From a virus: DNA of 57,741 bases. The position numbers and the translations under genes are program-made. Positions 1 to 57,741 of the stretch are shown piece after piece (position 1 is the stretch's first letter; each line of letters opens with the position of its first letter). The notes beneath the pieces are model-generated. The model saw nothing but the letters and a program-made list of their open reading frames with translations. It was not told the origin of the DNA and did not search any database. The stretch lies in the IMG/VR virus record IMGVR_UViG_3300042516_002128, positions 1-57,741 of that record, one strand, 5' to 3'.

Positions 1-462
1 ACTTGCATTACCCGCACCAACCATTGTGTGTAACTCATCAATGAATATAATAACATTTGGTTCGTTTTGTAACTCATTTAAAATTGCTTTGATTCTCTCC
101 TCAAATTGTCCTCTATACTTTGTACCAGCAACTAATGAAGTTAAATCAAGTGACATTATTCGTTTATCTAAAAGATTAGTTGGACAATCACCTTTTACTA
201 TCATTAACGCAAGTTTTTCAACTAATGCGGATTTACCCACACCAGCATCACCAACAATAACTGCGTTGTTTTTCTTCTTTCTTGAAAGAATTTGTGCTAT
301 TCGTTTAACTTCTTTATCTCTCCCAATAACAGGGTCAATTTTACCTTCCTCAGCTAACTTATTGAGGTCTCTTGAAAAATTGTCAAGAATGGGTGTAGTT
401 GAACCTTTTTTGGTTCTTTTAGGGTTTGAAACCGGTCCCTCTTCGAAAAAATCTACTGACAT
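1..462 (-). CDS. Clp-type AAA+ ATPase (ClpA/ClpB/ClpC-like), truncated by window edge
   Basis: This minus-strand gene starts at an ATG at 462 and runs off the left edge, leaving 154 N-terminal residues. The translation shows a first Clp/Hsp100 AAA+ module: the [13 protein letters not shown] lead-in near residue 43, a Walker [10 protein letters not shown] near 70, the [14 protein letters not shown] pore and arm region, and a Walker [15 protein letters not shown] near the cut. Family members are hexameric unfoldases that feed ClpP or disaggregate proteins. The usual N-terminal double-helical domain of about 140 residues is absent; only about 40 low-complexity residues precede the AAA core. Whether a second AAA module or a ClpP-binding loop follows cannot be seen. 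The plus-strand ORF over this region is a shadow. Confidence 0.9.
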
Positions 463-565
463 ATTATTTATAATTTTTGGTAAAGATACTAAAAATTTGT
501 TTCAAAAACAAGTTATGGGTAATTTTTCGTTCACAAGTAGTCAACATTATTGGTTTTTTATTTGA

Positions 566-573
566 TATTTATT
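566..573 (+). promoter_or_regulatory. Putative late promoter element TATTTATT
   Basis: TATTTATT lies 26 bases before the KTSC start at 600, in the same orientation as the gene. It matches the element seen before many structural genes. A separate TGTATATTAT run at 575-584 could be a second, host-like start. Confidence 0.45.
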
Positions 574-599
574 GTGTATATTATCACAAAAATTATATT

Positions 600-845
600 A
601 TGGGTATTATTTCAGAAAAAATTGAGGGTAAGATGATTGAGGTAACTATCTCATCATCAAATCTTAAATCAGCAAAGTTCAATACAGAGGATGAAACTCT
701 ATTGATGGAATTTAATAACGGCTCTATTTATGAGTATGAAAAAGTTCCGTGGGAAATTTTTACTAAATTCAGAATGGCCGAATCACAGGGAAAATACTTT
801 AACGGAAACATTTCGAGAACATTTAAATATAAAAAGGTACAATGA
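600..845 (+). CDS. KTSC domain protein
   Basis: 81 residues from the ATG at 600; a second ATG at 633, with GAGGG a few bases upstream, would give 70. The body reads SSNLKSAKFNTEDETLL, then NGSIYEYEKVP, and ends in GKYFNGNI and FKYKKV. This is the pattern of the small KTSC family (named for its Lys-Thr-Ser-Cys motif), which is common in phages and has been suggested to bind RNA or nucleic acid; the function is not established. The TGA stop overlaps the next ATG (ATGA at 842-845), so the gene is translationally coupled to the nucleotidyltransferase-like gene downstream. The longer frame opening upstream at 477 lacks a good start. Confidence 0.8.
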   Translation: MGIISEKIEGKMIEVTISSSNLKSAKFNTEDETLLMEFNNGSIYEYEKVPWEIFTKFRMAESQGKYFNGNISRTFKYKKVQ

Positions 846-1621
846 GTTTATTTGAAGAACTAATAGAAGATAAAGATGTTGACAAAGAGATTATTAAATC
901 TTTTAGGTCAAAAGATTCTTTGCCCGATACTATTTTTTCAAATGATAATGGTAACCACAAACTAAAAGATGAAATAAGAGAAAAATTATTAGAAATATCT
1001 AATGAATTTTTAGAATTTATCGGTATTGATTTTTTTGTATTTGACATTGTTTTAACCGGTTCATTAGCAAACTATAATTGGTCAAAATATTCGGATGTTG
1101 ATATACACATATTAATAGATTTTGATGAATTTAGTTCAGGAAAAGTAAGTTCCGAGGTTTATATGACAATTGTAAAAGAGTTTTTTGATTTAAAAAGACG
1201 ACTTTGGAATACCTCAACTGATATCTCAATTAAAAATTATGAAGTTGAATTGTATGTACAGGATGTTGATGATAAACATCTATCATCTGGTGTTTATTCA
1301 ATATTAAATAATGAATGGGTTGTTGAACCTCAGAAATCAAATCCAAAAATTGATGATGAAATAATACTTGAAAAAGGTGAGGAATACGCAAAACTAATTG
1401 ACGACCTTTCTGAAAAATCAGAACAGGATAATGACATCACAAAAGATTTAAACGAATTAAAATCAAAAATAAAAAAGTTCAGACAGAGTGGACTTGAAAG
1501 TGGTGGGGAGTATTCATATGAGAACCTAACATTTAAATTACTAAGAAGAAACGGGTATATTGAGAAATTGATGAAAATCAAAACTTCTATTAGAAATAAT
1601 AAATTGTCCCTCCCACAATAG
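842..1621 (+). CDS. Nucleotidyltransferase-like protein (DNA polymerase beta superfamily)
   Basis: 259 residues. Around residues 70-92 the protein reads VLTGSLANYNWSKYSDVDIH, the Gly-Ser plus D-x-D signature of minimal nucleotidyltransferases of the pol-beta fold, which transfer NMP groups to protein, RNA or small molecules. A third acidic residue may lie in YEVELYVQD near residue 138. The C-terminal 100 residues are charged and helical (KSKIKKFRQSGLESGG). It overlaps the KTSC stop by four bases. The substrate is unknown. It could be a phage effector that modifies a host target, or a degenerate member. The fold call is reasonable; the role is not known. Confidence 0.6.
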   Translation: MSLFEELIEDKDVDKEIIKSFRSKDSLPDTIFSNDNGNHKLKDEIREKLLEISNEFLEFIGIDFFVFDIVLTGSLANYNWSKYSDVDIHILIDFDEFSSGKVSSEVYMTIVKEFFDLKRRLWNTSTDISIKNYEVELYVQDVDDKHLSSGVYSILNNEWVVEPQKSNPKIDDEIILEKGEEYAKLIDDLSEKSEQDNDITKDLNELKSKIKKFRQSGLESGGEYSYENLTFKLLRRNGYIEKLMKIKTSIRNNKLSLPQ

Positions 1622-1650
1622 AAAACTTAAATTTTTTACCTATATGCATG

Positions 1651-1658
1651 TATTTATA
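1651..1658 (+). promoter_or_regulatory. Putative late promoter element TATTTATA
   Basis: TATTTATAGG in the 74-base gap between genes, 37 bases before the ATG at 1696, pointing into the acidic-protein operon. The context TATTTATAGG recurs before the tail tube gene. Confidence 0.5.
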
Positions 1659-1695
1659 GGATAACGAAGAATAATATATTTAACAATTAACAAAA

Positions 1696-2694
1696 ATGGC
1701 AGACTTAAAACCACTAGGAAGTGAGAAACTTAACGGAGACGATAAACTTAAACGTATCCTTGAGTTGACTTATTACGGTAATAAACAAAATACCAAGTCA
1801 TCACATTCATCTACATCTAAAGTTGAACGTATAACAGAATCATCAAATGGTGTTTTTGGTATCGTTAAAGAAAAAGACGGTTACTATGTAAAAAAAGGTT
1901 TGAATGAAAATTCACTTGATTATATCGGTGGTCTTTTCATGAAAAACAAAAACCGATTTAATTCATATGCGGATGCTGATAAAAGAATGAACTTATTAAG
2001 TGGCTCGGAATTAAACGAAGCTACAAAATATGTTTTAAAACAAAATAAACCAGAATCTGAATCAATGCCACCTTCAGATGATATGGGTACAGAAATGCCA
2101 CCTATGGATTCAGAACAACCTATGGGTGCACCATTACCTTCAGATGAAATGGGTACAGAAATGCCACCTTCAGATGATATGGGAACAGAAATGTCACCTT
2201 CAGATGAAATGGGTGGAGAATCTAAACCTTCAGATTATATGGCTGAAGTTCAAAAATTCTCAGGTAAGTTAGGTCAAGAATTGAGAGACCAAAAATCTAA
2301 AATGGAAAGTGATGATATTAAATACGTACTTAACATGATTATTTCAGCTGTTGATTTAAATAAACTTGAAGATGAGGATATTGAAGAAATAGGTAAGAAA
2401 TTTGATAGAGAAGCGGAAGAAGATGCCGATTCTAACGTTGAAACTCCTGATGTTCCATCGGATGATGAAGAAGCACCATCAGAACCAACAGGCGATGAAG
2501 AATTAGGTGAGACAATGGATAAATTACAAAAATTCTTAAATACGCCAGCAGTACAAGATGAAGAAATTGACCTATCAAAATATGCTGACTTAGGTACTCC
2601 AAATGAAGAAGAAATTAAAGAATTAGATTTGGATGAAATTAAAAGTGAAATTAATAAAAGTATTTCTGAAACTTTAGGAAAATATTTCAAGTAA
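1696..2694 (+). CDS. Acidic repeat-containing hypothetical protein, probably virion-associated
   Basis: 332 residues, very rich in Asp and Glu. Residues about 120-180 carry degenerate ten-residue repeats built on SDDMGTEMPP (30-base units in DNA). The N-terminal part (residues 1-110) looks folded and has a stretch like IVKEKDGYYVKKGLNE. The C-terminal part reads DLSKYADLGTPNEEEIKELDLDEIKSEI. It opens a tight run with the genes at 2696, 3094 and 3742, which leads into terminase. The Met-Gly-Asp-Glu composition resembles the scaffold gene at 11029. I recognise no family. A role in head assembly or the capsid interior is inference from composition and position. Confidence 0.5.
   Translation: MADLKPLGSEKLNGDDKLKRILELTYYGNKQNTKSSHSSTSKVERITESSNGVFGIVKEKDGYYVKKGLNENSLDYIGGLFMKNKNRFNSYADADKRMNLLSGSELNEATKYVLKQNKPESESMPPSDDMGTEMPPMDSEQPMGAPLPSDEMGTEMPPSDDMGTEMSPSDEMGGESKPSDYMAEVQKFSGKLGQELRDQKSKMESDDIKYVLNMIISAVDLNKLEDEDIEEIGKKFDREAEEDADSNVETPDVPSDDEEAPSEPTGDEELGETMDKLQKFLNTPAVQDEEIDLSKYADLGTPNEEEIKELDLDEIKSEINKSISETLGKYFK
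2065..2240 (+). repeat. 30-base degenerate coding repeat (SDxMGTEMPP)
   Basis: Four to five imperfect copies of a ten-codon unit with core CCTTCAGATGATATGGG lie inside the gene at 1696. They are in frame and appear to have grown by slippage or unequal recombination. Confidence 0.75.
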
Positions 2695-2695
2695 G

Positions 2696-3097
2696 ATGCG
2701 TTTAATATATGTTAATGAGATTGGTTCCGATTATAAAGGTCAAAAACAGTACGAATTCATTTTTAGTGAAAGTACTGAAATTGACATGGAAGAATGGTTT
2801 GATATACCAGCCTCATCAACAGTAAGTCCTAAATCTCCGGATGTAAAATATATAGACCAAGTTGGTCTTTTACGTGACACCGACGTAGTTTTTGAATTGA
2901 TACAAAATTCTGACTATTTCGGTGTTATTGATGCTGTAGATGGTATAATCGCTATGGCTTGGGAAAAATCAAACTTCGATATGGAGGATGATAGATTATT
3001 TTTCCGTTTTGGTGAATCATACGAAAAGGTAACAGATAAACTAAAATCGAGAGATTTAAAATTAGAAAAACAAGATTTAAAATTTAAAATATCATGA
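2696..3097 (+). CDS. Hypothetical phage protein
   Basis: 133 residues, starting one base after the previous stop and overlapping the next ATG by four bases (ATGA), so it is clearly operonic. It reads LIYVNEIGSDYKGQKQYEFI at the N-terminus and DYFGVIDAVDGIIAMAWEKS in the middle. This looks like a compact mixed alpha/beta protein with an acidic surface. No catalytic motif, membrane segment or signal peptide is visible. I do not recognise the family. Its place between acidic, probably structural genes and the packaging genes suggests a virion or assembly role, with low certainty. Confidence 0.55.
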   Translation: MRLIYVNEIGSDYKGQKQYEFIFSESTEIDMEEWFDIPASSTVSPKSPDVKYIDQVGLLRDTDVVFELIQNSDYFGVIDAVDGIIAMAWEKSNFDMEDDRLFFRFGESYEKVTDKLKSRDLKLEKQDLKFKIS

Positions 3098-3735
3098 CAA
3101 CAAGAAAAGAATTTGTAAGAAAATTATTATCGGAAGGGTTTAATAGAAGTACCATCATTATGATGAGTGACAATGAACTTAAAACCCTATGTAAAACACT
3201 ATTTAATGAAAGTGTTATGGTTAAAAAGGGTGGTGCAACCGAAAAAACAGATATTGCAAACGCAATGAAACAAGGTAAAACTATTGAAACTTACGAAGGT
3301 AAAGAAGATGTTTGTCCTATTTGTGGAATGAAAGAATGTACATGTAAAGATAAAAAACATGGAAAGAAAACAAAAAACATAAAAGGAAAAAAAGAAAATA
3401 CGGAATTATCAGAATGGGTGTTATCTTTGGCGGAAAGTAAATTTACAAAATTCACATCTAAAAAAGATATTATGAGTATTATTAATGAAAAGGTAATGAC
3501 AACATCAAACCCAATGCCGGGTAAAGCTAAAATTGGACACAACGGTGTTCCCGAATTTATGACTTATGATTCGATTGTTGGTAATCAACCATCAACCGCT
3601 CCGTCACCAAATCAACCTGAAGTTTTACCTGACGCACCACCAAGAGAAAAACCGAATAAACCTAAAACTCCATATGAACCAGGACCTGGAACAAATCCAA
3701 AACCTAAAGCATTATCAGAAAAGAAAAATAAATAA
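3094..3735 (+). CDS. Hypothetical protein with a Cys-rich knuckle
   Basis: 213 residues. A short zinc-knuckle-like CPICGMKECTC lies near residue 74, followed by a lysine-rich run (KDKKHGKKTKNIKGKKE) and a proline-rich C-terminus (residues about 165-213, PSPNQPEVLPDAPPREKP). The N-terminal 45 residues (RKEFVRKLLSEGFNRSTIIMMSDNELKTL) look like a small helical module. The first CxxC pair could bind zinc, but only four cysteines are close together. Coupled to the preceding gene by ATGA and followed six bases later by the gene at 3742. Function unknown. Confidence 0.5.
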   Translation: MTTRKEFVRKLLSEGFNRSTIIMMSDNELKTLCKTLFNESVMVKKGGATEKTDIANAMKQGKTIETYEGKEDVCPICGMKECTCKDKKHGKKTKNIKGKKENTELSEWVLSLAESKFTKFTSKKDIMSIINEKVMTTSNPMPGKAKIGHNGVPEFMTYDSIVGNQPSTAPSPNQPEVLPDAPPREKPNKPKTPYEPGPGTNPKPKALSEKKNK

Positions 3736-3741
3736 TTTAAA

Positions 3742-5073
3742 ATGGAATTTACTAAAAAAATTTTGTTATCTTTACTCAAAGAAAATATTGAAGAGATGGC
3801 AATGAGTTTTGACACACCAGATAGACCCGACCAAGGGGTACAAAATAAATTATCGCAAGGTGACACCCCACTTAAAAAAATCCCATTACCAAATGCGGAA
3901 CAACCAAATAATAACTTTCAGGAACTATTAGCGTCTGAAAGATACAAACAAGTAATCGCAAGAGTTAGGGAATATACCGGTATTAATACACCACTAACAG
4001 GGGGTTCTAATATTATGCCATTAGCTCAAATGATGATGACGGCTCACAATCAAATAATCCAAACTGAAAGAGCACATAGAGAACAATTAGAACAATTAGC
4101 CGTTGAATTGGTAATGAAAGAAATGGGTATACCAGAAGGAGCGTTACAATTTAACGCTAAAATTGTCGGTATGGGTGAAATTGGGACTAATGATTTCAAT
4201 AGAGAAATGGAGCAACAACCAAATATTGAGCCTGTTGATATTGAAACAGATTTGATGGATGATTTGGAAAAAATTGATTTGGAAAAAGCCAAAAGAAGAT
4301 TAATTAATAATATGATACAAGGTGCATCAAAAAAGGGTCACTATATGTATCATTATGTTGCAGATAAAATCGAAGAAATAACTGGTTCAGAGGATTTAAT
4401 TAACCAATATGGTGTGTTGATGTCAATAAATGATACTCTTTATTGGCAATTAAGTGACGATATGATGAAACAAATGATGGGTGGTGCCGGTGGTGGCGGT
4501 TCTGTTGGTGGTAAAGAAGAAGTCGATAGAAACACAAACCCACCAACTATCATTGCAAGAGGTATTAATTTCCCAATATTGGTTCACGAATTAATTAAAG
4601 GAACACTTGAATTGTTCGCAATCCAAGGAAGACCAACGGACGAGGAGGGTAACGAATCTGAGAATTGGGGTGAAATTGAGGGTTCTGAAGATACATTAGA
4701 AAAAGAAGTATGGGATTTAAGATTAGGACCAGCAATATGGGATAGAATAAGAAACCAATTTCCTGAAAGTATTTTAACTGATGAGAATAAAGCAGAATTA
4801 CAGAACTATCTTTTAGTTGAAATATTTAAATTACCAGCAAAACAATTTTTAGTTTTCATGAAAGAAGTCGTTTCGGGTTCTGAAAATGGTAAAAGATTGA
4901 TGAATGAATTAATGTCAGGTGTCGACCAAATGTTTAGAGACCAAGATTATCAAAACGCAATTGCATCATTTAATGACGATTTAAATGATGTTACCGATGA
5001 TACTGATGATGACGACTTAGATGACTTTTTAAGTCAAATGGGAATTCGAAGAGCGGATGACGATGATGAATAA
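3742..5073 (+). CDS. Hypothetical structural protein upstream of terminase
   Basis: 443 residues. The N-terminus reads MEFTKKILLSLLKENIEEMAM, a short amphipathic helix with a glutamate followed by a disordered stretch. This resembles the removable N-termini of several proteins here that may be prohead-protease substrates. The core contains long helices (MMMTAHNQIIQTERAHREQLEQLAVELVMKEMG), a glycine run GGAGGGGSVGGKEE near residue 250, and a conserved-looking ARGINFPILVHELIKGTLELF. The C-terminus is almost pure Asp/Thr. It ends just before a strong terminator, so it closes the first operon. I recognise no named family; a virion protein is likely. Confidence 0.5.
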   Translation: MEFTKKILLSLLKENIEEMAMSFDTPDRPDQGVQNKLSQGDTPLKKIPLPNAEQPNNNFQELLASERYKQVIARVREYTGINTPLTGGSNIMPLAQMMMTAHNQIIQTERAHREQLEQLAVELVMKEMGIPEGALQFNAKIVGMGEIGTNDFNREMEQQPNIEPVDIETDLMDDLEKIDLEKAKRRLINNMIQGASKKGHYMYHYVADKIEEITGSEDLINQYGVLMSINDTLYWQLSDDMMKQMMGGAGGGGSVGGKEEVDRNTNPPTIIARGINFPILVHELIKGTLELFAIQGRPTDEEGNESENWGEIEGSEDTLEKEVWDLRLGPAIWDRIRNQFPESILTDENKAELQNYLLVEIFKLPAKQFLVFMKEVVSGSENGKRLMNELMSGVDQMFRDQDYQNAIASFNDDLNDVTDDTDDDDLDDFLSQMGIRRADDDDE

Positions 5074-5094
5074 ATTATGAATGAATAAATAGTT

Positions 5095-5119
5095 AAGGGG
5101 GTTTTTACCCCCTTTTTTT
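5095..5119 (+). terminator. Rho-independent terminator
   Basis: A perfect stem AAGGGGG / CCCCCTT with the six-base loop TTTTTA is followed by a run of seven T. It lies 22 bases after the stop at 5073 and immediately before the late element of terminase, so it separates two operons. Confidence 0.9.
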
Positions 5120-5120
5120 A

Positions 5121-5128
5121 TATTTATA
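5121..5128 (+). promoter_or_regulatory. Putative late promoter element TATTTATA, three bases from ATG
   Basis: TATTTATA ends three bases before the terminase ATG at 5132 and directly follows the terminator T-run. With a T4-like start site 5-7 bases downstream, the transcript would begin at or inside the start codon. Confidence 0.6.
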
Positions 5129-5131
5129 TAT

Positions 5132-6901
5132 ATGAATAGTAAAATAGAGCAATTAAAAGAGTATGCTCGTATTATGAAAGACGCTCCATATGCATTAAAG
5201 ACATATTTGACGACTTATGATAATACACAAAAGAAATATGTTCCTTTAGAACTTTTTGATGACCAAATTCAACTAATAAAGGACTATGAAACATACAACG
5301 AAAATATCACAAGAAAATACAGACAGGCCGGTGTTTCTACCGTAACTGCTGCATGGATATCAAAAAAATTACAAACAGCAAAACATGATGAACCTGAAAG
5401 GGTTTTGATTATTGCAAACAAAAGAGATACCGCTATTGAGATGGCTAATAAAGTTAGACATTTCTTAGACCAATGGCCGGATTGGATTAATGTTGGGTTC
5501 TCCCCCGATAAAAACTCAGAAAGTAGATTTAGATTAAATAATGGATGTGAGGTTAAAGCCGTTGCAACATCTGCGGATGCGTTACGTGGTTACACCCCAA
5601 CTATCTTAGTATTTGACGAGGCCGCATACATTGAAGCTGGTGATGATTTTTGGGCGGCATCTATGGCATCCCTATCAACGGGTGGTAAGATTATTCTTAT
5701 TTCAACACCTAATGGTTATGACCCAATTTATTATGGTGTATATGACCAAGCAATTCGAGGTATGAATGATTTTCATATAACGGATTTAAGGTGGTTTAAA
5801 GACCCTCGTTACACTAAAGACCTAAGATGGGTTAAATGTAGTGATATCGTTCATTATATGTTAAATAGAGAACAATACAATGATGATGATGTTGTTCTAC
5901 ATGACTTTGACCTTGAAAAATATGTGGAACTACATGAATTGGGATATAAACCCTTTTCATCATGGTTTGAATCCATGTCTAAAAAATTCAAATATGATAG
6001 AAGAAAAATTGCACAAGAATTAGAGTGTGACTTTTTAGGTTCAGGGGATGGTGTTATTCCGGGTGAAATACAGGAAAATATTGCAAAGAATATGATTCGT
6101 GTACCAAAAGAAAAATACATGCAGGGTACATTCTGGCATTGGAAAGAACCTGTTCAAGGACATAGATATATTATGGGAGTGGATGTAAGTAGAGGAGATA
6201 GTGAGGATTTTTCTTCAATTAATATAGTTGATTTCGATGAAAGAGAACAAGTTGCTGAATATATTGGTAAAATACCACCTGATGATTTAGCATCCGTTGC
6301 TTATAAATGGGGAATCCTATATGACGCATTTATTGTAATTGATATCACCGGAGGTATGGGTGTTGCAACATCAAGGAAATTACAAGAATTAAATTACAAG
6401 AATCTTTATATTGATGGGGTTAACACTAAAAATATATGGGAATACAATTCAAAAGCCATGGAGAAAATTCCGGGATTGAATTTTAACAATAAAAGAACAC
6501 AAATCGTTGCAGCATTTGAGGAACAACTTAGAAAAGGTTTCTTAGTAAGGTCAAGTCGTTTATTAAATGAATTGAACACCTTTGTTTATATGAATGGTAG
6601 ACCCGACCATATGAAAGGAGCTCATGATGACTCAATAATGAGTTTATCTATGGCACTATACGCCGGAGATATGTGTTTTAATCAATTACAAAGAAGTGAT
6701 TCGGCTAATAAAGCAATGTTAGAATCATGGACAGTTACCGAAAGAACATACGAACCAAACAAATCATTTTATTCATATGGTACCGCTTTTGACCAAATTG
6801 GTTCTATGGGTATGGATAATAATCCGGCGTTCCCTCAACAAGGTACGGCAACAAAGGAACAATATAAAGAATATTCATGGTTGTTTGGTAAAAAACGATA
6901 A
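5132..6901 (+). CDS. terL: Terminase large subunit (T4 gp17-like)
   Basis: 589 residues, a normal length for T4-type TerL. The ATPase domain has a Walker A-like YRQAGVSTVT near residue 66, a Walker B ILVFDEAAYIE near 160, and an IILISTPNG coupling motif near 190. The C-terminal RNase H-like nuclease has GVDVSRGD near 349, VIDITGGMG near 403 and the acidic GAHDDSIMS near 498, supplying the three metal ligands. The protein packages DNA into the prohead through the portal and makes the headful cut. It has its own late element and follows a terminator. No small terminase subunit is recognisable beside it. Confidence 0.95.
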   Translation: MNSKIEQLKEYARIMKDAPYALKTYLTTYDNTQKKYVPLELFDDQIQLIKDYETYNENITRKYRQAGVSTVTAAWISKKLQTAKHDEPERVLIIANKRDTAIEMANKVRHFLDQWPDWINVGFSPDKNSESRFRLNNGCEVKAVATSADALRGYTPTILVFDEAAYIEAGDDFWAASMASLSTGGKIILISTPNGYDPIYYGVYDQAIRGMNDFHITDLRWFKDPRYTKDLRWVKCSDIVHYMLNREQYNDDDVVLHDFDLEKYVELHELGYKPFSSWFESMSKKFKYDRRKIAQELECDFLGSGDGVIPGEIQENIAKNMIRVPKEKYMQGTFWHWKEPVQGHRYIMGVDVSRGDSEDFSSINIVDFDEREQVAEYIGKIPPDDLASVAYKWGILYDAFIVIDITGGMGVATSRKLQELNYKNLYIDGVNTKNIWEYNSKAMEKIPGLNFNNKRTQIVAAFEEQLRKGFLVRSSRLLNELNTFVYMNGRPDHMKGAHDDSIMSLSMALYAGDMCFNQLQRSDSANKAMLESWTVTERTYEPNKSFYSYGTAFDQIGSMGMDNNPAFPQQGTATKEQYKEYSWLFGKKR

Positions 6902-6945
6902 TCCTTTATTATGACAATTAAAATACTTATATTCTAAATCAAAAC

Positions 6946-6953
6946 TATTTATA
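6946..6953 (+). promoter_or_regulatory. Putative late promoter element TATTTATA, three bases from ATG
   Basis: CTATTTATA ends three bases before the portal ATG at 6957, the same spacing as before terminase. Confidence 0.6.
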
Positions 6954-6956
6954 TAC

Positions 6957-8771
6957 ATGGCTACAACAGATAATAAAACAGTATTTCAGAGACTCACACA
7001 AATGTTTGGTTACCCAAATAAGGTGAAACCTGAAGACGCTCCGTCCTATAATTTCAATAAAGACGAAATATTAAAAACAAGTAGTAGAGAAGAATACGAA
7101 AAAAGTTTATTACAATTACAACAGTCAAATTATATTGCAGACAAATGGACTAAATTAGACCAATCTCTATATAACCAATCGGTTTATTACGAACCAACAA
7201 GAATATCCGCATATTATGATTATGAATCTATGGAGTTTACTCCTGAGATATCTGCCGCACTTGACATTTACGCTGAGGAATCAACAACTTTATCTGAAAA
7301 AGGTGAACTTATTACTATATTTTCGGAGTCAACAAGAGTTAAAGAAATTTTAGAAGATTTATTTAAAAATAGATTAGACTTGAATACTAATTTACAGATG
7401 TGGACAAGAGGTATGTGTAAGTATGGTGATGATTTTGTTTATTTAAAGATAGACCCAGAAAAGGGTATTGTTGGATGTCAACAATTACCAAATGTTGAGG
7501 TTGAAAGACTTGAAGGAAAAGAATCAAAAACACCGGGTCAACAAAGTTCAATGAACCTACCATCACGAGAATTAAGATTTAATTGGAAAAATAAAGATAT
7601 TGAATTTCAAGCTTGGGAAATCGCTCATTTTAGATTATTGGGTGATGATAGAAAATTACCTTACGGTACATCTATGTTGGATAAGATTAGAAGAATTTGG
7701 AAACAATTACTTCTTGCTGAAGATGCGATGTTAATTTATAGAACAACGAGAGCACCCGAAAGACGTGTGTTTAAAGTGTTCGTTGGTAACATGGACGATA
7801 AAGATATCGAAGCTTACGTACAACGTGTGGCAAATAAATTTAAAAGAGACCAAGTAGTTGATTCAAGAAATGGACAGGTGGATATGAGATACAATCAGAT
7901 GGCGGTAGACCAAGATTTCTTTATTCCTGTTCGTGATGCGGCACAAACCAGTCCAATTGAAACATTACCGGGAGCACAGAACTTAGGTGAAATAGCAGAT
8001 ATTGAATATATTCAAAAGAAAATGTTAGCAGCACTTCGTATCCCTAAAGCGTTTTTAGGTTTTGAGGAAGTTGTTGGTGATGGTAAGACTTTAGCATTAA
8101 TGGATATTCGTTTTGCTAGAACAATTAACCGTATTCAAAAATCGTTAGTTCAAGAATTAAATAAAATTGCATTAATTCACCTTTACCTTCTTGGTTTGGA
8201 AGATGAATTAAATAATTTTTCATTGTCGTTAACTAATCCATCGGCTCAATCTGATTTATTAAGAATTGAACAATGGAAAGAAAAAGTACAATTATATAAG
8301 GACGCAACATCAGACCAATCTCAAGTTGGTATTCTTCCGGTGTCACATACTTGGGCTAAGAAAAATATCCTTGGTATGAGTGATTCTGAAGTTATGTTAG
8401 ATTTACAACAACAAAGACTTGAAAGAGCAATTGGATTTGAGTTAACAAATACTCAAAATGTAATTAAGCGTTCTGGTGTATTTGATGATGTGGATAGTAA
8501 ATACGGTGTACCCGAAAGTGAAAGAACTCAGGGAGGTGAAACACCTGAAGGAGGAGTAATGGGTGGTGATATGGGTGGTGATATGGGTGGAGCACCACCG
8601 CCGCCACCATCGGGAGGTGAAGTACCATTGAGTGAAAATGAAACAAAAAAGAACAATATTCTAAGTTTATTGGGTGATGATAATAAATTAAATGATTTAT
8701 TTGATTACGATAAAGCACAACAGAATATTTATGAAATAGAAAATAAATTAAAAGATATATTAAATCAATAA
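6957..8771 (+). CDS. 20: Portal protein (T4 gp20-like)
   Basis: 604 residues. The central region reads RAPERRVFKVFVGNM near residue 270, then VDSRNGQVDMRYNQMAVDQDFFIPVR, PIETLPGAQNLGEIADIEYIQ and KMLAALRIPKAFLGFEE. This is the typical signature of T4-type portal proteins, which form the dodecameric ring at one capsid vertex and dock the terminase and neck. The C-terminal 80 residues are low complexity (MGGDMGGDMGG, then PPPPPSGGE) and end in a helical segment. The gene sits directly between terminase and the probable core protein, as in T4. Confidence 0.93.
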   Translation: MATTDNKTVFQRLTQMFGYPNKVKPEDAPSYNFNKDEILKTSSREEYEKSLLQLQQSNYIADKWTKLDQSLYNQSVYYEPTRISAYYDYESMEFTPEISAALDIYAEESTTLSEKGELITIFSESTRVKEILEDLFKNRLDLNTNLQMWTRGMCKYGDDFVYLKIDPEKGIVGCQQLPNVEVERLEGKESKTPGQQSSMNLPSRELRFNWKNKDIEFQAWEIAHFRLLGDDRKLPYGTSMLDKIRRIWKQLLLAEDAMLIYRTTRAPERRVFKVFVGNMDDKDIEAYVQRVANKFKRDQVVDSRNGQVDMRYNQMAVDQDFFIPVRDAAQTSPIETLPGAQNLGEIADIEYIQKKMLAALRIPKAFLGFEEVVGDGKTLALMDIRFARTINRIQKSLVQELNKIALIHLYLLGLEDELNNFSLSLTNPSAQSDLLRIEQWKEKVQLYKDATSDQSQVGILPVSHTWAKKNILGMSDSEVMLDLQQQRLERAIGFELTNTQNVIKRSGVFDDVDSKYGVPESERTQGGETPEGGVMGGDMGGDMGGAPPPPPSGGEVPLSENETKKNNILSLLGDDNKLNDLFDYDKAQQNIYEIENKLKDILNQ

Positions 8772-8775
8772 AAAG

Positions 8776-9519
8776 ATGTCAAACTTCGGTGAAATAAAAT
8801 CAAAACTGTTAACTAAGTTAACTGAATCTTATAACTCAGGAAATAAAAATGAGTTAAAAGACCTAATTAAAAAATTAAAATCAAACAAAAATTTGGTTGA
8901 GATGCATAATTTCTATGAAGAAATGGAAAGTATGTACTTCCCAAATAAAGATGCCGCAAAATTATACGTTGAAACTTTAGAACCTCACTTTATTGAAAAA
9001 ATGAAAACTCTATCTTCCGATTTAAAGGACATGGGTAAATCATTAAAAGATGTGGTATCAGAGAGTAATGAAGTATATGAATTTTTAGATGTATTGTCAG
9101 AAGACAATAATATTCACAATATTTCTAAGAAGATTAATGCAAGAGAAAATTTTATTAAATTTCTAACAACAAAAAAATCTGTTAAGAAAGAAGAAGAACC
9201 AACTGTTCAATTTGAAAACCACACTTTATTAAACACAGTATTGGTGGGTAACTTTAATACTAAATTTACAGATTTTTTAAATGACGAGCAAAAAGAAACG
9301 TTTACAAAAATTGTTTCAATGACAGAATCGGAATTAGAAACCGAAACGCAAAAAATTAAATCTGAAATTAATCAGAAAATAGAATCTATATTGAAAGAAT
9401 CTACGGATAGTATAATGGATGAAAAATTAAATAAAGTAAAAGAGGATTTAAACGAATCTGAATTAACCAAATACAATTATTTTAAAATGACCGAACTAAA
9501 AAAAGGTCTTATTAGTTAA
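8776..9519 (+). CDS. Probable prohead core or head protein, coiled-coil
   Basis: 247 residues, starting four bases after the portal stop, so almost certainly co-transcribed with it. It is highly charged and helical. Residues about 180-235 (TESELETETQKIKSEINQ, then KIESILKESTDSIMDEKL) form a predicted coiled coil. T4 carries the small prohead core genes 67 and 68 between portal and protease, and this gene holds the same slot, so a core or scaffold role is a fair inference, although no sequence match to gp67 or gp68 is visible. Its last eight bases overlap the end of the convergent bS21 gene. Confidence 0.5.
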   Translation: MSNFGEIKSKLLTKLTESYNSGNKNELKDLIKKLKSNKNLVEMHNFYEEMESMYFPNKDAAKLYVETLEPHFIEKMKTLSSDLKDMGKSLKDVVSESNEVYEFLDVLSEDNNIHNISKKINARENFIKFLTTKKSVKKEEEPTVQFENHTLLNTVLVGNFNTKFTDFLNDEQKETFTKIVSMTESELETETQKIKSEINQKIESILKESTDSIMDEKLNKVKEDLNESELTKYNYFKMTELKKGLIS

Positions 9520-9709
9520 TTAATTCTTGGTCGATTAATTGTTGTTTATAAACCGCTTTTAATTTTTGACTTCTTCTAACAACTGAAGGTTTAGTAAACG
9601 ATTGACGTTCTCTTAATTTTTCAGTTTGTTTAGTCTTTTGAACCTTGTATTTGTACTTTTTAAGTGCAGATTCAAGGTTTTTTTCTTTGATTACGTCTAT
9701 TATTATCAT
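9512..9709 (-). CDS. rpsU: Phage-encoded 30S ribosomal protein bS21
   Basis: 65 residues from an ATG at 9709; a longer frame to 9844 has no reason to be used. The protein has the full bS21 pattern: MIII start, ESALKKYKYKVQKT, LRERQSFTKPSVVRR and KAVYKQQL, with the strongly basic charge of the family. bS21 sits at the 30S platform beside the 16S rRNA 3' end. In Bacteroidota ribosomes bS21, with bS18 and bS6, buries the anti-Shine-Dalgarno tail; a Tyr that I recall as position 54 contributes, and this protein has Tyr at 54. The gene lies alone on the minus strand within head genes and lacks a Shine-Dalgarno site. It probably replaces host bS21 in ribosomes during infection. Confidence 0.92.
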   Translation of the reverse strand: MIIIDVIKEKNLESALKKYKYKVQKTKQTEKLRERQSFTKPSVVRRSQKLKAVYKQQLIDQELIN

Positions 9710-9735
9710 ATTTTTTTTAAAGATAAGAAAATTAT

Positions 9736-9766
9736 TTTGATTTTCTAAGTTAATTGTGTATATTTT
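9736..9766 (+). promoter_or_regulatory. Host-type promoter, TTTG-N19-TATATTTT
   Basis: TTTG at 9736-9739 and TATATTTT at 9759-9766 are separated by 19 bases, close to the Bacteroidota -33/-7 consensus (TTTG, 19-21 bases, TAnnTTTG). It points into the gene at 9804. Confidence 0.45.
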
Positions 9767-9774
9767 AAATACAC
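9756..9774. promoter_or_regulatory. Inverted repeat GTGTAT-N7-ATACAC, possible operator
   Basis: Perfect six-base arms around a seven-base AT spacer lie in the divergent region between bS21 and the gene at 9804, and overlap the -7 element of the latter. This is a suitable site for a dimeric repressor. Confidence 0.4.
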
Positions 9775-9803
9775 CATAAATTATGTAAGTATGAAAACAG
9801 CAA

Positions 9804-10229
9804 ATGAAAAAAGGGAAATTTATAACGATTGGTGTCCACAACAATGTTAAATTGGGATACGGTACGGTCGATTTTAAAAATTTAAAAACAATCTATGTCC
9901 AATTAAATTCGTGGACACAACCGTTAGAGGAGAGTTGTAACTTTGATAAAATAATTTCAAAGACAAGAAGACAAATAAAAGAAAACATCTATAACTTAAA
10001 TTCTGAATTTTTTAAACCAGAATCAATAGTTGATTTAGATATAAAAACCAACGGAATAAAATCCGATAAAAGGTCATTTATGGACTTGGAGATAACATTA
10101 TATGTCACCAAGCAATTTGATATTAGGTCAAACGAAGTAAAAGAAACAATATTAAATCTATCAAAAAATGTAATAGATACCGCTCTTGTTGAGAAAACTT
10201 TATTTAATTTCTTCGAAAAGAAGAATTAA
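9804..10229 (+). CDS. Hypothetical phage protein divergent from bS21
   Basis: 141 residues. It begins MKKGKFITIGVHNNVKLGYG, continues with KTIYVQLNSWTQP and SKTRRQIKENIYNL, and ends with helices (KETILNLSKNVIDTALVEKTLF). It looks like a small soluble alpha/beta protein; no catalytic motif or membrane segment is visible. Unlike its structural neighbours it is preceded by a host-type promoter and an inverted repeat rather than a TATTTATA element, which suggests expression before the late phase. An upstream ATG at 9791 is out of frame. I do not recognise a family. Confidence 0.55.
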   Translation: MKKGKFITIGVHNNVKLGYGTVDFKNLKTIYVQLNSWTQPLEESCNFDKIISKTRRQIKENIYNLNSEFFKPESIVDLDIKTNGIKSDKRSFMDLEITLYVTKQFDIRSNEVKETILNLSKNVIDTALVEKTLFNFFEKKN

Positions 10230-10243
10230 TTAAGGTTTCGGGG

Positions 10244-10251
10244 TATTTATT
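10244..10251 (+). promoter_or_regulatory. Putative late promoter element TATTTATT
   Basis: GGGTATTTATTATAAAA lies 13 bases before the prohead protease ATG at 10265, in gene orientation. Confidence 0.5.
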
Positions 10252-10264
10252 ATAAAAAAGTTAG

Positions 10265-10948
10265 ATGAAAGTATTAGGACCTAACGAGACCGGAAAAGGT
10301 ATTTTAATAGAATACGATGCCGGTTACATATCCCCAAAAGATAATCAAAAGATTATATCCGAGATGAAAGATTTAGATTTCTCTCAGGATTTAATTCTTT
10401 TTGCTGTTTTGCAAAAATATAATACCCCAAATAAAAACGGTAGAATTTATCCGGAAGCTATCTTAAAAAGAGAGAATGAAAAATATCAAACTCTTATTAA
10501 GAAAGGTAGTGCTCTTAATGAATTAAATCACCCCACATCATCACTTATAGATTTAGATAGAGTCTCACATTCAATCCTTGAAACATGGTGGGATGGTGAA
10601 ATGTTGATGGGTAAGATAAAACTATTTACATCTCCAGGTTGGAAAAAAATGGGTATTGTCAGTACCAAAGGTGACCAAGCGGCAATGTTATTGATGAATG
10701 GTGCTACTCTTGGTATATCATCAAGAGGTGTTGGTTCATTAAAAAATGTCAAAGGACAAAATATCGTACAAGAAGATTACGAGATTGTATGTTTTGATTT
10801 GGTTTCATCTCCATCAACCCCCGGAGCCTACATATTTAGTGACTTGAAGGATAGAGAACAATATCAAGAATCTATTCAAGACCAACCTAAAGATATGGAT
10901 AAAATGAAGAATCTAATGACAAAATTAGACTCATTCCTTAGTAAATAA
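10265..10948 (+). CDS. 21: Prohead core protease (T4 gp21-like)
   Basis: 227 residues, matching the T4 family length. Catalytic motifs are visible: LNELNHP with His at 89, and ATLGISSRGVGS with Ser at about 152-153. These are the His and Ser of the herpes-protease-like fold used by gp21-type enzymes. The segment NTPNKNGRIYPEAIL near residue 54 is also characteristic. The enzyme cleaves scaffold, capsid and other head proteins during maturation. The C-terminal 30 residues are charged and probably removed by self-cleavage. The order portal, core, protease, scaffold, capsid follows T4 apart from the inserted bS21 pair. Confidence 0.9.
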   Translation: MKVLGPNETGKGILIEYDAGYISPKDNQKIISEMKDLDFSQDLILFAVLQKYNTPNKNGRIYPEAILKRENEKYQTLIKKGSALNELNHPTSSLIDLDRVSHSILETWWDGEMLMGKIKLFTSPGWKKMGIVSTKGDQAAMLLMNGATLGISSRGVGSLKNVKGQNIVQEDYEIVCFDLVSSPSTPGAYIFSDLKDREQYQESIQDQPKDMDKMKNLMTKLDSFLSK

Positions 10949-11002
10949 TCATTTTTTTTCAGATTATAACACTATAAAGTGTATTTTTTTCTATTTACCT
11001 AA

Positions 11003-11010
11003 TATTTATA
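11003..11010 (+). promoter_or_regulatory. Putative late promoter element TATTTATA
   Basis: AATATTTATAATAAAA lies 18 bases before the scaffold ATG at 11029. Because the capsid gene has no element of its own, this site may drive both. Confidence 0.55.
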
Positions 11011-11028
11011 ATAAAATAAATTTTCAAA

Positions 11029-12225
11029 ATGAACGAAAAATCAATTTTAGAACAAGCGTTACTTCAAGTGCAAACTCTTGAAGAGGCAGTAAAAGCGAAT
11101 GCAAAAGGTATACTTGCTTCAACCATGAAACAAGAACTAAACGATTTGCTAAAAGAATCAATTGAAGAAGAGGAGAAGGTTGATGAACAACCCGATTCTG
11201 ATGAAGAGACAACAGACGATTTACCAGTTGCTACTGGAGATGAAGACGGTCTTGATAACGATGAGTCAGATGATTCTGACGATGATACATCGAATGACGA
11301 ACCAGCTAAAGACATCGATTCTTTGGATTCTGACGAAACCGATTTTGACACCATGAATAACATGGGAGATTTTGGTGATGATTTTTCAGATGACAATAAT
11401 GAAGATGATGACGTTGTTGATATGTCAAACGCAGGTGATGACGAAGTTTTAAAAGTATTTAAAGCTATGAAACCTGAAGATGGTATCATTGTTAAGAAAG
11501 ACGGTGACGACATCGAATTTTCAGATGGTGATGACGAATACATCATTAAGTTAGATGATGAAATGGGCGATGAAATGATTGACGAAATGGGTTACGAAAT
11601 GGGTGATGAAACAATTGACGAAATGGGTAACGAAATGAGTGACGAAGAAATTTCAGAAGAATTTTCAGATGATGATAACGAAGAAGTCGTTTACGAAATC
11701 GAACTTGATGAGGATGACTCAAATGATGAAGAAGCTAAAGAGGAAGAAATGGGAGAATCGGCACGTACAATAGGTAACGGTTACCATGCTGGAATCAAAA
11801 GCAAAACCAAATACATGGCGGGAAATAAACGTGATGAAATTAACGAAGAAGTTAGTAAACTTAGAAAACAAAACGGAGAATACAAGAAAGCTCTTGTTCT
11901 ATTCAAAGATAAGTTAAACGAAGTTGCTGTATTCAACGCTAATTTAGCATACGCTACTCGTTTGTTTACGGAATCATCAACAACCAGACAAGAAAAGTTA
12001 AATATCCTAAAAAGATTCGATTCAATATCAACCTTGAAAGAATCTAAAAATTTGTATAGTACAATTAAATCCGAATTAGAAACTAAAAAACCAATTTCTG
12101 AATCGGTGGTTGATAAAATCACTTCGGCACCAAGTACAAGTTCTACTCAGGTTCTTTCAGAGTCAAAAGCTTACGAAAATCCTCAGTTCAAAAGAATGAA
12201 AGATTTGATGTCAAAAATAAAATAA
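11029..12225 (+). CDS. 22: Prohead scaffold/core protein (T4 gp22-like)
   Basis: 398 residues, extremely acidic. An N-terminal helix (EKSILEQALLQVQTLEEAVK) is followed by long Asp/Glu tracts with repeats of GDEMIDEMGYEMGDE (about residues 180-205). A helical coiled-coil part follows from about residue 265 (EEVSKLRKQNGEYKKALVLF). The C-terminus SKAYENPQFKRMKDLMSKIK is the kind of capsid-contact tail seen in gp22-type scaffolds. Position between gp21-like and gp23-like genes supports the call. The product would fill the prohead and be cut by the protease. Acidic repeats make its length likely to vary between relatives. Confidence 0.8.
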   Translation: MNEKSILEQALLQVQTLEEAVKANAKGILASTMKQELNDLLKESIEEEEKVDEQPDSDEETTDDLPVATGDEDGLDNDESDDSDDDTSNDEPAKDIDSLDSDETDFDTMNNMGDFGDDFSDDNNEDDDVVDMSNAGDDEVLKVFKAMKPEDGIIVKKDGDDIEFSDGDDEYIIKLDDEMGDEMIDEMGYEMGDETIDEMGNEMSDEEISEEFSDDDNEEVVYEIELDEDDSNDEEAKEEEMGESARTIGNGYHAGIKSKTKYMAGNKRDEINEEVSKLRKQNGEYKKALVLFKDKLNEVAVFNANLAYATRLFTESSTTRQEKLNILKRFDSISTLKESKNLYSTIKSELETKKPISESVVDKITSAPSTSSTQVLSESKAYENPQFKRMKDLMSKIK

Positions 12226-12256
12226 TAAACAAAAATTAAAAAAAACAATAAAAAAA

Positions 12257-13996
12257 ATGGGAGCATTATTAGAATCAGGTATGGTTGGTAACATTGGGTT
12301 AAAACACCTTAGAGTTATCAAAGAAGATACCATTAGAAAATGGGATGACCTAGGATTCCTAGAGGGTCTTGGAGGACATCAAAAAGATAATATCGCGCAG
12401 TTATACGAAAACCAAGCGTCATATTTGATAAACGAAGCGGCTGTAGCAGATGCATCAGGTTCATTTGAAACTGTTGTATTCCCTATCATCAGACGTGTAT
12501 TCTCTAAATTATTAGCGAATGACATCGTATCAGTACAAGCAATGAACTTACCTATCGGTAAATTGTTCTTCTTCGTACCTAAAATCCAAGAAAGAAAAGC
12601 CGATAATTCACACTTCTCTCCTTACGGATACCCAAGTACACAAGCTGACCCAAATAGTGGTTACACAGGTAATAACTTGTACGACCGTTTCTACGAAGAA
12701 AGCGATGCTAACGACCAAGGATTGTTCGATTACTCAAAAGGTAAATTCACATCTACATCATTAACACCAGCGGCAATATTCACAGCATTTAGTGCAGGTG
12801 TTGCTGGAGCTGACGCTACAATTGCAACAGGTACATCATTAGCAAGTGTTATCGTAAAACTTTCAGGTTTTACTTCAGCTGGTGCTGGTAAATTAAAAGG
12901 TATCAATGGTAACGAAATGGATACTGAAGAATTTTTAGCTTCATTAAACATTGCATCTAACCAACTTAGTGGTCATACTTCAAGTTTCGCAACATTACCT
13001 TTTCATGTGGTAACACAGAAATACGGTAAAGGACTTGTTGAGTATGGTGTTAAAGCTGGTTCAGCAACTGCACAATACTACGATGTATGTGACCAAGATG
13101 GTTTCATCTATGTTGAGGTTGACTTACAAGCTTACAGTCCAACTTCAGGTTTCACAAATTACACAGTAGCTGGTTCTACACTTATTAAGACTGATTTCAC
13201 TGCATCATATCGTTTATATGATACGTTAGAGTTTGAAGAAGAAATCGGTGAAGTATCTTTCGATTTACAATCAGTAACAGTTTCTGTAACTGAAAGAAAA
13301 TTAAGAGCTAGCTGGTCTCCTGAATTGGCTCAAGACGTTTCTGCATTCCACAACATCGATGCTGAAGCTGAATTAACAGCTTTATTATCTGAGCAAGTTG
13401 CAGCAGAAATTGACCGTGAAATTTTACGTGACTTACGTAAAGGTGCGGCTTGGAAAACTAAATGGGATTACAACGAATGGAAATACGGTGGAACAGGTGG
13501 AGCTACATTACAAGGTTACACTCAAAAAGACTGGAACCAAACATTGGTAACTAAAGTTAACCAATTGTCAGCACAAATCCATAAAACTACTTTAAGAGGT
13601 GGAGCTAACTGGATTGTTGTTTCTTCTGAAGTTTCTGCAGTATTTGATGACTTGGAGTACTTCCACGTATCATCTGCTAATCCTGAAGCTGATTCATACA
13701 ACATGGGTATCGAGAAAATCGGTTCATTAGCTGGACGTTATCAAGTTTACCGTGACCCTTATTTACCAGCAGGTAAAATCATCATCGGTCACAAAGGTAA
13801 ATCATTGTTAGACGCTGGTTATATCTACGCACCATACGTTCCGTTACAATTGACACCTACAATGTATAATCCATTCAACTTTACCCCAATTAAGGGTATT
13901 ATGACAAGATACGCTAAGAAAATGGTTAACAACCGTTACTTCGGTGTAATTGACGTAAGTGGTTTGGCTACATTTGGTATCGAAACTTTAAGATAA
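12257..13996 (+). CDS. 23: Major capsid protein (T4 gp23-like)
   Basis: 579 residues. It begins GALLESGMVGNIGLKHLRV; the gp23-type features continue with YENQASYLINEA, PIIRRVFSKLLANDIVSVQ, an elongated insertion domain (about 160-320), and ELTALLSEQVAAEIDREIL to NRYFGVIDVSGL at the end. It builds the icosahedral shell; the N-terminal 60 residues are probably removed by the protease. Codon choice is visibly biased toward C-ending Tyr, Asn, Asp and CGT for Arg compared with neighbours, as expected for the most abundant protein. The leader is almost pure A (ATTAAAAAAAACAATAAAA) with no Shine-Dalgarno. A strong terminator follows. Confidence 0.95.
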   Translation: MGALLESGMVGNIGLKHLRVIKEDTIRKWDDLGFLEGLGGHQKDNIAQLYENQASYLINEAAVADASGSFETVVFPIIRRVFSKLLANDIVSVQAMNLPIGKLFFFVPKIQERKADNSHFSPYGYPSTQADPNSGYTGNNLYDRFYEESDANDQGLFDYSKGKFTSTSLTPAAIFTAFSAGVAGADATIATGTSLASVIVKLSGFTSAGAGKLKGINGNEMDTEEFLASLNIASNQLSGHTSSFATLPFHVVTQKYGKGLVEYGVKAGSATAQYYDVCDQDGFIYVEVDLQAYSPTSGFTNYTVAGSTLIKTDFTASYRLYDTLEFEEEIGEVSFDLQSVTVSVTERKLRASWSPELAQDVSAFHNIDAEAELTALLSEQVAAEIDREILRDLRKGAAWKTKWDYNEWKYGGTGGATLQGYTQKDWNQTLVTKVNQLSAQIHKTTLRGGANWIVVSSEVSAVFDDLEYFHVSSANPEADSYNMGIEKIGSLAGRYQVYRDPYLPAGKIIIGHKGKSLLDAGYIYAPYVPLQLTPTMYNPFNFTPIKGIMTRYAKKMVNNRYFGVIDVSGLATFGIETLR

Positions 13997-14018
13997 TCTT
14001 AATCTTAAAATATCTAAT

Positions 14019-14046
14019 AAAAGGGGGGACATTGTCCCCCTTTTTT
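14019..14046 (+). terminator. Rho-independent terminator after capsid gene
   Basis: Stem GGGGGAC / GTCCCCC with loop ATT, flanked by AAAA and followed by a T run. It ends the head operon 23 bases after the capsid stop. Confidence 0.9.
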
Positions 14047-14073
14047 GTTTTTAAAGGATTTTACATATATTTG
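14044..14073 (+). promoter_or_regulatory. Host-type promoter, TTTG-N18-TATATTTG
   Basis: TTTG at 14044-14047 and TATATTTG at 14066-14073 match the Bacteroidota -33/-7 pattern with an 18-base spacer (consensus 19-21). The ATG at 14078 is only four bases downstream, so the mRNA would be leaderless or nearly so. The -33 box overlaps the terminator T-run. Confidence 0.55.
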
Positions 14074-14077
14074 TGCC

Positions 14078-14431
14078 ATGGCAAAAACAACTAAAAAGGA
14101 TATTGACATTATAAATAAATCATCAGAACCTATCGATTATGATAAATTAAGATTAGATGTATTAAAAGGTTTAATAGATGGTAGAGACATCGAATGTAAA
14201 CAAACAAAAGAAGAAATTGTCAAACATCTTCGTATGGATGACGAGGGTAAATACATACGACCCATTACTTATGAAAAACAACCGGAAAATAAATTTATGG
14301 TTGGTATTGATATTAGAGACCACGTACACTTAGTGGAGATGGGAAAATTAGTAGAAAAAGGTCAATCACAAAGAATGGGACTTTACTGTAATAATAGAAT
14401 TCATTATATTTCAAATCAAAAACTAATATGA
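14078..14431 (+). CDS. Hypothetical protein upstream of dCMP deaminase
   Basis: 117 residues from the ATG at 14078; an upstream TTG at 14045 lies inside the terminator and is rejected. The protein reads MAKTTKKDIDIINKSSEPID, with a helical stretch YDKLRLDVLKGLIDGRDIEC and a later part EKQPENKFMVGIDIRDH, then RMGLYCNNRIHYIS. This could be a small nucleic-acid or SAP-like helical module followed by a beta part. No catalytic motif is seen. It overlaps the deaminase start by four bases (ATGA), so the two are coupled. Confidence 0.6.
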   Translation: MAKTTKKDIDIINKSSEPIDYDKLRLDVLKGLIDGRDIECKQTKEEIVKHLRMDDEGKYIRPITYEKQPENKFMVGIDIRDHVHLVEMGKLVEKGQSQRMGLYCNNRIHYISNQKLI

Positions 14432-14868
14432 AGTGGACAGAATATTTCCTTAACATCGCCGAACAAGTAAAATTAAAATCTAAAGATGAATCCACACAAA
14501 TTGGTGCGGTAATAGTTGGTAATGATAATGAAATATTATCTACCGGGTATAATTCGTTTCCAAGAGGACTAAACGATAAAAAACCTGAACGTCAGGAAAG
14601 ACCAGAAAAGTATTTTTGGTTTGAACATGCGGAACGTAACGCTATTTATAATGCCGCAAGGGTAGGTACTCCTTTGGTTAACTCAACAATATATTTAACA
14701 TCAGGACTTCCTTGTTGTGATTGTGCAAGAGGTATAATCAATGCGGGTATTAAAACTGTTTATTGTAAAAGAGAATGTACAACTAAAAATAAGGAATTGT
14801 GGGAAGAATCCCAAAAAAGAAGTTTAAGTATGTTGGGTGAGTGTGGTATTGATATAATTTACTACTAA
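14428..14868 (+). CDS. Deoxycytidylate (dCMP) deaminase
   Basis: 146 residues, the usual length. The zinc-dependent cytidine deaminase motifs are complete: HAE at 67-69 within FEHAERNAIYNA, and PCCDC at 95-99 within SGLPCCDCARGI. ComEB/dCMP-type features include STQIGAVIV near residue 22 and STGYNSFPRGL. It converts dCMP to dUMP, which feeds thymidylate synthesis. Together with the dUTPase at 28187 this gives the phage two routes to dUMP. A thymidylate synthase is not in this window. The host-type promoter upstream suggests early or middle expression. Confidence 0.93.
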   Translation: MKWTEYFLNIAEQVKLKSKDESTQIGAVIVGNDNEILSTGYNSFPRGLNDKKPERQERPEKYFWFEHAERNAIYNAARVGTPLVNSTIYLTSGLPCCDCARGIINAGIKTVYCKRECTTKNKELWEESQKRSLSMLGECGIDIIYY

Positions 14869-16329
14869 TTACCAAGTTCTACAAGCCCAATAACGAGGTT
14901 TCCAACGTGGACCCGGACTATCACAATTCATACGAGCCCTAAATGATTTACGTCTTTTAGGGTTATTTTTTTTAATAACCATTCTTTTACCTTTAGCTGA
15001 TTTACCACCAAAACCAAAATTCACTTTAACTACTTTACCTTTATCGTTTTTAACGTACACTTTGAATTTCTTAATGTCTCCTTGCATGATTTTACCGAGT
15101 TGAACTTTACGTCCTTGGTATTCCGCCTCATTTAACATATCACCAACGGTATAGTTAGTATTTTCAATTGGTCCATATTCGTTTTCCATTATGAATGATA
15201 AATCGTCATCTGAAAGTTCTAAATCACCGTTCATATATAAATCACGAGACTCCTCAAGTAAGTTATTAAAACTTTCTGAACCTATTTTGTATACATTTTC
15301 AATTAATGGTTTTTTGGTTACGATATGGTATTTTAAACCTTCACTAATATCGATTTTAGACTCATTAAGAGACGTTAGTCTTGGGTACGATACTTCTACC
15401 GTCTCGTTCATATTAAGAGATATATTTTGTGGTTCTTTGTTCATATTGTCAACTTTATTATAATATTCATTGTATGCATTCATTATTTGATTATGTAAAT
15501 CGGATAAATCATGTCTTTTCATTAACATTTTGAACCATTTCATTGAATGCTCTTCGTTTAAATCGGTATAAACTAAACCAGATTCATTACTTTCATTTCC
15601 CTTTGCTCTATATAACCCAAATTTACCTGAATTAAGTTTATTTTGGTATTCGGGATTTTTAATTATGAGGTAAACTAAAACGCCAGATATGATGTGGTCA
15701 AAAAAGTCATCATCGTCATCTCTTTTTGTTGTACACCATTTTGTGTTTGACCCATACTTACAAGATGCATTGTGTGTTAATGGTGCAACTAATAAAAAAT
15801 CTTCAGTATTTAAAATTTTACTATACTCACTTGGTGATACTTTGAATGATTCATTTATAGATTCGTCATATCTTGTAAATGTTGGTTTATTACCTTTACC
15901 GGGTTTGGGGTCTTTCTTTTCCGCTCTTCTTTTTTGTGCGGTCATTGATTTTTTTTCTTTTTTACTGTACGAGGAAACGGTTTTAGGTGTTTCTTTAGAA
16001 ACTTTTTTTTGTGGTCTACATTTTGGATAACCTTTTCTACCTTTCTCACCGTCAGCGGATTTTCTACCACAAGGGGGGTGTTTACCATCAATTTTTTTTG
16101 ATACGTCAACCCATTTTTCTTTAAACCATCTAGCAAGGTCTTCAGTTATCACTTCACCACTTTCTATTGATTCCTTAACGTATAATAAATCTTCCTTACT
16201 AATGTGTATTTCATTTATATATTTGTCACTATTATCTTCTCCACATTTATGGCACACGTATGGGTCTTTACCTCCTTTAGATAAATTCCACTTATGTGGA
16301 CAATGTTGACATTTGATTACTTTTTCCAT
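14869..16329 (-). CDS. Multi-domain phage protein with N-terminal zinc ribbon
   Basis: 486 residues. The N-terminus (MEKVIKCQHCPHKWNLSKGG, then CHKCG) is a four-Cys zinc ribbon. Residues about 62-135 (EDLARWFKEKWVDVSKKIDG, CGRKSADGEKGRKGYPKCRP) match the DUF5872-type module found in many phage proteins. The middle has SCKYGSNTKWCTT near residue 190, a motif I have seen in uncharacterised phage proteins. The C-terminus (RARMNCDSPGPRWKPRYWAC) is another recurrent phage ending, rich in basic residues and cysteines. It stops one base from the convergent deaminase gene and overlaps the next gene by one base. Role unknown; nucleic-acid binding or virion association is plausible. Confidence 0.6.
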   Translation of the reverse strand: MEKVIKCQHCPHKWNLSKGGKDPYVCHKCGEDNSDKYINEIHISKEDLLYVKESIESGEVITEDLARWFKEKWVDVSKKIDGKHPPCGRKSADGEKGRKGYPKCRPQKKVSKETPKTVSSYSKKEKKSMTAQKRRAEKKDPKPGKGNKPTFTRYDESINESFKVSPSEYSKILNTEDFLLVAPLTHNASCKYGSNTKWCTTKRDDDDDFFDHIISGVLVYLIIKNPEYQNKLNSGKFGLYRAKGNESNESGLVYTDLNEEHSMKWFKMLMKRHDLSDLHNQIMNAYNEYYNKVDNMNKEPQNISLNMNETVEVSYPRLTSLNESKIDISEGLKYHIVTKKPLIENVYKIGSESFNNLLEESRDLYMNGDLELSDDDLSFIMENEYGPIENTNYTVGDMLNEAEYQGRKVQLGKIMQGDIKKFKVYVKNDKGKVVKVNFGFGGKSAKGKRMVIKKNNPKRRKSFRARMNCDSPGPRWKPRYWACRTW

Positions 16330-16760
16330 TATTTTTTACCCGAGCAATAAGAGCCCGAACATTTTTTCTTTCCGTCCAATCCTTTTATTTTTCCTTTACA
16401 TACTTGAACCGCATAACCATTTGCATAAGCCGAAGGGTAAACTTTAAATTTAGATTTCGCCGCGGAAATTCCACGAGAACAAAGTTTATTTGATTTTGAT
16501 TCATTAATTGATTCTTTGGTTGTATTCATTAAAAAATCAAACACTTGGTCCATATTTTCTTTGGCCACAGTAACATGGTCGTCAGCCCAATCATGACCAT
16601 CTTTTAAAATTGATTCCACGACCGATGGGTCTAGTTCTAACAATACTTCACATTGTCTATGTATTTGTTTTAAATTACTAAAAAACATATAGTTTTCGGT
16701 CATTTGTTCTTCTTTCAAAGAACTAAGGTGTTTTTTAATAACACTATCTAAATTTTTCAT
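16329..16760 (-). CDS. Small basic phage protein with Cys-rich C-terminus
   Basis: 143 residues. Residues 1-85 are helical and acidic. The C-terminal part SAAKSKFKVYPSAYANGYAV and the cysteines in QVCKGKIKGLDGKKKCSGSY form a small basic module that recurs in phage hypothetical proteins next to DUF5872-type proteins. Its start codon lies three bases downstream of a TATTTATA element, so late expression is likely, and its stop overlaps the start of the next gene by one base. No enzyme motif. Probably a virion or DNA-associated protein, by inference only. Confidence 0.6.
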   Translation of the reverse strand: MKNLDSVIKKHLSSLKEEQMTENYMFFSNLKQIHRQCEVLLELDPSVVESILKDGHDWADDHVTVAKENMDQVFDFLMNTTKESINESKSNKLCSRGISAAKSKFKVYPSAYANGYAVQVCKGKIKGLDGKKKCSGSYCSGKK

Positions 16761-16763
16761 AAT

Positions 16764-16771
16764 TATAAATA
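16764..16771 (-). promoter_or_regulatory. Putative late promoter element TATTTATA, three bases from ATG
   Basis: On the minus strand the sequence reads GATATTTATAATT then ATG at 16760. The spacing of three bases is the same as for terminase and portal on the other strand. Confidence 0.6.
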
Positions 16772-16788
16772 TCTTACCTTTTTAAATA

Positions 16789-16914
16789 CTAATTGAGTCT
16801 ATCCCAAGGAAAGGTATCATTTTCCTCTTCTTTTATTTCTTTTATTGCTCTATAGAAAATATAACCAACGAATAAGACCATTTCAATTCCTATCGTCCAT
16901 AATACATATTTCAT
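16789..16914 (-). CDS. Small membrane protein (41 residues)
   Basis: An ATG at 16914 opens a 41-residue frame: MKYVLWTIGIEMVLFVGYIF forms one transmembrane helix, followed by YRAIKEIKEEEN and DTFPWDRLN. It sits eight bases after the Ala-rich gene at 16923. The N-in, short, single-helix layout with a charged tail resembles small phage membrane proteins of lysis or host-takeover regions, but no specific function can be read. It is too short for usual ORF cutoffs, yet the hydrophobic segment and clean start and stop support it. Confidence 0.6.
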   Translation of the reverse strand: MKYVLWTIGIEMVLFVGYIFYRAIKEIKEEENDTFPWDRLN

Positions 16915-16922
16915 GTTTTTTT

Positions 16923-18215
16923 TTAAAACCAATTTTTTGGATTCCATTTGGATTTTTTAGCTTCTCGACCAATTCTATCAAGTTCATCTTGTGCTGCTCT
17001 TGCTTGTCTGTCGAGTTCATCTTGTGCCGCTCTCGCTTGCCTATTAAGTTCGTCTTGTGCTGCTCTTGCTTGTCTTTCTAATTCTTCTTGTGCAATTCTT
17101 GCTAATCTTTCAGTTTCCTCTTGTGCTAATTTTGTTTGTCTGTCAAGTTCTTCTTGTGCTAATTTTGCAAGTCTTTCAGATTCCTCTTGAGCCAATCTAG
17201 CTTGTCTTTCTAATTCTTCCTGAGCCACTCTTGTTTGTCTATCAAGTTCTTCTTGAGCCAATCTAGCAAGTCTTTCAGTTTCCTCTTGTGCTAATTTTGC
17301 AAGTCTTTCAGTTTCTTTTTGTGATTCCTCCGCCGCTTCTTTTGATAATCTTTCAGATTCTTCAAATGCCTCTTTTGCTAATCTTTCCGCTTCTCCGTTT
17401 GCAATTGATTCACCTAAATCAATAACTGGATTTAAGTTTACATCAACATCAACGTCAGCTTCAACACCAACTAATACCGCTAATTCTCCTGAAATACCGA
17501 CACTTACAGTACCATCATCATAAGTTGCATGTCCTTCACCTTCAACACCCACTTGTACACCCACACTTACACCAACTTCACCACTAACTTCATTTCCATT
17601 AACACCGGCACTTCCACCCGCTTCAACACCCGCACCAGCACCCGCCATAGCACCACCAGAAACAGATGCTCCATGTTCTCCAACAGATACTTCCGCTTCA
17701 ACACCTGCGTGAGCCTCAGCATACGCACCAGCATGACCTTCAGCATTACCTTCAATCGTTATTTCACCAATTGGTGTGTCGATACCAACTTCACCATTAA
17801 CTTCTCCACTCGCTTCAATTTCAACTCTTGCTTCAACACTTGCACCAACCTCAACTTTTGCATCAGAACCATCCCATCCGGCTTCTGTATGTGCTTCGGC
17901 GGTAACCTCAGCACTTGCATGTGCTTCCGTATGTACATCCACTTCAGCCCCAACACTAATACCCCCACCTAAATCTTGATTTGCATGAGCCTCAGCATTC
18001 GCTTCAACACTCACTTCAACACTTACACTTGCATCAATTGATGCGTGTACCATTGTTCCATCAATACCGGCTTCAGCATTAATTTCAGACTCAGAGTTAA
18101 TGTCATATGAAGCGTCGGCACTTGCACCTACTTCTTCATTACCTATTTGAGTTGATATCTCATCATTTAATTCAACCGAAATTTCGGCACCTGTTTTTAC
18201 TTCTTCGTTTTCCAT
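16923..18215 (-). CDS. Repetitive Ala/Val/Glu-rich protein with hendecad coiled coil
   Basis: 430 residues. Residues about 1-275 are low complexity with alternating small and hydrophobic residues (VHASIDASVSVEVSVEANAE, GAGAGVEAGGSAGVNGNEVS), as in beta-solenoid or fibrous proteins. Residues about 280-420 are eleven-residue repeats such as LARLAQEELDR, QTRVAQEELER and QARAAQDELDR, about twelve copies, which predict a long right-handed or straight coiled coil. The protein ends KSKWNPKNWF. No signal peptide. It is flanked by two small membrane proteins (16789 and 18224). It may be a fibre, a spacer or a cell-interior filament; I recognise no family. Confidence 0.7.
   Translation of the reverse strand: MENEEVKTGAEISVELNDEISTQIGNEEVGASADASYDINSESEINAEAGIDGTMVHASIDASVSVEVSVEANAEAHANQDLGGGISVGAEVDVHTEAHASAEVTAEAHTEAGWDGSDAKVEVGASVEARVEIEASGEVNGEVGIDTPIGEITIEGNAEGHAGAYAEAHAGVEAEVSVGEHGASVSGGAMAGAGAGVEAGGSAGVNGNEVSGEVGVSVGVQVGVEGEGHATYDDGTVSVGISGELAVLVGVEADVDVDVNLNPVIDLGESIANGEAERLAKEAFEESERLSKEAAEESQKETERLAKLAQEETERLARLAQEELDRQTRVAQEELERQARLAQEESERLAKLAQEELDRQTKLAQEETERLARIAQEELERQARAAQDELNRQARAAQDELDRQARAAQDELDRIGREAKKSKWNPKNWF
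16950..17380 (-). repeat. 33-base coding repeats (11-residue coiled-coil units)
   Basis: About twelve tandem, imperfect 33-base units encode xARxAQEELxR. Two sub-types alternate in the middle (LA-start and QT-start), and the last three copies, at the low-coordinate end, are nearly identical, a sign of recent duplication. Confidence 0.85.
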
Positions 18216-18223
18216 AGTTTATT

Positions 18224-18502
18224 TTATTTGGTTTTTAATTTATTTATTGCATCTTCAATGTATTTGTCTCTTTGGTCTTGAAGATATTTTATTCTTTCTA
18301 ATAGGATTGTTTTATCCTCCTTGGTTGTTGTTACAATATAAGATTCTTTTTCTTCATATAATTTTTGCCAGTATGCAACCCTTTCTTCCATCATTCTACC
18401 TTGATACCAAATAACACCAACCATAATTAAAATGGTAAAAGATTGCTCTTTTAATTTACTAAAAAAAACATCCATAAATCCATTTTGATTTTCGTTTGAC
18501 AT
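18224..18502 (-). CDS. Small membrane protein with coiled coil
   Basis: 92 residues. A hydrophobic segment SFTILIMVGVIWYQG at residues about 21-35 is followed by a long charged helix (MMEERVAYWQKLYEEKESYI, LLERIKYLQDQRDKYIEDAI). The layout of one N-terminal transmembrane helix plus a periplasmic coiled coil is that of an inner-membrane spanin or a small phage anchor protein. No outer-membrane partner with a lipobox was found beside it. It lies nine bases upstream of the Ala-rich gene and five bases after the structural gene at 18508. Confidence 0.6.
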   Translation of the reverse strand: MSNENQNGFMDVFFSKLKEQSFTILIMVGVIWYQGRMMEERVAYWQKLYEEKESYIVTTTKEDKTILLERIKYLQDQRDKYIEDAINKLKTK

Positions 18503-18507
18503 ATTAT

Positions 18508-19875
18508 TTATTTTTCTGATAAAATTTCAAATTTTACATATTCGTCATAGAATATTTCTTCGGTGTATGTTTTAGCCTTAAATTCCATGAAATATTCTCT
18601 TGGGATTAAATAAGACGTATCTAAGAAGAATGAGTTTTCGTTTGTTACATCAGTTTTTGTCCAATCATAAACAATCACATTGGTTTTACCTTCTTTAACG
18701 AATATTCTATATGAAACCTCATCAAATAATTCAGTTCTTGGTTGTTCTATTGATTTTAGATTTAAAACTATTTTTTTAAGTTCACCTCTAATAATCTTTT
18801 CATTTTGTTTTATCCCTGAGAACTGCATTATATATTTTTGAGTTTTAGTGGGGTTTGACCCGATTGTATAGTTTGCAGTATATGGTTTGGGTACAAATTT
18901 TTGGATAACGTCTGAGATATCTATATTGTCAATTGTTAAACCCTTCCATTTATCATAAAAGAATCTTTTACCGTCACATAATACGCCAGTAATACCAAAA
19001 CTAACTTTATAAACTCCCTTTCTTATTTTTGTTGTTGTTAGTCCGGTTAATCCTGTTATTGGTGTTTGTAAAGAATCTAGAATATCTACAGTTGGTAAAT
19101 CGTCCAAGTCGTAATAATTTGTTCCTTTGGTAACATATAGGTAGAGATTATTTTGTCTTTCCCCTATAAAACTTTCTCTATTATCGTATATTCTATCATC
19201 AAATATTGTCTCAACAAACGGTTCAAAAAATGTCTGTGTGTACTTTGAGAAAAACGAAACCGCTTGGTCGTTATCTGGACTCATGGTTAAGTACGGGTAA
19301 TCGAAAGAAATACCTAAACCATAATCGGTGTTTCCTGATAAAACAATACCATTAACATAATTTGTAATGTCCAAATTAATGTTTTCATTACCGTTATCAA
19401 AAGGAATAGTACCAACAACTGTAGTACCCGAATAGATACCCTCTGTTGTCCACCCACTAATCGATGTTCTATTGAACCAATTTGACGCATCCGTATTGTA
19501 GGTTTTATTACCTGTAATGTCGTTATTACTATATTCATAATCAAATCCAACACCTTCATCCCAATATTCGGGAATTTCAAAAACTATTAAATCAAAAGAT
19601 GATGCACGATTTTTACCTGAACCGGTACTTTGTCCGATTAATTTACTGTCACCAATGACAGTATTACTCATTTTTAGGTAATGTTTTGTATCGGGACCAA
19701 CAACAAGGTCACCATTATCGATTTTATCTTGTAAGTTGGTAAAATCAACTTTGAAGATAAATTTAGAATACAAAGAACCGTAAAAAATCTCCGTAGTGGG
19801 GTTTTTAGCCGTATTTACATATGATTTTTTAAGTACTGTATTGTTTTTTTCAAAATATGAACGGAAGTATGACAT
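18508..19875 (-). CDS. Hypothetical virion structural protein (DNRLRE-like first half)
   Basis: 455 residues, beta-rich, with no enzyme motif. The first half has the layout of the DNRLRE jelly-roll-like module of surface proteins: KNPTTEIFYGSLYSKFIFKV, FDLIVFEIPEYWDEGVGFDY, ASNWFNRTSISGWTTEG, and NINLDITNYVNGIVLSGNTD, GLGISFDYP. The second half contains repeated beta strands (TKIRKGVYKVSFGITG) and ends with MEFKAKTYTEEIFYDEYVKF. A TATTTATT element precedes it. It sits upstream of two membrane genes and downstream of the OB-fold baseplate gene, so a tail or baseplate part is likely. The DNRLRE comparison is by eye. Confidence 0.55.
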   Translation of the reverse strand: MSYFRSYFEKNNTVLKKSYVNTAKNPTTEIFYGSLYSKFIFKVDFTNLQDKIDNGDLVVGPDTKHYLKMSNTVIGDSKLIGQSTGSGKNRASSFDLIVFEIPEYWDEGVGFDYEYSNNDITGNKTYNTDASNWFNRTSISGWTTEGIYSGTTVVGTIPFDNGNENINLDITNYVNGIVLSGNTDYGLGISFDYPYLTMSPDNDQAVSFFSKYTQTFFEPFVETIFDDRIYDNRESFIGERQNNLYLYVTKGTNYYDLDDLPTVDILDSLQTPITGLTGLTTTKIRKGVYKVSFGITGVLCDGKRFFYDKWKGLTIDNIDISDVIQKFVPKPYTANYTIGSNPTKTQKYIMQFSGIKQNEKIIRGELKKIVLNLKSIEQPRTELFDEVSYRIFVKEGKTNVIVYDWTKTDVTNENSFFLDTSYLIPREYFMEFKAKTYTEEIFYDEYVKFEILSEK

Positions 19876-19886
19876 TCTTTTTTATT

Positions 19887-19894
19887 AATAAATA
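19887..19894 (-). promoter_or_regulatory. Putative late promoter element TATTTATT
   Basis: On the minus strand GATATTTATTAATAAA lies 11 bases before the ATG at 19875. Confidence 0.5.
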
Positions 19895-19899
19895 TCGAA

Positions 19900-21465
19900 T
19901 TAGTTAGTTCTAATCGATTTATTTAATAAGTCATTTTCTAATTTGTTAAATAATTCCTGCATTATGTTATGAGCATCGTAATCACCACGAGCGTATGGTT
20001 TGTTTATATTGTGAACATGACTAGTTAAGACATTGTACATCGCTCTTAAAAATTCCAATAAAACCTCACCTCTAACTAATGCATATGTATTTGGGTCTAT
20101 TTTGTTTAGGTAATCTTCTTGGGTATATTCATACGAATCTAACTTTGTAAAATCTATAGGTACTCCCGTGAAATTTGTATCCATGGATAAAAGATACAAT
20201 CTATCACCCACTAAACTACCAAATGTTTGTTCTCGTGTTCCTGTGTCTGTTTTTAATTTTGTAATTTCGTCTGTAACAGTATTACTTGGGGCACTAAATT
20301 GTGTTTGAGACCAAACTAAACCCGATTCTATTGGACCAATTCCACTTAATTTAACACCACTTAAAATACTTTGTTTTCTTGTTTTCTCAGTATTGTTCGA
20401 TGTAACTCTATTTCTAAATTCAGAAGTCGGTCTAAAAAAGAATGGGTATATGTCCTTCAAGTCGTTTTCTGGATTAGAAAATTTTTGTTCAACCTTAATT
20501 GGCATGATATCTTTTAATCCTTTTGATTGAATTTCCAATAATTTTGTTGTTATTTCAGAACGAATATCGCTTATCTTTTCAGAAATTGATGAGGATGTGA
20601 AATCAGTTATTTGGGTTAAATCTTTACTAAATGTTGGAGTTGTTGTTGTGTCGTCAATATTTAAAAGACTTGTTGTACCTAAAGGTATTACCGTAAACTC
20701 AGTAAATGAATTTGATTTTAAAAGATATTCATATTGAGTTGTGACCTGTCTTACATAAAAATTAACCGTGGTTGGGTTATTAATACTATCAACACTATAT
20801 TCTATAATAAATTTGAGATTTGCGTTCTCAAATACCTCTCTATTGGTCTTTTCGTTTTTTGGAACTTTTTTCTGTGGAAATTTTTTAAGTTGGAGTTTTG
20901 CCACTTTTTGGCTCACAACTGGAAAATCAGCTATTTTCTTTCTTTCTTGTTGGTTTGCACTTTCTTTAGTTAATAATTTTCCGCCTCTTAGAACTACACC
21001 ATTATCGGTAAAAATAACATCAGAACCATATTTTCCATCAATACCAAAATGTTTGTTTTTTGCAAACGCACTTTTAGAATCAGGAGGTAATTCACCATCT
21101 TTATTTAATATATCCTTTTTTTGTTTTGTTGCCTGACCGTATGTTGTTGATGAAATTTGTTGTGAAAATGTTTGAGATTGAAAATCATAATTTGTACTAA
21201 AGGGGCCGGCAATGTATTCAGCGTTTACTGTTGTTTTTTCAGTATTATATCTTATAATTCTAACCGCTTGATTTATTTCAGGCACATGATTAATATTGGT
21301 TGGTAGAAACGGTCCCGCAACAAACGGGTCGTTATCGTCCCAATCCTCATATTTTCTATGACTTTCCTTAGCACCAACATCACCGGGATAATTAATATAC
21401 CTAATTCTATTTAACCCTTTTGGGTCATTATTATTAATACATATGGCTAATTTAATTAATTGCAT
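19900..21465 (-). CDS. Baseplate protein with gp5-like OB-fold
   Basis: 521 residues. The N-terminal 110 residues (MQLIKLAICINNNDPKGLNR, DPFVAGPFLPTNINHVPE, NQAVRIIRYNTEKTTVNAEY) have the spacing of the OB-fold domain at the start of gp5 / VgrG-type baseplate hub proteins. The middle contains KYGSDVIFTDNGVVLRGGK, a beta segment often seen in these phages. The C-terminus includes ALVRGEVLLEFLRAMYNVLT, HVHNINKPY. No lysozyme domain is present, unlike T4 gp5, and the C-terminal triple beta helix is not evident. It overlaps the gene at 21465 by one base. Confidence 0.6.
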   Translation of the reverse strand: MQLIKLAICINNNDPKGLNRIRYINYPGDVGAKESHRKYEDWDDNDPFVAGPFLPTNINHVPEINQAVRIIRYNTEKTTVNAEYIAGPFSTNYDFQSQTFSQQISSTTYGQATKQKKDILNKDGELPPDSKSAFAKNKHFGIDGKYGSDVIFTDNGVVLRGGKLLTKESANQQERKKIADFPVVSQKVAKLQLKKFPQKKVPKNEKTNREVFENANLKFIIEYSVDSINNPTTVNFYVRQVTTQYEYLLKSNSFTEFTVIPLGTTSLLNIDDTTTTPTFSKDLTQITDFTSSSISEKISDIRSEITTKLLEIQSKGLKDIMPIKVEQKFSNPENDLKDIYPFFFRPTSEFRNRVTSNNTEKTRKQSILSGVKLSGIGPIESGLVWSQTQFSAPSNTVTDEITKLKTDTGTREQTFGSLVGDRLYLLSMDTNFTGVPIDFTKLDSYEYTQEDYLNKIDPNTYALVRGEVLLEFLRAMYNVLTSHVHNINKPYARGDYDAHNIMQELFNKLENDLLNKSIRTN

Positions 21466-21662
21466 TATACTTTCCTTTTTTCAATTTCCTTAGTTACCTT
21501 TATGTAAATTTCCTCAATTGCATCCATATGTTTTGTTAAATCGAGTGCAATTTTTTTTGCGTTCTCAAATTCTTGAAATAATAGAACTTCAACGTCTAAT
21601 AAATCTTTATTTGATTTATTTTCTATGTCACTAATAATACTTAAAAATTTATCTTTTTCCAT
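21465..21662 (-). CDS. Small helical hypothetical protein
   Basis: 65 residues from the ATG at 21662, one base after the stop of the preceding gene; a longer start at 21683 lies inside that gene. It reads MEKDKFLSIISDIENKSNKD, then a long charged helix FENAKKIALDLTKHMDAIEE. It looks like a short helical hairpin, perhaps a chaperone for one of the flanking baseplate proteins. It overlaps the OB-fold gene by one base, so the three genes 23571-19900 form one translationally coupled block. Confidence 0.6.
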   Translation of the reverse strand: MEKDKFLSIISDIENKSNKDLLDVEVLLFQEFENAKKIALDLTKHMDAIEEIYIKVTKEIEKRKV

Positions 21663-21663
21663 A

Positions 21664-23571
21664 TTAAAAACTTTTACCCACAATATTAAGCATTCCCGGA
21701 GGAATTACTATTGGCCCGCCTGCATTTCCTGATATAATTGGTAGAGAATTTGTTGTTTTAATAAATGAATTTGTATCGTGTTCTTCGGTATGTCCATCAA
21801 TAACAGATTTAACCAAATTACCAATATCGTTTGATTCTCCGTATAAAGGTCCTGTGGGTATTCCCGACGCTTCCAATCTTTCCATAATATTCATATATGC
21901 CCTGTCTTGACTAAATCCAGGTAATCCCTCTGATAATGTTAACAAAATAGAAGGTACATTCATTGGTACTTTCATTGATAACGACGAATTTAAAGTATTT
22001 AAAACTGTTTGAAACAATTCATAACAGTTATCAATACTCCCTTCCAATATCTTTTTAAGTAATGAAATTAATGCGGTAATAATTGTAAGGTATCTTTTGT
22101 ATTTATTTTTTATTATTTGTTGTACTAATCTAGAAACGAACGCCAGTAAATCACTTTTTACTAATTTCCAAAATTCTCTAATGAATAACCAAAATAATTC
22201 TTTTACTGTTTTAGTTATTGCTTTATAAAATTTCTTTGCTAATTCTTTTATATCAATAGTACCGATAATTGATTTAAACATTTTATATAAAATAACTAAC
22301 GGTAAAAACAGTTTACCCGATAATATTGTTATCATTAATGCTTTTGGTAAACTTAAAATAAAATTATTTAAAAGATTATTTAAAAAATCAAGAAGTGACA
22401 ATCCGGTATCAGATTGTTGTGAGGCATCTAATGCTACTTTATTTAAAATTTCATCAACAGCAAGTTTCGGGTTTTTGTTTTTTGTTAAATAAATAAAATC
22501 CTCAATGTGTATAGTGTCGGTTGGTATCTCAAAATTGTAACAATCTTTAAATCTTAAAACTCTACGATATCTTGCATCTTCATCATCTAAATCAATACCT
22601 TCCACATCGTCAAAATCAAAATAAAATTCAATATCTTCGTCTGTTTCATCAAACATATCAATAGCATTTACTTGATTTGTATTTTGAGGTGCGTTACAAA
22701 TTGCCATTAATTTTTTAAGTAATCTCATTAGTTTATCTAATGAAAGATTAAACTTCTTTGAATCTCCACATTGTGACCCACCTTGTATTGTGAGTAGCAT
22801 TGCGGTTTTAATAACATGATTTATGTCTGGAAATTCCATTGAAGAATAATAATCAGATATAAAATCTTGAACTTTTGTAACTCCGGGTAACCCTTGTGTT
22901 AGTCCCGTTATGTTAAATCTTTGATTTCCGGTATCCCATGTTGCAGTAAACAAATCTTTACCATTATTTGAAGTAAACGTGTATGGTGTTCCAGCAAAAG
23001 CATTATAAAGATTTCTATTAACTTTTTCTTTGTTAATATCGGGTTTTTTGGGTTCGTATATTATCTTACCGCAACTACTTTCTGGGTCAATTGTTAGTGA
23101 GTCTAATAAATCAAACTCTTCTGGTCTCAATGTCATTGTGTCACCCGAAAAAACAGATTCAGTTCCACAAATACCTTCACCCATAAAAAGGGATTCGGAT
23201 ATATTTTTAACTGCAATTTCTTTCGCCGATTTCAATGTGGTTTCCATTGCGGTTATTGCGTGTTTCTTAATCTTTTGTTTTGGACTGTTATCGGATTGTT
23301 TTATATTGTTTTTAGAATTTTTTTCCGACCCCATAAATTGGTCAACAATATCGAGCATATCGGAAAAAATATCTTTTGAATTTTGTTTCTTTTTGTTTAT
23401 CCTCTTGTTAAGAGCATCAATTTTTTTACCAACAATGCTGTTTATGTCAGGTACATTATTGAGGTATTTATCTGAAACATCATCAAAACTTTCTTGAGGT
23501 TTATCATTAATTTTTTTAATAGCCTCAATTTTGGATTGTAACCTTCTTTTAGTTTTTTTTAAATTCGCCAT
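21664..23571 (-). CDS. Large hypothetical structural protein
   Basis: 635 residues. The N-terminal 110 residues are basic and helical (ANLKKTKRRLQSKIEAIKK). A folded segment follows (SLFMGEGICGTESVFSGDTM, PESSCGKIIYEPKKPDINK). The C-terminal half has long amphipathic and hydrophobic helices (ALMITILSGKLFLPLVILYK, FIREFWKLVKSDLLAF) and a Gly/Pro-rich end (ISGNAGGPIVIPPGMLNIVG). It overlaps the next upstream gene by one base. Large helical proteins of this type occur in the baseplate region of far-T4 phages. The hydrophobic helices could be a membrane-contacting or buried bundle. No family recognised. Confidence 0.55.
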   Translation of the reverse strand: MANLKKTKRRLQSKIEAIKKINDKPQESFDDVSDKYLNNVPDINSIVGKKIDALNKRINKKKQNSKDIFSDMLDIVDQFMGSEKNSKNNIKQSDNSPKQKIKKHAITAMETTLKSAKEIAVKNISESLFMGEGICGTESVFSGDTMTLRPEEFDLLDSLTIDPESSCGKIIYEPKKPDINKEKVNRNLYNAFAGTPYTFTSNNGKDLFTATWDTGNQRFNITGLTQGLPGVTKVQDFISDYYSSMEFPDINHVIKTAMLLTIQGGSQCGDSKKFNLSLDKLMRLLKKLMAICNAPQNTNQVNAIDMFDETDEDIEFYFDFDDVEGIDLDDEDARYRRVLRFKDCYNFEIPTDTIHIEDFIYLTKNKNPKLAVDEILNKVALDASQQSDTGLSLLDFLNNLLNNFILSLPKALMITILSGKLFLPLVILYKMFKSIIGTIDIKELAKKFYKAITKTVKELFWLFIREFWKLVKSDLLAFVSRLVQQIIKNKYKRYLTIITALISLLKKILEGSIDNCYELFQTVLNTLNSSLSMKVPMNVPSILLTLSEGLPGFSQDRAYMNIMERLEASGIPTGPLYGESNDIGNLVKSVIDGHTEEHDTNSFIKTTNSLPIISGNAGGPIVIPPGMLNIVGKSF

Positions 23572-23948
23572 TAGACTTTATATATACCTTTTTTTGATTC
23601 CACATCGGGTTCATCCATTAGTTTTGCTAATATACTCCTATCCTCATCTGTTAATTGAAGTTTACCACCTGAATTACTGTTTCCAGTTCCTTGGGTTTGT
23701 TTTAATAAGGCGTTTTGAAGTTTAACTAATGATATTTTCTTTTCAGTACAATCATTTAGAATTTTTTGTTGTTCTTTAATGACAGGTCCAATAACACTCA
23801 TATCCTCAGCGTCCTTCATAAAGGTCAACATTTTCTTGGTAATCATAGATGCGGTATTTTTTTGTTCTACAATGTCATTGTAGATTTCCTGCATCAATGC
23901 TAACGCTGAATCTGTATCGAGTGATATTAAGTTTTTTCTTTCTCTCAT
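23571..23948 (-). CDS. Small helical protein, likely structural or chaperone
   Basis: 125 residues, largely helical (DSALALMQEIYNDIVEQKNT, MITKKMLTFMKDAEDMSVIG, KILNDCTEKKISLVKLQNAL). The C-terminal third is a Gly/Ser linker and a short acidic helix (LTDEDRSILAKLMDEPD). It begins three bases after a TATTTATA element and overlaps the start of the large structural gene by one base, so it heads the baseplate-like operon running down to 18508 or beyond. No known motif. Confidence 0.6.
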   Translation of the reverse strand: MRERKNLISLDTDSALALMQEIYNDIVEQKNTASMITKKMLTFMKDAEDMSVIGPVIKEQQKILNDCTEKKISLVKLQNALLKQTQGTGNSNSGGKLQLTDEDRSILAKLMDEPDVESKKGIYKV

Positions 23949-23951
23949 ATC

Positions 23952-23959
23952 TATAAATA
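23952..23959 (-). promoter_or_regulatory. Putative late promoter element TATTTATA, three bases from ATG
   Basis: Minus strand reads CTATTTATAGAT then ATG at 23948, again with exactly three intervening bases. It separates the baseplate operon from the sigma factor gene upstream. Confidence 0.6.
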
Positions 23960-23968
23960 GGTATATTT

Positions 23969-24667
23969 TTAATTTATGAACCCTACCATGATACTTTCAT
24001 AAACTTTTTTGAATTTTTTCAACGATATTCTTATTTCTTTAGTTGATAACGCTGTCATTTCACGTAAAGACAATAGAATCAGGTTCTTATTGAATTTGTT
24101 ACCATCTCCAACTTGAAATATTTTTTCAAAATTACTGAAGACTTCAATTAATGCATATCCTAGTTTTTGTTCATTTTCGGTTAATTCATTTTTTTCCATG
24201 AATTCTTCCATTTGCATTATGAATTTGATAATAACATCTTTATAATCAACATGAACTTCGTCAATAATATATGAATGTTCCAAACTTTCCTCTAAGTCTG
24301 AGGAAATATCATCATACGAAACACTTCTATTTGTTTCTTTAGTATCCTTCTGGATTGCTCCCATTAGATAATTTTTACAAATTGTACCAAAATATGAATA
24401 TGCTTTAGTATTTTTTGTATGGTCAAACTTACTAATTTTAGTCATTAAAAATGACATAGTATCAGTATGGACTTCGTTAAAATCAAAATCCTTCCTGTAA
24501 AGTTTGTAACGTCGAATTATACTTTCGACCATTATTATGAGAGGTTCTCTTAAATATTCATTGAATATCTTATTCTTTTCTGTTTCGGATTCGGATTCTA
24601 AGTATCGTACAACCGCTTGTTCTTGTTCCTCCCCAAAATAAATTTTTTGGGTTCTCTTACGCGGCAT
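23969..24667 (-). CDS. 55: Late-transcription sigma factor (T4 gp55-like)
   Basis: 232 residues. The segment DFDFNEVHTDTMSFLMTKIS, KFDHTKNTKAYSYFGTICKN and YLMGAIQKDTKE (about residues 58-110) is sigma-70 region 2: the core-binding helices and the aromatic-rich -10 recognition helix. The C-terminal 60 residues (LREMTALSTKEIRISLKKFK) could be a reduced region 4. T4 gp55 is a small sigma with the same layout that recognises only a -10 type late element. This protein is the natural reader of the TATTTATA element in this window. It lies three bases from the glycosyltransferase gene at 24671. Confidence 0.8.
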   Translation of the reverse strand: MPRKRTQKIYFGEEQEQAVVRYLESESETEKNKIFNEYLREPLIIMVESIIRRYKLYRKDFDFNEVHTDTMSFLMTKISKFDHTKNTKAYSYFGTICKNYLMGAIQKDTKETNRSVSYDDISSDLEESLEHSYIIDEVHVDYKDVIIKFIMQMEEFMEKNELTENEQKLGYALIEVFSNFEKIFQVGDGNKFNKNLILLSLREMTALSTKEIRISLKKFKKVYESIMVGFIN

Positions 24668-24670
24668 GTT

Positions 24671-25450
24671 TTAGTTCTCTACATAGTTTATGTCTCTTTT
24701 ATTTTTGAAGAAAAATTCTTTTTTTGCTGTTTCTAACCAAAATTTAACCTCATCAGGTGACATCTTGGTTTTCTCTGAGTTTTTATATGACCAAAACAAA
24801 GAGTCTTCTCTGAAATTAACATGTTGATACCCAATTTTAGGTACAGTCATAATAGTGACATTATTATGTGTTAATCTAAGTAAAAATTCATATCCAAATG
24901 TTAATTTGATATTTTCTTTTAGTGAGCCATATTCCTTAATTGTTGATGTTTTATATAAACCACCACTAATTTGAAAATTTTGATATTCTAAAAGTGCTTC
25001 ATTATCTAATAATCCTTGTTTCTCGGTGAACCCATAAGCCCATGTAGCTTCGTTTGTAAAACTTAAAAACTTACCCTCAACATTGATGTCTCTAACAATT
25101 GGTAAGAAAACGTCAACATTTGGGTTTTCATTTTTATGTGTGTTTATTGAGTTTAACCATCCTTTCTTATACTCATCGTCAACCTCTAATATTGAGAACC
25201 ATTCAGTATCGCAATTTTCGATACCTAAGTTAACTTGACTACAGAAGTCAGTTAAAGATTCGTTAGGGATGATTTTATACTCCAATTTATCAGTTTCAAT
25301 TTGTATATCTGATGAAATTTGTTTTGGTGCAACTACTATTAATTTAACGTCATTATAAAATTCTTCAACAGATGATACTGCGTTTTTGAACATCATTTTA
25401 TAATCTTCATCCCATAAATGGATTGGTAATATTACTGTTATGTTTTTCAT
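24671..25450 (-). CDS. Family 2-like glycosyltransferase (GT-A fold)
   Basis: 259 residues. It begins ITVILPIHLWDEDYKMMFKN, continues with VKLIVVAPKQ, and has a nucleotide-binding acidic motif in WFSILEVDDEYKKGW near residue 110. YGFTEKQGLLDNEA and ISGGLYKTSTIKEYGSLKEN follow, consistent with acceptor-site loops. It would transfer a sugar from an NDP-sugar to DNA, protein or a surface glycan. The start overlaps the stop of the next gene upstream by one base. The substrate cannot be read. Three glycosyltransferases occur within 6 kb. Confidence 0.7.
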   Translation of the reverse strand: MKNITVILPIHLWDEDYKMMFKNAVSSVEEFYNDVKLIVVAPKQISSDIQIETDKLEYKIIPNESLTDFCSQVNLGIENCDTEWFSILEVDDEYKKGWLNSINTHKNENPNVDVFLPIVRDINVEGKFLSFTNEATWAYGFTEKQGLLDNEALLEYQNFQISGGLYKTSTIKEYGSLKENIKLTFGYEFLLRLTHNNVTIMTVPKIGYQHVNFREDSLFWSYKNSEKTKMSPDEVKFWLETAKKEFFFKNKRDINYVEN

Positions 25451-26520
25451 TATATTTGTTCTTCTTGTTTAACTTTTTCTAAAGCCTTTTGAATTGCTTC
25501 AATACGTTTATTTTTAAATGAATTAAAGATATTCACTATGTTTGTTTTAGTGATTTCACTATCATAAGGTAATAGTGTGTCTTTCATTTTTTGTTTAACC
25601 TCATCGGTTAACTCAATACCATCTAACCAAGCTAAAACATATGTTCCAAGTATTTCAACTATTTTAGATTCGTCATATGTCCACATTCCATTTTCAGTTA
25701 ACCAATCTGGTTCATTCTTTGGAATTTTACCAATAACGGGAACATTACATTTAATTGATTCCAATGGGAATGTTCCAAATGTTGAATCATCATCAATCCA
25801 AATAGATACCATACATTCTTTTAGATTTGTTGCAAACTCATCATATGACATTTGAACCATATCTCTAAACGTAATCCATCTTAAATGTGGGTTTCTAATA
25901 TAAAACTCAGAAATTATTTTTTTATTTATTGACCTATCTTTACATGAAATCGCAACAATTGGTTTTTGTGATTTTTCGGATGGTGAAAATTGTTCACCAA
26001 TCATAGGTGGGATAATATGTACCAATGTTTCATTGAATAATTCATTGACATATTTTTTAGATGTTTCTGTGGTTGTGATTACTCTATCAAAACCAAAATC
26101 CGACCATCTACTACCAATTGGTAAGGTTTCAAAGATATATTCTTTTTGTTGTACCAACATTACTTTTACACATCTAATGTTAGCTAAGTTTTCTAATACA
26201 TTTGAATAATACTCAGGTACAACAATAACGTCCTCAATTTTTATCTCAACTCTATCGTCTTTAATCGTGACAACTTCTAAGGAGTCGTATTTGTCACCCA
26301 ACCAACCTGAGACACCACCATATGTTTTATCTTCCACCAATAACTTGGTTTGGAATCCTGATTCTTTTAATGTTAATGCCATATCATAGATATGTTTAAC
26401 AGATGCTCTAGCATTGTTACGAGTATCGTATACCAAAAAGTAAATTACATTTTTGTTCGTATTTAAATTACTTAATGCCGTTTCTAGCTTTTCTATGTTT
26501 TCGTTGTTTTTATTCATCAT
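25450..26520 (-). CDS. GT-B type glycosyltransferase-like protein
   Basis: 356 residues (ATG codons at 26520 and 26517). The N-terminal Rossmann-like half reads NVIYFLVYDTRNNARASVKH and QTKLLVEDKTYGG. The C-terminal half has KPIVAISCKDRSINKKIIS and a donor-site segment GTFPLESIKCNVPVIGKIPK, in which FPLES/VPVIG resembles the family 4 E-x-E/GxPVI region. Residues 1-20 and the end are charged helices. It overlaps the gene at 26510 by 11 bases. Probably works on the same glycan or protein as the neighbours. Confidence 0.65.
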   Translation of the reverse strand: MMNKNNENIEKLETALSNLNTNKNVIYFLVYDTRNNARASVKHIYDMALTLKESGFQTKLLVEDKTYGGVSGWLGDKYDSLEVVTIKDDRVEIKIEDVIVVPEYYSNVLENLANIRCVKVMLVQQKEYIFETLPIGSRWSDFGFDRVITTTETSKKYVNELFNETLVHIIPPMIGEQFSPSEKSQKPIVAISCKDRSINKKIISEFYIRNPHLRWITFRDMVQMSYDEFATNLKECMVSIWIDDDSTFGTFPLESIKCNVPVIGKIPKNEPDWLTENGMWTYDESKIVEILGTYVLAWLDGIELTDEVKQKMKDTLLPYDSEITKTNIVNIFNSFKNKRIEAIQKALEKVKQEEQI

Positions 26521-26791
26521 CTTCGATTAATATTTCATATTTTATTAGTGTATTGAATGCAATTTTAAAAGATATTGATAATCCTTCTTCCGCTAATGGT
26601 CCTAATTCCTCATCAACCTCTTCATATTCGTTTAGAACTCTTTCTAAACAAACTTTTATTATTTCATATTTAAAAATGTTTATTTCTAAACTTTTAGTTC
26701 CGTCTTCGTTTTCAAGGGTATCCCCTGTCTGACATTTTTTGGTAATTCCATCTACATCTATGTAGTAGCTTTTTCCGAACAATTCAACCAT
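26510..26791 (-). CDS. Small hypothetical protein between glycosyltransferase and HAD-like genes
   Basis: 93 residues. It begins with MVELFGKSYYIDVDGITKKC (a beta hairpin), then LEINIFKYEIIKVCLERVLN and a helical acidic C-terminus (LAEEGLSISFKIAFNTLIKY). It overlaps both neighbours: 34 bases with the HAD-like gene upstream and 11 bases with the glycosyltransferase downstream. Both overlaps look natural for compact phage coding. No family recognised. Confidence 0.6.
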   Translation of the reverse strand: MVELFGKSYYIDVDGITKKCQTGDTLENEDGTKSLEINIFKYEIIKVCLERVLNEYEEVDEELGPLAEEGLSISFKIAFNTLIKYEILIEDDE

Positions 26792-27363
26792 GTTTTTTCT
26801 ATTTCAGATAATTTATTTATTTCTAAAGTATTTGTAAAGTGCTTATTGTAAAAGGTGTTAAATTTAATGACCGATTTATCTTTTGGACACGACTCAACAA
26901 CTCTTTTATCATCGGTAACCCATAGGTCACATTTTGACCATAATTCATCAATATTTTCGGGCGATGAAAATTTTATGGTATCACAGATAACACCATTCCT
27001 AGAAAGGAAAAAAAGACTTGAGGGTTTAGCTTTACCTTTTTCATTTAAACCAATTAGAGTGAAATTAATATCTTTGTTTTCAAAAACTAAAGTATTAAAA
27101 TCTGTTACAGCCTGACTATAACTTAAACCGGCGTGACCAAAAATCTCTATTGGAAAATCAAAATATAAAAATTTAAGGTATTCATCCATAGATTGGAATT
27201 TATATGTTTCCATAATATCCTCAATCTTAGCGATTCCGTCTATCCCATACTCGAAAGTTTCTAGAGCGTCAGGTTCAGTATTTAAAAAATAATCCTTATA
27301 GTGATAATCAAATTTTTGTAGTGTATTTCTTAGTACACCATCAATGTTTACGAATATTTCCAT
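26758..27363 (-). CDS. HAD-like protein with altered nucleophile
   Basis: 201 residues. The N-terminus MEIFVNIDGVLRNT resembles HAD motif I (hhhhDxDGxx), but the catalytic first Asp is replaced by Asn at residue 6; the second Asp (8) remains. A later WVTDDKRVVESCPKDKSVIK near residue 150 resembles HAD motifs III/IV. NINFTLIGLN-like and PSSLFFLSRNGV segments give the core strands. If the substitution is real, the protein would not be an active phosphatase and may bind a nucleotide or protein instead. Related phage proteins starting with VDxDGVLRN keep the Asp, as far as I recall. Confidence 0.5.
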   Translation of the reverse strand: MEIFVNIDGVLRNTLQKFDYHYKDYFLNTEPDALETFEYGIDGIAKIEDIMETYKFQSMDEYLKFLYFDFPIEIFGHAGLSYSQAVTDFNTLVFENKDINFTLIGLNEKGKAKPSSLFFLSRNGVICDTIKFSSPENIDELWSKCDLWVTDDKRVVESCPKDKSVIKFNTFYNKHFTNTLEINKLSEIEKTWLNCSEKATT

Positions 27364-27401
27364 AATAGAAATATAAAATTAAAAATATTATAAGTAAAGA
27401 C

Positions 27402-28136
27402 TTAATCGTATCTCTTTAGAATTTCTCCAATGATTGGGTTTCTTACAATATCTTTATTATCAAATTCGAATACCCCAACATTACGTAAATCTTGAAGCTT
27501 CATTTTTGCATCATAAAGACCTGTTTTTGTTTTATCTTTAAATTTATCAGATTGTTCCAAATCCCCCGATATAAAAAATTTAGAATTAAACCCGATTCTT
27601 GTTAGTAACAATTTCATTTGTGACGGGGTCGTATTTTGAGCTTCTTCAAACACAAGAATTGTATTATCAACATTCCATCCTCTCATATAAGCTAATGCCG
27701 CAATTTCAATGAATTCTTCTTCTTTTAACTTCTCTCTCGCCTCTTTACCGATTATTTTATTTAAAAGATAATATGAAGGGTAGATATATGGGTCTAATTT
27801 CTCCTCAATACCACCGGGTAATGAACCTAATTTCTCCTCCGCTTCAACTGCGGGTCTAACGATAATTATTTTTTCATATTTATTCGTATCATCCCACAAT
27901 AAATCTACCGCTTTCTTCATTGCGATATATGATTTACCTACACCAGCTGGCCCGAAACAAAGAGTGATTTCATTTTCACCTAATATTTTCCAATATTGTT
28001 CTTGGTTCTTTGTAAGAAATTTTTCTTTAGGTTGTTTAATGATTTCTCTGATTCTTTCTTTTTTAGATGTTTTTCTATCCACTAAAGGAGTTACAACATT
28101 TTTTTTATTTTTAGGTCTCGATGATTTTTGTTCCAT
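27402..28136 (-). CDS. phoH: PhoH-like ATPase
   Basis: 244 residues, close to the size of the PhoH core domain. Walker A is FGPAGVGKSY (residues 61-70); Walker B is NTILVFEEAQNTTPSQMK near 165; the PhoH-specific IIVRPAVEAEEKLGSLPGG lies near 105, and KFFISGDLEQSD near 195. PhoH-type proteins are predicted RNA-dependent ATPases or helicase-like enzymes and are frequent in phages of phosphate-poor waters, though their role is not settled. The N-terminal 40 residues are basic and disordered. Followed by the HAD-like gene after 38 bases. Confidence 0.93.
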   Translation of the reverse strand: MEQKSSRPKNKKNVVTPLVDRKTSKKERIREIIKQPKEKFLTKNQEQYWKILGENEITLCFGPAGVGKSYIAMKKAVDLLWDDTNKYEKIIIVRPAVEAEEKLGSLPGGIEEKLDPYIYPSYYLLNKIIGKEAREKLKEEEFIEIAALAYMRGWNVDNTILVFEEAQNTTPSQMKLLLTRIGFNSKFFISGDLEQSDKFKDKTKTGLYDAKMKLQDLRNVGVFEFDNKDIVRNPIIGEILKRYD

Positions 28137-28186
28137 TATTTTTTTTCTTGTTTTATTGTTGGTTTCCTTTTAGTTATTATAGTTTT

Positions 28187-28786
28187 TTATTTTCCGGTTG
28201 AACCAAATCCCCCATCTCCTCTATCTGTTGATGATAATTCATTAACTTCAACAAATTTTATTTTAGGATATGGTATGATGATTATTTGAGCACCTCTCTC
28301 ACCAACTTTATATTTTATCGAATCTAAACCTTGTGTTTTTTTGAATGTTGCTTGTATTTCACCTCGATATCCACTATCGATTACACCAACGCAATTTGAT
28401 AGATTTAAATCCATATTACGTACAGATGAACGAGGGAACACTAACCCAACATAACCCATTGGGATTTCCATTGCAATACCAAATCCATATGTAACATCAA
28501 ATGTTGTGTTGGATATTACTGAAGTGATTGTTAAGTCCATACCAGCATCCCCGTCTTTTGAATAAGTCGGAGTAACTGCATCACTATGTAATTTTTTAAT
28601 TCTTACATCAATTTGATTGCTGAATTTATTAACTTCTTTCTCCACTTCACCACCTAATATTGATAAAAGGTTATCTAATTCACTAAACATCCCTAAATCA
28701 ACCCCTTCTTCTGAATCCGATTCGGAAAGTCCTTTTTCAAATTCTTTTAGTTTTTCAATGTAGTCTTTAATTTCGTTTTTGTCCAT
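28187..28786 (-). CDS. dut: dUTPase with N-terminal extension
   Basis: 199 residues. All five trimeric dUTPase motifs are present: DAGMDL (1), FPRSSVRN (2), GVIDSGYRGEIQ (3, catalytic Asp), VGERGAQIIIIP (4) and RGDGGFGSTGK (5, the flexible C-terminal arm). It hydrolyses dUTP to dUMP. About 65 N-terminal residues precede the fold (KLKEFEKGLSESDSEEGVDL, LDNLLSILGGEV), which is longer than usual and predicted helical. Its start overlaps the end of the HD-like gene by 20 bases. It pairs functionally with the dCMP deaminase at 14428. Confidence 0.95.
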   Translation of the reverse strand: MDKNEIKDYIEKLKEFEKGLSESDSEEGVDLGMFSELDNLLSILGGEVEKEVNKFSNQIDVRIKKLHSDAVTPTYSKDGDAGMDLTITSVISNTTFDVTYGFGIAMEIPMGYVGLVFPRSSVRNMDLNLSNCVGVIDSGYRGEIQATFKKTQGLDSIKYKVGERGAQIIIIPYPKIKFVEVNELSSTDRGDGGFGSTGK

Positions 28787-29339
28787 TTTTTTCTTCTAAA
28801 ATTGCTAACTCAAATCCGAGTTTTATTACATTTGATAAATTTGAAGAATGGTATTTTACCATTTTATCATCAGATTCTTTATCAGTATTTAAAACGGTTT
28901 GGAATTCTTCTTCATTAAGTTCCACACCATTCTTAGTTGCATAATGTACTGACCTTTCACCTACCCTTAATGACACCAAATCATTGCAGAACTCATACAT
29001 TTTTCCTAATGTTTTTCTCTGCCATTCATTTTGATTCGGACAAAAAAGAAACACCTTACCAATTTGAGATAAAAAGACACATTTAAGAATTGTTGGTACT
29101 TCTTCTCTCATATTTTCAGGTAACAACTCATTAATTTTAATTGCGTACTTACACGCTTTTAATGAGGTATTCAATAGACCACCCGGATAGCAACCATACA
29201 TATCTATTGTTGTTGTTGCTGGTGCAGTATAAAAATCGTCACCTAAGAAATTTTCAAGTTCCTTTGTAAAAATTTTATACTTGGAATTTGTTTCTAAGAA
29301 CTTTTTTTTATTAGATTCTAATTGTTCTACGGTTATCAT
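28767..29339 (-). CDS. Degenerate HD-like phage protein
   Basis: 190 residues. The layout YGCYPGGLLNTSLKACKYAI (about 48-67), ILKCVFLSQIGKVFLFC (about 85-101), NEWQRKTLGKMYEFCND and LRVGERSVHYATKNGVELNE follows a phage HD-superfamily pattern (GGLLxHSL, LxHDIGK, W-R-x-x-LG-x-x-Y). However, the metal-binding His is Thr in LLNTSL, and the HD pair is Ser-Gln in FLSQIGK. The fold is probably kept but hydrolysis lost. It precedes dUTPase with a 20-base overlap and follows the small gene at 29342 by two bases. Confidence 0.5.
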   Translation of the reverse strand: MITVEQLESNKKKFLETNSKYKIFTKELENFLGDDFYTAPATTTIDMYGCYPGGLLNTSLKACKYAIKINELLPENMREEVPTILKCVFLSQIGKVFLFCPNQNEWQRKTLGKMYEFCNDLVSLRVGERSVHYATKNGVELNEEEFQTVLNTDKESDDKMVKYHSSNLSNVIKLGFELAILEEKNGQKRN

Positions 29340-29341
29340 AG

Positions 29342-29578
29342 TTATTTGGTTTTATAGTAGTCCGGTGTGTTTTTTGGGTCAATAATACATTCAATCGGCA
29401 TCTTTACGATTGATAAACTTTCACTACCTCTCATATCACCTGCTCGGTATTTTGATGTAATGATTGTTGCTTCCTCTACGGTTTCAGCTTCAACGATGTA
29501 CTTAACTTTTTGTAATCTTGGATTACCATTTCTGTCTAATTGTTCGGTTTCATAACCTACTGTTACTAAATAATGCAT
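29342..29578 (-). CDS. Small hypothetical protein (DUF4494-like)
   Basis: 78 residues. It reads HYLVTVGYETEQLDRNGNPR, then VKYIVEAETVEEATIITSKY, ending with KMPIECIIDPKNTPDYYKTK. The beta-beta-alpha layout with VEAETVEEA resembles the small DUF4494-type proteins of Bacteroidota and their phages, where no function is known. The match is by eye and weak. It is two bases from the HD-like gene, so co-transcribed. Confidence 0.5.
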   Translation of the reverse strand: MHYLVTVGYETEQLDRNGNPRLQKVKYIVEAETVEEATIITSKYRAGDMRGSESLSIVKMPIECIIDPKNTPDYYKTK

Positions 29579-29595
29579 AAATTTTGATTTTTTTT

Positions 29596-30813
29596 TTAAA
29601 TTATTGATTTGAAAAATTGTGTTCTATTTTCTGATACTGTTACTAATGAATACTTGTCTTTTACTGTTTCATATAAACGATTACCAAGGTCTTCAATCAT
29701 ATTTGGATTGTCAACTAATCTTTTCATATGTTGAGCCCATTGTTTGTGGTTTTTATTTGGTGACACCAATAGTGCATTACCCTTATCGTTAAACTTACCT
29801 TCATTATATGCTGAAGTTAAATCTATTGTGTATGGTAATGTTTCACTTGCAATGATTGGTTTTTTGTGAAAACCAGCTTCAATTATTTTTAATTGTGATT
29901 TATTTCCATTGAACTCACTTGGATGTAACGGTGCCAAAGATACGTCAAATAAATTATAATTCGATGCGTATTTTCCAACAGGTTGTGTCCATACTCTCAC
30001 ATATTTTTTATTGGATGCATCAAAACTCGATTCTGTAAAGTTATGTAAATTTAATCTATATAAATCATCTACCGATTTATAATTGTCGGTGAATATTTGT
30101 TCGTATTTGTACCAAACAGTTTCCATTGGTTTAATCGGTCTAACCCTTCTTTCTTTGGTTTCCTGATTAATTTCAGTAACATTACCTCTTAAATCAAATC
30201 CACACAATACAAATTGTACATTGTCATAATTTGAGTTCATTACTGAAATACCACTTTTTAGTAATTCAATATCGTGTAAATGGGTTGAACCACCTAACCA
30301 TCCAAATCTTATTTTGTCCGACTTAGTTGGTTTTGGTTGGAATTGAGATTCATTAGGATTTACTGCGTTTGGAAAAACAAGAACGTTTTTAATACCCGCT
30401 TTTGTTTTAATTGTGTTGGCAAAATGTTCTGTGGTACACGTAACATAATCGGAAGACCTCATTAACTCAACCTTTTTACGAGGTAATTCATTATCCTTGA
30501 TTTGTTGATACAATGGATGTCTTTGGTCTGCCGCCCAATAATCATCAATATCCATGATGACTTTAATCCCTTGAGATTTTAGTTTTTTAATTCTTTCGAT
30601 ATTATCTTCGTGACTGGATTGGTGAATAAAACTGTGGAAAACTACAATATCGTAGTTTTTAAAGAACTCATCGTTTTGTTCGACATTTGTAATTATATCT
30701 ACATGGAATTCATCCGAGTAATTATCCCCGATGTATTTAAACGGGTCTAAGATTCTGTACTTTCCAACACCATAGGTATCGGGAGGAATTGCTAATATTC
30801 TAATTTTTGACAT
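29596..30813 (-). CDS. GT-B glycosyltransferase (family 4-like)
   Basis: 405 residues from the ATG at 30813; the in-frame TTG at 30816 is less likely. It begins KIRILAIPPDTYGVGKYRIL, with HSFIHQSSHEDN, IKVIMDIDDYWAADQRHPLY, the mid-linker FPNAVNPNESQF, KIRFGWLGGSTHLHDIELLK at about 190, and a donor-site region around NKSQLKIIEAGFHKKPIIAS near 330. The K-x-I-E-A-G motif is the usual E-x-x-x-x-x-x-E equivalent. This is the most typical glycosyltransferase of the three. It may decorate virion proteins or DNA. It is preceded by a 53-base gap. Confidence 0.8.
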   Translation of the reverse strand: MSKIRILAIPPDTYGVGKYRILDPFKYIGDNYSDEFHVDIITNVEQNDEFFKNYDIVVFHSFIHQSSHEDNIERIKKLKSQGIKVIMDIDDYWAADQRHPLYQQIKDNELPRKKVELMRSSDYVTCTTEHFANTIKTKAGIKNVLVFPNAVNPNESQFQPKPTKSDKIRFGWLGGSTHLHDIELLKSGISVMNSNYDNVQFVLCGFDLRGNVTEINQETKERRVRPIKPMETVWYKYEQIFTDNYKSVDDLYRLNLHNFTESSFDASNKKYVRVWTQPVGKYASNYNLFDVSLAPLHPSEFNGNKSQLKIIEAGFHKKPIIASETLPYTIDLTSAYNEGKFNDKGNALLVSPNKNHKQWAQHMKRLVDNPNMIEDLGNRLYETVKDKYSLVTVSENRTQFFKSII

Positions 30814-30866
30814 CAAATTATATTTGTATGTCTAAATAATAAGAAAAAAAAATGAGAAATCAAACT

Positions 30867-31448
30867 TTACTTGGATTTATTTACTCCAGTAATTTTACCT
30901 TTGAATATAGAATCCCCTACTTTTAGTACTAAATTTTCATTAATTGATAGTGTTTGTTGTGCCGTAAGTATCTGATTTAACTTAGCGTCAAGAATTTCAG
31001 TTACCGTTTTTCTTACAATATTCTCAATAATTGGAACCAAATCACTACTATTGTATGACGGTGAACTACTTTGTTGTTTGTTTGTTGATTTTTTTGTTGA
31101 AACACCCTCACTCTCCATTAGTCTTTTTGTTTTTTCAACAAAATTTATATCTAACGAATCCGTTAAACTAATTTGTGGAATTGGGTTATCAATCATTGCC
31201 TTTTTAATTGCGTCAGGTAATTTAGACTCCATTATTCTACTAACATTAGTTTGTTGAGGTTGTGATGACCTAGATTGAGGTTGTTGATTATATTGTGCAG
31301 ATAATTCTTCTGGGTCAGCTCTTAATACTGATTCATCCACATTTCCTCTTTCGAAACTACCCGTTTCTACTTTATTCATGACTTTCTTGGCCTGTACCAA
31401 TTTCATCATTAAGTCATTTTGTGATATTACTCCTTGTCCTGTTTCCAT
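30867..31448 (-). CDS. Hypothetical virion-associated protein
   Basis: 193 residues. The N-terminus METGQGVISQNDLMMKLVQA is helical, followed by a Gln/Ser-rich linker (SAQYNQQPQSRSSQPQQTN) and another linker TKKSTNKQQSSSPSYNSSD. A C-terminal helical and beta module (LVPIIENIVRKTVTEILDAK, LVLKVGDSIFKGKITGVNKS) follows. Three small modules joined by flexible linkers suggest an assembly or adaptor protein. No family recognised. It starts 27 bases downstream of the gene at 31476. Confidence 0.5.
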   Translation of the reverse strand: METGQGVISQNDLMMKLVQAKKVMNKVETGSFERGNVDESVLRADPEELSAQYNQQPQSRSSQPQQTNVSRIMESKLPDAIKKAMIDNPIPQISLTDSLDINFVEKTKRLMESEGVSTKKSTNKQQSSSPSYNSSDLVPIIENIVRKTVTEILDAKLNQILTAQQTLSINENLVLKVGDSIFKGKITGVNKSK

Positions 31449-31475
31449 GATATTTTTTATATATAATAAGTATTT

Positions 31476-32366
31476 TTAAAAGAAAATTAAAGTCTTCATC
31501 CTTTTTATCGATTCCTGTAATGGGGTTTCGTTATTTTCAATGTCGGTTTTTGGTTGTGGTTCAGTATTACCAACTTTTACATTGTCATTCCTTAACAATC
31601 TAAACAGTTCGGTCTCTGAGTCTTTTTCCAATTTTCTTCTAGTTCCTTCTCCCGGTTTTATATTACCACCAACTTCAGACTGTGATTTAACCCAATCATC
31701 TAATTTTTTCTTATAAAGTGTATCAATACCTAATTTAACATTTTCAGGTGATATTTCTTTATTGTTGTTTATGTTAGTTATTTTGTTTTTTAAATCATTG
31801 TAAACCTCAACGTCCCTTTTAACTTCCGGTTGAGGTAAAGGTGAAGGTTTTTCTTTTGGTTTAGGTTGCGGTAATTCTGTTTTAGGTTTTTCGGGTTCTT
31901 TTGTAGGTGTGACGGTCGGTTTTGGTATTTCTTTTTTAGGTGTTGGTAACGTTCCCCAATTACTTTTTACCTCAATACTAGTTAAACTTTTATCTCCGTT
32001 TTCATTATAACCCGGTCTTTTTTGGTCGAATGTTTCGTCTTCATAAATGTTAATACCTGACATTCTTGATATAATAAACATTCTCCAACCATATTCGGCG
32101 GTTCCTAATTTATTACTATCAAAACCTTTTTTAGATGTTGACGGTGGTTGTACCCATCCCCTAACAACTAAATTACCTTTTTTTGTTAACCCCATTACAA
32201 CCAATTCGGCTCTAATTCTTCTTCCCGGTAAAACCTCACCTTTTGGTCCGTTATAATAGAAGGAAACGGGATTTCGGTTTATAATTGCATCCTTTAATCT
32301 TTTATTTATAGAACCATTTGGTGCCTCTAATAAAATTTGGGATAATATGTTATTTAAATTTATCAT
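31476..32366 (-). CDS. Protein with a WYL-like domain and proline-rich linker
   Basis: 296 residues. Residues about 24-120 (IINRNPVSFYYNGPKGEVLP, RRIRAELVVMGLTKKGNLVV, YGWRMFIISRMSGINIYEDE) have the spacing of a WYL/Sm-like beta-barrel: R-x-P-V-x-F-x-Y, a second strand pair with G-x-L-V-V-R-G, and W-R-x-F-x-x-x-R-x-x-x-I followed by ETF. WYL domains sense ligands in bacterial regulators. Here no DNA-binding domain precedes it. A Pro-rich linker (KPTVTPTKEPEKPKTELPQP) and a helical C-terminus follow. It overlaps the 14-repeat gene by one base, so a structural role is also possible. Confidence 0.45.
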   Translation of the reverse strand: MINLNNILSQILLEAPNGSINKRLKDAIINRNPVSFYYNGPKGEVLPGRRIRAELVVMGLTKKGNLVVRGWVQPPSTSKKGFDSNKLGTAEYGWRMFIISRMSGINIYEDETFDQKRPGYNENGDKSLTSIEVKSNWGTLPTPKKEIPKPTVTPTKEPEKPKTELPQPKPKEKPSPLPQPEVKRDVEVYNDLKNKITNINNNKEISPENVKLGIDTLYKKKLDDWVKSQSEVGGNIKPGEGTRRKLEKDSETELFRLLRNDNVKVGNTEPQPKTDIENNETPLQESIKRMKTLIFF

Positions 32367-34555
32367 TAAAAATCGGGATATGCTTTAATTGTTGAGTATT
32401 TATTTTTTGCTAATTGGTCGATTCTTCCTGGTCCTATTGCGTTACCAAAAATATCGGTTCTAGTACCAATCTGACCACTATTATTTTCTCCTCTACCTTT
32501 CTCGTCACCGTCTGATATCGCATTTGGGTTAGTTGTATTATACTGAAAACTATCAGAATAAATGTTAATAGCCTTTAAACCCAATCTACCGGGACCAATT
32601 GCATTACCAAAAATATCAGTTTTGGTTCCGATTTGTCCGCTGGTATTTTCACCTCTACCTTTTTCATCACCATCGGATACCGCATTTGGATTATTGACAT
32701 TATATTCAAAACTATCAGAATAGATATTAATAGCTTTTAAACCCAACCTGCCGGGACCAATTGCGTTACCAAAAATATCCGTTCTTGTACCGATTTGTCC
32801 ACTACTATTTTCTCCCCTACCTTTTTCATCTCCGTCAGATACCGCATTTGGATTATTGACATTGTATTGAAAAAAATCAGAGTAGATATTCATCGCCTTT
32901 AAACCTAATCTACCAGGACCAAGTGCGTTACCAAAAATATCAGTCTTTGTTCCAATATCACCGGTAATATTTTCTCCTCTACCTTTTTCATCTCCGTCAG
33001 ATAAAGCATTTGGGTTATTAACATTGTATTCGAAATTATCAGAATAGATATTAATAGCTTTTAAACCTAACCTGCCCGGACCAAGTGCGTTACCAAAAAT
33101 ATCAGTCTTTGTTCCAATATCACCGCTTGTATTTTCTCCTCTACCTTTTTCATCACCATCGGATATTGCATTTTTATTAACTGAACTATAGTTATTGGTG
33201 TAATTATAACCATTAATTGCTAGTAATGTATTCCTTTCGTTAATATCTGTTTTAGTTCCAATTTGACCACTATTATTTTCTCCTCTACCTTTTTCATCAC
33301 CATCGGATATGGCATTCTGATTAACTGAACTATAGTTATTGGTATAATTGTAACCGTTTTTTGCTAAAAGAGTATTTCTTTCATTAATATCAGTTTTGGT
33401 TCCGATTTGTCCGCTGGTATTTTCTCCTCTACCTTTCTCATCACCATCGGATATTGCGTCCCTATTGGTTAATCCGTAGTTGTTGGTATAGTTATAATCG
33501 TTTTTAGCTAAAAGAGTATTTCTTTCATTAATGTCCGTTCTCGTACCAATTTGTCCACTTGGATTTTCCCCTCTACCTTTTTCGTCTCCGTCAGATAAAG
33601 CGTCTTTATTTAATAGACCGTAATTATTGGTATAGTTATAACCATTAATTGATAATAATTTTATCCTTTCATTAATATCGGTTCTAGTACCAATCTGACC
33701 ACTATTGTTTTCTCCTCTACCTTTTTCATCACCATCGGATATGGCATTAGGATTAGTTAATCCATAACCATTTGTTGGTCCGTAATTATTTTTTGATAAA
33801 AGAGCATTTCTTTCATTAATATCTGTTTTTGAACCAATACTACCATTTAACTCACCTTTACCTCTTTCGTCTCCGTCAGATATTGCATTTTGATTAGTTG
33901 AATTATAGTTGTTGGCGTAATTGTAATCGTTTTTAGCTAATAATTTTGTTCTTTCATTAATATCTGTTTTTGAACCAACATTACCATTTAATTCTCCCTT
34001 ACCTCTTTCATCACCATCAGATATAGCGTTTTGATTTGTTAACCCATATCCATTTGATGAATTGTAATTATTTTTAGATAGTAAAACATTTCTTTCGTTA
34101 ATATCTGTTCTGGTTCCAATTTGTCCATTTGAGTTCTCACCCCTACCTTTCTCGTCTCCGTCAGATAAAGCATTTTTATTTGATATCCCATAACCGTTTG
34201 TTGGTCCGTAATTATTCTTGGAAAGTAGAGTATTTCTTTCGTTAATGTCTGTTTTAGAACCAATATTACCGTTTAATTCACCTTTACCCTTATCATCACC
34301 ATCAGATAAAGAATCTAAATTAACTGAACTATAGTTGTTTGATGAATTGTAATTATTTTTAGATAGTAAAACGTTTCTTTCGTTAATGTCAGTTCTAGTA
34401 CCGACATTACCGTTTAATTCACCTTTACCCTTATTGTCACCATCAGATAACGCATTTAAACTTGTTGAGTTGTAACTATTTGGGAGGTTGTATCCATTCG
34501 CCGCCAACAATAAAGCTCTTTGTTGAATTGCTATAATTTCTAATTCCGTCGGCAT
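32366..34555 (-). CDS. Fourteen-unit tandem-repeat protein
   Basis: 729 residues, almost entirely tandem repeats. After 33 residues come 14 units, each opening with NAxSDGDEKGRGE and GQIGTxTDI. Units 1-9 (47-48 residues) continue with NERNxLLxKNxYN and NNYxxT/S. Units 10-14 (about 54 residues) continue with FGNALGPGRLGLKAINIYSD. No Cys; Asn, Gly and Asp abundant. DGDEKGRGE resembles acidic calcium-binding turns, but this is speculation. It overlaps the WYL-like gene by one base and starts one base after the stop of the gene at 34557, so it sits in a four-gene coupled block (35799-31476). Probably a virion fibre or spacer; I recognise no family. Confidence 0.75.
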   Translation of the reverse strand: MPTELEIIAIQQRALLLAANGYNLPNSYNSTSLNALSDGDNKGKGELNGNVGTRTDINERNVLLSKNNYNSSNNYSSVNLDSLSDGDDKGKGELNGNIGSKTDINERNTLLSKNNYGPTNGYGISNKNALSDGDEKGRGENSNGQIGTRTDINERNVLLSKNNYNSSNGYGLTNQNAISDGDERGKGELNGNVGSKTDINERTKLLAKNDYNYANNYNSTNQNAISDGDERGKGELNGSIGSKTDINERNALLSKNNYGPTNGYGLTNPNAISDGDEKGRGENNSGQIGTRTDINERIKLLSINGYNYTNNYGLLNKDALSDGDEKGRGENPSGQIGTRTDINERNTLLAKNDYNYTNNYGLTNRDAISDGDEKGRGENTSGQIGTKTDINERNTLLAKNGYNYTNNYSSVNQNAISDGDEKGRGENNSGQIGTKTDINERNTLLAINGYNYTNNYSSVNKNAISDGDEKGRGENTSGDIGTKTDIFGNALGPGRLGLKAINIYSDNFEYNVNNPNALSDGDEKGRGENITGDIGTKTDIFGNALGPGRLGLKAMNIYSDFFQYNVNNPNAVSDGDEKGRGENSSGQIGTRTDIFGNAIGPGRLGLKAINIYSDSFEYNVNNPNAVSDGDEKGRGENTSGQIGTKTDIFGNAIGPGRLGLKAINIYSDSFQYNTTNPNAISDGDEKGRGENNSGQIGTRTDIFGNAIGPGRIDQLAKNKYSTIKAYPDF
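32370..34456 (-). repeat. Tandem coding repeats of 141-162 bases, 14 units
   Basis: Nine units of 141-144 bases encode the NERN type and five of about 162 bases encode the GPGR type. The switch between types is abrupt, after unit 9 in protein order. The SDGD motif is present in every unit. Confidence 0.9.
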
Positions 34556-34556
34556 C

Positions 34557-35054
34557 TTAGTATTTAATTAATTTTTTTATTTTATCAACCTCTTCAAATA
34601 AACCAAGTGATGTGATTGGAGAAATTGAGCTTTTATGTGAATTACTTTTAATAAGATTAGTCGGTATTTTAAAACTGAATTTTTTTGTATGTTTTTTTAG
34701 GTGACTGTTTTTTCTCTCACCTGTCATACTTGACATCTCATCCGCGTTTTTCTTAGAATCTTTACGATTACTAATTAAATCTCTTTCACCTTGTAAATGT
34801 TGATTAGCCCATCTTTCCATCAAATCACCACCACATAAATCATATTTCAATCTATCTTTTATTTTATCTATGTTTTGAATGTCGTGGATAATTCTTTTCA
34901 ATTGACCATATTTTACTGATTTATCTTGTAAAATTTTTTTTGCTCTTTGTATTCCACGCACATTTTGACCATTTAAACCAACAATAGTATGATTTATTTT
35001 ATCCAATATGTCCTGTGGAACATTAAAAACTCTACCTTTTAAATCTTTATTCAT
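34557..35054 (-). CDS. Basic hypothetical phage protein
   Basis: 165 residues, basic. It reads LKGRVFNVPQDILDKINHTI, RAKKILQDKSVKYGQLKRII, DRLKYDLCGGDLMERWANQH and ends with SPITSLGLFEEVDKIKKLIK. The segment around YDLCGGDLMERWAN looks conserved in other phage proteins of this type. Helical and probably nucleic-acid or protein binding; no enzyme motif. It overlaps the upstream gene by eight bases and ends one base before the 14-repeat gene. Confidence 0.55.
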   Translation of the reverse strand: MNKDLKGRVFNVPQDILDKINHTIVGLNGQNVRGIQRAKKILQDKSVKYGQLKRIIHDIQNIDKIKDRLKYDLCGGDLMERWANQHLQGERDLISNRKDSKKNADEMSSMTGERKNSHLKKHTKKFSFKIPTNLIKSNSHKSSISPITSLGLFEEVDKIKKLIKY

Positions 35055-35799
35055 TATCTTCTTTATTCAAAAGTTTAATTACATCTTTTACAGATACGTT
35101 ATTTTTAGTTAATGTATTTTTTAACGCTAAAATTTGTTTTTTAATAATAGGTTCAATATCTTTTTCAATATCCTCATCAAATTCTTTGTTAACTAAATCA
35201 GAGGATTTTGATTTTTTAGAAATTACACTTTCTACATAATCTCTAATATATTCTTTTGGATTTTCAATTAATCTAACTTTATCTCCTTTTAAATTTTTAT
35301 CATATCCCATTTGAGCCAATCTTTCATCGGCTTCAGGTTCTTTAATACCCAATTCGTCTTTAAAATAATCTTCAGCATCGTCCTTATCAACATCTTTTCC
35401 TAATGTTTTTTCATATCCAAGAGTTTTACTCATATCCGCTTCCATCCAATATCTTAATGATGTGAAAGCACTACGAGCTACGGTACTACCCATCATTCCT
35501 CGTCCCATACTTACAGATTGGTCTGTTGTTTTTTTACTTGCACTTCCCGATTCTTTTGTATTTGGTACTTTACTCATACCAAAGTTACCCTTTCCATCCA
35601 CAATTTCATCAACTTCTTTTTCAACCTCATCTGGTAATTTTTTATAATTGGTATCGTCAGAAAATTCCTTAGCCATATTTTCCCACTTTAATCTTTCTTT
35701 TTTGGATAAAGACTTATCATTCGCCTTGGCAAAAAATAATCTTTGTTGTTTTTTAGACTTAAAAGTCTCTTCAATTATGTTTTTTATGTATTTATCCAT
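35047..35799 (-). CDS. Hypothetical phage protein with SKKQQRLFFA motif
   Basis: 250 residues. SKKQQRLFFAKANDKSLSKK near residue 15 is a short module seen at the ends of many phage structural proteins (SKKQQRxFx). The middle (VARSAFTSLRYWMEADMSK, LGIKEPEADERLAQMGYDK) is helical and charged. The C-terminus is a lysine-rich helix. It heads the minus-strand block that includes the tandem-repeat protein and has a TATTTATA element 16 bases upstream, so it is a late gene. Function unknown; virion association is likely. Confidence 0.55.
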   Translation of the reverse strand: MDKYIKNIIEETFKSKKQQRLFFAKANDKSLSKKERLKWENMAKEFSDDTNYKKLPDEVEKEVDEIVDGKGNFGMSKVPNTKESGSASKKTTDQSVSMGRGMMGSTVARSAFTSLRYWMEADMSKTLGYEKTLGKDVDKDDAEDYFKDELGIKEPEADERLAQMGYDKNLKGDKVRLIENPKEYIRDYVESVISKKSKSSDLVNKEFDEDIEKDIEPIIKKQILALKNTLTKNNVSVKDVIKLLNKEDNE

Positions 35800-35815
35800 T
35801 ATAACAAGTTTATTA

Positions 35816-35823
35816 TATAAATA
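35816..35823 (-). promoter_or_regulatory. Putative late promoter element TATTTATA
   Basis: Minus strand GATATTTATATAATAAAC, 16 bases before the ATG at 35799. A second element in the opposite orientation lies 17 bases away and serves the gene at 35856, forming a divergent pair. Confidence 0.55.
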
Positions 35824-35840
35824 TCAAAAGAAACGAAAGA

Positions 35841-35848
35841 TATTTATT
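35841..35848 (+). promoter_or_regulatory. Putative late promoter element TATTTATT
   Basis: GATATTTATTATAGAAT, seven bases before the ATG at 35856; divergent partner of the element at 35816. Confidence 0.55.
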
Positions 35849-35855
35849 ATAGAAT

Positions 35856-38288
35856 ATGAATAGTCAAAATATATTGAAATTTTGGGGTACACGCATGGAT
35901 TTGAAGATTGACTCTTCAGAATATCATGATTATGAGATATCTAAAACAGAATCGGATTATAATTCTGATGTGTTAGATTTTAACACCCCAATTAATTATT
36001 CGGGGTTAAGTGTAAACACCACGGGATTAACAAATGCGGATTGTGTTAGAAATACAATATCTTTAAATGAATTTGACAATACGGTTAATGACCCATCATA
36101 TCCATATTCGGCTTATACTTGGACATTATCATATAGTGCGTTTACCAACCAATTAAACAATTCTGATATTATTTTAAAAAATGATGTTTATGAATTTATT
36201 AATAGTAGTGGAGAAACTCATTATTTTATTGAAAATGGGTATAATAATTCACTATCAAATCCATTTTCTTTAAATGTTACAGGATTTACAACAGGTTCTA
36301 CTGTTGATTGCACTTTACAATTTTCAGGAACAGGAATAACAACAACCATTTGTTGTCCAAGAGACCCAATTCCATCAGCAAAACCGTGGGCGTATCAAAT
36401 TAACCATGGTGCTGGTGTTAATAATTGTGATTATTCAGTTAAAAGAAGGACAGAAAAAGGATGGACAATTGATTTTGTTTTAAATAAAGATTCTCTTCCA
36501 TGGTCTGACGGTAATGTCATATACTATCTTGGGGTTAGAAATGAATCTGATATAGTAGATTACGCAGATAATAACCTATCTTTCTCATTTACAGATGACG
36601 GTCGACTTAAATGGACATCAATTCGTTATTCGGGTATCTGTGATAGTTCTTCGGGGTATACAGAATCATTTTATATTTCGTCAGGACAAACATTACCATT
36701 ATGTAATAATGGAACAAGTAATGATTTTAATATTACAATAACATTTGATAGATACAGTAGATATACTGATTGTAATCTTGAAAATGATGGGGGTTGGAAT
36801 GATTTAATTCCAGGAGTAAAGGTTATTCCATATGTACCAGAATCTGGTAGTTCGGTAACATCAACCCAAACTACAATTTATACCGAAGTTGAAGAACTAA
36901 ATAAAAAATGGGCGTTTGAAAGAGAAAGACGACTTGGTATTTTAAAAATTTATTTAAACGGTAGACCAATATATAAATTAAAAGATTGGGAGGAAATAAT
37001 TCCATCTGATAGGGGTGAACAACCTTTTATACAATCATGGGGTTCAGGTACTCAATACGCCGGTGGTGTACACAATATGGGTACGTCTTGTTTTAATTTT
37101 AAACAAATACAATTTTATGAACAACCATTAGATTTTGTTAACGTCAGACATCATTATTTAACGGAAATAAAACCAAACTTTAATATTGTTGAATGTAATG
37201 AAGATTGTTATGAGGATGTTGTGGGTTTTACAGGTTGTGAAAAAAACTGTTATTATTGGAACGTCTTTATTAATCAAAATGATTTAAATTCCGCAACGGG
37301 AAATACGATAAATGATGATAATAGTGTTTATGTAGATAGAATTAATTGTCAATTAGACTCCGAAACAAAACAATATTCAACTTCAGGTTTAACTTATTGG
37401 AATGTATGTATGCCTAAATTGGCTGATTATGAATTTTACTATTATGTTAATGATGTAAAAACTTTAGTTACCGGTAATACAAGTAACATGACGATAACCT
37501 CAGATTGTTGTGATTTAGATAAAAAATATAAATTAACTGTCACGGGTGACTTACATCCAAACGCTTTAGGGTCTAGCGAAGCTGATTTATATGTGAATGG
37601 TGAATTAATTTTTCATTGGGATAAAGATATTTTTTGGGTAATTAATCCTGATGTTTGGGAATATGGTTTAAACAAAGGAGATAAAGTTTATCTCGATTTT
37701 AAACCCGATTTATGTGCACCCGAAGTTGGACAAAAAGACTTATACGTATATTCGGGACTAACAAATATTGATTCATATTCTTGGTACAGTCCATCATTAA
37801 GTTGTACAGGTAGTCCTATATTATCAGGTTACACAACTCCTGTTTATACTGTAAATGACGATTTATCAATCGAAATATATTGTCCGGCGTGTGTTCCGGT
37901 AACTCCCACTCCTACTCCTACACCAACTCCTACATCAAGTGGGGTAGCCGTAACTCCAAGTATAACACCAACTAGAACAATCACACCAACCAATACCCCA
38001 ACCAATACTCCAACACCATCAATAACACCAAGTACAGTTGTATCGTTTACATATTCATTATTAGGTGCAAACCCAAGTGCCAGTGCCACTGCATGTTTTA
38101 TTTACCCAGCTAGTGGGGTACCAAACGTTTATGGAGTAAAGGTATTTGGTAGTTTAGTAACTTCAGATATTTTATATTCAGATGTAAGTTTAACCACACC
38201 ACTAACAAATGGTTTTTATTATTCAAATGGTACAAATTGGGTTAAAATAAATAACTCAGGGGTAATAACTAGTACTGGAACTTGTTAA
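35856..38288 (+). CDS. Large tail fibre-like protein with Pro/Thr stalk
   Basis: 810 residues. It is beta-rich with scattered Cys pairs (NCDYSVKRRTEKGWTIDFVL near 190 and FTGCEKNCYYWNV near 465). A central part (RLGILKIYLNGRPIYKLKDW, GGVHNMGTSCFNFKQIQFYE) resembles LamG/concanavalin-like carbohydrate-binding folds. Residues about 682-728 are a Pro/Thr stalk (TPTPTPTPTPTSSGVAVTPS, then TPTNTPTNTPTP). The last 80 residues form a small domain with IYPASGVPNVYGVKVFGSLV. It probably contacts the host surface. The Pro/Thr DNA is shared with the genes at 38467 and 47249. Confidence 0.65.
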   Translation: MNSQNILKFWGTRMDLKIDSSEYHDYEISKTESDYNSDVLDFNTPINYSGLSVNTTGLTNADCVRNTISLNEFDNTVNDPSYPYSAYTWTLSYSAFTNQLNNSDIILKNDVYEFINSSGETHYFIENGYNNSLSNPFSLNVTGFTTGSTVDCTLQFSGTGITTTICCPRDPIPSAKPWAYQINHGAGVNNCDYSVKRRTEKGWTIDFVLNKDSLPWSDGNVIYYLGVRNESDIVDYADNNLSFSFTDDGRLKWTSIRYSGICDSSSGYTESFYISSGQTLPLCNNGTSNDFNITITFDRYSRYTDCNLENDGGWNDLIPGVKVIPYVPESGSSVTSTQTTIYTEVEELNKKWAFERERRLGILKIYLNGRPIYKLKDWEEIIPSDRGEQPFIQSWGSGTQYAGGVHNMGTSCFNFKQIQFYEQPLDFVNVRHHYLTEIKPNFNIVECNEDCYEDVVGFTGCEKNCYYWNVFINQNDLNSATGNTINDDNSVYVDRINCQLDSETKQYSTSGLTYWNVCMPKLADYEFYYYVNDVKTLVTGNTSNMTITSDCCDLDKKYKLTVTGDLHPNALGSSEADLYVNGELIFHWDKDIFWVINPDVWEYGLNKGDKVYLDFKPDLCAPEVGQKDLYVYSGLTNIDSYSWYSPSLSCTGSPILSGYTTPVYTVNDDLSIEIYCPACVPVTPTPTPTPTPTSSGVAVTPSITPTRTITPTNTPTNTPTPSITPSTVVSFTYSLLGANPSASATACFIYPASGVPNVYGVKVFGSLVTSDILYSDVSLTTPLTNGFYYSNGTNWVKINNSGVITSTGTC
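37899..38036 (+). repeat. Pro/Thr-coding repeat tract
   Basis: Low-complexity ACTCC/ACACCAAC repeats encode TPTPTPT-type residues within the fibre gene. Similar tracts at 38316, 38656 and 48355 can recombine with it. Confidence 0.8.
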
Positions 38289-38300
38289 AAAAAAACATAA

Positions 38301-38308
38301 TATTTATA
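38301..38308 (+). promoter_or_regulatory. Late-type element TATTTATA without an intact gene
   Basis: TAATATTTATAGTT lies 12 bases after the fibre stop and is followed only by the Pro/Thr remnant at 38310-38360, so it appears orphaned. Confidence 0.4.
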
Positions 38309-38309
38309 G

Positions 38310-38360
38310 TTAAACCAACAAGAACCATCACACCAACCTCAACACCAAGTACTTCGTAAA
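38310..38360 (+). pseudogene. Pro/Thr tract remnant of a lost fibre gene
   Basis: Between two fibre genes the frame starting GTTAAACCAACAAGAACC reads VKPTRTITPTSTPSTS and stops at TAA (38358-38360). It has no start codon but follows a TATTTATA element. It looks like the end of a fibre-type gene whose body was removed by recombination between Pro/Thr repeats. Confidence 0.45.
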
Positions 38361-38435
38361 AAATAACTTCAAGTTTCACAAAACTTTAATTATACCTTCT
38401 TTTTATGTATCATTTACTAATTCATGTATTTTAAC

Positions 38436-38443
38436 TATTTATC
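38436..38443 (+). promoter_or_regulatory. Putative late promoter element TATTTATC
   Basis: AACTATTTATCTTTAAAG, 23 bases before the ATG at 38467. Confidence 0.4.
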
Positions 38444-38466
38444 TTTAAAGAGTCGAATAATCAATA

Positions 38467-39297
38467 ATGACAACCATAATATTAACATCAAACAACTATA
38501 GTGGACAAACTGCGAACATTACTTATTATCCTGATACAGGTGGTACGATTAGCCTTGGCTCTGTCGTTGTCCCTTATTATTATAGTACTGACTATTTTTA
38601 TGGTACTTATGAGTTATATTTTCCAATATTTAACAAAACATGTACATTATACATTGAGACTCCTATACCTACCCCTACGGTTACACCTACTTTAACCCCA
38701 ACCAACACAATTACCCCAACAAGAACCCTTACACCCACTCTAACACCAACTAATACTATCACGCCAACTCCAACAGTAACACCAACTCCAACAAGTTCAT
38801 TTAGTGCTGGTTTATATAAAACAACATATTCGGGTTATCATAACGAAAATCCTGCGTTTTTTGCAACAGCAACCCCAACAACATTTGGAACAAACCCAGC
38901 CACCTCGGTTCAAACAACTTCTATCTCCGAATCCGGATTAAGTGATGATGGCTCTAACTTTAGTTGTCAATGGTTAGGATATTTCAAACCAACAACAACA
39001 GAAACATATACATTCTTCTTATCAAGTGATGATGGTTCTTATCTTTGGATTGGTGCCAATGCTCAGTCAGGATTTACCACCGCTAACTCTAACGTAAACA
39101 ATGGTGGGGCTCATGGAAATCAGGAGGTATCAGGTTCAATTTCATTAACCGCCGGTGTCCTTTACCCAATAAGAATACAATTTGGTGAAATTGGTGGTGG
39201 TGATGTTATGACATTTAGTTACTCATCGCCGACCATAACAAAAACAACAAATGTAACAGGTTTAGTTTTTTATAATCCTTCAACAAATGGATTTTAA
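38467..39297 (+). CDS. Surface protein with Pro/Thr stalk and PA14 domain
   Basis: 276 residues. An N-terminal beta module (residues 1-68, TNITYYPD-like) is followed by a Pro/Thr stalk (about 69-110, with TPTVTPTLTPTNTITPTR). Residues about 115-270 form a PA14-type domain: GYHNENPAFFATATPTTFG, WLGYFKPTTTETYTFFLSSD, DGSYLWIGANAQ, SLTAGVLYPIRIQFGEIGGG and MTFSYSSP. PA14 domains usually bind glycans. The module order suggests an anchor, a flexible arm and a receptor-binding head. It is a good candidate for host adsorption. A TATTTATC element precedes it. Confidence 0.8.
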   Translation: MTTIILTSNNYSGQTANITYYPDTGGTISLGSVVVPYYYSTDYFYGTYELYFPIFNKTCTLYIETPIPTPTVTPTLTPTNTITPTRTLTPTLTPTNTITPTPTVTPTPTSSFSAGLYKTTYSGYHNENPAFFATATPTTFGTNPATSVQTTSISESGLSDDGSNFSCQWLGYFKPTTTETYTFFLSSDDGSYLWIGANAQSGFTTANSNVNNGGAHGNQEVSGSISLTAGVLYPIRIQFGEIGGGDVMTFSYSSPTITKTTNVTGLVFYNPSTNGF

Positions 39298-39315
39298 TTA
39301 AAATAAAAAGAACAA

Positions 39316-39323
39316 TATTTATA
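39316..39323 (+). promoter_or_regulatory. Putative late promoter element TATTTATA, four bases from ATG
   Basis: CAATATTTATAGAAT then ATG at 39328; four bases intervene. Confidence 0.55.
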
Positions 39324-39327
39324 GAAT

Positions 39328-39696
39328 ATGGAATTTTTTATTAGACAAGGAGCATCAGAACCAATATTAAAATTAAGATTAATAGACGACGGTAAAAACG
39401 ATAAGTCGGGATTTAACGATGCACTTGAAAATTGTGATATTACATTTGAAATGTTTAATATTGAAAATGGTGAGTATGAAATTTTAAATTCAGGATGTCA
39501 AATCACAACAAGAGATAAGAAATACGACCAAACAACTGATGAATATTATATTGTCCATAGATTTACTGAATCTCAAACCGCAAACATAGGAAAATACGAA
39601 GGTAAGGTTACGGTTCAGTTCTTAGATACTTCTCTAAATCCAACAACAAAATTGATTTTACCCGTTAAAGAAAAATTATTTATCACCATATTTTGA
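39328..39696 (+). CDS. BppU N-terminal-like baseplate or fibre adaptor
   Basis: 122 residues. The opening EFFIRQGASEPILKLRLIDD and GFNDALENCDITFEMFNIEN match the N-terminal domain of BppU-type and similar phage proteins, which attach receptor-binding proteins to the baseplate (a beta sandwich beginning with xFxIRQG-D-x-x-P). The middle holds an insertion NSGCQITTRDKKYDQTTDEY, and the end is KLILPVKEKLFITIF. It has no receptor-binding part of its own, so it probably acts as an adaptor with the preceding PA14 protein. Confidence 0.6.
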   Translation: MEFFIRQGASEPILKLRLIDDGKNDKSGFNDALENCDITFEMFNIENGEYEILNSGCQITTRDKKYDQTTDEYYIVHRFTESQTANIGKYEGKVTVQFLDTSLNPTTKLILPVKEKLFITIF

Positions 39697-39724
39697 TAAT
39701 CAAATTTTTTTCTGTATATTTTTG
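39692..39724 (+). promoter_or_regulatory. Host-type promoter, TTTG-N21-TATTTTTG
   Basis: TTTG at 39692-39695 and TATTTTTG at 39717-39724 are separated by 21 bases, an exact fit to the Bacteroidota vegetative consensus. It precedes the DNA polymerase gene by 56 bases, so a transcript from it would have a leader of about 50 bases. Confidence 0.6.
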
Positions 39725-39780
39725 ACAAGACTAATTACGGATGTTCCGTAAGATAATGTGTCACTTAAAAAATATACATA

Positions 39781-42678
39781 ATGAAAGAAATTATTTCGCA
39801 AGAAGTTATTGAAAACTTCTTAAATGGTTGGGACCCTGAAGAATATATAGTAGGGGTTGAGTATGATTACCGAACCAACAAAATCTACAAAGTCATTCAA
39901 GACCCTGATAGGGGTAAAATCGTTAAACCTGACACCTTTACACCATTTTTATGGGTTGGTGACCTAACTGAATTTAATTTTTACCAAAGTAATAAAACAC
40001 TCCAAAAGAAAAAAATGGGTGAATATGGTATCATAATTGAAAAATTAAGAACAGAAGGAAATACTCGATTAGAAAATGGACAAACCTTTTTGGTTAAAAG
40101 TTTAAAAGGTTATACAGAACTTATTAACTTTTTTAAAGAGGGTGGAATTGACCCATGGGGTGATAAATTTAAATCATCTTTTACAATATTAAACCCTGTT
40201 GAACAGTATCTTATACAAAAAAAGAAAAGACTTTTTAAAGGTATTGAAGATTATTCCGGTGTTAATCGATTTGTATTTGATATCGAGACCACGGGTTTAG
40301 ACCCATTAACCTGTAATATTATATTGATTGGGGTTAAGGATAACCGTGGTTTAGAAAAGACAATCCCCGCATTTGGTGAGGACGGTGAAAAGAAATGTAT
40401 CGAGGAATTCTTCAACATAATAAAAGAAAAGAAACCAACAATTATTGGTGGTTATAACTCCGCATTTTTTGATTGGCCGTTTATCTTAAAGCGAGCAGAA
40501 ATATTGGGTGTTAATACTAAGGAATTAACTCAAATATTTACAAAACAAGGAATTAGAGAGAAGAAAGGTATGTTGAAACTTGCAAACGAGCAAGAAGAAT
40601 ACATTCAACACAATATATGGGGATTCAATATTATAGATATTGCCCATTCTGTTCGTAGAGCTCAAGCAATTAATTCCGAAATTAAATCTTGGGGTTTGAA
40701 ATATATCACCAAGTACTTAGAAAAAGAAAAACCTAATCGTGTTTATGTGGACGGTGCATGGATTTCAAAAATATATTTGGATAATGAATTATATTATGTA
40801 AACCCAAAAACAGGTAACTACAAGAAGATTGGTGAACCGGGAACTGATAATTTATTAGAGAAATATCCTGGTAAATTTGAAATATGGTCGGGTAGTAAAA
40901 TTGTTGAACAATATCTTGATGATGACTTGTATGAAACTATGATTGTTGATGATTCTTTTAGTCAATCGACATTTTTGATTTCAAAACTTGTACCAACAAC
41001 ATATGAGAGAATTGCAACAATGGGTACGGCTACTTTATGGAAAATTATCATGTTAGCTTGGTCATATGAAAACAATTTAGCCGTTCCCGCAAAAGACTCT
41101 AAACGACCATTCACAGGTGGTTTATCTCGTTTATTAACTGTGGGTTATGCTAAGAACATTGTTAAGTTTGACTATTCGTCACTTTATCCATCGATACAGT
41201 TAGTGTATGATATTTTCCCCGATTGTGATATCATGGGTGTACAGAAATCGATGTTGAAGTATTTCCGTAACATTCGTATAAAATATAAACATTTGGCTGG
41301 TGAACTAAAAGATAGTGACCCAGTTCAGGCGGAAATGTACGACCGTAAACAATTACCAATTAAAATCTTTATCAACGCTTATTTTGGTTCATTGTCTGCA
41401 CCACACGTATTTCCGTGGGGTGAAATGGATTCAGGTGAAACCATTACATGTATTGGTCGTCAATGTCTTCGTATGATGATTATGTTCTTTGAAAAGAAAG
41501 GTTATAAACCACTTGTAATGGATACGGACGGTGTGAATTTTGAGACTCCTGATAATATAAACGATACTGTTTATGTTGGTAAGGGGTACAATGAATTGGT
41601 TATAACAGGTAAAGAATATAGAGGAATTGAAGCGGATACCGCAGAATTCAATGACATATTCATGAGAAATGAAATGGGTCTTGATATTGATTATACCGCA
41701 CCGGCTTGTATTAATGTATCAAGAAAAAACTACATCATTAAATTGATGAAGAAAGGAAAAGAAAAAATCAAATTAACGGGTAATACTATTAAGTCTAAAA
41801 AACTACAACAATATATTGTTGAATTCTTGGACGAAGGATTTAAATACCTATTAAATGGTGACGGTATATCATTTGTTGAATTGTATTTCCAATATGTTGA
41901 GAAGATTTATAATAAACAGATTCCATTATCGAAAATTGCAAACAAATCTCGTGTTAAACAATCTGTTGAGGATTATAAGAAACATATACAGAAAGTAACG
42001 AAAGCTGGGTCATTAATGTCAAGACAAGCCCACATGGAATTGATTTTACAAAATAACTATAATGCAGGTCTTGGTGAAACAATCTATTATATTAATAACG
42101 GAACTAAGAAGTCTTCAGGGGATGTTCAGAAAATAAGTAAACCAACAAAAAAACAACAAGAGGAATATTATAATACACATGGTAAATCAATGCCAAACAA
42201 TTATTTAGAGATTAGTTGTTATATGATTTCTGAAAAAGAATTAAATGAAAATCCCAATATGACTGGTGATTATAACGTACCAAGATATTTGAGTAATTTT
42301 AATAAACGTATTGAACCTTTATTGGTTGTGTTTAGTCCCGAAATTCGTAATGATATTTTAGTTGAAAAACCAGAAGATAGACAGTACTTTACAAGTAAAC
42401 AATGTGAATTAGTTAATGGGTTTCCAATAAGTGAAGATGGTCAGGATAAATATGATGAGGTAATGACACTATCGGATAGTGAAGTTATATTTTGGAATAA
42501 AATTAAAAGAGACCCATTCTTTATGTACGTTGATAATAGTATCGAATTAGTTGATAAAAATTGGGTTGATTACAACCGTAAAGTATTGTTATCACAAGAA
42601 AAAAGTACTATCAGTAATGAAGATGAAATAATCAAAACAGATAATGTCGATTACGCTTATCACGCGATTGAAATGTAA
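39781..42678 (+). CDS. 43: DNA polymerase, family B (T4 gp43-like)
   Basis: 965 residues. The 3'-5' exonuclease has Exo I RFVFDIETTGLDP near 167 and Exo II GGYNSAFFDWPFILKRA near 224. The polymerase palm has motif A VKFDYSSLYPSIQ near 463, motif B KIFINAYFGSLSAPHVF near 530 and motif C VMDTDGVNFE near 580, so the catalytic Asp residues are present. It is the replicative polymerase. Unlike the surrounding late genes it has a host-type promoter and no TATTTATA element. It converges on a structural gene with no intervening base. Confidence 0.96.
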   Translation: MKEIISQEVIENFLNGWDPEEYIVGVEYDYRTNKIYKVIQDPDRGKIVKPDTFTPFLWVGDLTEFNFYQSNKTLQKKKMGEYGIIIEKLRTEGNTRLENGQTFLVKSLKGYTELINFFKEGGIDPWGDKFKSSFTILNPVEQYLIQKKKRLFKGIEDYSGVNRFVFDIETTGLDPLTCNIILIGVKDNRGLEKTIPAFGEDGEKKCIEEFFNIIKEKKPTIIGGYNSAFFDWPFILKRAEILGVNTKELTQIFTKQGIREKKGMLKLANEQEEYIQHNIWGFNIIDIAHSVRRAQAINSEIKSWGLKYITKYLEKEKPNRVYVDGAWISKIYLDNELYYVNPKTGNYKKIGEPGTDNLLEKYPGKFEIWSGSKIVEQYLDDDLYETMIVDDSFSQSTFLISKLVPTTYERIATMGTATLWKIIMLAWSYENNLAVPAKDSKRPFTGGLSRLLTVGYAKNIVKFDYSSLYPSIQLVYDIFPDCDIMGVQKSMLKYFRNIRIKYKHLAGELKDSDPVQAEMYDRKQLPIKIFINAYFGSLSAPHVFPWGEMDSGETITCIGRQCLRMMIMFFEKKGYKPLVMDTDGVNFETPDNINDTVYVGKGYNELVITGKEYRGIEADTAEFNDIFMRNEMGLDIDYTAPACINVSRKNYIIKLMKKGKEKIKLTGNTIKSKKLQQYIVEFLDEGFKYLLNGDGISFVELYFQYVEKIYNKQIPLSKIANKSRVKQSVEDYKKHIQKVTKAGSLMSRQAHMELILQNNYNAGLGETIYYINNGTKKSSGDVQKISKPTKKQQEEYYNTHGKSMPNNYLEISCYMISEKELNENPNMTGDYNVPRYLSNFNKRIEPLLVVFSPEIRNDILVEKPEDRQYFTSKQCELVNGFPISEDGQDKYDEVMTLSDSEVIFWNKIKRDPFFMYVDNSIELVDKNWVDYNRKVLLSQEKSTISNEDEIIKTDNVDYAYHAIEM

Positions 42679-42690
42679 TTAGATTACATT
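42672..42690. terminator. Hairpin overlapping two convergent stop codons
   Basis: AATGTAAT-TAG-ATTACATT is a perfect eight-base stem with a three-base loop, built from the last codons of both convergent genes (stops at 42676-42678 and 42679-42681). It is AT-rich with no T-run, so it is at most a weak bidirectional terminator. Confidence 0.35.
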
Positions 42691-43797
42691 ATACGGTGAT
42701 TGCATCGGTCTGTACTTTAAAGCTTTATTGAGATTCTCCGCCTCCATACCTTTTCTTTCGAGAACTTTATCGGGGCGGAGTCTTTCTAATCTTAACATTA
42801 ATTCTTCAACCAATTTTAATTTTTCATCTTTACCTTCTGTAAGTAATGATGAGTAATCCAATTTAACTTGACTATCGGGAACTTGTAAATCACCCGAGAA
42901 TTTACCCCAAATTCTTCCTAAACCTTCTTTAGAATATGCAATGAGATATTTTCTAACCCAGTTTTGTGCTGGTTTATTTAGGTCATCCCAAACTAATTGT
43001 TCGGTTTCAACATCTGAAGGTAATTTAATTATATCTTTATTTTTATCTAAACATGTATCTCTATCCATGGTATCATAATACCAATACCAAACCTGACTTC
43101 TATTATTTCGTATTGAACCAAAATCAAATTTACCGCCCGGTACATTATATAAGTGAATTACCTTAGTACTATTTGGTCCTGCGGTAATTCTATATGTTAA
43201 ATCACCACCAATTAACCTATTCTTCATATTTCTATCACCCATCCTTAATAAAAGGTCAAAAGCCGGCATCATAAAAAATGAACCCGCCGTTCCTTGTTGA
43301 GCGAATCCACCCACACCACCAAACGCAACACCACCCAATCCTCCAAAACCACCCAAAAATGGGTCAACTATTGAATCGGTTAACTCGGCTCTTGAAAACC
43401 ATAGAAGTTCATTTATTTCTCTACCAGCCGGTATAACGTAAGTTTGTGTATTTGCCGATAATTCAAAATAATCCTTTTTTAGTTCACTATTACCGCCCGT
43501 TTGTAAACCAACTATTTTTGAATATGCATGTGAGTATTGTGTTTCATAATCCAAACTTCTTGTTGTAAACGCTCTTGTTAATGACTGAGTATCAACATCA
43601 ATACCAATTAACGATGACCATTGTGATTCAATTAACCAATCACTCACATATTGTTCATACTCCGATAAAGACAATTCCAAAAATGTATCCATCTGTTCTT
43701 CAGTTAATTCAATACCTCTAACGGGTAGTCCTAATAAATGAAAAACCTGAGTATATAATTTTTGTTTTTGTGGGTTTGTTATAATAGTAGCTGACAT
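42679..43797 (-). CDS. Neck/head completion protein candidate (T4 gp13-like)
   Basis: 372 residues. It begins SATIITNPQKQKLYTQVFHL and has ELSLSEYEQYVSDWLIESQW near 48. A Gly-rich loop (FLGGFGGLGGVAFGGVGGFA) lies near 150. The C-terminus reads NWVRKYLIAYSKEGLGRIWG, KFSGDLQVPDSQVKLDYSSL and EELMLRLERLRPD. The layout resembles the gp13-type neck protein of T4-like phages, but this is by eye only. A TATTTATA element lies nine bases upstream. It is separated from the gp14/gp15-like pair by the nuclease and helicase genes. Confidence 0.45.
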   Translation of the reverse strand: MSATIITNPQKQKLYTQVFHLLGLPVRGIELTEEQMDTFLELSLSEYEQYVSDWLIESQWSSLIGIDVDTQSLTRAFTTRSLDYETQYSHAYSKIVGLQTGGNSELKKDYFELSANTQTYVIPAGREINELLWFSRAELTDSIVDPFLGGFGGLGGVAFGGVGGFAQQGTAGSFFMMPAFDLLLRMGDRNMKNRLIGGDLTYRITAGPNSTKVIHLYNVPGGKFDFGSIRNNRSQVWYWYYDTMDRDTCLDKNKDIIKLPSDVETEQLVWDDLNKPAQNWVRKYLIAYSKEGLGRIWGKFSGDLQVPDSQVKLDYSSLLTEGKDEKLKLVEELMLRLERLRPDKVLERKGMEAENLNKALKYRPMQSPYNVI

Positions 43798-43798
43798 A

Positions 43799-43830
43799 TT
43801 TGTTTTTATAAATAAATATCTGTATATTTT
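43799..43830 (+). promoter_or_regulatory. Host-type promoter, TTTG-N20-TATATTTT
   Basis: TTTG at 43799-43802 and TATATTTT at 43823-43830 are separated by 20 bases. It points into the nuclease gene at 43836 and overlaps the divergent late element at 43807. Confidence 0.45.
43807..43814 (-). promoter_or_regulatory. Putative late promoter element TATTTATA
   Basis: Minus strand GATATTTATTTATAAAAAC, nine bases before the ATG at 43797; TATTTATT and TATTTATA overlap within it. Confidence 0.5.
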
Positions 43831-43835
43831 AGTTT

Positions 43836-44753
43836 ATGATGGATATTAAAGTAGACATAAGAGAAAGACTAAAAAATATTACCATAGACCCATTGTGTAA
43901 AACATCAGTAACAAGGGAGATTATGATGCAAATACAAAGAAATAATACTTTAAAATTAAGGATTTCAAGGGAAATTAATAGGATGTTAGAGGAATTATAT
44001 ACTCCATTAGGTTTGTGGGGTCAAAACCCACAATCATCAGATGAGGATTTTGGTGTGTTAGATAAAGATGGTAATTGGGGAATTCAAAATGTATTTGATA
44101 CAAACTATTCTTGCCAAGAGGTATTGTTTAATAGATGTAATTTATCAATTTTAAGATTATATAGAAAAAAAGGTATTGAAGATATTGAAATATCGGGTGA
44201 AACTTTTTCATATAGAAACCCAATAATTATTGATGATGAGACATTAAAAGATGAAAAAGAAACACTACGTAGAATAAATAAATTATTAATTTTAATTGAT
44301 AACTATAAAAATAAAATATTTTTACCCGGTAGTGAGATATTTGACATTTTAATTAATATGTGTTCAAATACAATGTCAAGAGGAGACGAAACCCAAAAAT
44401 TCTATGTTGATAACATATATGATTTCTTTGATGATATTGTTGAGGTTAAAGCATTAGGTGGTCTTGGTAATTATGATGATAGAAAAAAGGGTATTGATGT
44501 TTGGACAAAACATGGTGATGATAAAGTACTAAAACACCAAATAAAAGGTACGTGTGACTTAACATCAGTTAATGGTGGTTATTTGGTTAATTCAGCACTA
44601 AGTCAAACATCTAAATGTGATTTATACGTTTTTGTTTGTGAAGATTATAGAATTCTTATATTAAAGAATAATAAATATGAAATGGAATGGACTAAAGATG
44701 GAGTGTTCTTTCCAATAACCTTAAAAGTTAATGAAAAATTTTATACCCAATAA
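43836..44753 (+). CDS. PD-(D/E)XK-type nuclease-like protein
   Basis: 305 residues. The C-terminal third has a restriction-enzyme-like core: RGDETQKFYVDNIYDFFDDI, EVKALGGLGNYDDRKKGIDV, then KVLKHQIKGTCDLTSVNGGY. GID...QIK fits the D-(x)n-Q-x-K variant of the superfamily, with Asp near 222 and Lys near 237. The N-terminal 180 residues are helical and may recognise a target. It has a host-type promoter and could degrade host DNA, or act in replication or restriction of rivals. It overlaps the small gene at 44731 by 23 bases. Confidence 0.6.
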   Translation: MMDIKVDIRERLKNITIDPLCKTSVTREIMMQIQRNNTLKLRISREINRMLEELYTPLGLWGQNPQSSDEDFGVLDKDGNWGIQNVFDTNYSCQEVLFNRCNLSILRLYRKKGIEDIEISGETFSYRNPIIIDDETLKDEKETLRRINKLLILIDNYKNKIFLPGSEIFDILINMCSNTMSRGDETQKFYVDNIYDFFDDIVEVKALGGLGNYDDRKKGIDVWTKHGDDKVLKHQIKGTCDLTSVNGGYLVNSALSQTSKCDLYVFVCEDYRILILKNNKYEMEWTKDGVFFPITLKVNEKFYTQ

Positions 44754-44949
44754 ATTAAACGAAATTTTAATATTGTCTTCAAAAAACAATATGGAATTTG
44801 TATATCAAAAAGAAGGTGAAGAAAACTTTATTAAATTTTCAATAGAACCTGAAAGAAAAATAACGGTTAATATTGTAAATGAAAAAGATAAAAATTTAAA
44901 AAAGTTAATTAACCAAAAACTTGAGGAATTAAACCAACTCTTTAAGTAG
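44731..44949 (+). CDS. Small basic protein coupled to the nuclease-like gene
   Basis: 72 residues. It reads KNFIPNKLNEILILSSKNNM, FVYQKEGEENFIKFSIEPER, and ends with INQKLEELNQLFK. It overlaps the nuclease gene by 23 bases and the convergent helicase gene by 21 bases. The composition is that of a normal small coding gene. It could be a partner or inhibitor of the nuclease; nothing in the sequence decides this. Confidence 0.5.
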   Translation: MKNFIPNKLNEILILSSKNNMEFVYQKEGEENFIKFSIEPERKITVNIVNEKDKNLKKLINQKLEELNQLFK

Positions 44950-46683
44950 TGACGTTGCGAAACTCTCTGAAAAATCACCGTCACCCATTACTTGGTCAAT
45001 AATATTCTTCTTCTTATTTAAGATGTTATATACAATTTTCTCCATTGTGTTTTCAAATATCGGATAGTAAACTATTACATTTTTCTTTTGTCCATATCTA
45101 AACGCTCTATCTTCTGCTTGACTATGATGAGCAGGAACAAACGATAAGTCGTTCATAATTACAACTTCAGCTGCGGTTAATGTAATCCCAACACCACCAG
45201 CAATAATGTTTGAAATAAAAATCTTTATTTTATCTTCATTCTGAAATCTATCAACACTCTGTTGTCTTTTTTCTTTTGACATTCTACCGTCAAGAACAAC
45301 CGAATTCTTTTTGTATTTTTCATGTAACATATCAAGGGTCATTGTGAAGTTTGTAAATACAATAACCTTTTTACCTTGTTCTAAACATCTATCAATAATT
45401 TCTGAAGTGTACTCCACTTTTTCATATGCGATAACCTGTCTAACCTTCATTAGACGATTAATGGTTATACTTATTGATTCTTTATTTTTATTGTCATTAG
45501 TAATCCTCATGAAGTCTTCCAATTCTTCATCATAGAAGGTACTTTTTAAATCTAAAAATATTGGAGTAATGATTTTATCAGGTAAATCTAATATGTCCGT
45601 TTTCATTCTTCTAAGAACAAGGTTTTTAGTTCTGTCTCTTAGTTCATCTAAATTAGTGGCTCCACCCGTATTCCAAATCTTTTTACCATTAACAGTAAAT
45701 TGATATCCTCCACAGTATCTTTTTACATATGTCTGCCAATTTAACGCAATAGGTGATTGAACAATTTTAAGAATGTTGTAATAGTTTATCGGTCTCGATG
45801 TCATCGGTGTCCCCGTTAATAACCAAACCTTGGGTATTTTATCAACAATATCATTAATTAATTTAGTTCTTTGTGCGGTTGGGTTTGAAATATAATGAGC
45901 CTCATCAATAATAACTAAATCAAATTTTTCTTTAAGTATCGGTTGACGGATTTCTTCACCCAATGCAACTGATTCCATTGAATGGTAATTTTTAATTATA
46001 TCGTAATTTATAATGTAATAATCAAAAGTCGAACCCCATTTTTTACCTTCAACTATTAATGTTTTTTTATCAGAATAGTTTTCAATCTCTCTTTGCCAGT
46101 TAATCTTTAAAGAAGCGGGACAAATAATAAGAACCTTCTTTGCTCCACTTTCCATGGATGCAATGATTGCGGATGTTGTTTTACCAAGACCCATATCATC
46201 AGCAAGGATATATCTATCGTTCGCTAATAATTTTTCAATGGCCACTTTTTGGTGTTCCATTGGTGGTCTCTTTGAATATGGAGAATAATCAACTTCTCTA
46301 TTTAATTTTTTTTCTTCTTGAATTATGGATGATTTGGGTATCCACATTGTGTAATTTTTTTCACTATCGGTTACTCTACCCCAAATATGATATGCCTTAT
46401 CACTCTCACATAATAATTTTTCACACCATACTTTTTCCGGTACTTTTGGAAGATGTTTATCCTCCATTAATTTTTCACCAAAATTTGATGCAACGTTGAT
46501 ATACTTTTTTGCAACACGAGGTATTACCTCATGGTACTTAATCACGTATTCAGCTTGTGGACGAGTTAACTTAAAATTCTTAACTTCTAAAAACTTTTTT
46601 TTGAATTCTAATAACTGATTATTAAAACCCTCATAGTTTGCTAATATGTCCCTCGCCTCTATTTCAGGTATGGTACTTTGCAT
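44929..46683 (-). CDS. SNF2-family helicase/translocase
   Basis: 584 residues. Superfamily 2 motifs of the SNF2 class are complete: motif I ADDMGLGKTTSAI (161-172), Ia IICPASLKINWQREI, motif II VIIDEAHYISN near 255, motif III VWLLTGTPM, then in the second RecA domain KVIVFTNFT, VVLDGRMSKEKRQQSV, and motif V/VI SNIIAGGVGITLTAAE and QAEDRAFRYGQKKNV. The N-terminal 135 residues are a helical and small beta module. SNF2 proteins move along double-stranded DNA and remodel protein-DNA complexes or forks. The gene is transcribed toward the nuclease-like pair and overlaps its end by 21 bases. Confidence 0.93.
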   Translation of the reverse strand: MQSTIPEIEARDILANYEGFNNQLLEFKKKFLEVKNFKLTRPQAEYVIKYHEVIPRVAKKYINVASNFGEKLMEDKHLPKVPEKVWCEKLLCESDKAYHIWGRVTDSEKNYTMWIPKSSIIQEEKKLNREVDYSPYSKRPPMEHQKVAIEKLLANDRYILADDMGLGKTTSAIIASMESGAKKVLIICPASLKINWQREIENYSDKKTLIVEGKKWGSTFDYYIINYDIIKNYHSMESVALGEEIRQPILKEKFDLVIIDEAHYISNPTAQRTKLINDIVDKIPKVWLLTGTPMTSRPINYYNILKIVQSPIALNWQTYVKRYCGGYQFTVNGKKIWNTGGATNLDELRDRTKNLVLRRMKTDILDLPDKIITPIFLDLKSTFYDEELEDFMRITNDNKNKESISITINRLMKVRQVIAYEKVEYTSEIIDRCLEQGKKVIVFTNFTMTLDMLHEKYKKNSVVLDGRMSKEKRQQSVDRFQNEDKIKIFISNIIAGGVGITLTAAEVVIMNDLSFVPAHHSQAEDRAFRYGQKKNVIVYYPIFENTMEKIVYNILNKKKNIIDQVMGDGDFSESFATSLLKELV

Positions 46684-46722
46684 ATATTCCTAAATATAAC
46701 GAAATAGAATCAAAAATGGAAC

Positions 46723-46730
46723 TATTTATT
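46723..46730 (+). promoter_or_regulatory. Putative late promoter element TATTTATT, three bases from ATG
   Basis: CTATTTATTGGT then ATG at 46734. The fixed three-base spacing is why 46734 rather than 46716 is chosen as the start of the next gene. Confidence 0.5.
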
Positions 46731-46733
46731 GGT

Positions 46734-47246
46734 ATGAATAATAAATTACCAATTACGAGAATAAGTAAATTTTTCTCCCAAGACGACTTTGATTTAAATG
46801 TTAGAATGGGTGAGGAATACTTACACGGTGATTTAGGTATGAAATTGGTATTATTTAGGGTTGATAGACAAAAAACCGATACCGATGAAGTCTATGGTGA
46901 AGTGGGTAAAGATGATATTAAATTTTTACCTCCTGTTGAATTTTTCGGATTGGTTAAAGTTGAGGAATCAAAAAATAACAGTTATACCAAAGGTTTAAAT
47001 AGATATTTGGAACCTGGTAATATGACAATATCGGTTTACCTAAACCATTTAGAAGAATTAAAAATAGATATTAGATATGGTGATTACATTGGTTATCCTG
47101 AATCTGAAGAGAAAATAAGATATTATACAGTTTCAAATGATGGTAAACTAACCGCAGATAATAAACACAATATGTTTGGTTATAAACCATTCTATAGAAC
47201 AATACTTTGTGTTCCGGCACAAGAAACAGAATTTAGAGGAATTTAA
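46734..47246 (+). CDS. Neck protein candidate (T4 gp14-like)
   Basis: 170 residues from 46734 (MNNKLPITRISKFFSQ); an in-frame ATG at 46716 would add six residues but would place the late element inside the gene. The body has DTDEVYGEVGKDDIKFLPPV, MTISVYLNHLEELKIDIRYG and DYIGYPESEEKIRYYTVSND, the beta-rich pattern of gp14-type head-tail connectors. It stands directly upstream of a gp15-like gene and the sheath, the T4 order 14-15-18-19. Not confirmed by search. Confidence 0.5.
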   Translation: MNNKLPITRISKFFSQDDFDLNVRMGEEYLHGDLGMKLVLFRVDRQKTDTDEVYGEVGKDDIKFLPPVEFFGLVKVEESKNNSYTKGLNRYLEPGNMTISVYLNHLEELKIDIRYGDYIGYPESEEKIRYYTVSNDGKLTADNKHNMFGYKPFYRTILCVPAQETEFRGI

Positions 47247-47248
47247 TT

Positions 47249-48436
47249 ATGGGATTACCTAAAAGAAAAAATAATATACAAGTTTACGGTAAAATCGAAA
47301 ATGAGGAGGGTTCTATCATTGGTAGAAGAAAAGAGTTATTGGAAAGAATAACAAAATCTGACACCTATTTACCCGATTCTGTTTTGCACGATGACCTTGA
47401 TTTGGGTATGCTTGATTTTGTTAAAGAAAACTTCAAAGTTGTATCTGACGGTAATCAAATCCCTATTATCCCTAAAATATTAACAATACAAAGATGGGGT
47501 GAATTTACAAATAATTGGACATTTTCGGATGATGATGGTAATATTAAATTACCATTTGTTGCCATAGTTAGAAAACCCGATGTTCAATTTGGAACAAATC
47601 CCGCAGTACAAAGAACAATTCCTGATAGAAGAGAATTTTTTTACGCTAGTGTTCCAACATGGGACGGTAATCAACTCGGTGCTGACATTTACAAAATACC
47701 ACAACCAATTGCAGTAGACATCACTTTTGATGTAACAATTGTTTGTACAAAATTTAGAGACATAAACAAATTTAATAAGGTTGTTTTACAAAAATTCTCA
47801 TCTCGCCAATCATATACGTCCGTAAAAGGTCATTACATACCCATAGTATTGGATAGAATCGAAGATAATACTCCAATGGATACTTTGGATGGTAGAAGGT
47901 TTTACATCCAAAATTACACCTTTACAATGTTAGGATTCCTAATTGATGAAGAGGAGTTTGAAGTTAAACCGGCAATCAATAGAATTTTAACTATGGTGGA
48001 GACTGATTTAAGGTCAAGTAGTACCCCAAGACCCGAAATTAATTTATCAATAACAAGTTCATATTCGAGGGGTTCAATTGTTTCACAATATTCTGTAGTA
48101 GCATCACGTAAAGTTGATAAAACAGTTGAGATTACATTTGACGATATATTAGGTCTCACAACCGGTGGTACAGTAACAATACCGGTTAAATTATTTATAG
48201 AACCTAAACAAATTTCAGGAACTACTGAATATACGGTTGATGGTGTTTATTCAAATTTAAATCTAACAAATACTTTTAGTGGATTAACGGTCAACACAAT
48301 AGGTAGAAGTAATTTTGATTTTAACACGACTAACACATCTATATTTCAACATATTCCAACCCCAACACCAACTATTACCCCAACACTAACTATTACCCCA
48401 ACTCCAACTATTACCCCAACTCCAAGTAGTCCTTAA
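47249..48436 (+). CDS. Tail completion or sheath-stabiliser candidate (T4 gp15-like) with Pro/Thr tail
   Basis: 395 residues. The body (PIIPKILTIQRWGEFTNNWT, LPFVAIVRKPDVQFGTNPAV, PQPIAVDITFDVTIVCTKFR, HYIPIVLDRIEDNTPMDTLD) resembles gp15-type tail terminators, which cap the tube and sheath. Two bases separate it from the gp14-like gene. The last 26 residues are a Pro/Thr run (TPTPTITPTLTITPTPTITP) like those in the fibre genes, which is odd for a terminator and may have been acquired by repeat recombination. The call is moderate. Confidence 0.5.
   Translation: MGLPKRKNNIQVYGKIENEEGSIIGRRKELLERITKSDTYLPDSVLHDDLDLGMLDFVKENFKVVSDGNQIPIIPKILTIQRWGEFTNNWTFSDDDGNIKLPFVAIVRKPDVQFGTNPAVQRTIPDRREFFYASVPTWDGNQLGADIYKIPQPIAVDITFDVTIVCTKFRDINKFNKVVLQKFSSRQSYTSVKGHYIPIVLDRIEDNTPMDTLDGRRFYIQNYTFTMLGFLIDEEEFEVKPAINRILTMVETDLRSSSTPRPEINLSITSSYSRGSIVSQYSVVASRKVDKTVEITFDDILGLTTGGTVTIPVKLFIEPKQISGTTEYTVDGVYSNLNLTNTFSGLTVNTIGRSNFDFNTTNTSIFQHIPTPTPTITPTLTITPTPTITPTPSSP
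48355..48433 (+). repeat. Pro/Thr-coding repeat tract at the gp15-like C-terminus
   Basis: CCAACACCAACTATTACCCC units encode TPTPTITPT. The DNA is similar to the stalk tracts at 37899 and 38656. Confidence 0.75.
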
Positions 48437-48439
48437 AAA

Positions 48440-48616
48440 TTAATCTCCGTAGATATCTTTTTTCTTTGGTATTTCAATGGATTTATCTTCTTTACAAGTT
48501 TCATCAATCCACTTCTGAACAATTTTATAAATTTTTAATCCTTTTTTATCGCAATATTCTTTTAACATCTTGTGATGTTTCTCACTAACCTTGATGTTTT
48601 TGGTGGTATTTTCCAT
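48440..48616 (-). CDS. Small ribbon-helix-helix-like protein
   Basis: 58 residues from the ATG at 48616; the longer frame to 48637 lacks a convincing start. It reads TTKNIKVSEKHHKMLKEYCD, KKGLKIYKIVQKWIDETCKE: a strand followed by two helices, as in MetJ/Arc DNA-binding proteins that bind operators as dimers. It is the only obvious small DNA-binding regulator in the right half of the window. It converges on the gp15-like gene and has a TATTTATC element six bases upstream, so it is probably expressed late. Confidence 0.6.
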   Translation of the reverse strand: MENTTKNIKVSEKHHKMLKEYCDKKGLKIYKIVQKWIDETCKEDKSIEIPKKKDIYGD

Positions 48617-48622
48617 GATAAA

Positions 48623-48630
48623 GATAAATA
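48623..48630 (-). promoter_or_regulatory. Putative late promoter element TATTTATC
   Basis: Minus strand CAATATTTATCTTTATC then ATG at 48616, six bases downstream. Confidence 0.45.
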
Positions 48631-48707
48631 TTGACACTAAAAGATAAATTAGTGTCTATAAGTATATTTTTTCAAAAAATCAAGTAAATCTTTGCTAAAA
48701 ACAAAGA

Positions 48708-48715
48708 TATTTATA
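48708..48715 (+). promoter_or_regulatory. Putative late promoter element TATTTATA
   Basis: GATATTTATAGAAAAG, 37 bases before the sheath ATG at 48753; the leader between is A-rich, ending CAAGAAAAAA. Confidence 0.55.
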
Positions 48716-48752
48716 GAAAAGTAATAAAATAAATTAACCAAACAAGAAAAAA

Positions 48753-51596
48753 ATGGCAAATTCAAATAGAGTATTTGTGTCTCCAGGTGTGTACACATCG
48801 GAAAAAGATTTATCATTCGTAGCACAAAGTGTTGGGGTGAGTACATTGGGGTTAGTGGGTGAAACTTTAAGAGGTCCCGCTTTCGAACCAATTTTAATAA
48901 CAGATTTCGATGCGTTCAAATTATATTTTGGAGGTACATCACCTGAAAAAGATGGTAATAACAATCCAAAATATGAACTACCTTATGTTGCAAAAGCATA
49001 CCTTCAAGAATCTAATCAATTATTCGTAACAAGAATTCTTGGTTTAACAGGATATAAACCAGTTAAAACATTCGCGATTCAAACAATCGGTGGTGTTGAG
49101 GTTGGTTCATTAAGTGGAACCACATCAGGAACAACAATTCCATCAACAACAGGTATTACAGGTAGTACTTTCTACACTTTCTTATCAGATAAGAAAGCTT
49201 ATGATGGTAACACAATTACTGACTACATTGTTACAAACTTTAGTGGTAACACTTCAAGTAATAATAACGATTGGTTTGTTTTGGGTAATGTACCGTTTTC
49301 AGGAACATCAGGTTTAACTGGTACTGAGGTTATCTCACCATTGACAGGTTTGGACAATGCAAATAATTACAACTCAAAAGAGTGGTACAATACATTAGTT
49401 AATACGGCGGGTGATGAAGTTTACTCATACCTATTCGTTTATAATAGTGGAACAAGTAGATTCAATGTTACAGAATACACATATAATGCAACTACATATA
49501 GTGATTATGATGGTCAAGTTGTTGTTGCTTTCAGGTCAAGAGGTTCATACGCTGGTCAAACTTTAAATTTGGAAGTTACTGCGAACTCTAACTTTAATAT
49601 TTCTGGTTCAGATTTAGTGGTTAATCCATTAGCTGAATTTACACTTAATGTAACAGGTTCAACAAGTGGAGCTAAAACATTTACTTGTAGTTTAGATACG
49701 TCATCATCAAAATATGTTACAAAAGTTTTAGGTAATAGTGTGTATGATAAATCAAAAACTGATATTCCGATTTATGTTTATGAATCTTACCCAAATTATT
49801 TATTAAAAGCGTTTCAACAAGGTTATATTAGAGGTATCAGTTTAACTGAGGTATATAATACAGAAAACAATAACTTCTTAACAGAATGGGATACTCCAAT
49901 GTCACCGACTGTTGTTTCTGAAGTTAGAGGTGGTAACGTTGCAGATTTATTTGAAGTAATTACAATTTCTGACGGTGAGGGTGCTAACACACAACTTAAA
50001 ATTATGGTCATGAACATTGATATTGATACATATGAATTTGACCTTTTAGTTCGTGAATACTACGATACTGATGACAATATGGTTGTTCTTGAGAAATTTA
50101 CAAGATGTTCAATGAATCCGGATGTTCCGGGTTATATCGCTAAGAAAGTTGGTACATCAGATGGTGAATATGAATTGAATTCAAAATACATCATGTTGAA
50201 TATGGCTAGTAATCACCCAACAGATGCTTACCCTTCAGGATTCAAAGGTTTTGTGAATAACTCAAACTTTGGTGGTAGTACTGTAGGTTCTGTTATGTAC
50301 AAAACGGAGTACTATATTGCTGGTGATGTAACGGGATACAATTCTGATGGTTCACCAATTACAACTTCAGGTGACACAATTAGAAAAGTATGTTTAGGTT
50401 TCTCAACTCAATCAGGTTATGATGATGATTTGTTAAAATACAAAGGTAAGGCGGCAACAGATACAACTAAAGGTTTCCACTTATCAACAAACGCATCAAC
50501 AATTACAGGTACAACATATCTAACAACACCATACGATTTAGAAGGACAAACAGGAGCAGATAATTTCTTAACAAATATCAACAACCGTAAATTTACATTA
50601 GCATTATGTGGTGGATTTGATGGTTGGGATATCTATAGAAATGTAAGAACCTATGGAGATAGTTATATCTTCGGTAAGAAAACTTATGTTTCAGGTAACA
50701 CAGCTAATGGTGGTGTGTTCAGTACAGTAGCAACAAGTCCAAACTCTGACTACTATTCATACATTAAAGGTATTGATACTTTTGGTAACCCTGAAGCTGT
50801 TGATATCAACATATTCGCAACACCGGGTATTAATTTCTATGACCATAGTTCATTAACTTCTTACGCAATTGATATGGTTGAACAAGATAGAGCGGATTCA
50901 CTTTATGTAATTGGTTCACCAAACTACAGTACAGTTGATGAGGTGGTTGGAGCTTTAGATGGTGTGGCAATGGATACAAACTATTCGGCTACTTACTTCC
51001 CTTGGATTCAAATTAGAGATGTGGATAACGCAACTCAACTTTACATTCCACCAACAGGTGAGGTAGTAAGAAATATAGCGTTAACAGATAACGTATCATT
51101 CCCATGGTTCGCAGTCGCTGGTTATTCAAGAGGTTTGGTTAATTCAATTAAAGCAGTTAAGAAATTAACACTTGATGAAAGAGATGAACTTTATAAAAAC
51201 AGAATTAACCCAATTGCAACATTCTCTGATACTGGTACAATTATTTGGGGTAACAAAACACTTCAAGTAAGAGAATCAGCACTTGATAGAATTAACGTAA
51301 GAAGATTGTTATTAAGAGCAAGAAAATTAATTTCAGCAGTTGCAGTTAGATTGATATTTGAACAAAATGACGAACAAGTTCGTAATGAGTTCTTGAGATT
51401 AGTAAATCCAATATTAGACGCAATTAAGAGAGAAAGAGGATTATTTGATTTCCGTGTAACGGTTTCTAGTGACCCAGCTGATATAGATGCAAATACATTG
51501 AGAGGTAAAATCTTTATTAAACCTACTCGTTCACTTGAATTTATTGATGTTGAATTCATTATTACACCAACAGGGGCTTCGTTTGATAATATTTAA
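48753..51596 (+). CDS. 18: Tail sheath protein (T4 gp18-like)
   Basis: 947 residues, longer than T4 gp18 (659). The N-terminus VFVSPGVYTSEKDLSFVAQS and the C-terminal core (LQVRESALDRINVRRLLLRA, RLVNPILDAIKRERGLFDFR, TLRGKIFIKPTRSLEFIDVE) are typical of contractile sheath proteins. The extra length is in beta-rich, Ser/Thr/Gly-rich inserted domains (about 130-480), probably exposed on the tail surface. The sheath contracts to drive the tube through the cell envelope. The A-rich leader and C-ending codons fit high expression. Confidence 0.95.
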   Translation: MANSNRVFVSPGVYTSEKDLSFVAQSVGVSTLGLVGETLRGPAFEPILITDFDAFKLYFGGTSPEKDGNNNPKYELPYVAKAYLQESNQLFVTRILGLTGYKPVKTFAIQTIGGVEVGSLSGTTSGTTIPSTTGITGSTFYTFLSDKKAYDGNTITDYIVTNFSGNTSSNNNDWFVLGNVPFSGTSGLTGTEVISPLTGLDNANNYNSKEWYNTLVNTAGDEVYSYLFVYNSGTSRFNVTEYTYNATTYSDYDGQVVVAFRSRGSYAGQTLNLEVTANSNFNISGSDLVVNPLAEFTLNVTGSTSGAKTFTCSLDTSSSKYVTKVLGNSVYDKSKTDIPIYVYESYPNYLLKAFQQGYIRGISLTEVYNTENNNFLTEWDTPMSPTVVSEVRGGNVADLFEVITISDGEGANTQLKIMVMNIDIDTYEFDLLVREYYDTDDNMVVLEKFTRCSMNPDVPGYIAKKVGTSDGEYELNSKYIMLNMASNHPTDAYPSGFKGFVNNSNFGGSTVGSVMYKTEYYIAGDVTGYNSDGSPITTSGDTIRKVCLGFSTQSGYDDDLLKYKGKAATDTTKGFHLSTNASTITGTTYLTTPYDLEGQTGADNFLTNINNRKFTLALCGGFDGWDIYRNVRTYGDSYIFGKKTYVSGNTANGGVFSTVATSPNSDYYSYIKGIDTFGNPEAVDINIFATPGINFYDHSSLTSYAIDMVEQDRADSLYVIGSPNYSTVDEVVGALDGVAMDTNYSATYFPWIQIRDVDNATQLYIPPTGEVVRNIALTDNVSFPWFAVAGYSRGLVNSIKAVKKLTLDERDELYKNRINPIATFSDTGTIIWGNKTLQVRESALDRINVRRLLLRARKLISAVAVRLIFEQNDEQVRNEFLRLVNPILDAIKRERGLFDFRVTVSSDPADIDANTLRGKIFIKPTRSLEFIDVEFIITPTGASFDNI

Positions 51597-51612
51597 TAAA
51601 ATAAAATAAAAA

Positions 51613-51634
51613 GGGAAGGTGTAAAAACCTTCCC
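51613..51634 (+). terminator. Terminator-like hairpin after sheath gene
   Basis: GGGAAGG(T) / (A)CCTTCCC stem with an A-rich loop, 16 bases after the sheath stop. No T-run follows, so it may stabilise the 3' end rather than terminate strictly. Confidence 0.55.
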
Positions 51635-51690
51635 AACTTATATGTTCCACAAGAAACAAAAAAAGTATAAAAAAAATAAAATTATATTAC

Positions 51691-51803
51691 CCAGTATTTA
51701 TGCTCCAGTATACTAGAACTAGTATTTTATTATCTAGTAATCTTTTAACTAGTTTTAATAATCTAGTTAATTTATTTCTAGTACTGGATACTAGTATAGG
51801 AAA
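51691..51803 (+). repeat. Iteron-like array, eight direct repeats of 13-15 bases
   Basis: Units begin at 51691, 51705, 51719, 51734, 51749, 51763, 51778 and 51791. Each starts with C(C/T)AGT: two CCAGTAT, then CTAGTAT, CTAGTAA, CTAGTTT, CTAGTTA, CTAGTAC, CTAGTAT, followed by A/T-rich spacers. Successive spacing is 14, 14, 15, 15, 14, 15 and 13 bases. Another CTAG lies at 51713. The tetranucleotide is palindromic, so each unit can bind a dimer. Possible roles are an origin, an operator array or a packaging site. Confidence 0.8.
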
Positions 51804-51868
51804 AAATACGAAATTTTTTTGACATAATCAAGTATTTCGTAAAAAAAAATTATTTTTCAATAGTTGTA

Positions 51869-51876
51869 TATTTATA
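51869..51876 (+). promoter_or_regulatory. Putative late promoter element TATTTATA
   Basis: GTATATTTATAGGTAAGG, 40 bases before the tube ATG at 51917, downstream of the direct-repeat array. Confidence 0.5.
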
Positions 51877-51916
51877 GGTAAGGTAAATAAAAAAAAATTA
51901 AAAACAAAATATAGAC

Positions 51917-52405
51917 ATGGCAGATTTATTAATGAAAATGCCGGTTCCATACGAACCGAAAAGAGTTAACCGTTTCATACTTAGATTCCCTTCTTCATTG
52001 GGTATCAACGAATGGTATGTGGCATCAACGGCTAGACCAAGTGCAAAAATCAATTCAGTAGCAATACCATTCATCAATACATCAACTTATGTTGCTGGTA
52101 GATTCGAATGGAATGAACTAAGAGTAACATTTAAAGACCCAATTGGACCTTCAGCGTCACAAGCGTTGATGGAATGGTTCCGTTTACATGCGGAGTCTGT
52201 AACAGGTCGTATGGGTTACGCTGCTGGTTATAAGAAAGACATTGAATTGGAAATGTTAGACCCAACGGGTGTTGTTGTTGAGAAATGGATTCTTCAAGGT
52301 ACATTCTTAACTGACTTGAACTTCAACGAACTTGATTATTCAAGAGATGATATTGCAACTATCACAGCGTCTTTACGTATGGATAGATGTATTCAAGTTT
52401 ACTAA
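51917..52405 (+). CDS. 19: Tail tube protein (T4 gp19-like)
   Basis: 162 residues, matching the 163 of T4 gp19. Features include PYEPKRVNRFILRFPSSLGI, EWYVASTARPSAKINSVAIP, RFEWNELRVTFKDPIGPSAS, QALMEWFRLHAESVTGRMGY and YSRDDIATITASLRMDRC. It forms the hexameric rings of the inner tube. The A-rich leader and C-rich codons resemble the sheath gene. It stands between the repeat array and a perfect palindrome hairpin. Confidence 0.95.
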   Translation: MADLLMKMPVPYEPKRVNRFILRFPSSLGINEWYVASTARPSAKINSVAIPFINTSTYVAGRFEWNELRVTFKDPIGPSASQALMEWFRLHAESVTGRMGYAAGYKKDIELEMLDPTGVVVEKWILQGTFLTDLNFNELDYSRDDIATITASLRMDRCIQVY

Positions 52406-52449
52406 TTTTATTATCAGTATTTTAAGTTTTTTACCAAAATACAAATGTC

Positions 52450-52457
52450 TATTTATA
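52450..52457 (+). promoter_or_regulatory. Late-type element TATTTATA after tube gene
   Basis: GTCTATTTATATTATTAAGG lies just before the hairpin at 52466 and 83 bases before the next ATG. It may be coincidental; a TATAAATA in sense orientation at 52523-52530 lies closer to that gene. Confidence 0.3.
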
Positions 52458-52465
52458 TTATTAAG

Positions 52466-52485
52466 GGTCTTCCATATGGAAGACC
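52466..52485 (+). terminator. Perfect palindrome hairpin after tube gene
   Basis: GGTCTTCCATATGGAAGACC is fully self-complementary, with AA before and TTTACTTTTAT after. Probably a terminator or a processing hairpin for the abundant tube mRNA. Confidence 0.6.
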
Positions 52486-52540
52486 TTTACTTTTATATTG
52501 AAGTTTCGTAAATTGATATAGTTATAAATAAAACAAATTT

Positions 52541-53290
52541 ATGGAAGAATATAGAATTGACCCCACGATTGCATATGATGTCGTGGAATTACCTTCAAGA
52601 GGTATTTTTTACCCAAATAATAAAAAATCACTAAAGGTTTCTTATTTGACGGCTGCGGATGAAAATATTTTAGCGGCACCAAATTTAATTCAAACAAATT
52701 CAATTGTTACTGAACTATTAAAAAGAAAAATTTTGGACAGAGATTTTCCAATCGAAGATATGACTGAAGAAGATAAACAAACTGTTTTGATTTTTCTTAG
52801 AAATACCGCATTTGGTTCAGAATATAGTGTTACCTTAACCGACCCAAAAACTGATTTAGAATTTAAAGCTAATATTGATTTAAGTAGTTTAAATTTTAAA
52901 CCTTTTGATTTGGTTCCGGATAGTAATGGTGAATATCCATATTTTATGGAAAAATCTAAAATTGGTATTACTTTTAAATTTTTAACACCAAAACAAGAAA
53001 ATGAAATATCAGAAATTCAAAAAAGTTGGAATGGTAGTGGATATGCTCCAGTTATCACAAAACAATTAGAAATGATGATTAAATCTGTTGAGGGTAATAA
53101 AGACCAAATGAACATTAGAAACTTCATTGAAAAATTACCAATTAAAGATTCCCAAGACTTTAAAAAATATGTTTCAGAACATAGACCAGGTGTAGACCTT
53201 AAACAAACAACAAAAACCCCATCAGGAGAAGATATCCAATTTTATATTGGGTTTGGGGTTGAGTTTTTTCGCCCTTTCTACGGACTATAA
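52541..53290 (+). CDS. Tail assembly chaperone / T4-type baseplate protein (frame 0 product)
   Basis: 249 residues. It begins YRIDPTIAYDVVELPSRGIF, YPNNKKSLKVSYLTAADENI, LAAPNLIQTNSIVTELLKRK, the signature of the T4 baseplate hub-assembly family (gp26-related). It occupies the tail assembly chaperone slot, between tube and tape measure. The frame-0 end (GVEFFRPFYGL) is short and unlike the family, whereas the +1 frame immediately continues with a good family ending (see next entry). The rare codon CGC follows TTT TTT at the shift point. A long form of 292 residues is therefore expected besides this 249-residue form. Confidence 0.75.
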   Translation: MEEYRIDPTIAYDVVELPSRGIFYPNNKKSLKVSYLTAADENILAAPNLIQTNSIVTELLKRKILDRDFPIEDMTEEDKQTVLIFLRNTAFGSEYSVTLTDPKTDLEFKANIDLSSLNFKPFDLVPDSNGEYPYFMEKSKIGITFKFLTPKQENEISEIQKSWNGSGYAPVITKQLEMMIKSVEGNKDQMNIRNFIEKLPIKDSQDFKKYVSEHRPGVDLKQTTKTPSGEDIQFYIGFGVEFFRPFYGL

Positions 53291-53420
53291 GAAAAACCAA
53301 CTTTCAGAAATTTTATTCCTCGTTAAACGAGGATTCTCTTATGGGGACATAAATTCTATGCCAATTTATATAAGAAGATACTATATTGATTATATTTTGG
53401 AAATAGAAAACCAACAGTAA
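53271..53420 (+). CDS. C-terminal extension of tail chaperone, reached by +1 frameshift
   Basis: In the +1 frame, 49 codons follow TTT TTT (53264-53269) and end at TAA 53418-53420: ALSTDYKKNQLSEILFLVKR, GFSYGDINSMPIYIRRYYID, YILEIENQQ. The peptide is well ordered and resembles the short second part of phage tail chaperones (L-S-E-I-x-x-L, M-P-I-Y-x-R-R). The +1 frame opens upstream at 53196 without an ATG, so a separate start is unlikely. Slipping the P-site tRNA from TTT to TTC while CGC waits in the A site would make the fusion. An extra T from a homopolymer read error is the alternative. Confidence 0.65.
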   Translation, partial: ALSTDYKKNQLSEILFLVKRGFSYGDINSMPIYIRRYYIDYILEIENQQ

Positions 53421-53422
53421 TC

Positions 53423-53430
53423 TATTTATA
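53423..53430 (+). promoter_or_regulatory. Putative late promoter element TATTTATA, three bases from ATG
   Basis: TCTATTTATATGT then ATG at 53434, immediately after the frameshift stop at 53420. Confidence 0.6.
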
Positions 53431-53433
53431 TGT

Positions 53434-55350
53434 ATGGCAAAAGATTTATCAAAATTAGCGAAAACCGCAAGTATTTCTGAATTTGAACAAGAATGGTGCG
53501 CACAACAAACCCCTCCTATAACATACGGGGCCATGACTTCTACTGACCATACGAATGCGGGTGCCGCTTACAATTACTATAAAACATTTAAAGATAATGG
53601 TAGTAATAATAAAGAAGGTAGTTTTATGGGTAAGTTGGTCGGAGTTGCTGCAGATTTAGCTAAAACACAAGAAGTGGATAACTCATATTCTGGTATACAG
53701 GATTCTTATATTAAAGCTAATGAAGCGATTAGTTCCTTAATTAATTCGGAAGGTAAACTTAACGATGTAAAGGTAATTGGTTCCAATTTAATAAAAGGTA
53801 CATACGAAAGATTTTTAGGATATTTAACAGAACAAACCGAACTACTACATCAAGTCAATGAGGGAACTAGTTTAACGGGAAAACTATCTGAGGGTGTTAG
53901 AGAAGAATTAACTAATAGTAGTGTTCCTCTAATGAAATATAAGATAGGGTTTCAAGAAATTGTTACAGCATCTTTAGATTTAACAAAAACAACAAGTAAA
54001 TTTAATTTAATTAATAGTGAAACATGGGACAAAGTTGGACAATCAGCTAAAGCATATGTTGGGACATTATCAGATTTAACAGCAATGTTACCTGCTTTTG
54101 AAAAAATTGGTTATGGTGCTAGTGATACTGCAAAACAAATTCAAATTTCAGGTCAAAGAATGATGAAACTTGGTTTAGATTCTAAATCAATGTTAAAAGA
54201 AGTTGGTGGAAGTTTAGATAAAATTAATCAATACGGATTTAAAGATGGTGTCCAAGGTTTGGCTAATATGGTGACCAAAGCAAAGGAATTTAGAATGTCA
54301 ATGGAAGAGACTTTCACAATTGCAAATAAAGTTATGGACCCAGAGGGTGCAATTGATATGGCGGCTAATTTACAGGCAATAGGTGGTGCGATTGGTGATT
54401 TGGGAGACCCATTAAAAATGATGTATATGGCCACAAATAATGTAGAGGGTATACAAGACGCATTGATTGGTGCTGCTCAATCTTTAGCGACATTTAATAA
54501 AGAAGGGGGTAAATTTGAAATAACCGGTATTAATATTAGGAAAGCCAAAGCAATGGCTGACCAAATGGGTATTTCATATAAGGAACTAACTCAAGGAGCG
54601 GTAGCTGCGGCTGAAAGGTCATCAGCGGCTATGTCAATGTTATCGAATGGATTAAAATTGGATAAAGACCAAACAGACTTAATTACTAACCTCGCCCATA
54701 TGAAAGATGGTAAAATGGTAATGGAAGTTCAAGGAGATAAAATGAGGGAAATACTTGGTCTTAAAAAGGATGTTAAAGAAGTTGCATTAGAGGAATTAAC
54801 ACAATCACAAGCGGAGTCTTTAGCTGAATATCAAAAAAGAGAATCTGAAAAAACACCTGAAGATATTATTAGGGGACAAGCAACCAACATTGAATTAGTA
54901 ACAAGGGATGTAAATTATATTTTAAGACTATTAACTGTTGAGTCCGGAAAAGCCGGAAAAAACACAATGAAAGCGTTGGGTGTTGATTTTGATGTTATTT
55001 CAGGTGAATCAAAAAAAATGAGAGAGTCAGCAAAAGGATATGTCCAAGCGGCATCCGATGACGTTAACTCAAAGTTAAACACAGTAATTACAGATAAAAA
55101 GGCAAAAGTAGATGGTGTCACATCAAAAGGTGCCGATGTTAATACCCCCCCTGATAAAAATAATGAAAACCTTACATCAAATAATAATCAGAATAAAGAT
55201 AGTACACTTAGTATTAACTTCAAGTCAGATGTTAACATGAATAAATTAGCGGGTGGATTATTAGAAATGCCAGGATGGAGTCAAAGTATAATGGATGCGT
55301 TGAACCCAAATGAATATAATGGACCGTTTACCACAATTAAAAGAGTATAA
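53434..55350 (+). CDS. Tape measure protein candidate
   Basis: 638 residues, close to T4 gp29 (590). It is mostly helical, with repeated hydrophobic helices typical of tape measures (LVGVAADLAKTQEVDNSYSG, AYVGTLSDLTAMLPAFEKIG, GLANMVTKAKEFRMSMEETF, MDPEGAIDMAANLQAIGGAI, GVAAAERSSAAMSM-like). It directly follows the tail chaperone gene, the normal place for a tape measure. It sets tail length and occupies the tube lumen. The C-terminal 100 residues are linker-rich (SKGADVNTPPDKNNENLTSN) and may bind the baseplate hub. A signal peptide is absent. Confidence 0.75.
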   Translation: MAKDLSKLAKTASISEFEQEWCAQQTPPITYGAMTSTDHTNAGAAYNYYKTFKDNGSNNKEGSFMGKLVGVAADLAKTQEVDNSYSGIQDSYIKANEAISSLINSEGKLNDVKVIGSNLIKGTYERFLGYLTEQTELLHQVNEGTSLTGKLSEGVREELTNSSVPLMKYKIGFQEIVTASLDLTKTTSKFNLINSETWDKVGQSAKAYVGTLSDLTAMLPAFEKIGYGASDTAKQIQISGQRMMKLGLDSKSMLKEVGGSLDKINQYGFKDGVQGLANMVTKAKEFRMSMEETFTIANKVMDPEGAIDMAANLQAIGGAIGDLGDPLKMMYMATNNVEGIQDALIGAAQSLATFNKEGGKFEITGINIRKAKAMADQMGISYKELTQGAVAAAERSSAAMSMLSNGLKLDKDQTDLITNLAHMKDGKMVMEVQGDKMREILGLKKDVKEVALEELTQSQAESLAEYQKRESEKTPEDIIRGQATNIELVTRDVNYILRLLTVESGKAGKNTMKALGVDFDVISGESKKMRESAKGYVQAASDDVNSKLNTVITDKKAKVDGVTSKGADVNTPPDKNNENLTSNNNQNKDSTLSINFKSDVNMNKLAGGLLEMPGWSQSIMDALNPNEYNGPFTTIKRV

Positions 55351-55376
55351 TAATAATATAGAAATTAAAAAACATC

Positions 55377-55384
55377 TATTTATA
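55377..55384 (+). promoter_or_regulatory. Putative late promoter element TATTTATA
   Basis: CATCTATTTATAAAGTAAAAC, 13 bases before the ATG at 55398. Confidence 0.55.
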
Positions 55385-55397
55385 AAGTAAAACATAA

Positions 55398-57741
55398 ATG
55401 CCAACTTATTTAGATTTTGATACCAGTAGGAATAAATCGGGAATACCTGACTCCAAGGAAGGTTTTAGAGATTACTTAATCGCTAGAACTCTTAAAGTAC
55501 CTAATGGACCTCAGACTTTCACTAGTACGAACTATGAGGTACAAACACTAAGGGATATGCCAAACGTTGACCCGGGTGACGTAAAAACAAACTTTGCAAT
55601 TTATTATGGTAATTCTGCGGGTAATAATTTATACTTACCACCAAATAGTACAATAGAAGAATATATCGATACGTCTTTACCTGCTTTACAATCATTATAT
55701 AATGGTATGTTATTTGCTGGGTATGTTGATTCGTTTGAACCTCAAACAACTAATTTAATTAGTATAATGACGGGACAGAACTTTGATGAAGATTCAAAGT
55801 TAATGAAATTTGCTACAAGTAACATTAGAGATAATAGCCAAGGACCTGTTTTTGCAAGAATACAAAGGAATTTAGAGGCGGCAACCGTTGGTAGAGTTAG
55901 ACTTATTGATGCGTTGAATGGAAATACCTCAACTGCTTTAAATTTAATAACAGGTAGAGAACCATTAGTTGAATTTAATAATAGAATTACCGTATCATCA
56001 ACTTTATTAGGTAAAGGTATAGATTTTTTACAAACAGTAGCAGGTACACAATTACCTTTTAGTGAAATACCCGGTGATTATTTAACAAACCCAAGAAACC
56101 CAATACAAAATAGACCAGAAGCTAGAACACAAGCGGGAGCTATCTTACAAGATATCACAGGAGCAATTGGTTCAATGGTTGGAATACAAAGAAGACCAAA
56201 ACCGGGAAGAAAACCTTCCGATTTGTTTATTGAATATATGGGTCAAGGACCTAAACAAGTGTTATTTGATTTATTAACATATTCAAAATATGCACCTAAC
56301 TATACCACAACGGCTAGGTCACAACAATCATCTAAAATATTTCAATTTGCAGATAGAGTTGGGGAAGGCATCAAAAATTTATTAGGTCTCGAAGCGCCAA
56401 AAGGTGAGGCTTACATGGGTGATGATAGAAGTAACGACGTTAAATATACAATGTCAGACTTTAACGACAATATGGTTAAAAGTAGTTACTATCTTAGTTT
56501 AATGTTTGACCCCGTGGCTGCTGAATTATTTGAAAGAAAAAGAAACATTTCACAAGGTGGTCAGATTGGTGGTAAACTAACATGGATTAGCCGTAACTCA
56601 ATAAATAAATTAGGAGTAAATAATGCTGAATGGGGAGATGAATCTGGAAAATTAAACGATTCACTTTCTACCAAATTTACATTTAGACCCGATTCATTAT
56701 TAGATAAAACACAACAACTTTTGGATTCTATGCCAAAAGGTGGTGAAGGTTCACGTACTCACGTTGGTAACGTAATTGACCAAACAAGTAGAATATTCAA
56801 GGAAGGACAGACAGTAATGTCAAGAGGTTCTAATATTAAGTATGTAGATAAATTTTCAGGAGAAGAAACTGGAGTTGAATACTGTAGAGTATGGACAAAA
56901 GACAGGTCATATATGAACTATTCTGATACCATGAAAAGAACCGCAAATATTAGAAAATTTGACGATAGTGTTTTGGGAGGAGATAGTAGAGTTTGGAACA
57001 TAAATTACGCCCCAATGTCAGACGGTAAAGCAACTTTTCAAGGGGTATCTACAAACATAATTAAACAAGGTGATGGATTCTATGCTAAAAAATATATGTT
57101 CTCAATTGAGAATTTAGCTTGGAAAACATCAAATACACCGGGATTTACTTATAACGATTTACCATATTGTGAAAGAGGAAATAACGGAGGTAGAGTTATG
57201 TGGTTTCCACCATATGATTTAAAAATTAGTGAAAATAATAGTGCAAGATGGACGGATAACACCTTCTTAGGTAGACCCGAACCAATTTATACGTATCAAG
57301 ATACAAGTAGAACAGGTCAGTTATCATTTAAAGTGGTTGTTGACCACCCAAGTATTTTAAACTTATTAGTTAGAGAAGAGTTTAAAAACATGAGTGATGA
57401 TGAGGCTGAGAATTACATAAATGCGTTTTTCGCTGGTTGTATAGATTTAGATTTTTATGCGTTAATTAGAAAATATGCAAATTTAGATGCTAGTGATATT
57501 TCATTAATTAAATCATTTTTAAATAATAATAAAGAACCCGATACGATATTACAATATATGCCGGCGGTTGATAGTCCTGTTAATGTAGACCCATTACAAC
57601 AAATGTTCAACGCAACTGGTTCTGGTGATAATACGGGGGGAAAAGGAGGAGCAAAAGACATTATATTAAAATATGCAAATGATATACCAGGACCAAATTT
57701 ACAAACATTAGTATCACCGAAAAAATATAGTGATTTATTTC
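55398..57741 (+). CDS. Large structural protein, truncated by window edge
   Basis: From the ATG at 55398 the frame stays open for at least 781 residues to the right edge. It begins PTYLDFDTSRNKSGIPDSKE, GFRDYLIARTLKVPNGPQTF. The middle has GRKPSDLFIEYMGQGPKQVL and FDDSVLGGDSRVWNINYAPM. The C-terminal visible part reads NGGRVMWFPPYDLKISENNS, PIYTYQDTSRTGQLSFKVVV and DHPSILNLLVREEF. Such long beta/helical proteins next to the tape measure are baseplate or hub parts in phages of Bacteroidota; a C-terminal peptidoglycan-binding (OmpA-like) domain may lie beyond the edge, but is not visible. Confidence 0.7.
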   Translation, partial: MPTYLDFDTSRNKSGIPDSKEGFRDYLIARTLKVPNGPQTFTSTNYEVQTLRDMPNVDPGDVKTNFAIYYGNSAGNNLYLPPNSTIEEYIDTSLPALQSLYNGMLFAGYVDSFEPQTTNLISIMTGQNFDEDSKLMKFATSNIRDNSQGPVFARIQRNLEAATVGRVRLIDALNGNTSTALNLITGREPLVEFNNRITVSSTLLGKGIDFLQTVAGTQLPFSEIPGDYLTNPRNPIQNRPEARTQAGAILQDITGAIGSMVGIQRRPKPGRKPSDLFIEYMGQGPKQVLFDLLTYSKYAPNYTTTARSQQSSKIFQFADRVGEGIKNLLGLEAPKGEAYMGDDRSNDVKYTMSDFNDNMVKSSYYLSLMFDPVAAELFERKRNISQGGQIGGKLTWISRNSINKLGVNNAEWGDESGKLNDSLSTKFTFRPDSLLDKTQQLLDSMPKGGEGSRTHVGNVIDQTSRIFKEGQTVMSRGSNIKYVDKFSGEETGVEYCRVWTKDRSYMNYSDTMKRTANIRKFDDSVLGGDSRVWNINYAPMSDGKATFQGVSTNIIKQGDGFYAKKYMFSIENLAWKTSNTPGFTYNDLPYCERGNNGGRVMWFPPYDLKISENNSARWTDNTFLGRPEPIYTYQDTSRTGQLSFKVVVDHPSILNLLVREEFKNMSDDEAENYINAFFAGCIDLDFYALIRKYANLDASDISLIKSFLNNNKEPDTILQYMPAVDSPVNVDPLQQMFNATGSGDNTGGKGGAKDIILKYANDIPGPNLQTLVSPKKYSDLF

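Follow-up and report, generated by a model that had tools for sequence, protein, structure and literature searches.

Noncoding RNAs of virulent Bacteroidota phages are little known. In phage K (Kayvirus), the intergenic noncoding RNA lnc001 has been reported on the minus strand with an early promoter of its own (PMC9241854), and in Bacteroides the small RNA FopS is driven by sigmaABfr and its sequence has been reported in a Caudovirales phage (PMC11697453). In this study, we propose that a short repeat array lying between the tail sheath and tail tube genes of a large T4-like phage of Bacteroidota probably belongs to a small noncoding RNA gene on the minus strand, forming the 5' part of its transcript. 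As with lnc001, a large virulent myovirus would thus carry a minus-strand intergenic RNA with its own promoter, but lnc001 was found by RNA-seq and the RNA proposed here is predicted from sequence alone; lnc001 is also longer (635 nt), lies near tRNA genes and belongs to a phage with a Gram-positive host, and the accessible part of its description reports no CYRG array (PMC9241854). Like FopS and GibS of Bacteroides, the array RNA, which is predicted only, would be short, start at a Bacteroidota-type promoter and end at an intrinsic terminator; FopS and GibS, however, are 65-70 nt long with a conserved seed and many copies in the host, whereas the array locus has a constant promoter and a variable body (PMC11697453). 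In the open-access papers searched, we found neither a phage small RNA in the Bacteroidota group nor a noncoding RNA at this tail locus described.

The tail locus and its repeat array

The window, that is, the whole stretch of DNA analysed, is a 57,741-bp virus record. It is AT-rich, carries T4-type tail genes and a T4-baseplate-like gene, has genes for a B-family DNA polymerase and an SNF2-type helicase close by, and belongs to a large T4-like phage of Bacteroidota; host assignment by binned contig gave no match. The features of the locus are collected in Table 1. The array had been placed in the longest non-coding gap of the window, and this is correct for the gaps between large ORFs (51597-51916, 320 bp), but only just, as the same ORF list has another gap of 316 bp (48437-48752), which in fact contains a 58-codon gene.

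Table 1. Features of the array locus, with positions in the window
Feature	Position	Strand	Basis or remark
Ribbon-helix-helix (RHH) protein of 58 codons, before the sheath gene	48440..48616	-	weak hits to ParG, RepB-RCR_reg and Omega; phrog_876 repressor, E 4e-4
Tail sheath gene, left neighbour of the array	48753..51596	+	phrog_23, E 8.9e-56
Predicted noncoding RNA, ~193 nt (~190)	51603..51795	-	longest ORF 4 codons
Predicted intrinsic terminator: stem GGGAAGGT/ACCTTCCC (51634-51613), then UUUUUAUUUU (51612-51603)	51603..51634	-	beside the sheath stop
Degenerate palindrome GTTCCACAAGAAAC, parS-like GTTYCACGTGRAAC in relatives; 3' part of the predicted RNA	51644..51657	.	comparison with relatives
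CYRG (CTAG/CCAG/CTGG) repeat array; makes up most of the predicted minus-strand RNA's 5' half	51691..51803	.	counts and shuffles; kind, not spacing, kept in relatives
Predicted transcription start at the array's right edge, 12 nt past the T of the -7 TA	51795..51796	-	inferred from sequence
-7 element TATTTTTT, TAnnTTTG-like, 20 nt from TTG	51801..51808	-	comparison; consensus and placement from PMC9723704
-33 element TTG (wider TTGATTATGTCAA; imperfect dyad TTGAC-N3-GTCAA)	51829..51831	-	TTG-N20-TAnnTTT in 112/113
Late-type box TATTTATA, predicted promoter of the tail tube gene; lies downstream of the array	51869..51876	+	TATTTAT[AT] conservation
Tail tube gene, right neighbour of the array	51917..52405	+	phrog_4542, E 3.8e-23

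Eight CYAGT units start at 51691, 51705, 51719, 51734, 51749, 51763, 51778 and 51791, which reproduces the number, place and spacings (14, 14, 15, 15, 14, 15, 13) given in the original prediction. When the 320-bp gap was shuffled 20,000 times, chains of CYAGT at 13-15 bp had at most 2 members and the CYAGT count was at most 3, against 8 observed in both cases. CTAG was said to be scarce and nevertheless present seven times in 82 bases, and both points were borne out: the window has 46 copies against 94 expected from dinucleotide shuffles, seven of them at 51713-51794. The C(C/T)AGTA start described as conserved holds for CYAGT in all eight units, but the sixth base is A in only six of them, the units at 51749 and 51763 reading CTAGTT. 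While the array is real, it does not consist of clean direct repeats: reverse-facing units lie inside it (51711-51716, 51782-51787 and 51789-51794) and one of the seven CTAG copies, at 51713, is out of register, thus we describe it as a mixed-orientation CYRG array.

Searches of IMG/VR with the tube protein gave about 240 loci with a recognisable tube start, and the comparison set was formed by 113 distinct sheath-to-tube intergenic regions cut from IMG/VR loci, which are strongly related to each other, so that the counts below are not counts of independent events. An array of like kind recurs in most of the 113 regions, frequently flanked by CCCAGTA and TACTGGG. The original prediction had named absence from close relatives with intact synteny as a refutation, and this check came out in favour of the element; the prediction was right to see a functional-looking non-coding element here. 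The number, spacing and orientation of units and the length of the array differ between clades, and its presence varies too across the 113 regions: only in the window's clade is a spacing of 14-15 bp typical, and among other lineages there are some with TTAGTA repeats, some with GGWCC added and some without recognisable repeats. On the tube-protein tree, array presence changes at least six to seven times, with the bootstrap not settled. In each of two whole records (288 kb, and a circular one of 310 kb), the array is the only CTAG cluster. The array DNA had no match in a phage collection, no named isolate with the cassette was found, and in the named phages Mel-JY01, immuto and RM378 sheath and tube are merely 94, 45 and 98 bp apart, respectively.

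Where genes appear to be inserted in the gap (L071, L072, L074 and L279), the array keeps its place beside the tube gene and is separated from the sheath gene. The distances between sheath and array in these loci and in L069 are 935-2,238 bp, apparently owing to inserted genes, and the array stays beside the tube gene in all five. Longer gaps were also seen in L047, L065, L162 and L186, with a second late-type box and GGACC/GGTCC units mixed into the array; in L047, L065 and L186 the second late-type box is preceded by a second promoter-like box. The 310-kb record (G003) has a 99-bp direct repeat at its two ends (start of L097 and end of L112), thus it is probably a complete circular assembly.

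A predicted minus-strand promoter and its putative RNA

The constant element adjoining the array in all clades is TTGAYTTTGTCAAWTWWTTTTCGTAGTTTTTT on the minus strand. TTG-N20-TAnnTTT is present on this strand in 112 of the 113 intergenic regions with a spacer of exactly 20 nt, against 1 to 9 regions for the controls with other spacers (about 6), shuffles (about 6) and the plus strand (1). Columns outside this pattern are conserved as well, namely T at two spacer positions (103/104 and 102/104 rows) and TT before the -7 box (98-103/104), and about 85% of these 104 rows have a purine at the predicted +1. The dyad at the -33 element is symmetric at 4-5 of its 5 pairs in 70 of 112 regions. L069, the gap of which holds an insertion, was the sole region to fail a first, wider promoter search. 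A promoter-core DNA pattern, used independently of any protein, had matches in at least 119 contigs; 80 of the matches were examined, of which 79 are followed by a tube gene and the remaining one is truncated. Seven of these 79 tube genes were recognised by eye, their start being MPTPY instead of MPVPY.

TAnnTTTG at -12 to -5 is the main promoter element of Flavobacterium psychrophilum (PMC9723704), and 'TTTG' near -33 has been described in Bacteroides promoters (PMC7366714). The putative promoter beside the array is a close match to this main promoter of Bacteroidota, of the type read by the main sigma factor of the host: it has TTG at about -33 and a spacer within the range near 19-21 nt expected for sigmaA/sigmaABfr, a spacing class shared by the promoters of other genes. 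In two whole relatives, the full TTG-N19-21-TAnnTTTG occurs upstream of genes 29 and 19 times in sense and 2 times in antisense, compared with 0.4 and 0.8 in shuffles, and a Shine-Dalgarno-like motif was found for just 3 of 140 and 3 of 184 genes; enrichment of the promoter class together with near absence of Shine-Dalgarno motifs fits a Bacteroidota host. In G001 (L082-L096) and G003 (L097-L112), promoters of this class are clustered, often with an ATG 14-21 nt past +1, and are probably early; a second class, TATTTATA[AG], stands upstream of other genes and is probably late, again with no Shine-Dalgarno motif.

Most other promoters of the TTG-N19-21-TAnnTTTG class have an ORF within tens of bases, whereas the one beside the array is an orphan, the next minus-strand ORF of at least 30 codons being 3,180 nt away in the window and about 3.2 kb away in both relatives also. 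The last base of its -7 element is T, not G, in most rows (TAnnTTT itself being present in 112/113), and this ending in TTTT rather than the TTTG of most other promoters here means that it may be weak, regulated or middle-type. Judged by its sequence, the locus would have what a noncoding gene needs, that is, its own promoter, its own terminator and, in the window transcript, no ORF of more than 4 codons. A terminator scan of the window called a hairpin on the minus strand only, the U-run being on the minus side, and a crude script found an A-rich flank on the side of the minus terminator in 74 of the 113 relatives. Several lineages without repeats still have the promoter and the terminator, thus the repeats would not be indispensable if the RNA works, and its body may be free to change. 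No Rfam family matched the array RNA above the gathering threshold.

A structured RNA had been among the possibilities originally listed, with the tube leader as its place. While an RNA is also what we favour, strand and side appear to be wrong in that version: the conserved promoter reads away from the tube gene through the array, and the tube gene has a late-type box of its own downstream of the array, TATTTAT[AT] lying at most 90 nt from the tube ATG in 112 of the 113 regions. The box TATTTATA[AG] is found upstream of genes 15-16 times, with about 2 expected. Given this position of the late-type box, the predicted minus-strand RNA overlaps neither the coding sequences of the neighbours nor the predicted tube transcript. 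The plus strand folds no worse than the minus strand, and in some clades a TATTTAT box lies inside the array, which makes longer leaders conceivable; yet with the conserved late-type box downstream, no plus-strand early-type promoter before the array and little covariation, a plus-strand leader structure seems very improbable. Elsewhere in the window (38260-38310), CTAGTACTGGAACTTGTTAAAAAA followed by ATATTTATAG at the end of a gene resembles the right end of the array together with a late-type box.

Folding beats shuffles on both strands (mean z -1.4 on the minus and -1.8 on the plus strand), which says little about the strand used. The consensus folds have 5, 7 and 14 pairs with one double change. 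Covariation, which had been suggested as a check, was slight and not specific to either strand, and a conserved RNA structure was rejected. In clades A-D, pairing between the first 18 nt of the predicted RNA and the distal array exceeds that of shuffles (mean z -2.6 to -6.4), as CUAGUA/UACUGG in the window and CCCAGUA/UACUGGG in other clades, and the complementary strand does likewise. One pair in the stem of the window's clade is U.G, where the opposite strand would have A.C, and one clade shows a compensatory change from A-U to G-C in the 5'-distal stem; in lineage L276, the plus strand pairs better. Taken together, the pairing data would weakly favour a minus-strand RNA.

A possible role of the RNA

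For the minus-strand RNA gene, we propose that the host RNA polymerase makes an RNA of about 190 nt, probably early in infection, as promoters of the same class head the other early-type genes of the phage. Since the predicted RNA does not overlap its neighbours, it may act in trans, either through base-pairing or through a protein held on repeated AU-flanked CYRG units; with its many short units, the RNA could offer several sites for pairing or for protein binding. Pairing of its 5' end with the distal array could protect the RNA. The body putatively changes fast as units are gained, lost and inverted, the promoter and the terminator staying put. A bolder idea, which we regard as rather unlikely, is a new family of early phage RNAs with a fixed promoter and terminator, in which fast-changing self-complementary tetramers (CTAG, CCAG, CTGG and CCGG, in some clades GGWCC or TTAGTA) on AU-rich linkers form a multivalent decoy for a host RNA-binding protein or a host RNA, the changes being driven by an arms race between phage and host. 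Should the transcript prove real, a comparative set of hundreds of contigs is at hand; a simple promoter-core pattern suffices to find the locus.

Readings at the DNA level

A binding site for a phage or host protein has also been considered. The palindrome in the 3' part of the predicted RNA has 0-3 mismatches of 16 in most clades and is absent in others, its arms being kept and its centre variable (ACGT, ACGA, ACGC, ACAA, ACAT, ACGG or GTGT). It recalls bacterial parS, as GTTCCACGTGGAAC is exact in several relatives and, in most large records checked, present once at the locus; in several large records the exact form is usually the sole close match. Unlike parS, however, the palindrome has no constant centre and is missing in several clades, and the phage has no ParB: ParB_N (PF02195) was absent in 12 large records, with the control genomes positive. 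The parS reading of GTTCCACGTGGAAC was rejected on these grounds, and a literature search for host ParB with phage parS found nothing. Variants of the palindrome arms fit plus-strand and minus-strand pairing about equally, thus they carry no signal on the RNA strand.

An operator or nucleoprotein array, as originally suggested, would have a phage or host DNA-binding protein cover the CYRG units and control two divergent promoters, the early-type one on the minus strand and the late one of the tube gene on the plus strand. Palindromic tetramers in both orientations would suit recognition of double-stranded DNA, the array lies between the divergent promoters, and a conserved RHH protein gene flanks the sheath gene. 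This protein, conserved in 105 fetched loci, was beforehand the best candidate for an array binder. It is, however, equally present where the array is missing, and the repeats upstream of its own gene, judged by eye, are TATC/GATA, not CYRG, thus it was rejected as array binder; it looks like an autoregulated phage repressor. With ParB_N absent from the 12 records and no other binder found, we consider the operator reading to have little chance. For a packaging or recombination site at the array, no direct evidence was found.

An origin of replication with iterons had been listed among the possible functions. Several short repeats with near-regular spacing at an AT-rich, single-copy locus do resemble iteron-type origins, but neither the unit nor its spacing and number is conserved, the repeats are dispensable between lineages and missing in several, no initiator gene is adjacent, and no change was seen at the locus in skew, which follows gene direction; the iteron origin was thus rejected. 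A transcription-activated origin is a broader alternative, in which the minus-strand promoter would open the AT-rich region and an initiator would bind to the CYRG array; T4-type origins likewise combine a promoter with an unwinding element. It would accommodate the single copy in two whole records, the fixed position, the promoter without an ORF, and short palindromic units plus a larger palindrome. However, beyond the unconserved array, other stretches are equally or more AT-rich, no change of fourfold-site skew was seen at the locus in two genomes, where skew follows gene direction, and the locus lies among late tail genes with a strong terminator that would end the transcript after about 190 nt, and we therefore hold such an origin to be improbable. 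A literature search for CTAG with jumbo-phage origins found nothing. A repeat array should not be called an origin on the strength of one genome, as here comparison shifted the conserved signal from the repeats to the adjoining promoter.

As a separate observation on skew, a single ORF of 5,472 codons starts just after 107,915 in G001 (L087, about 108,000-124,000), and the stretch with this ORF has a very strong C-over-G skew (-3,219 in 10 kb).
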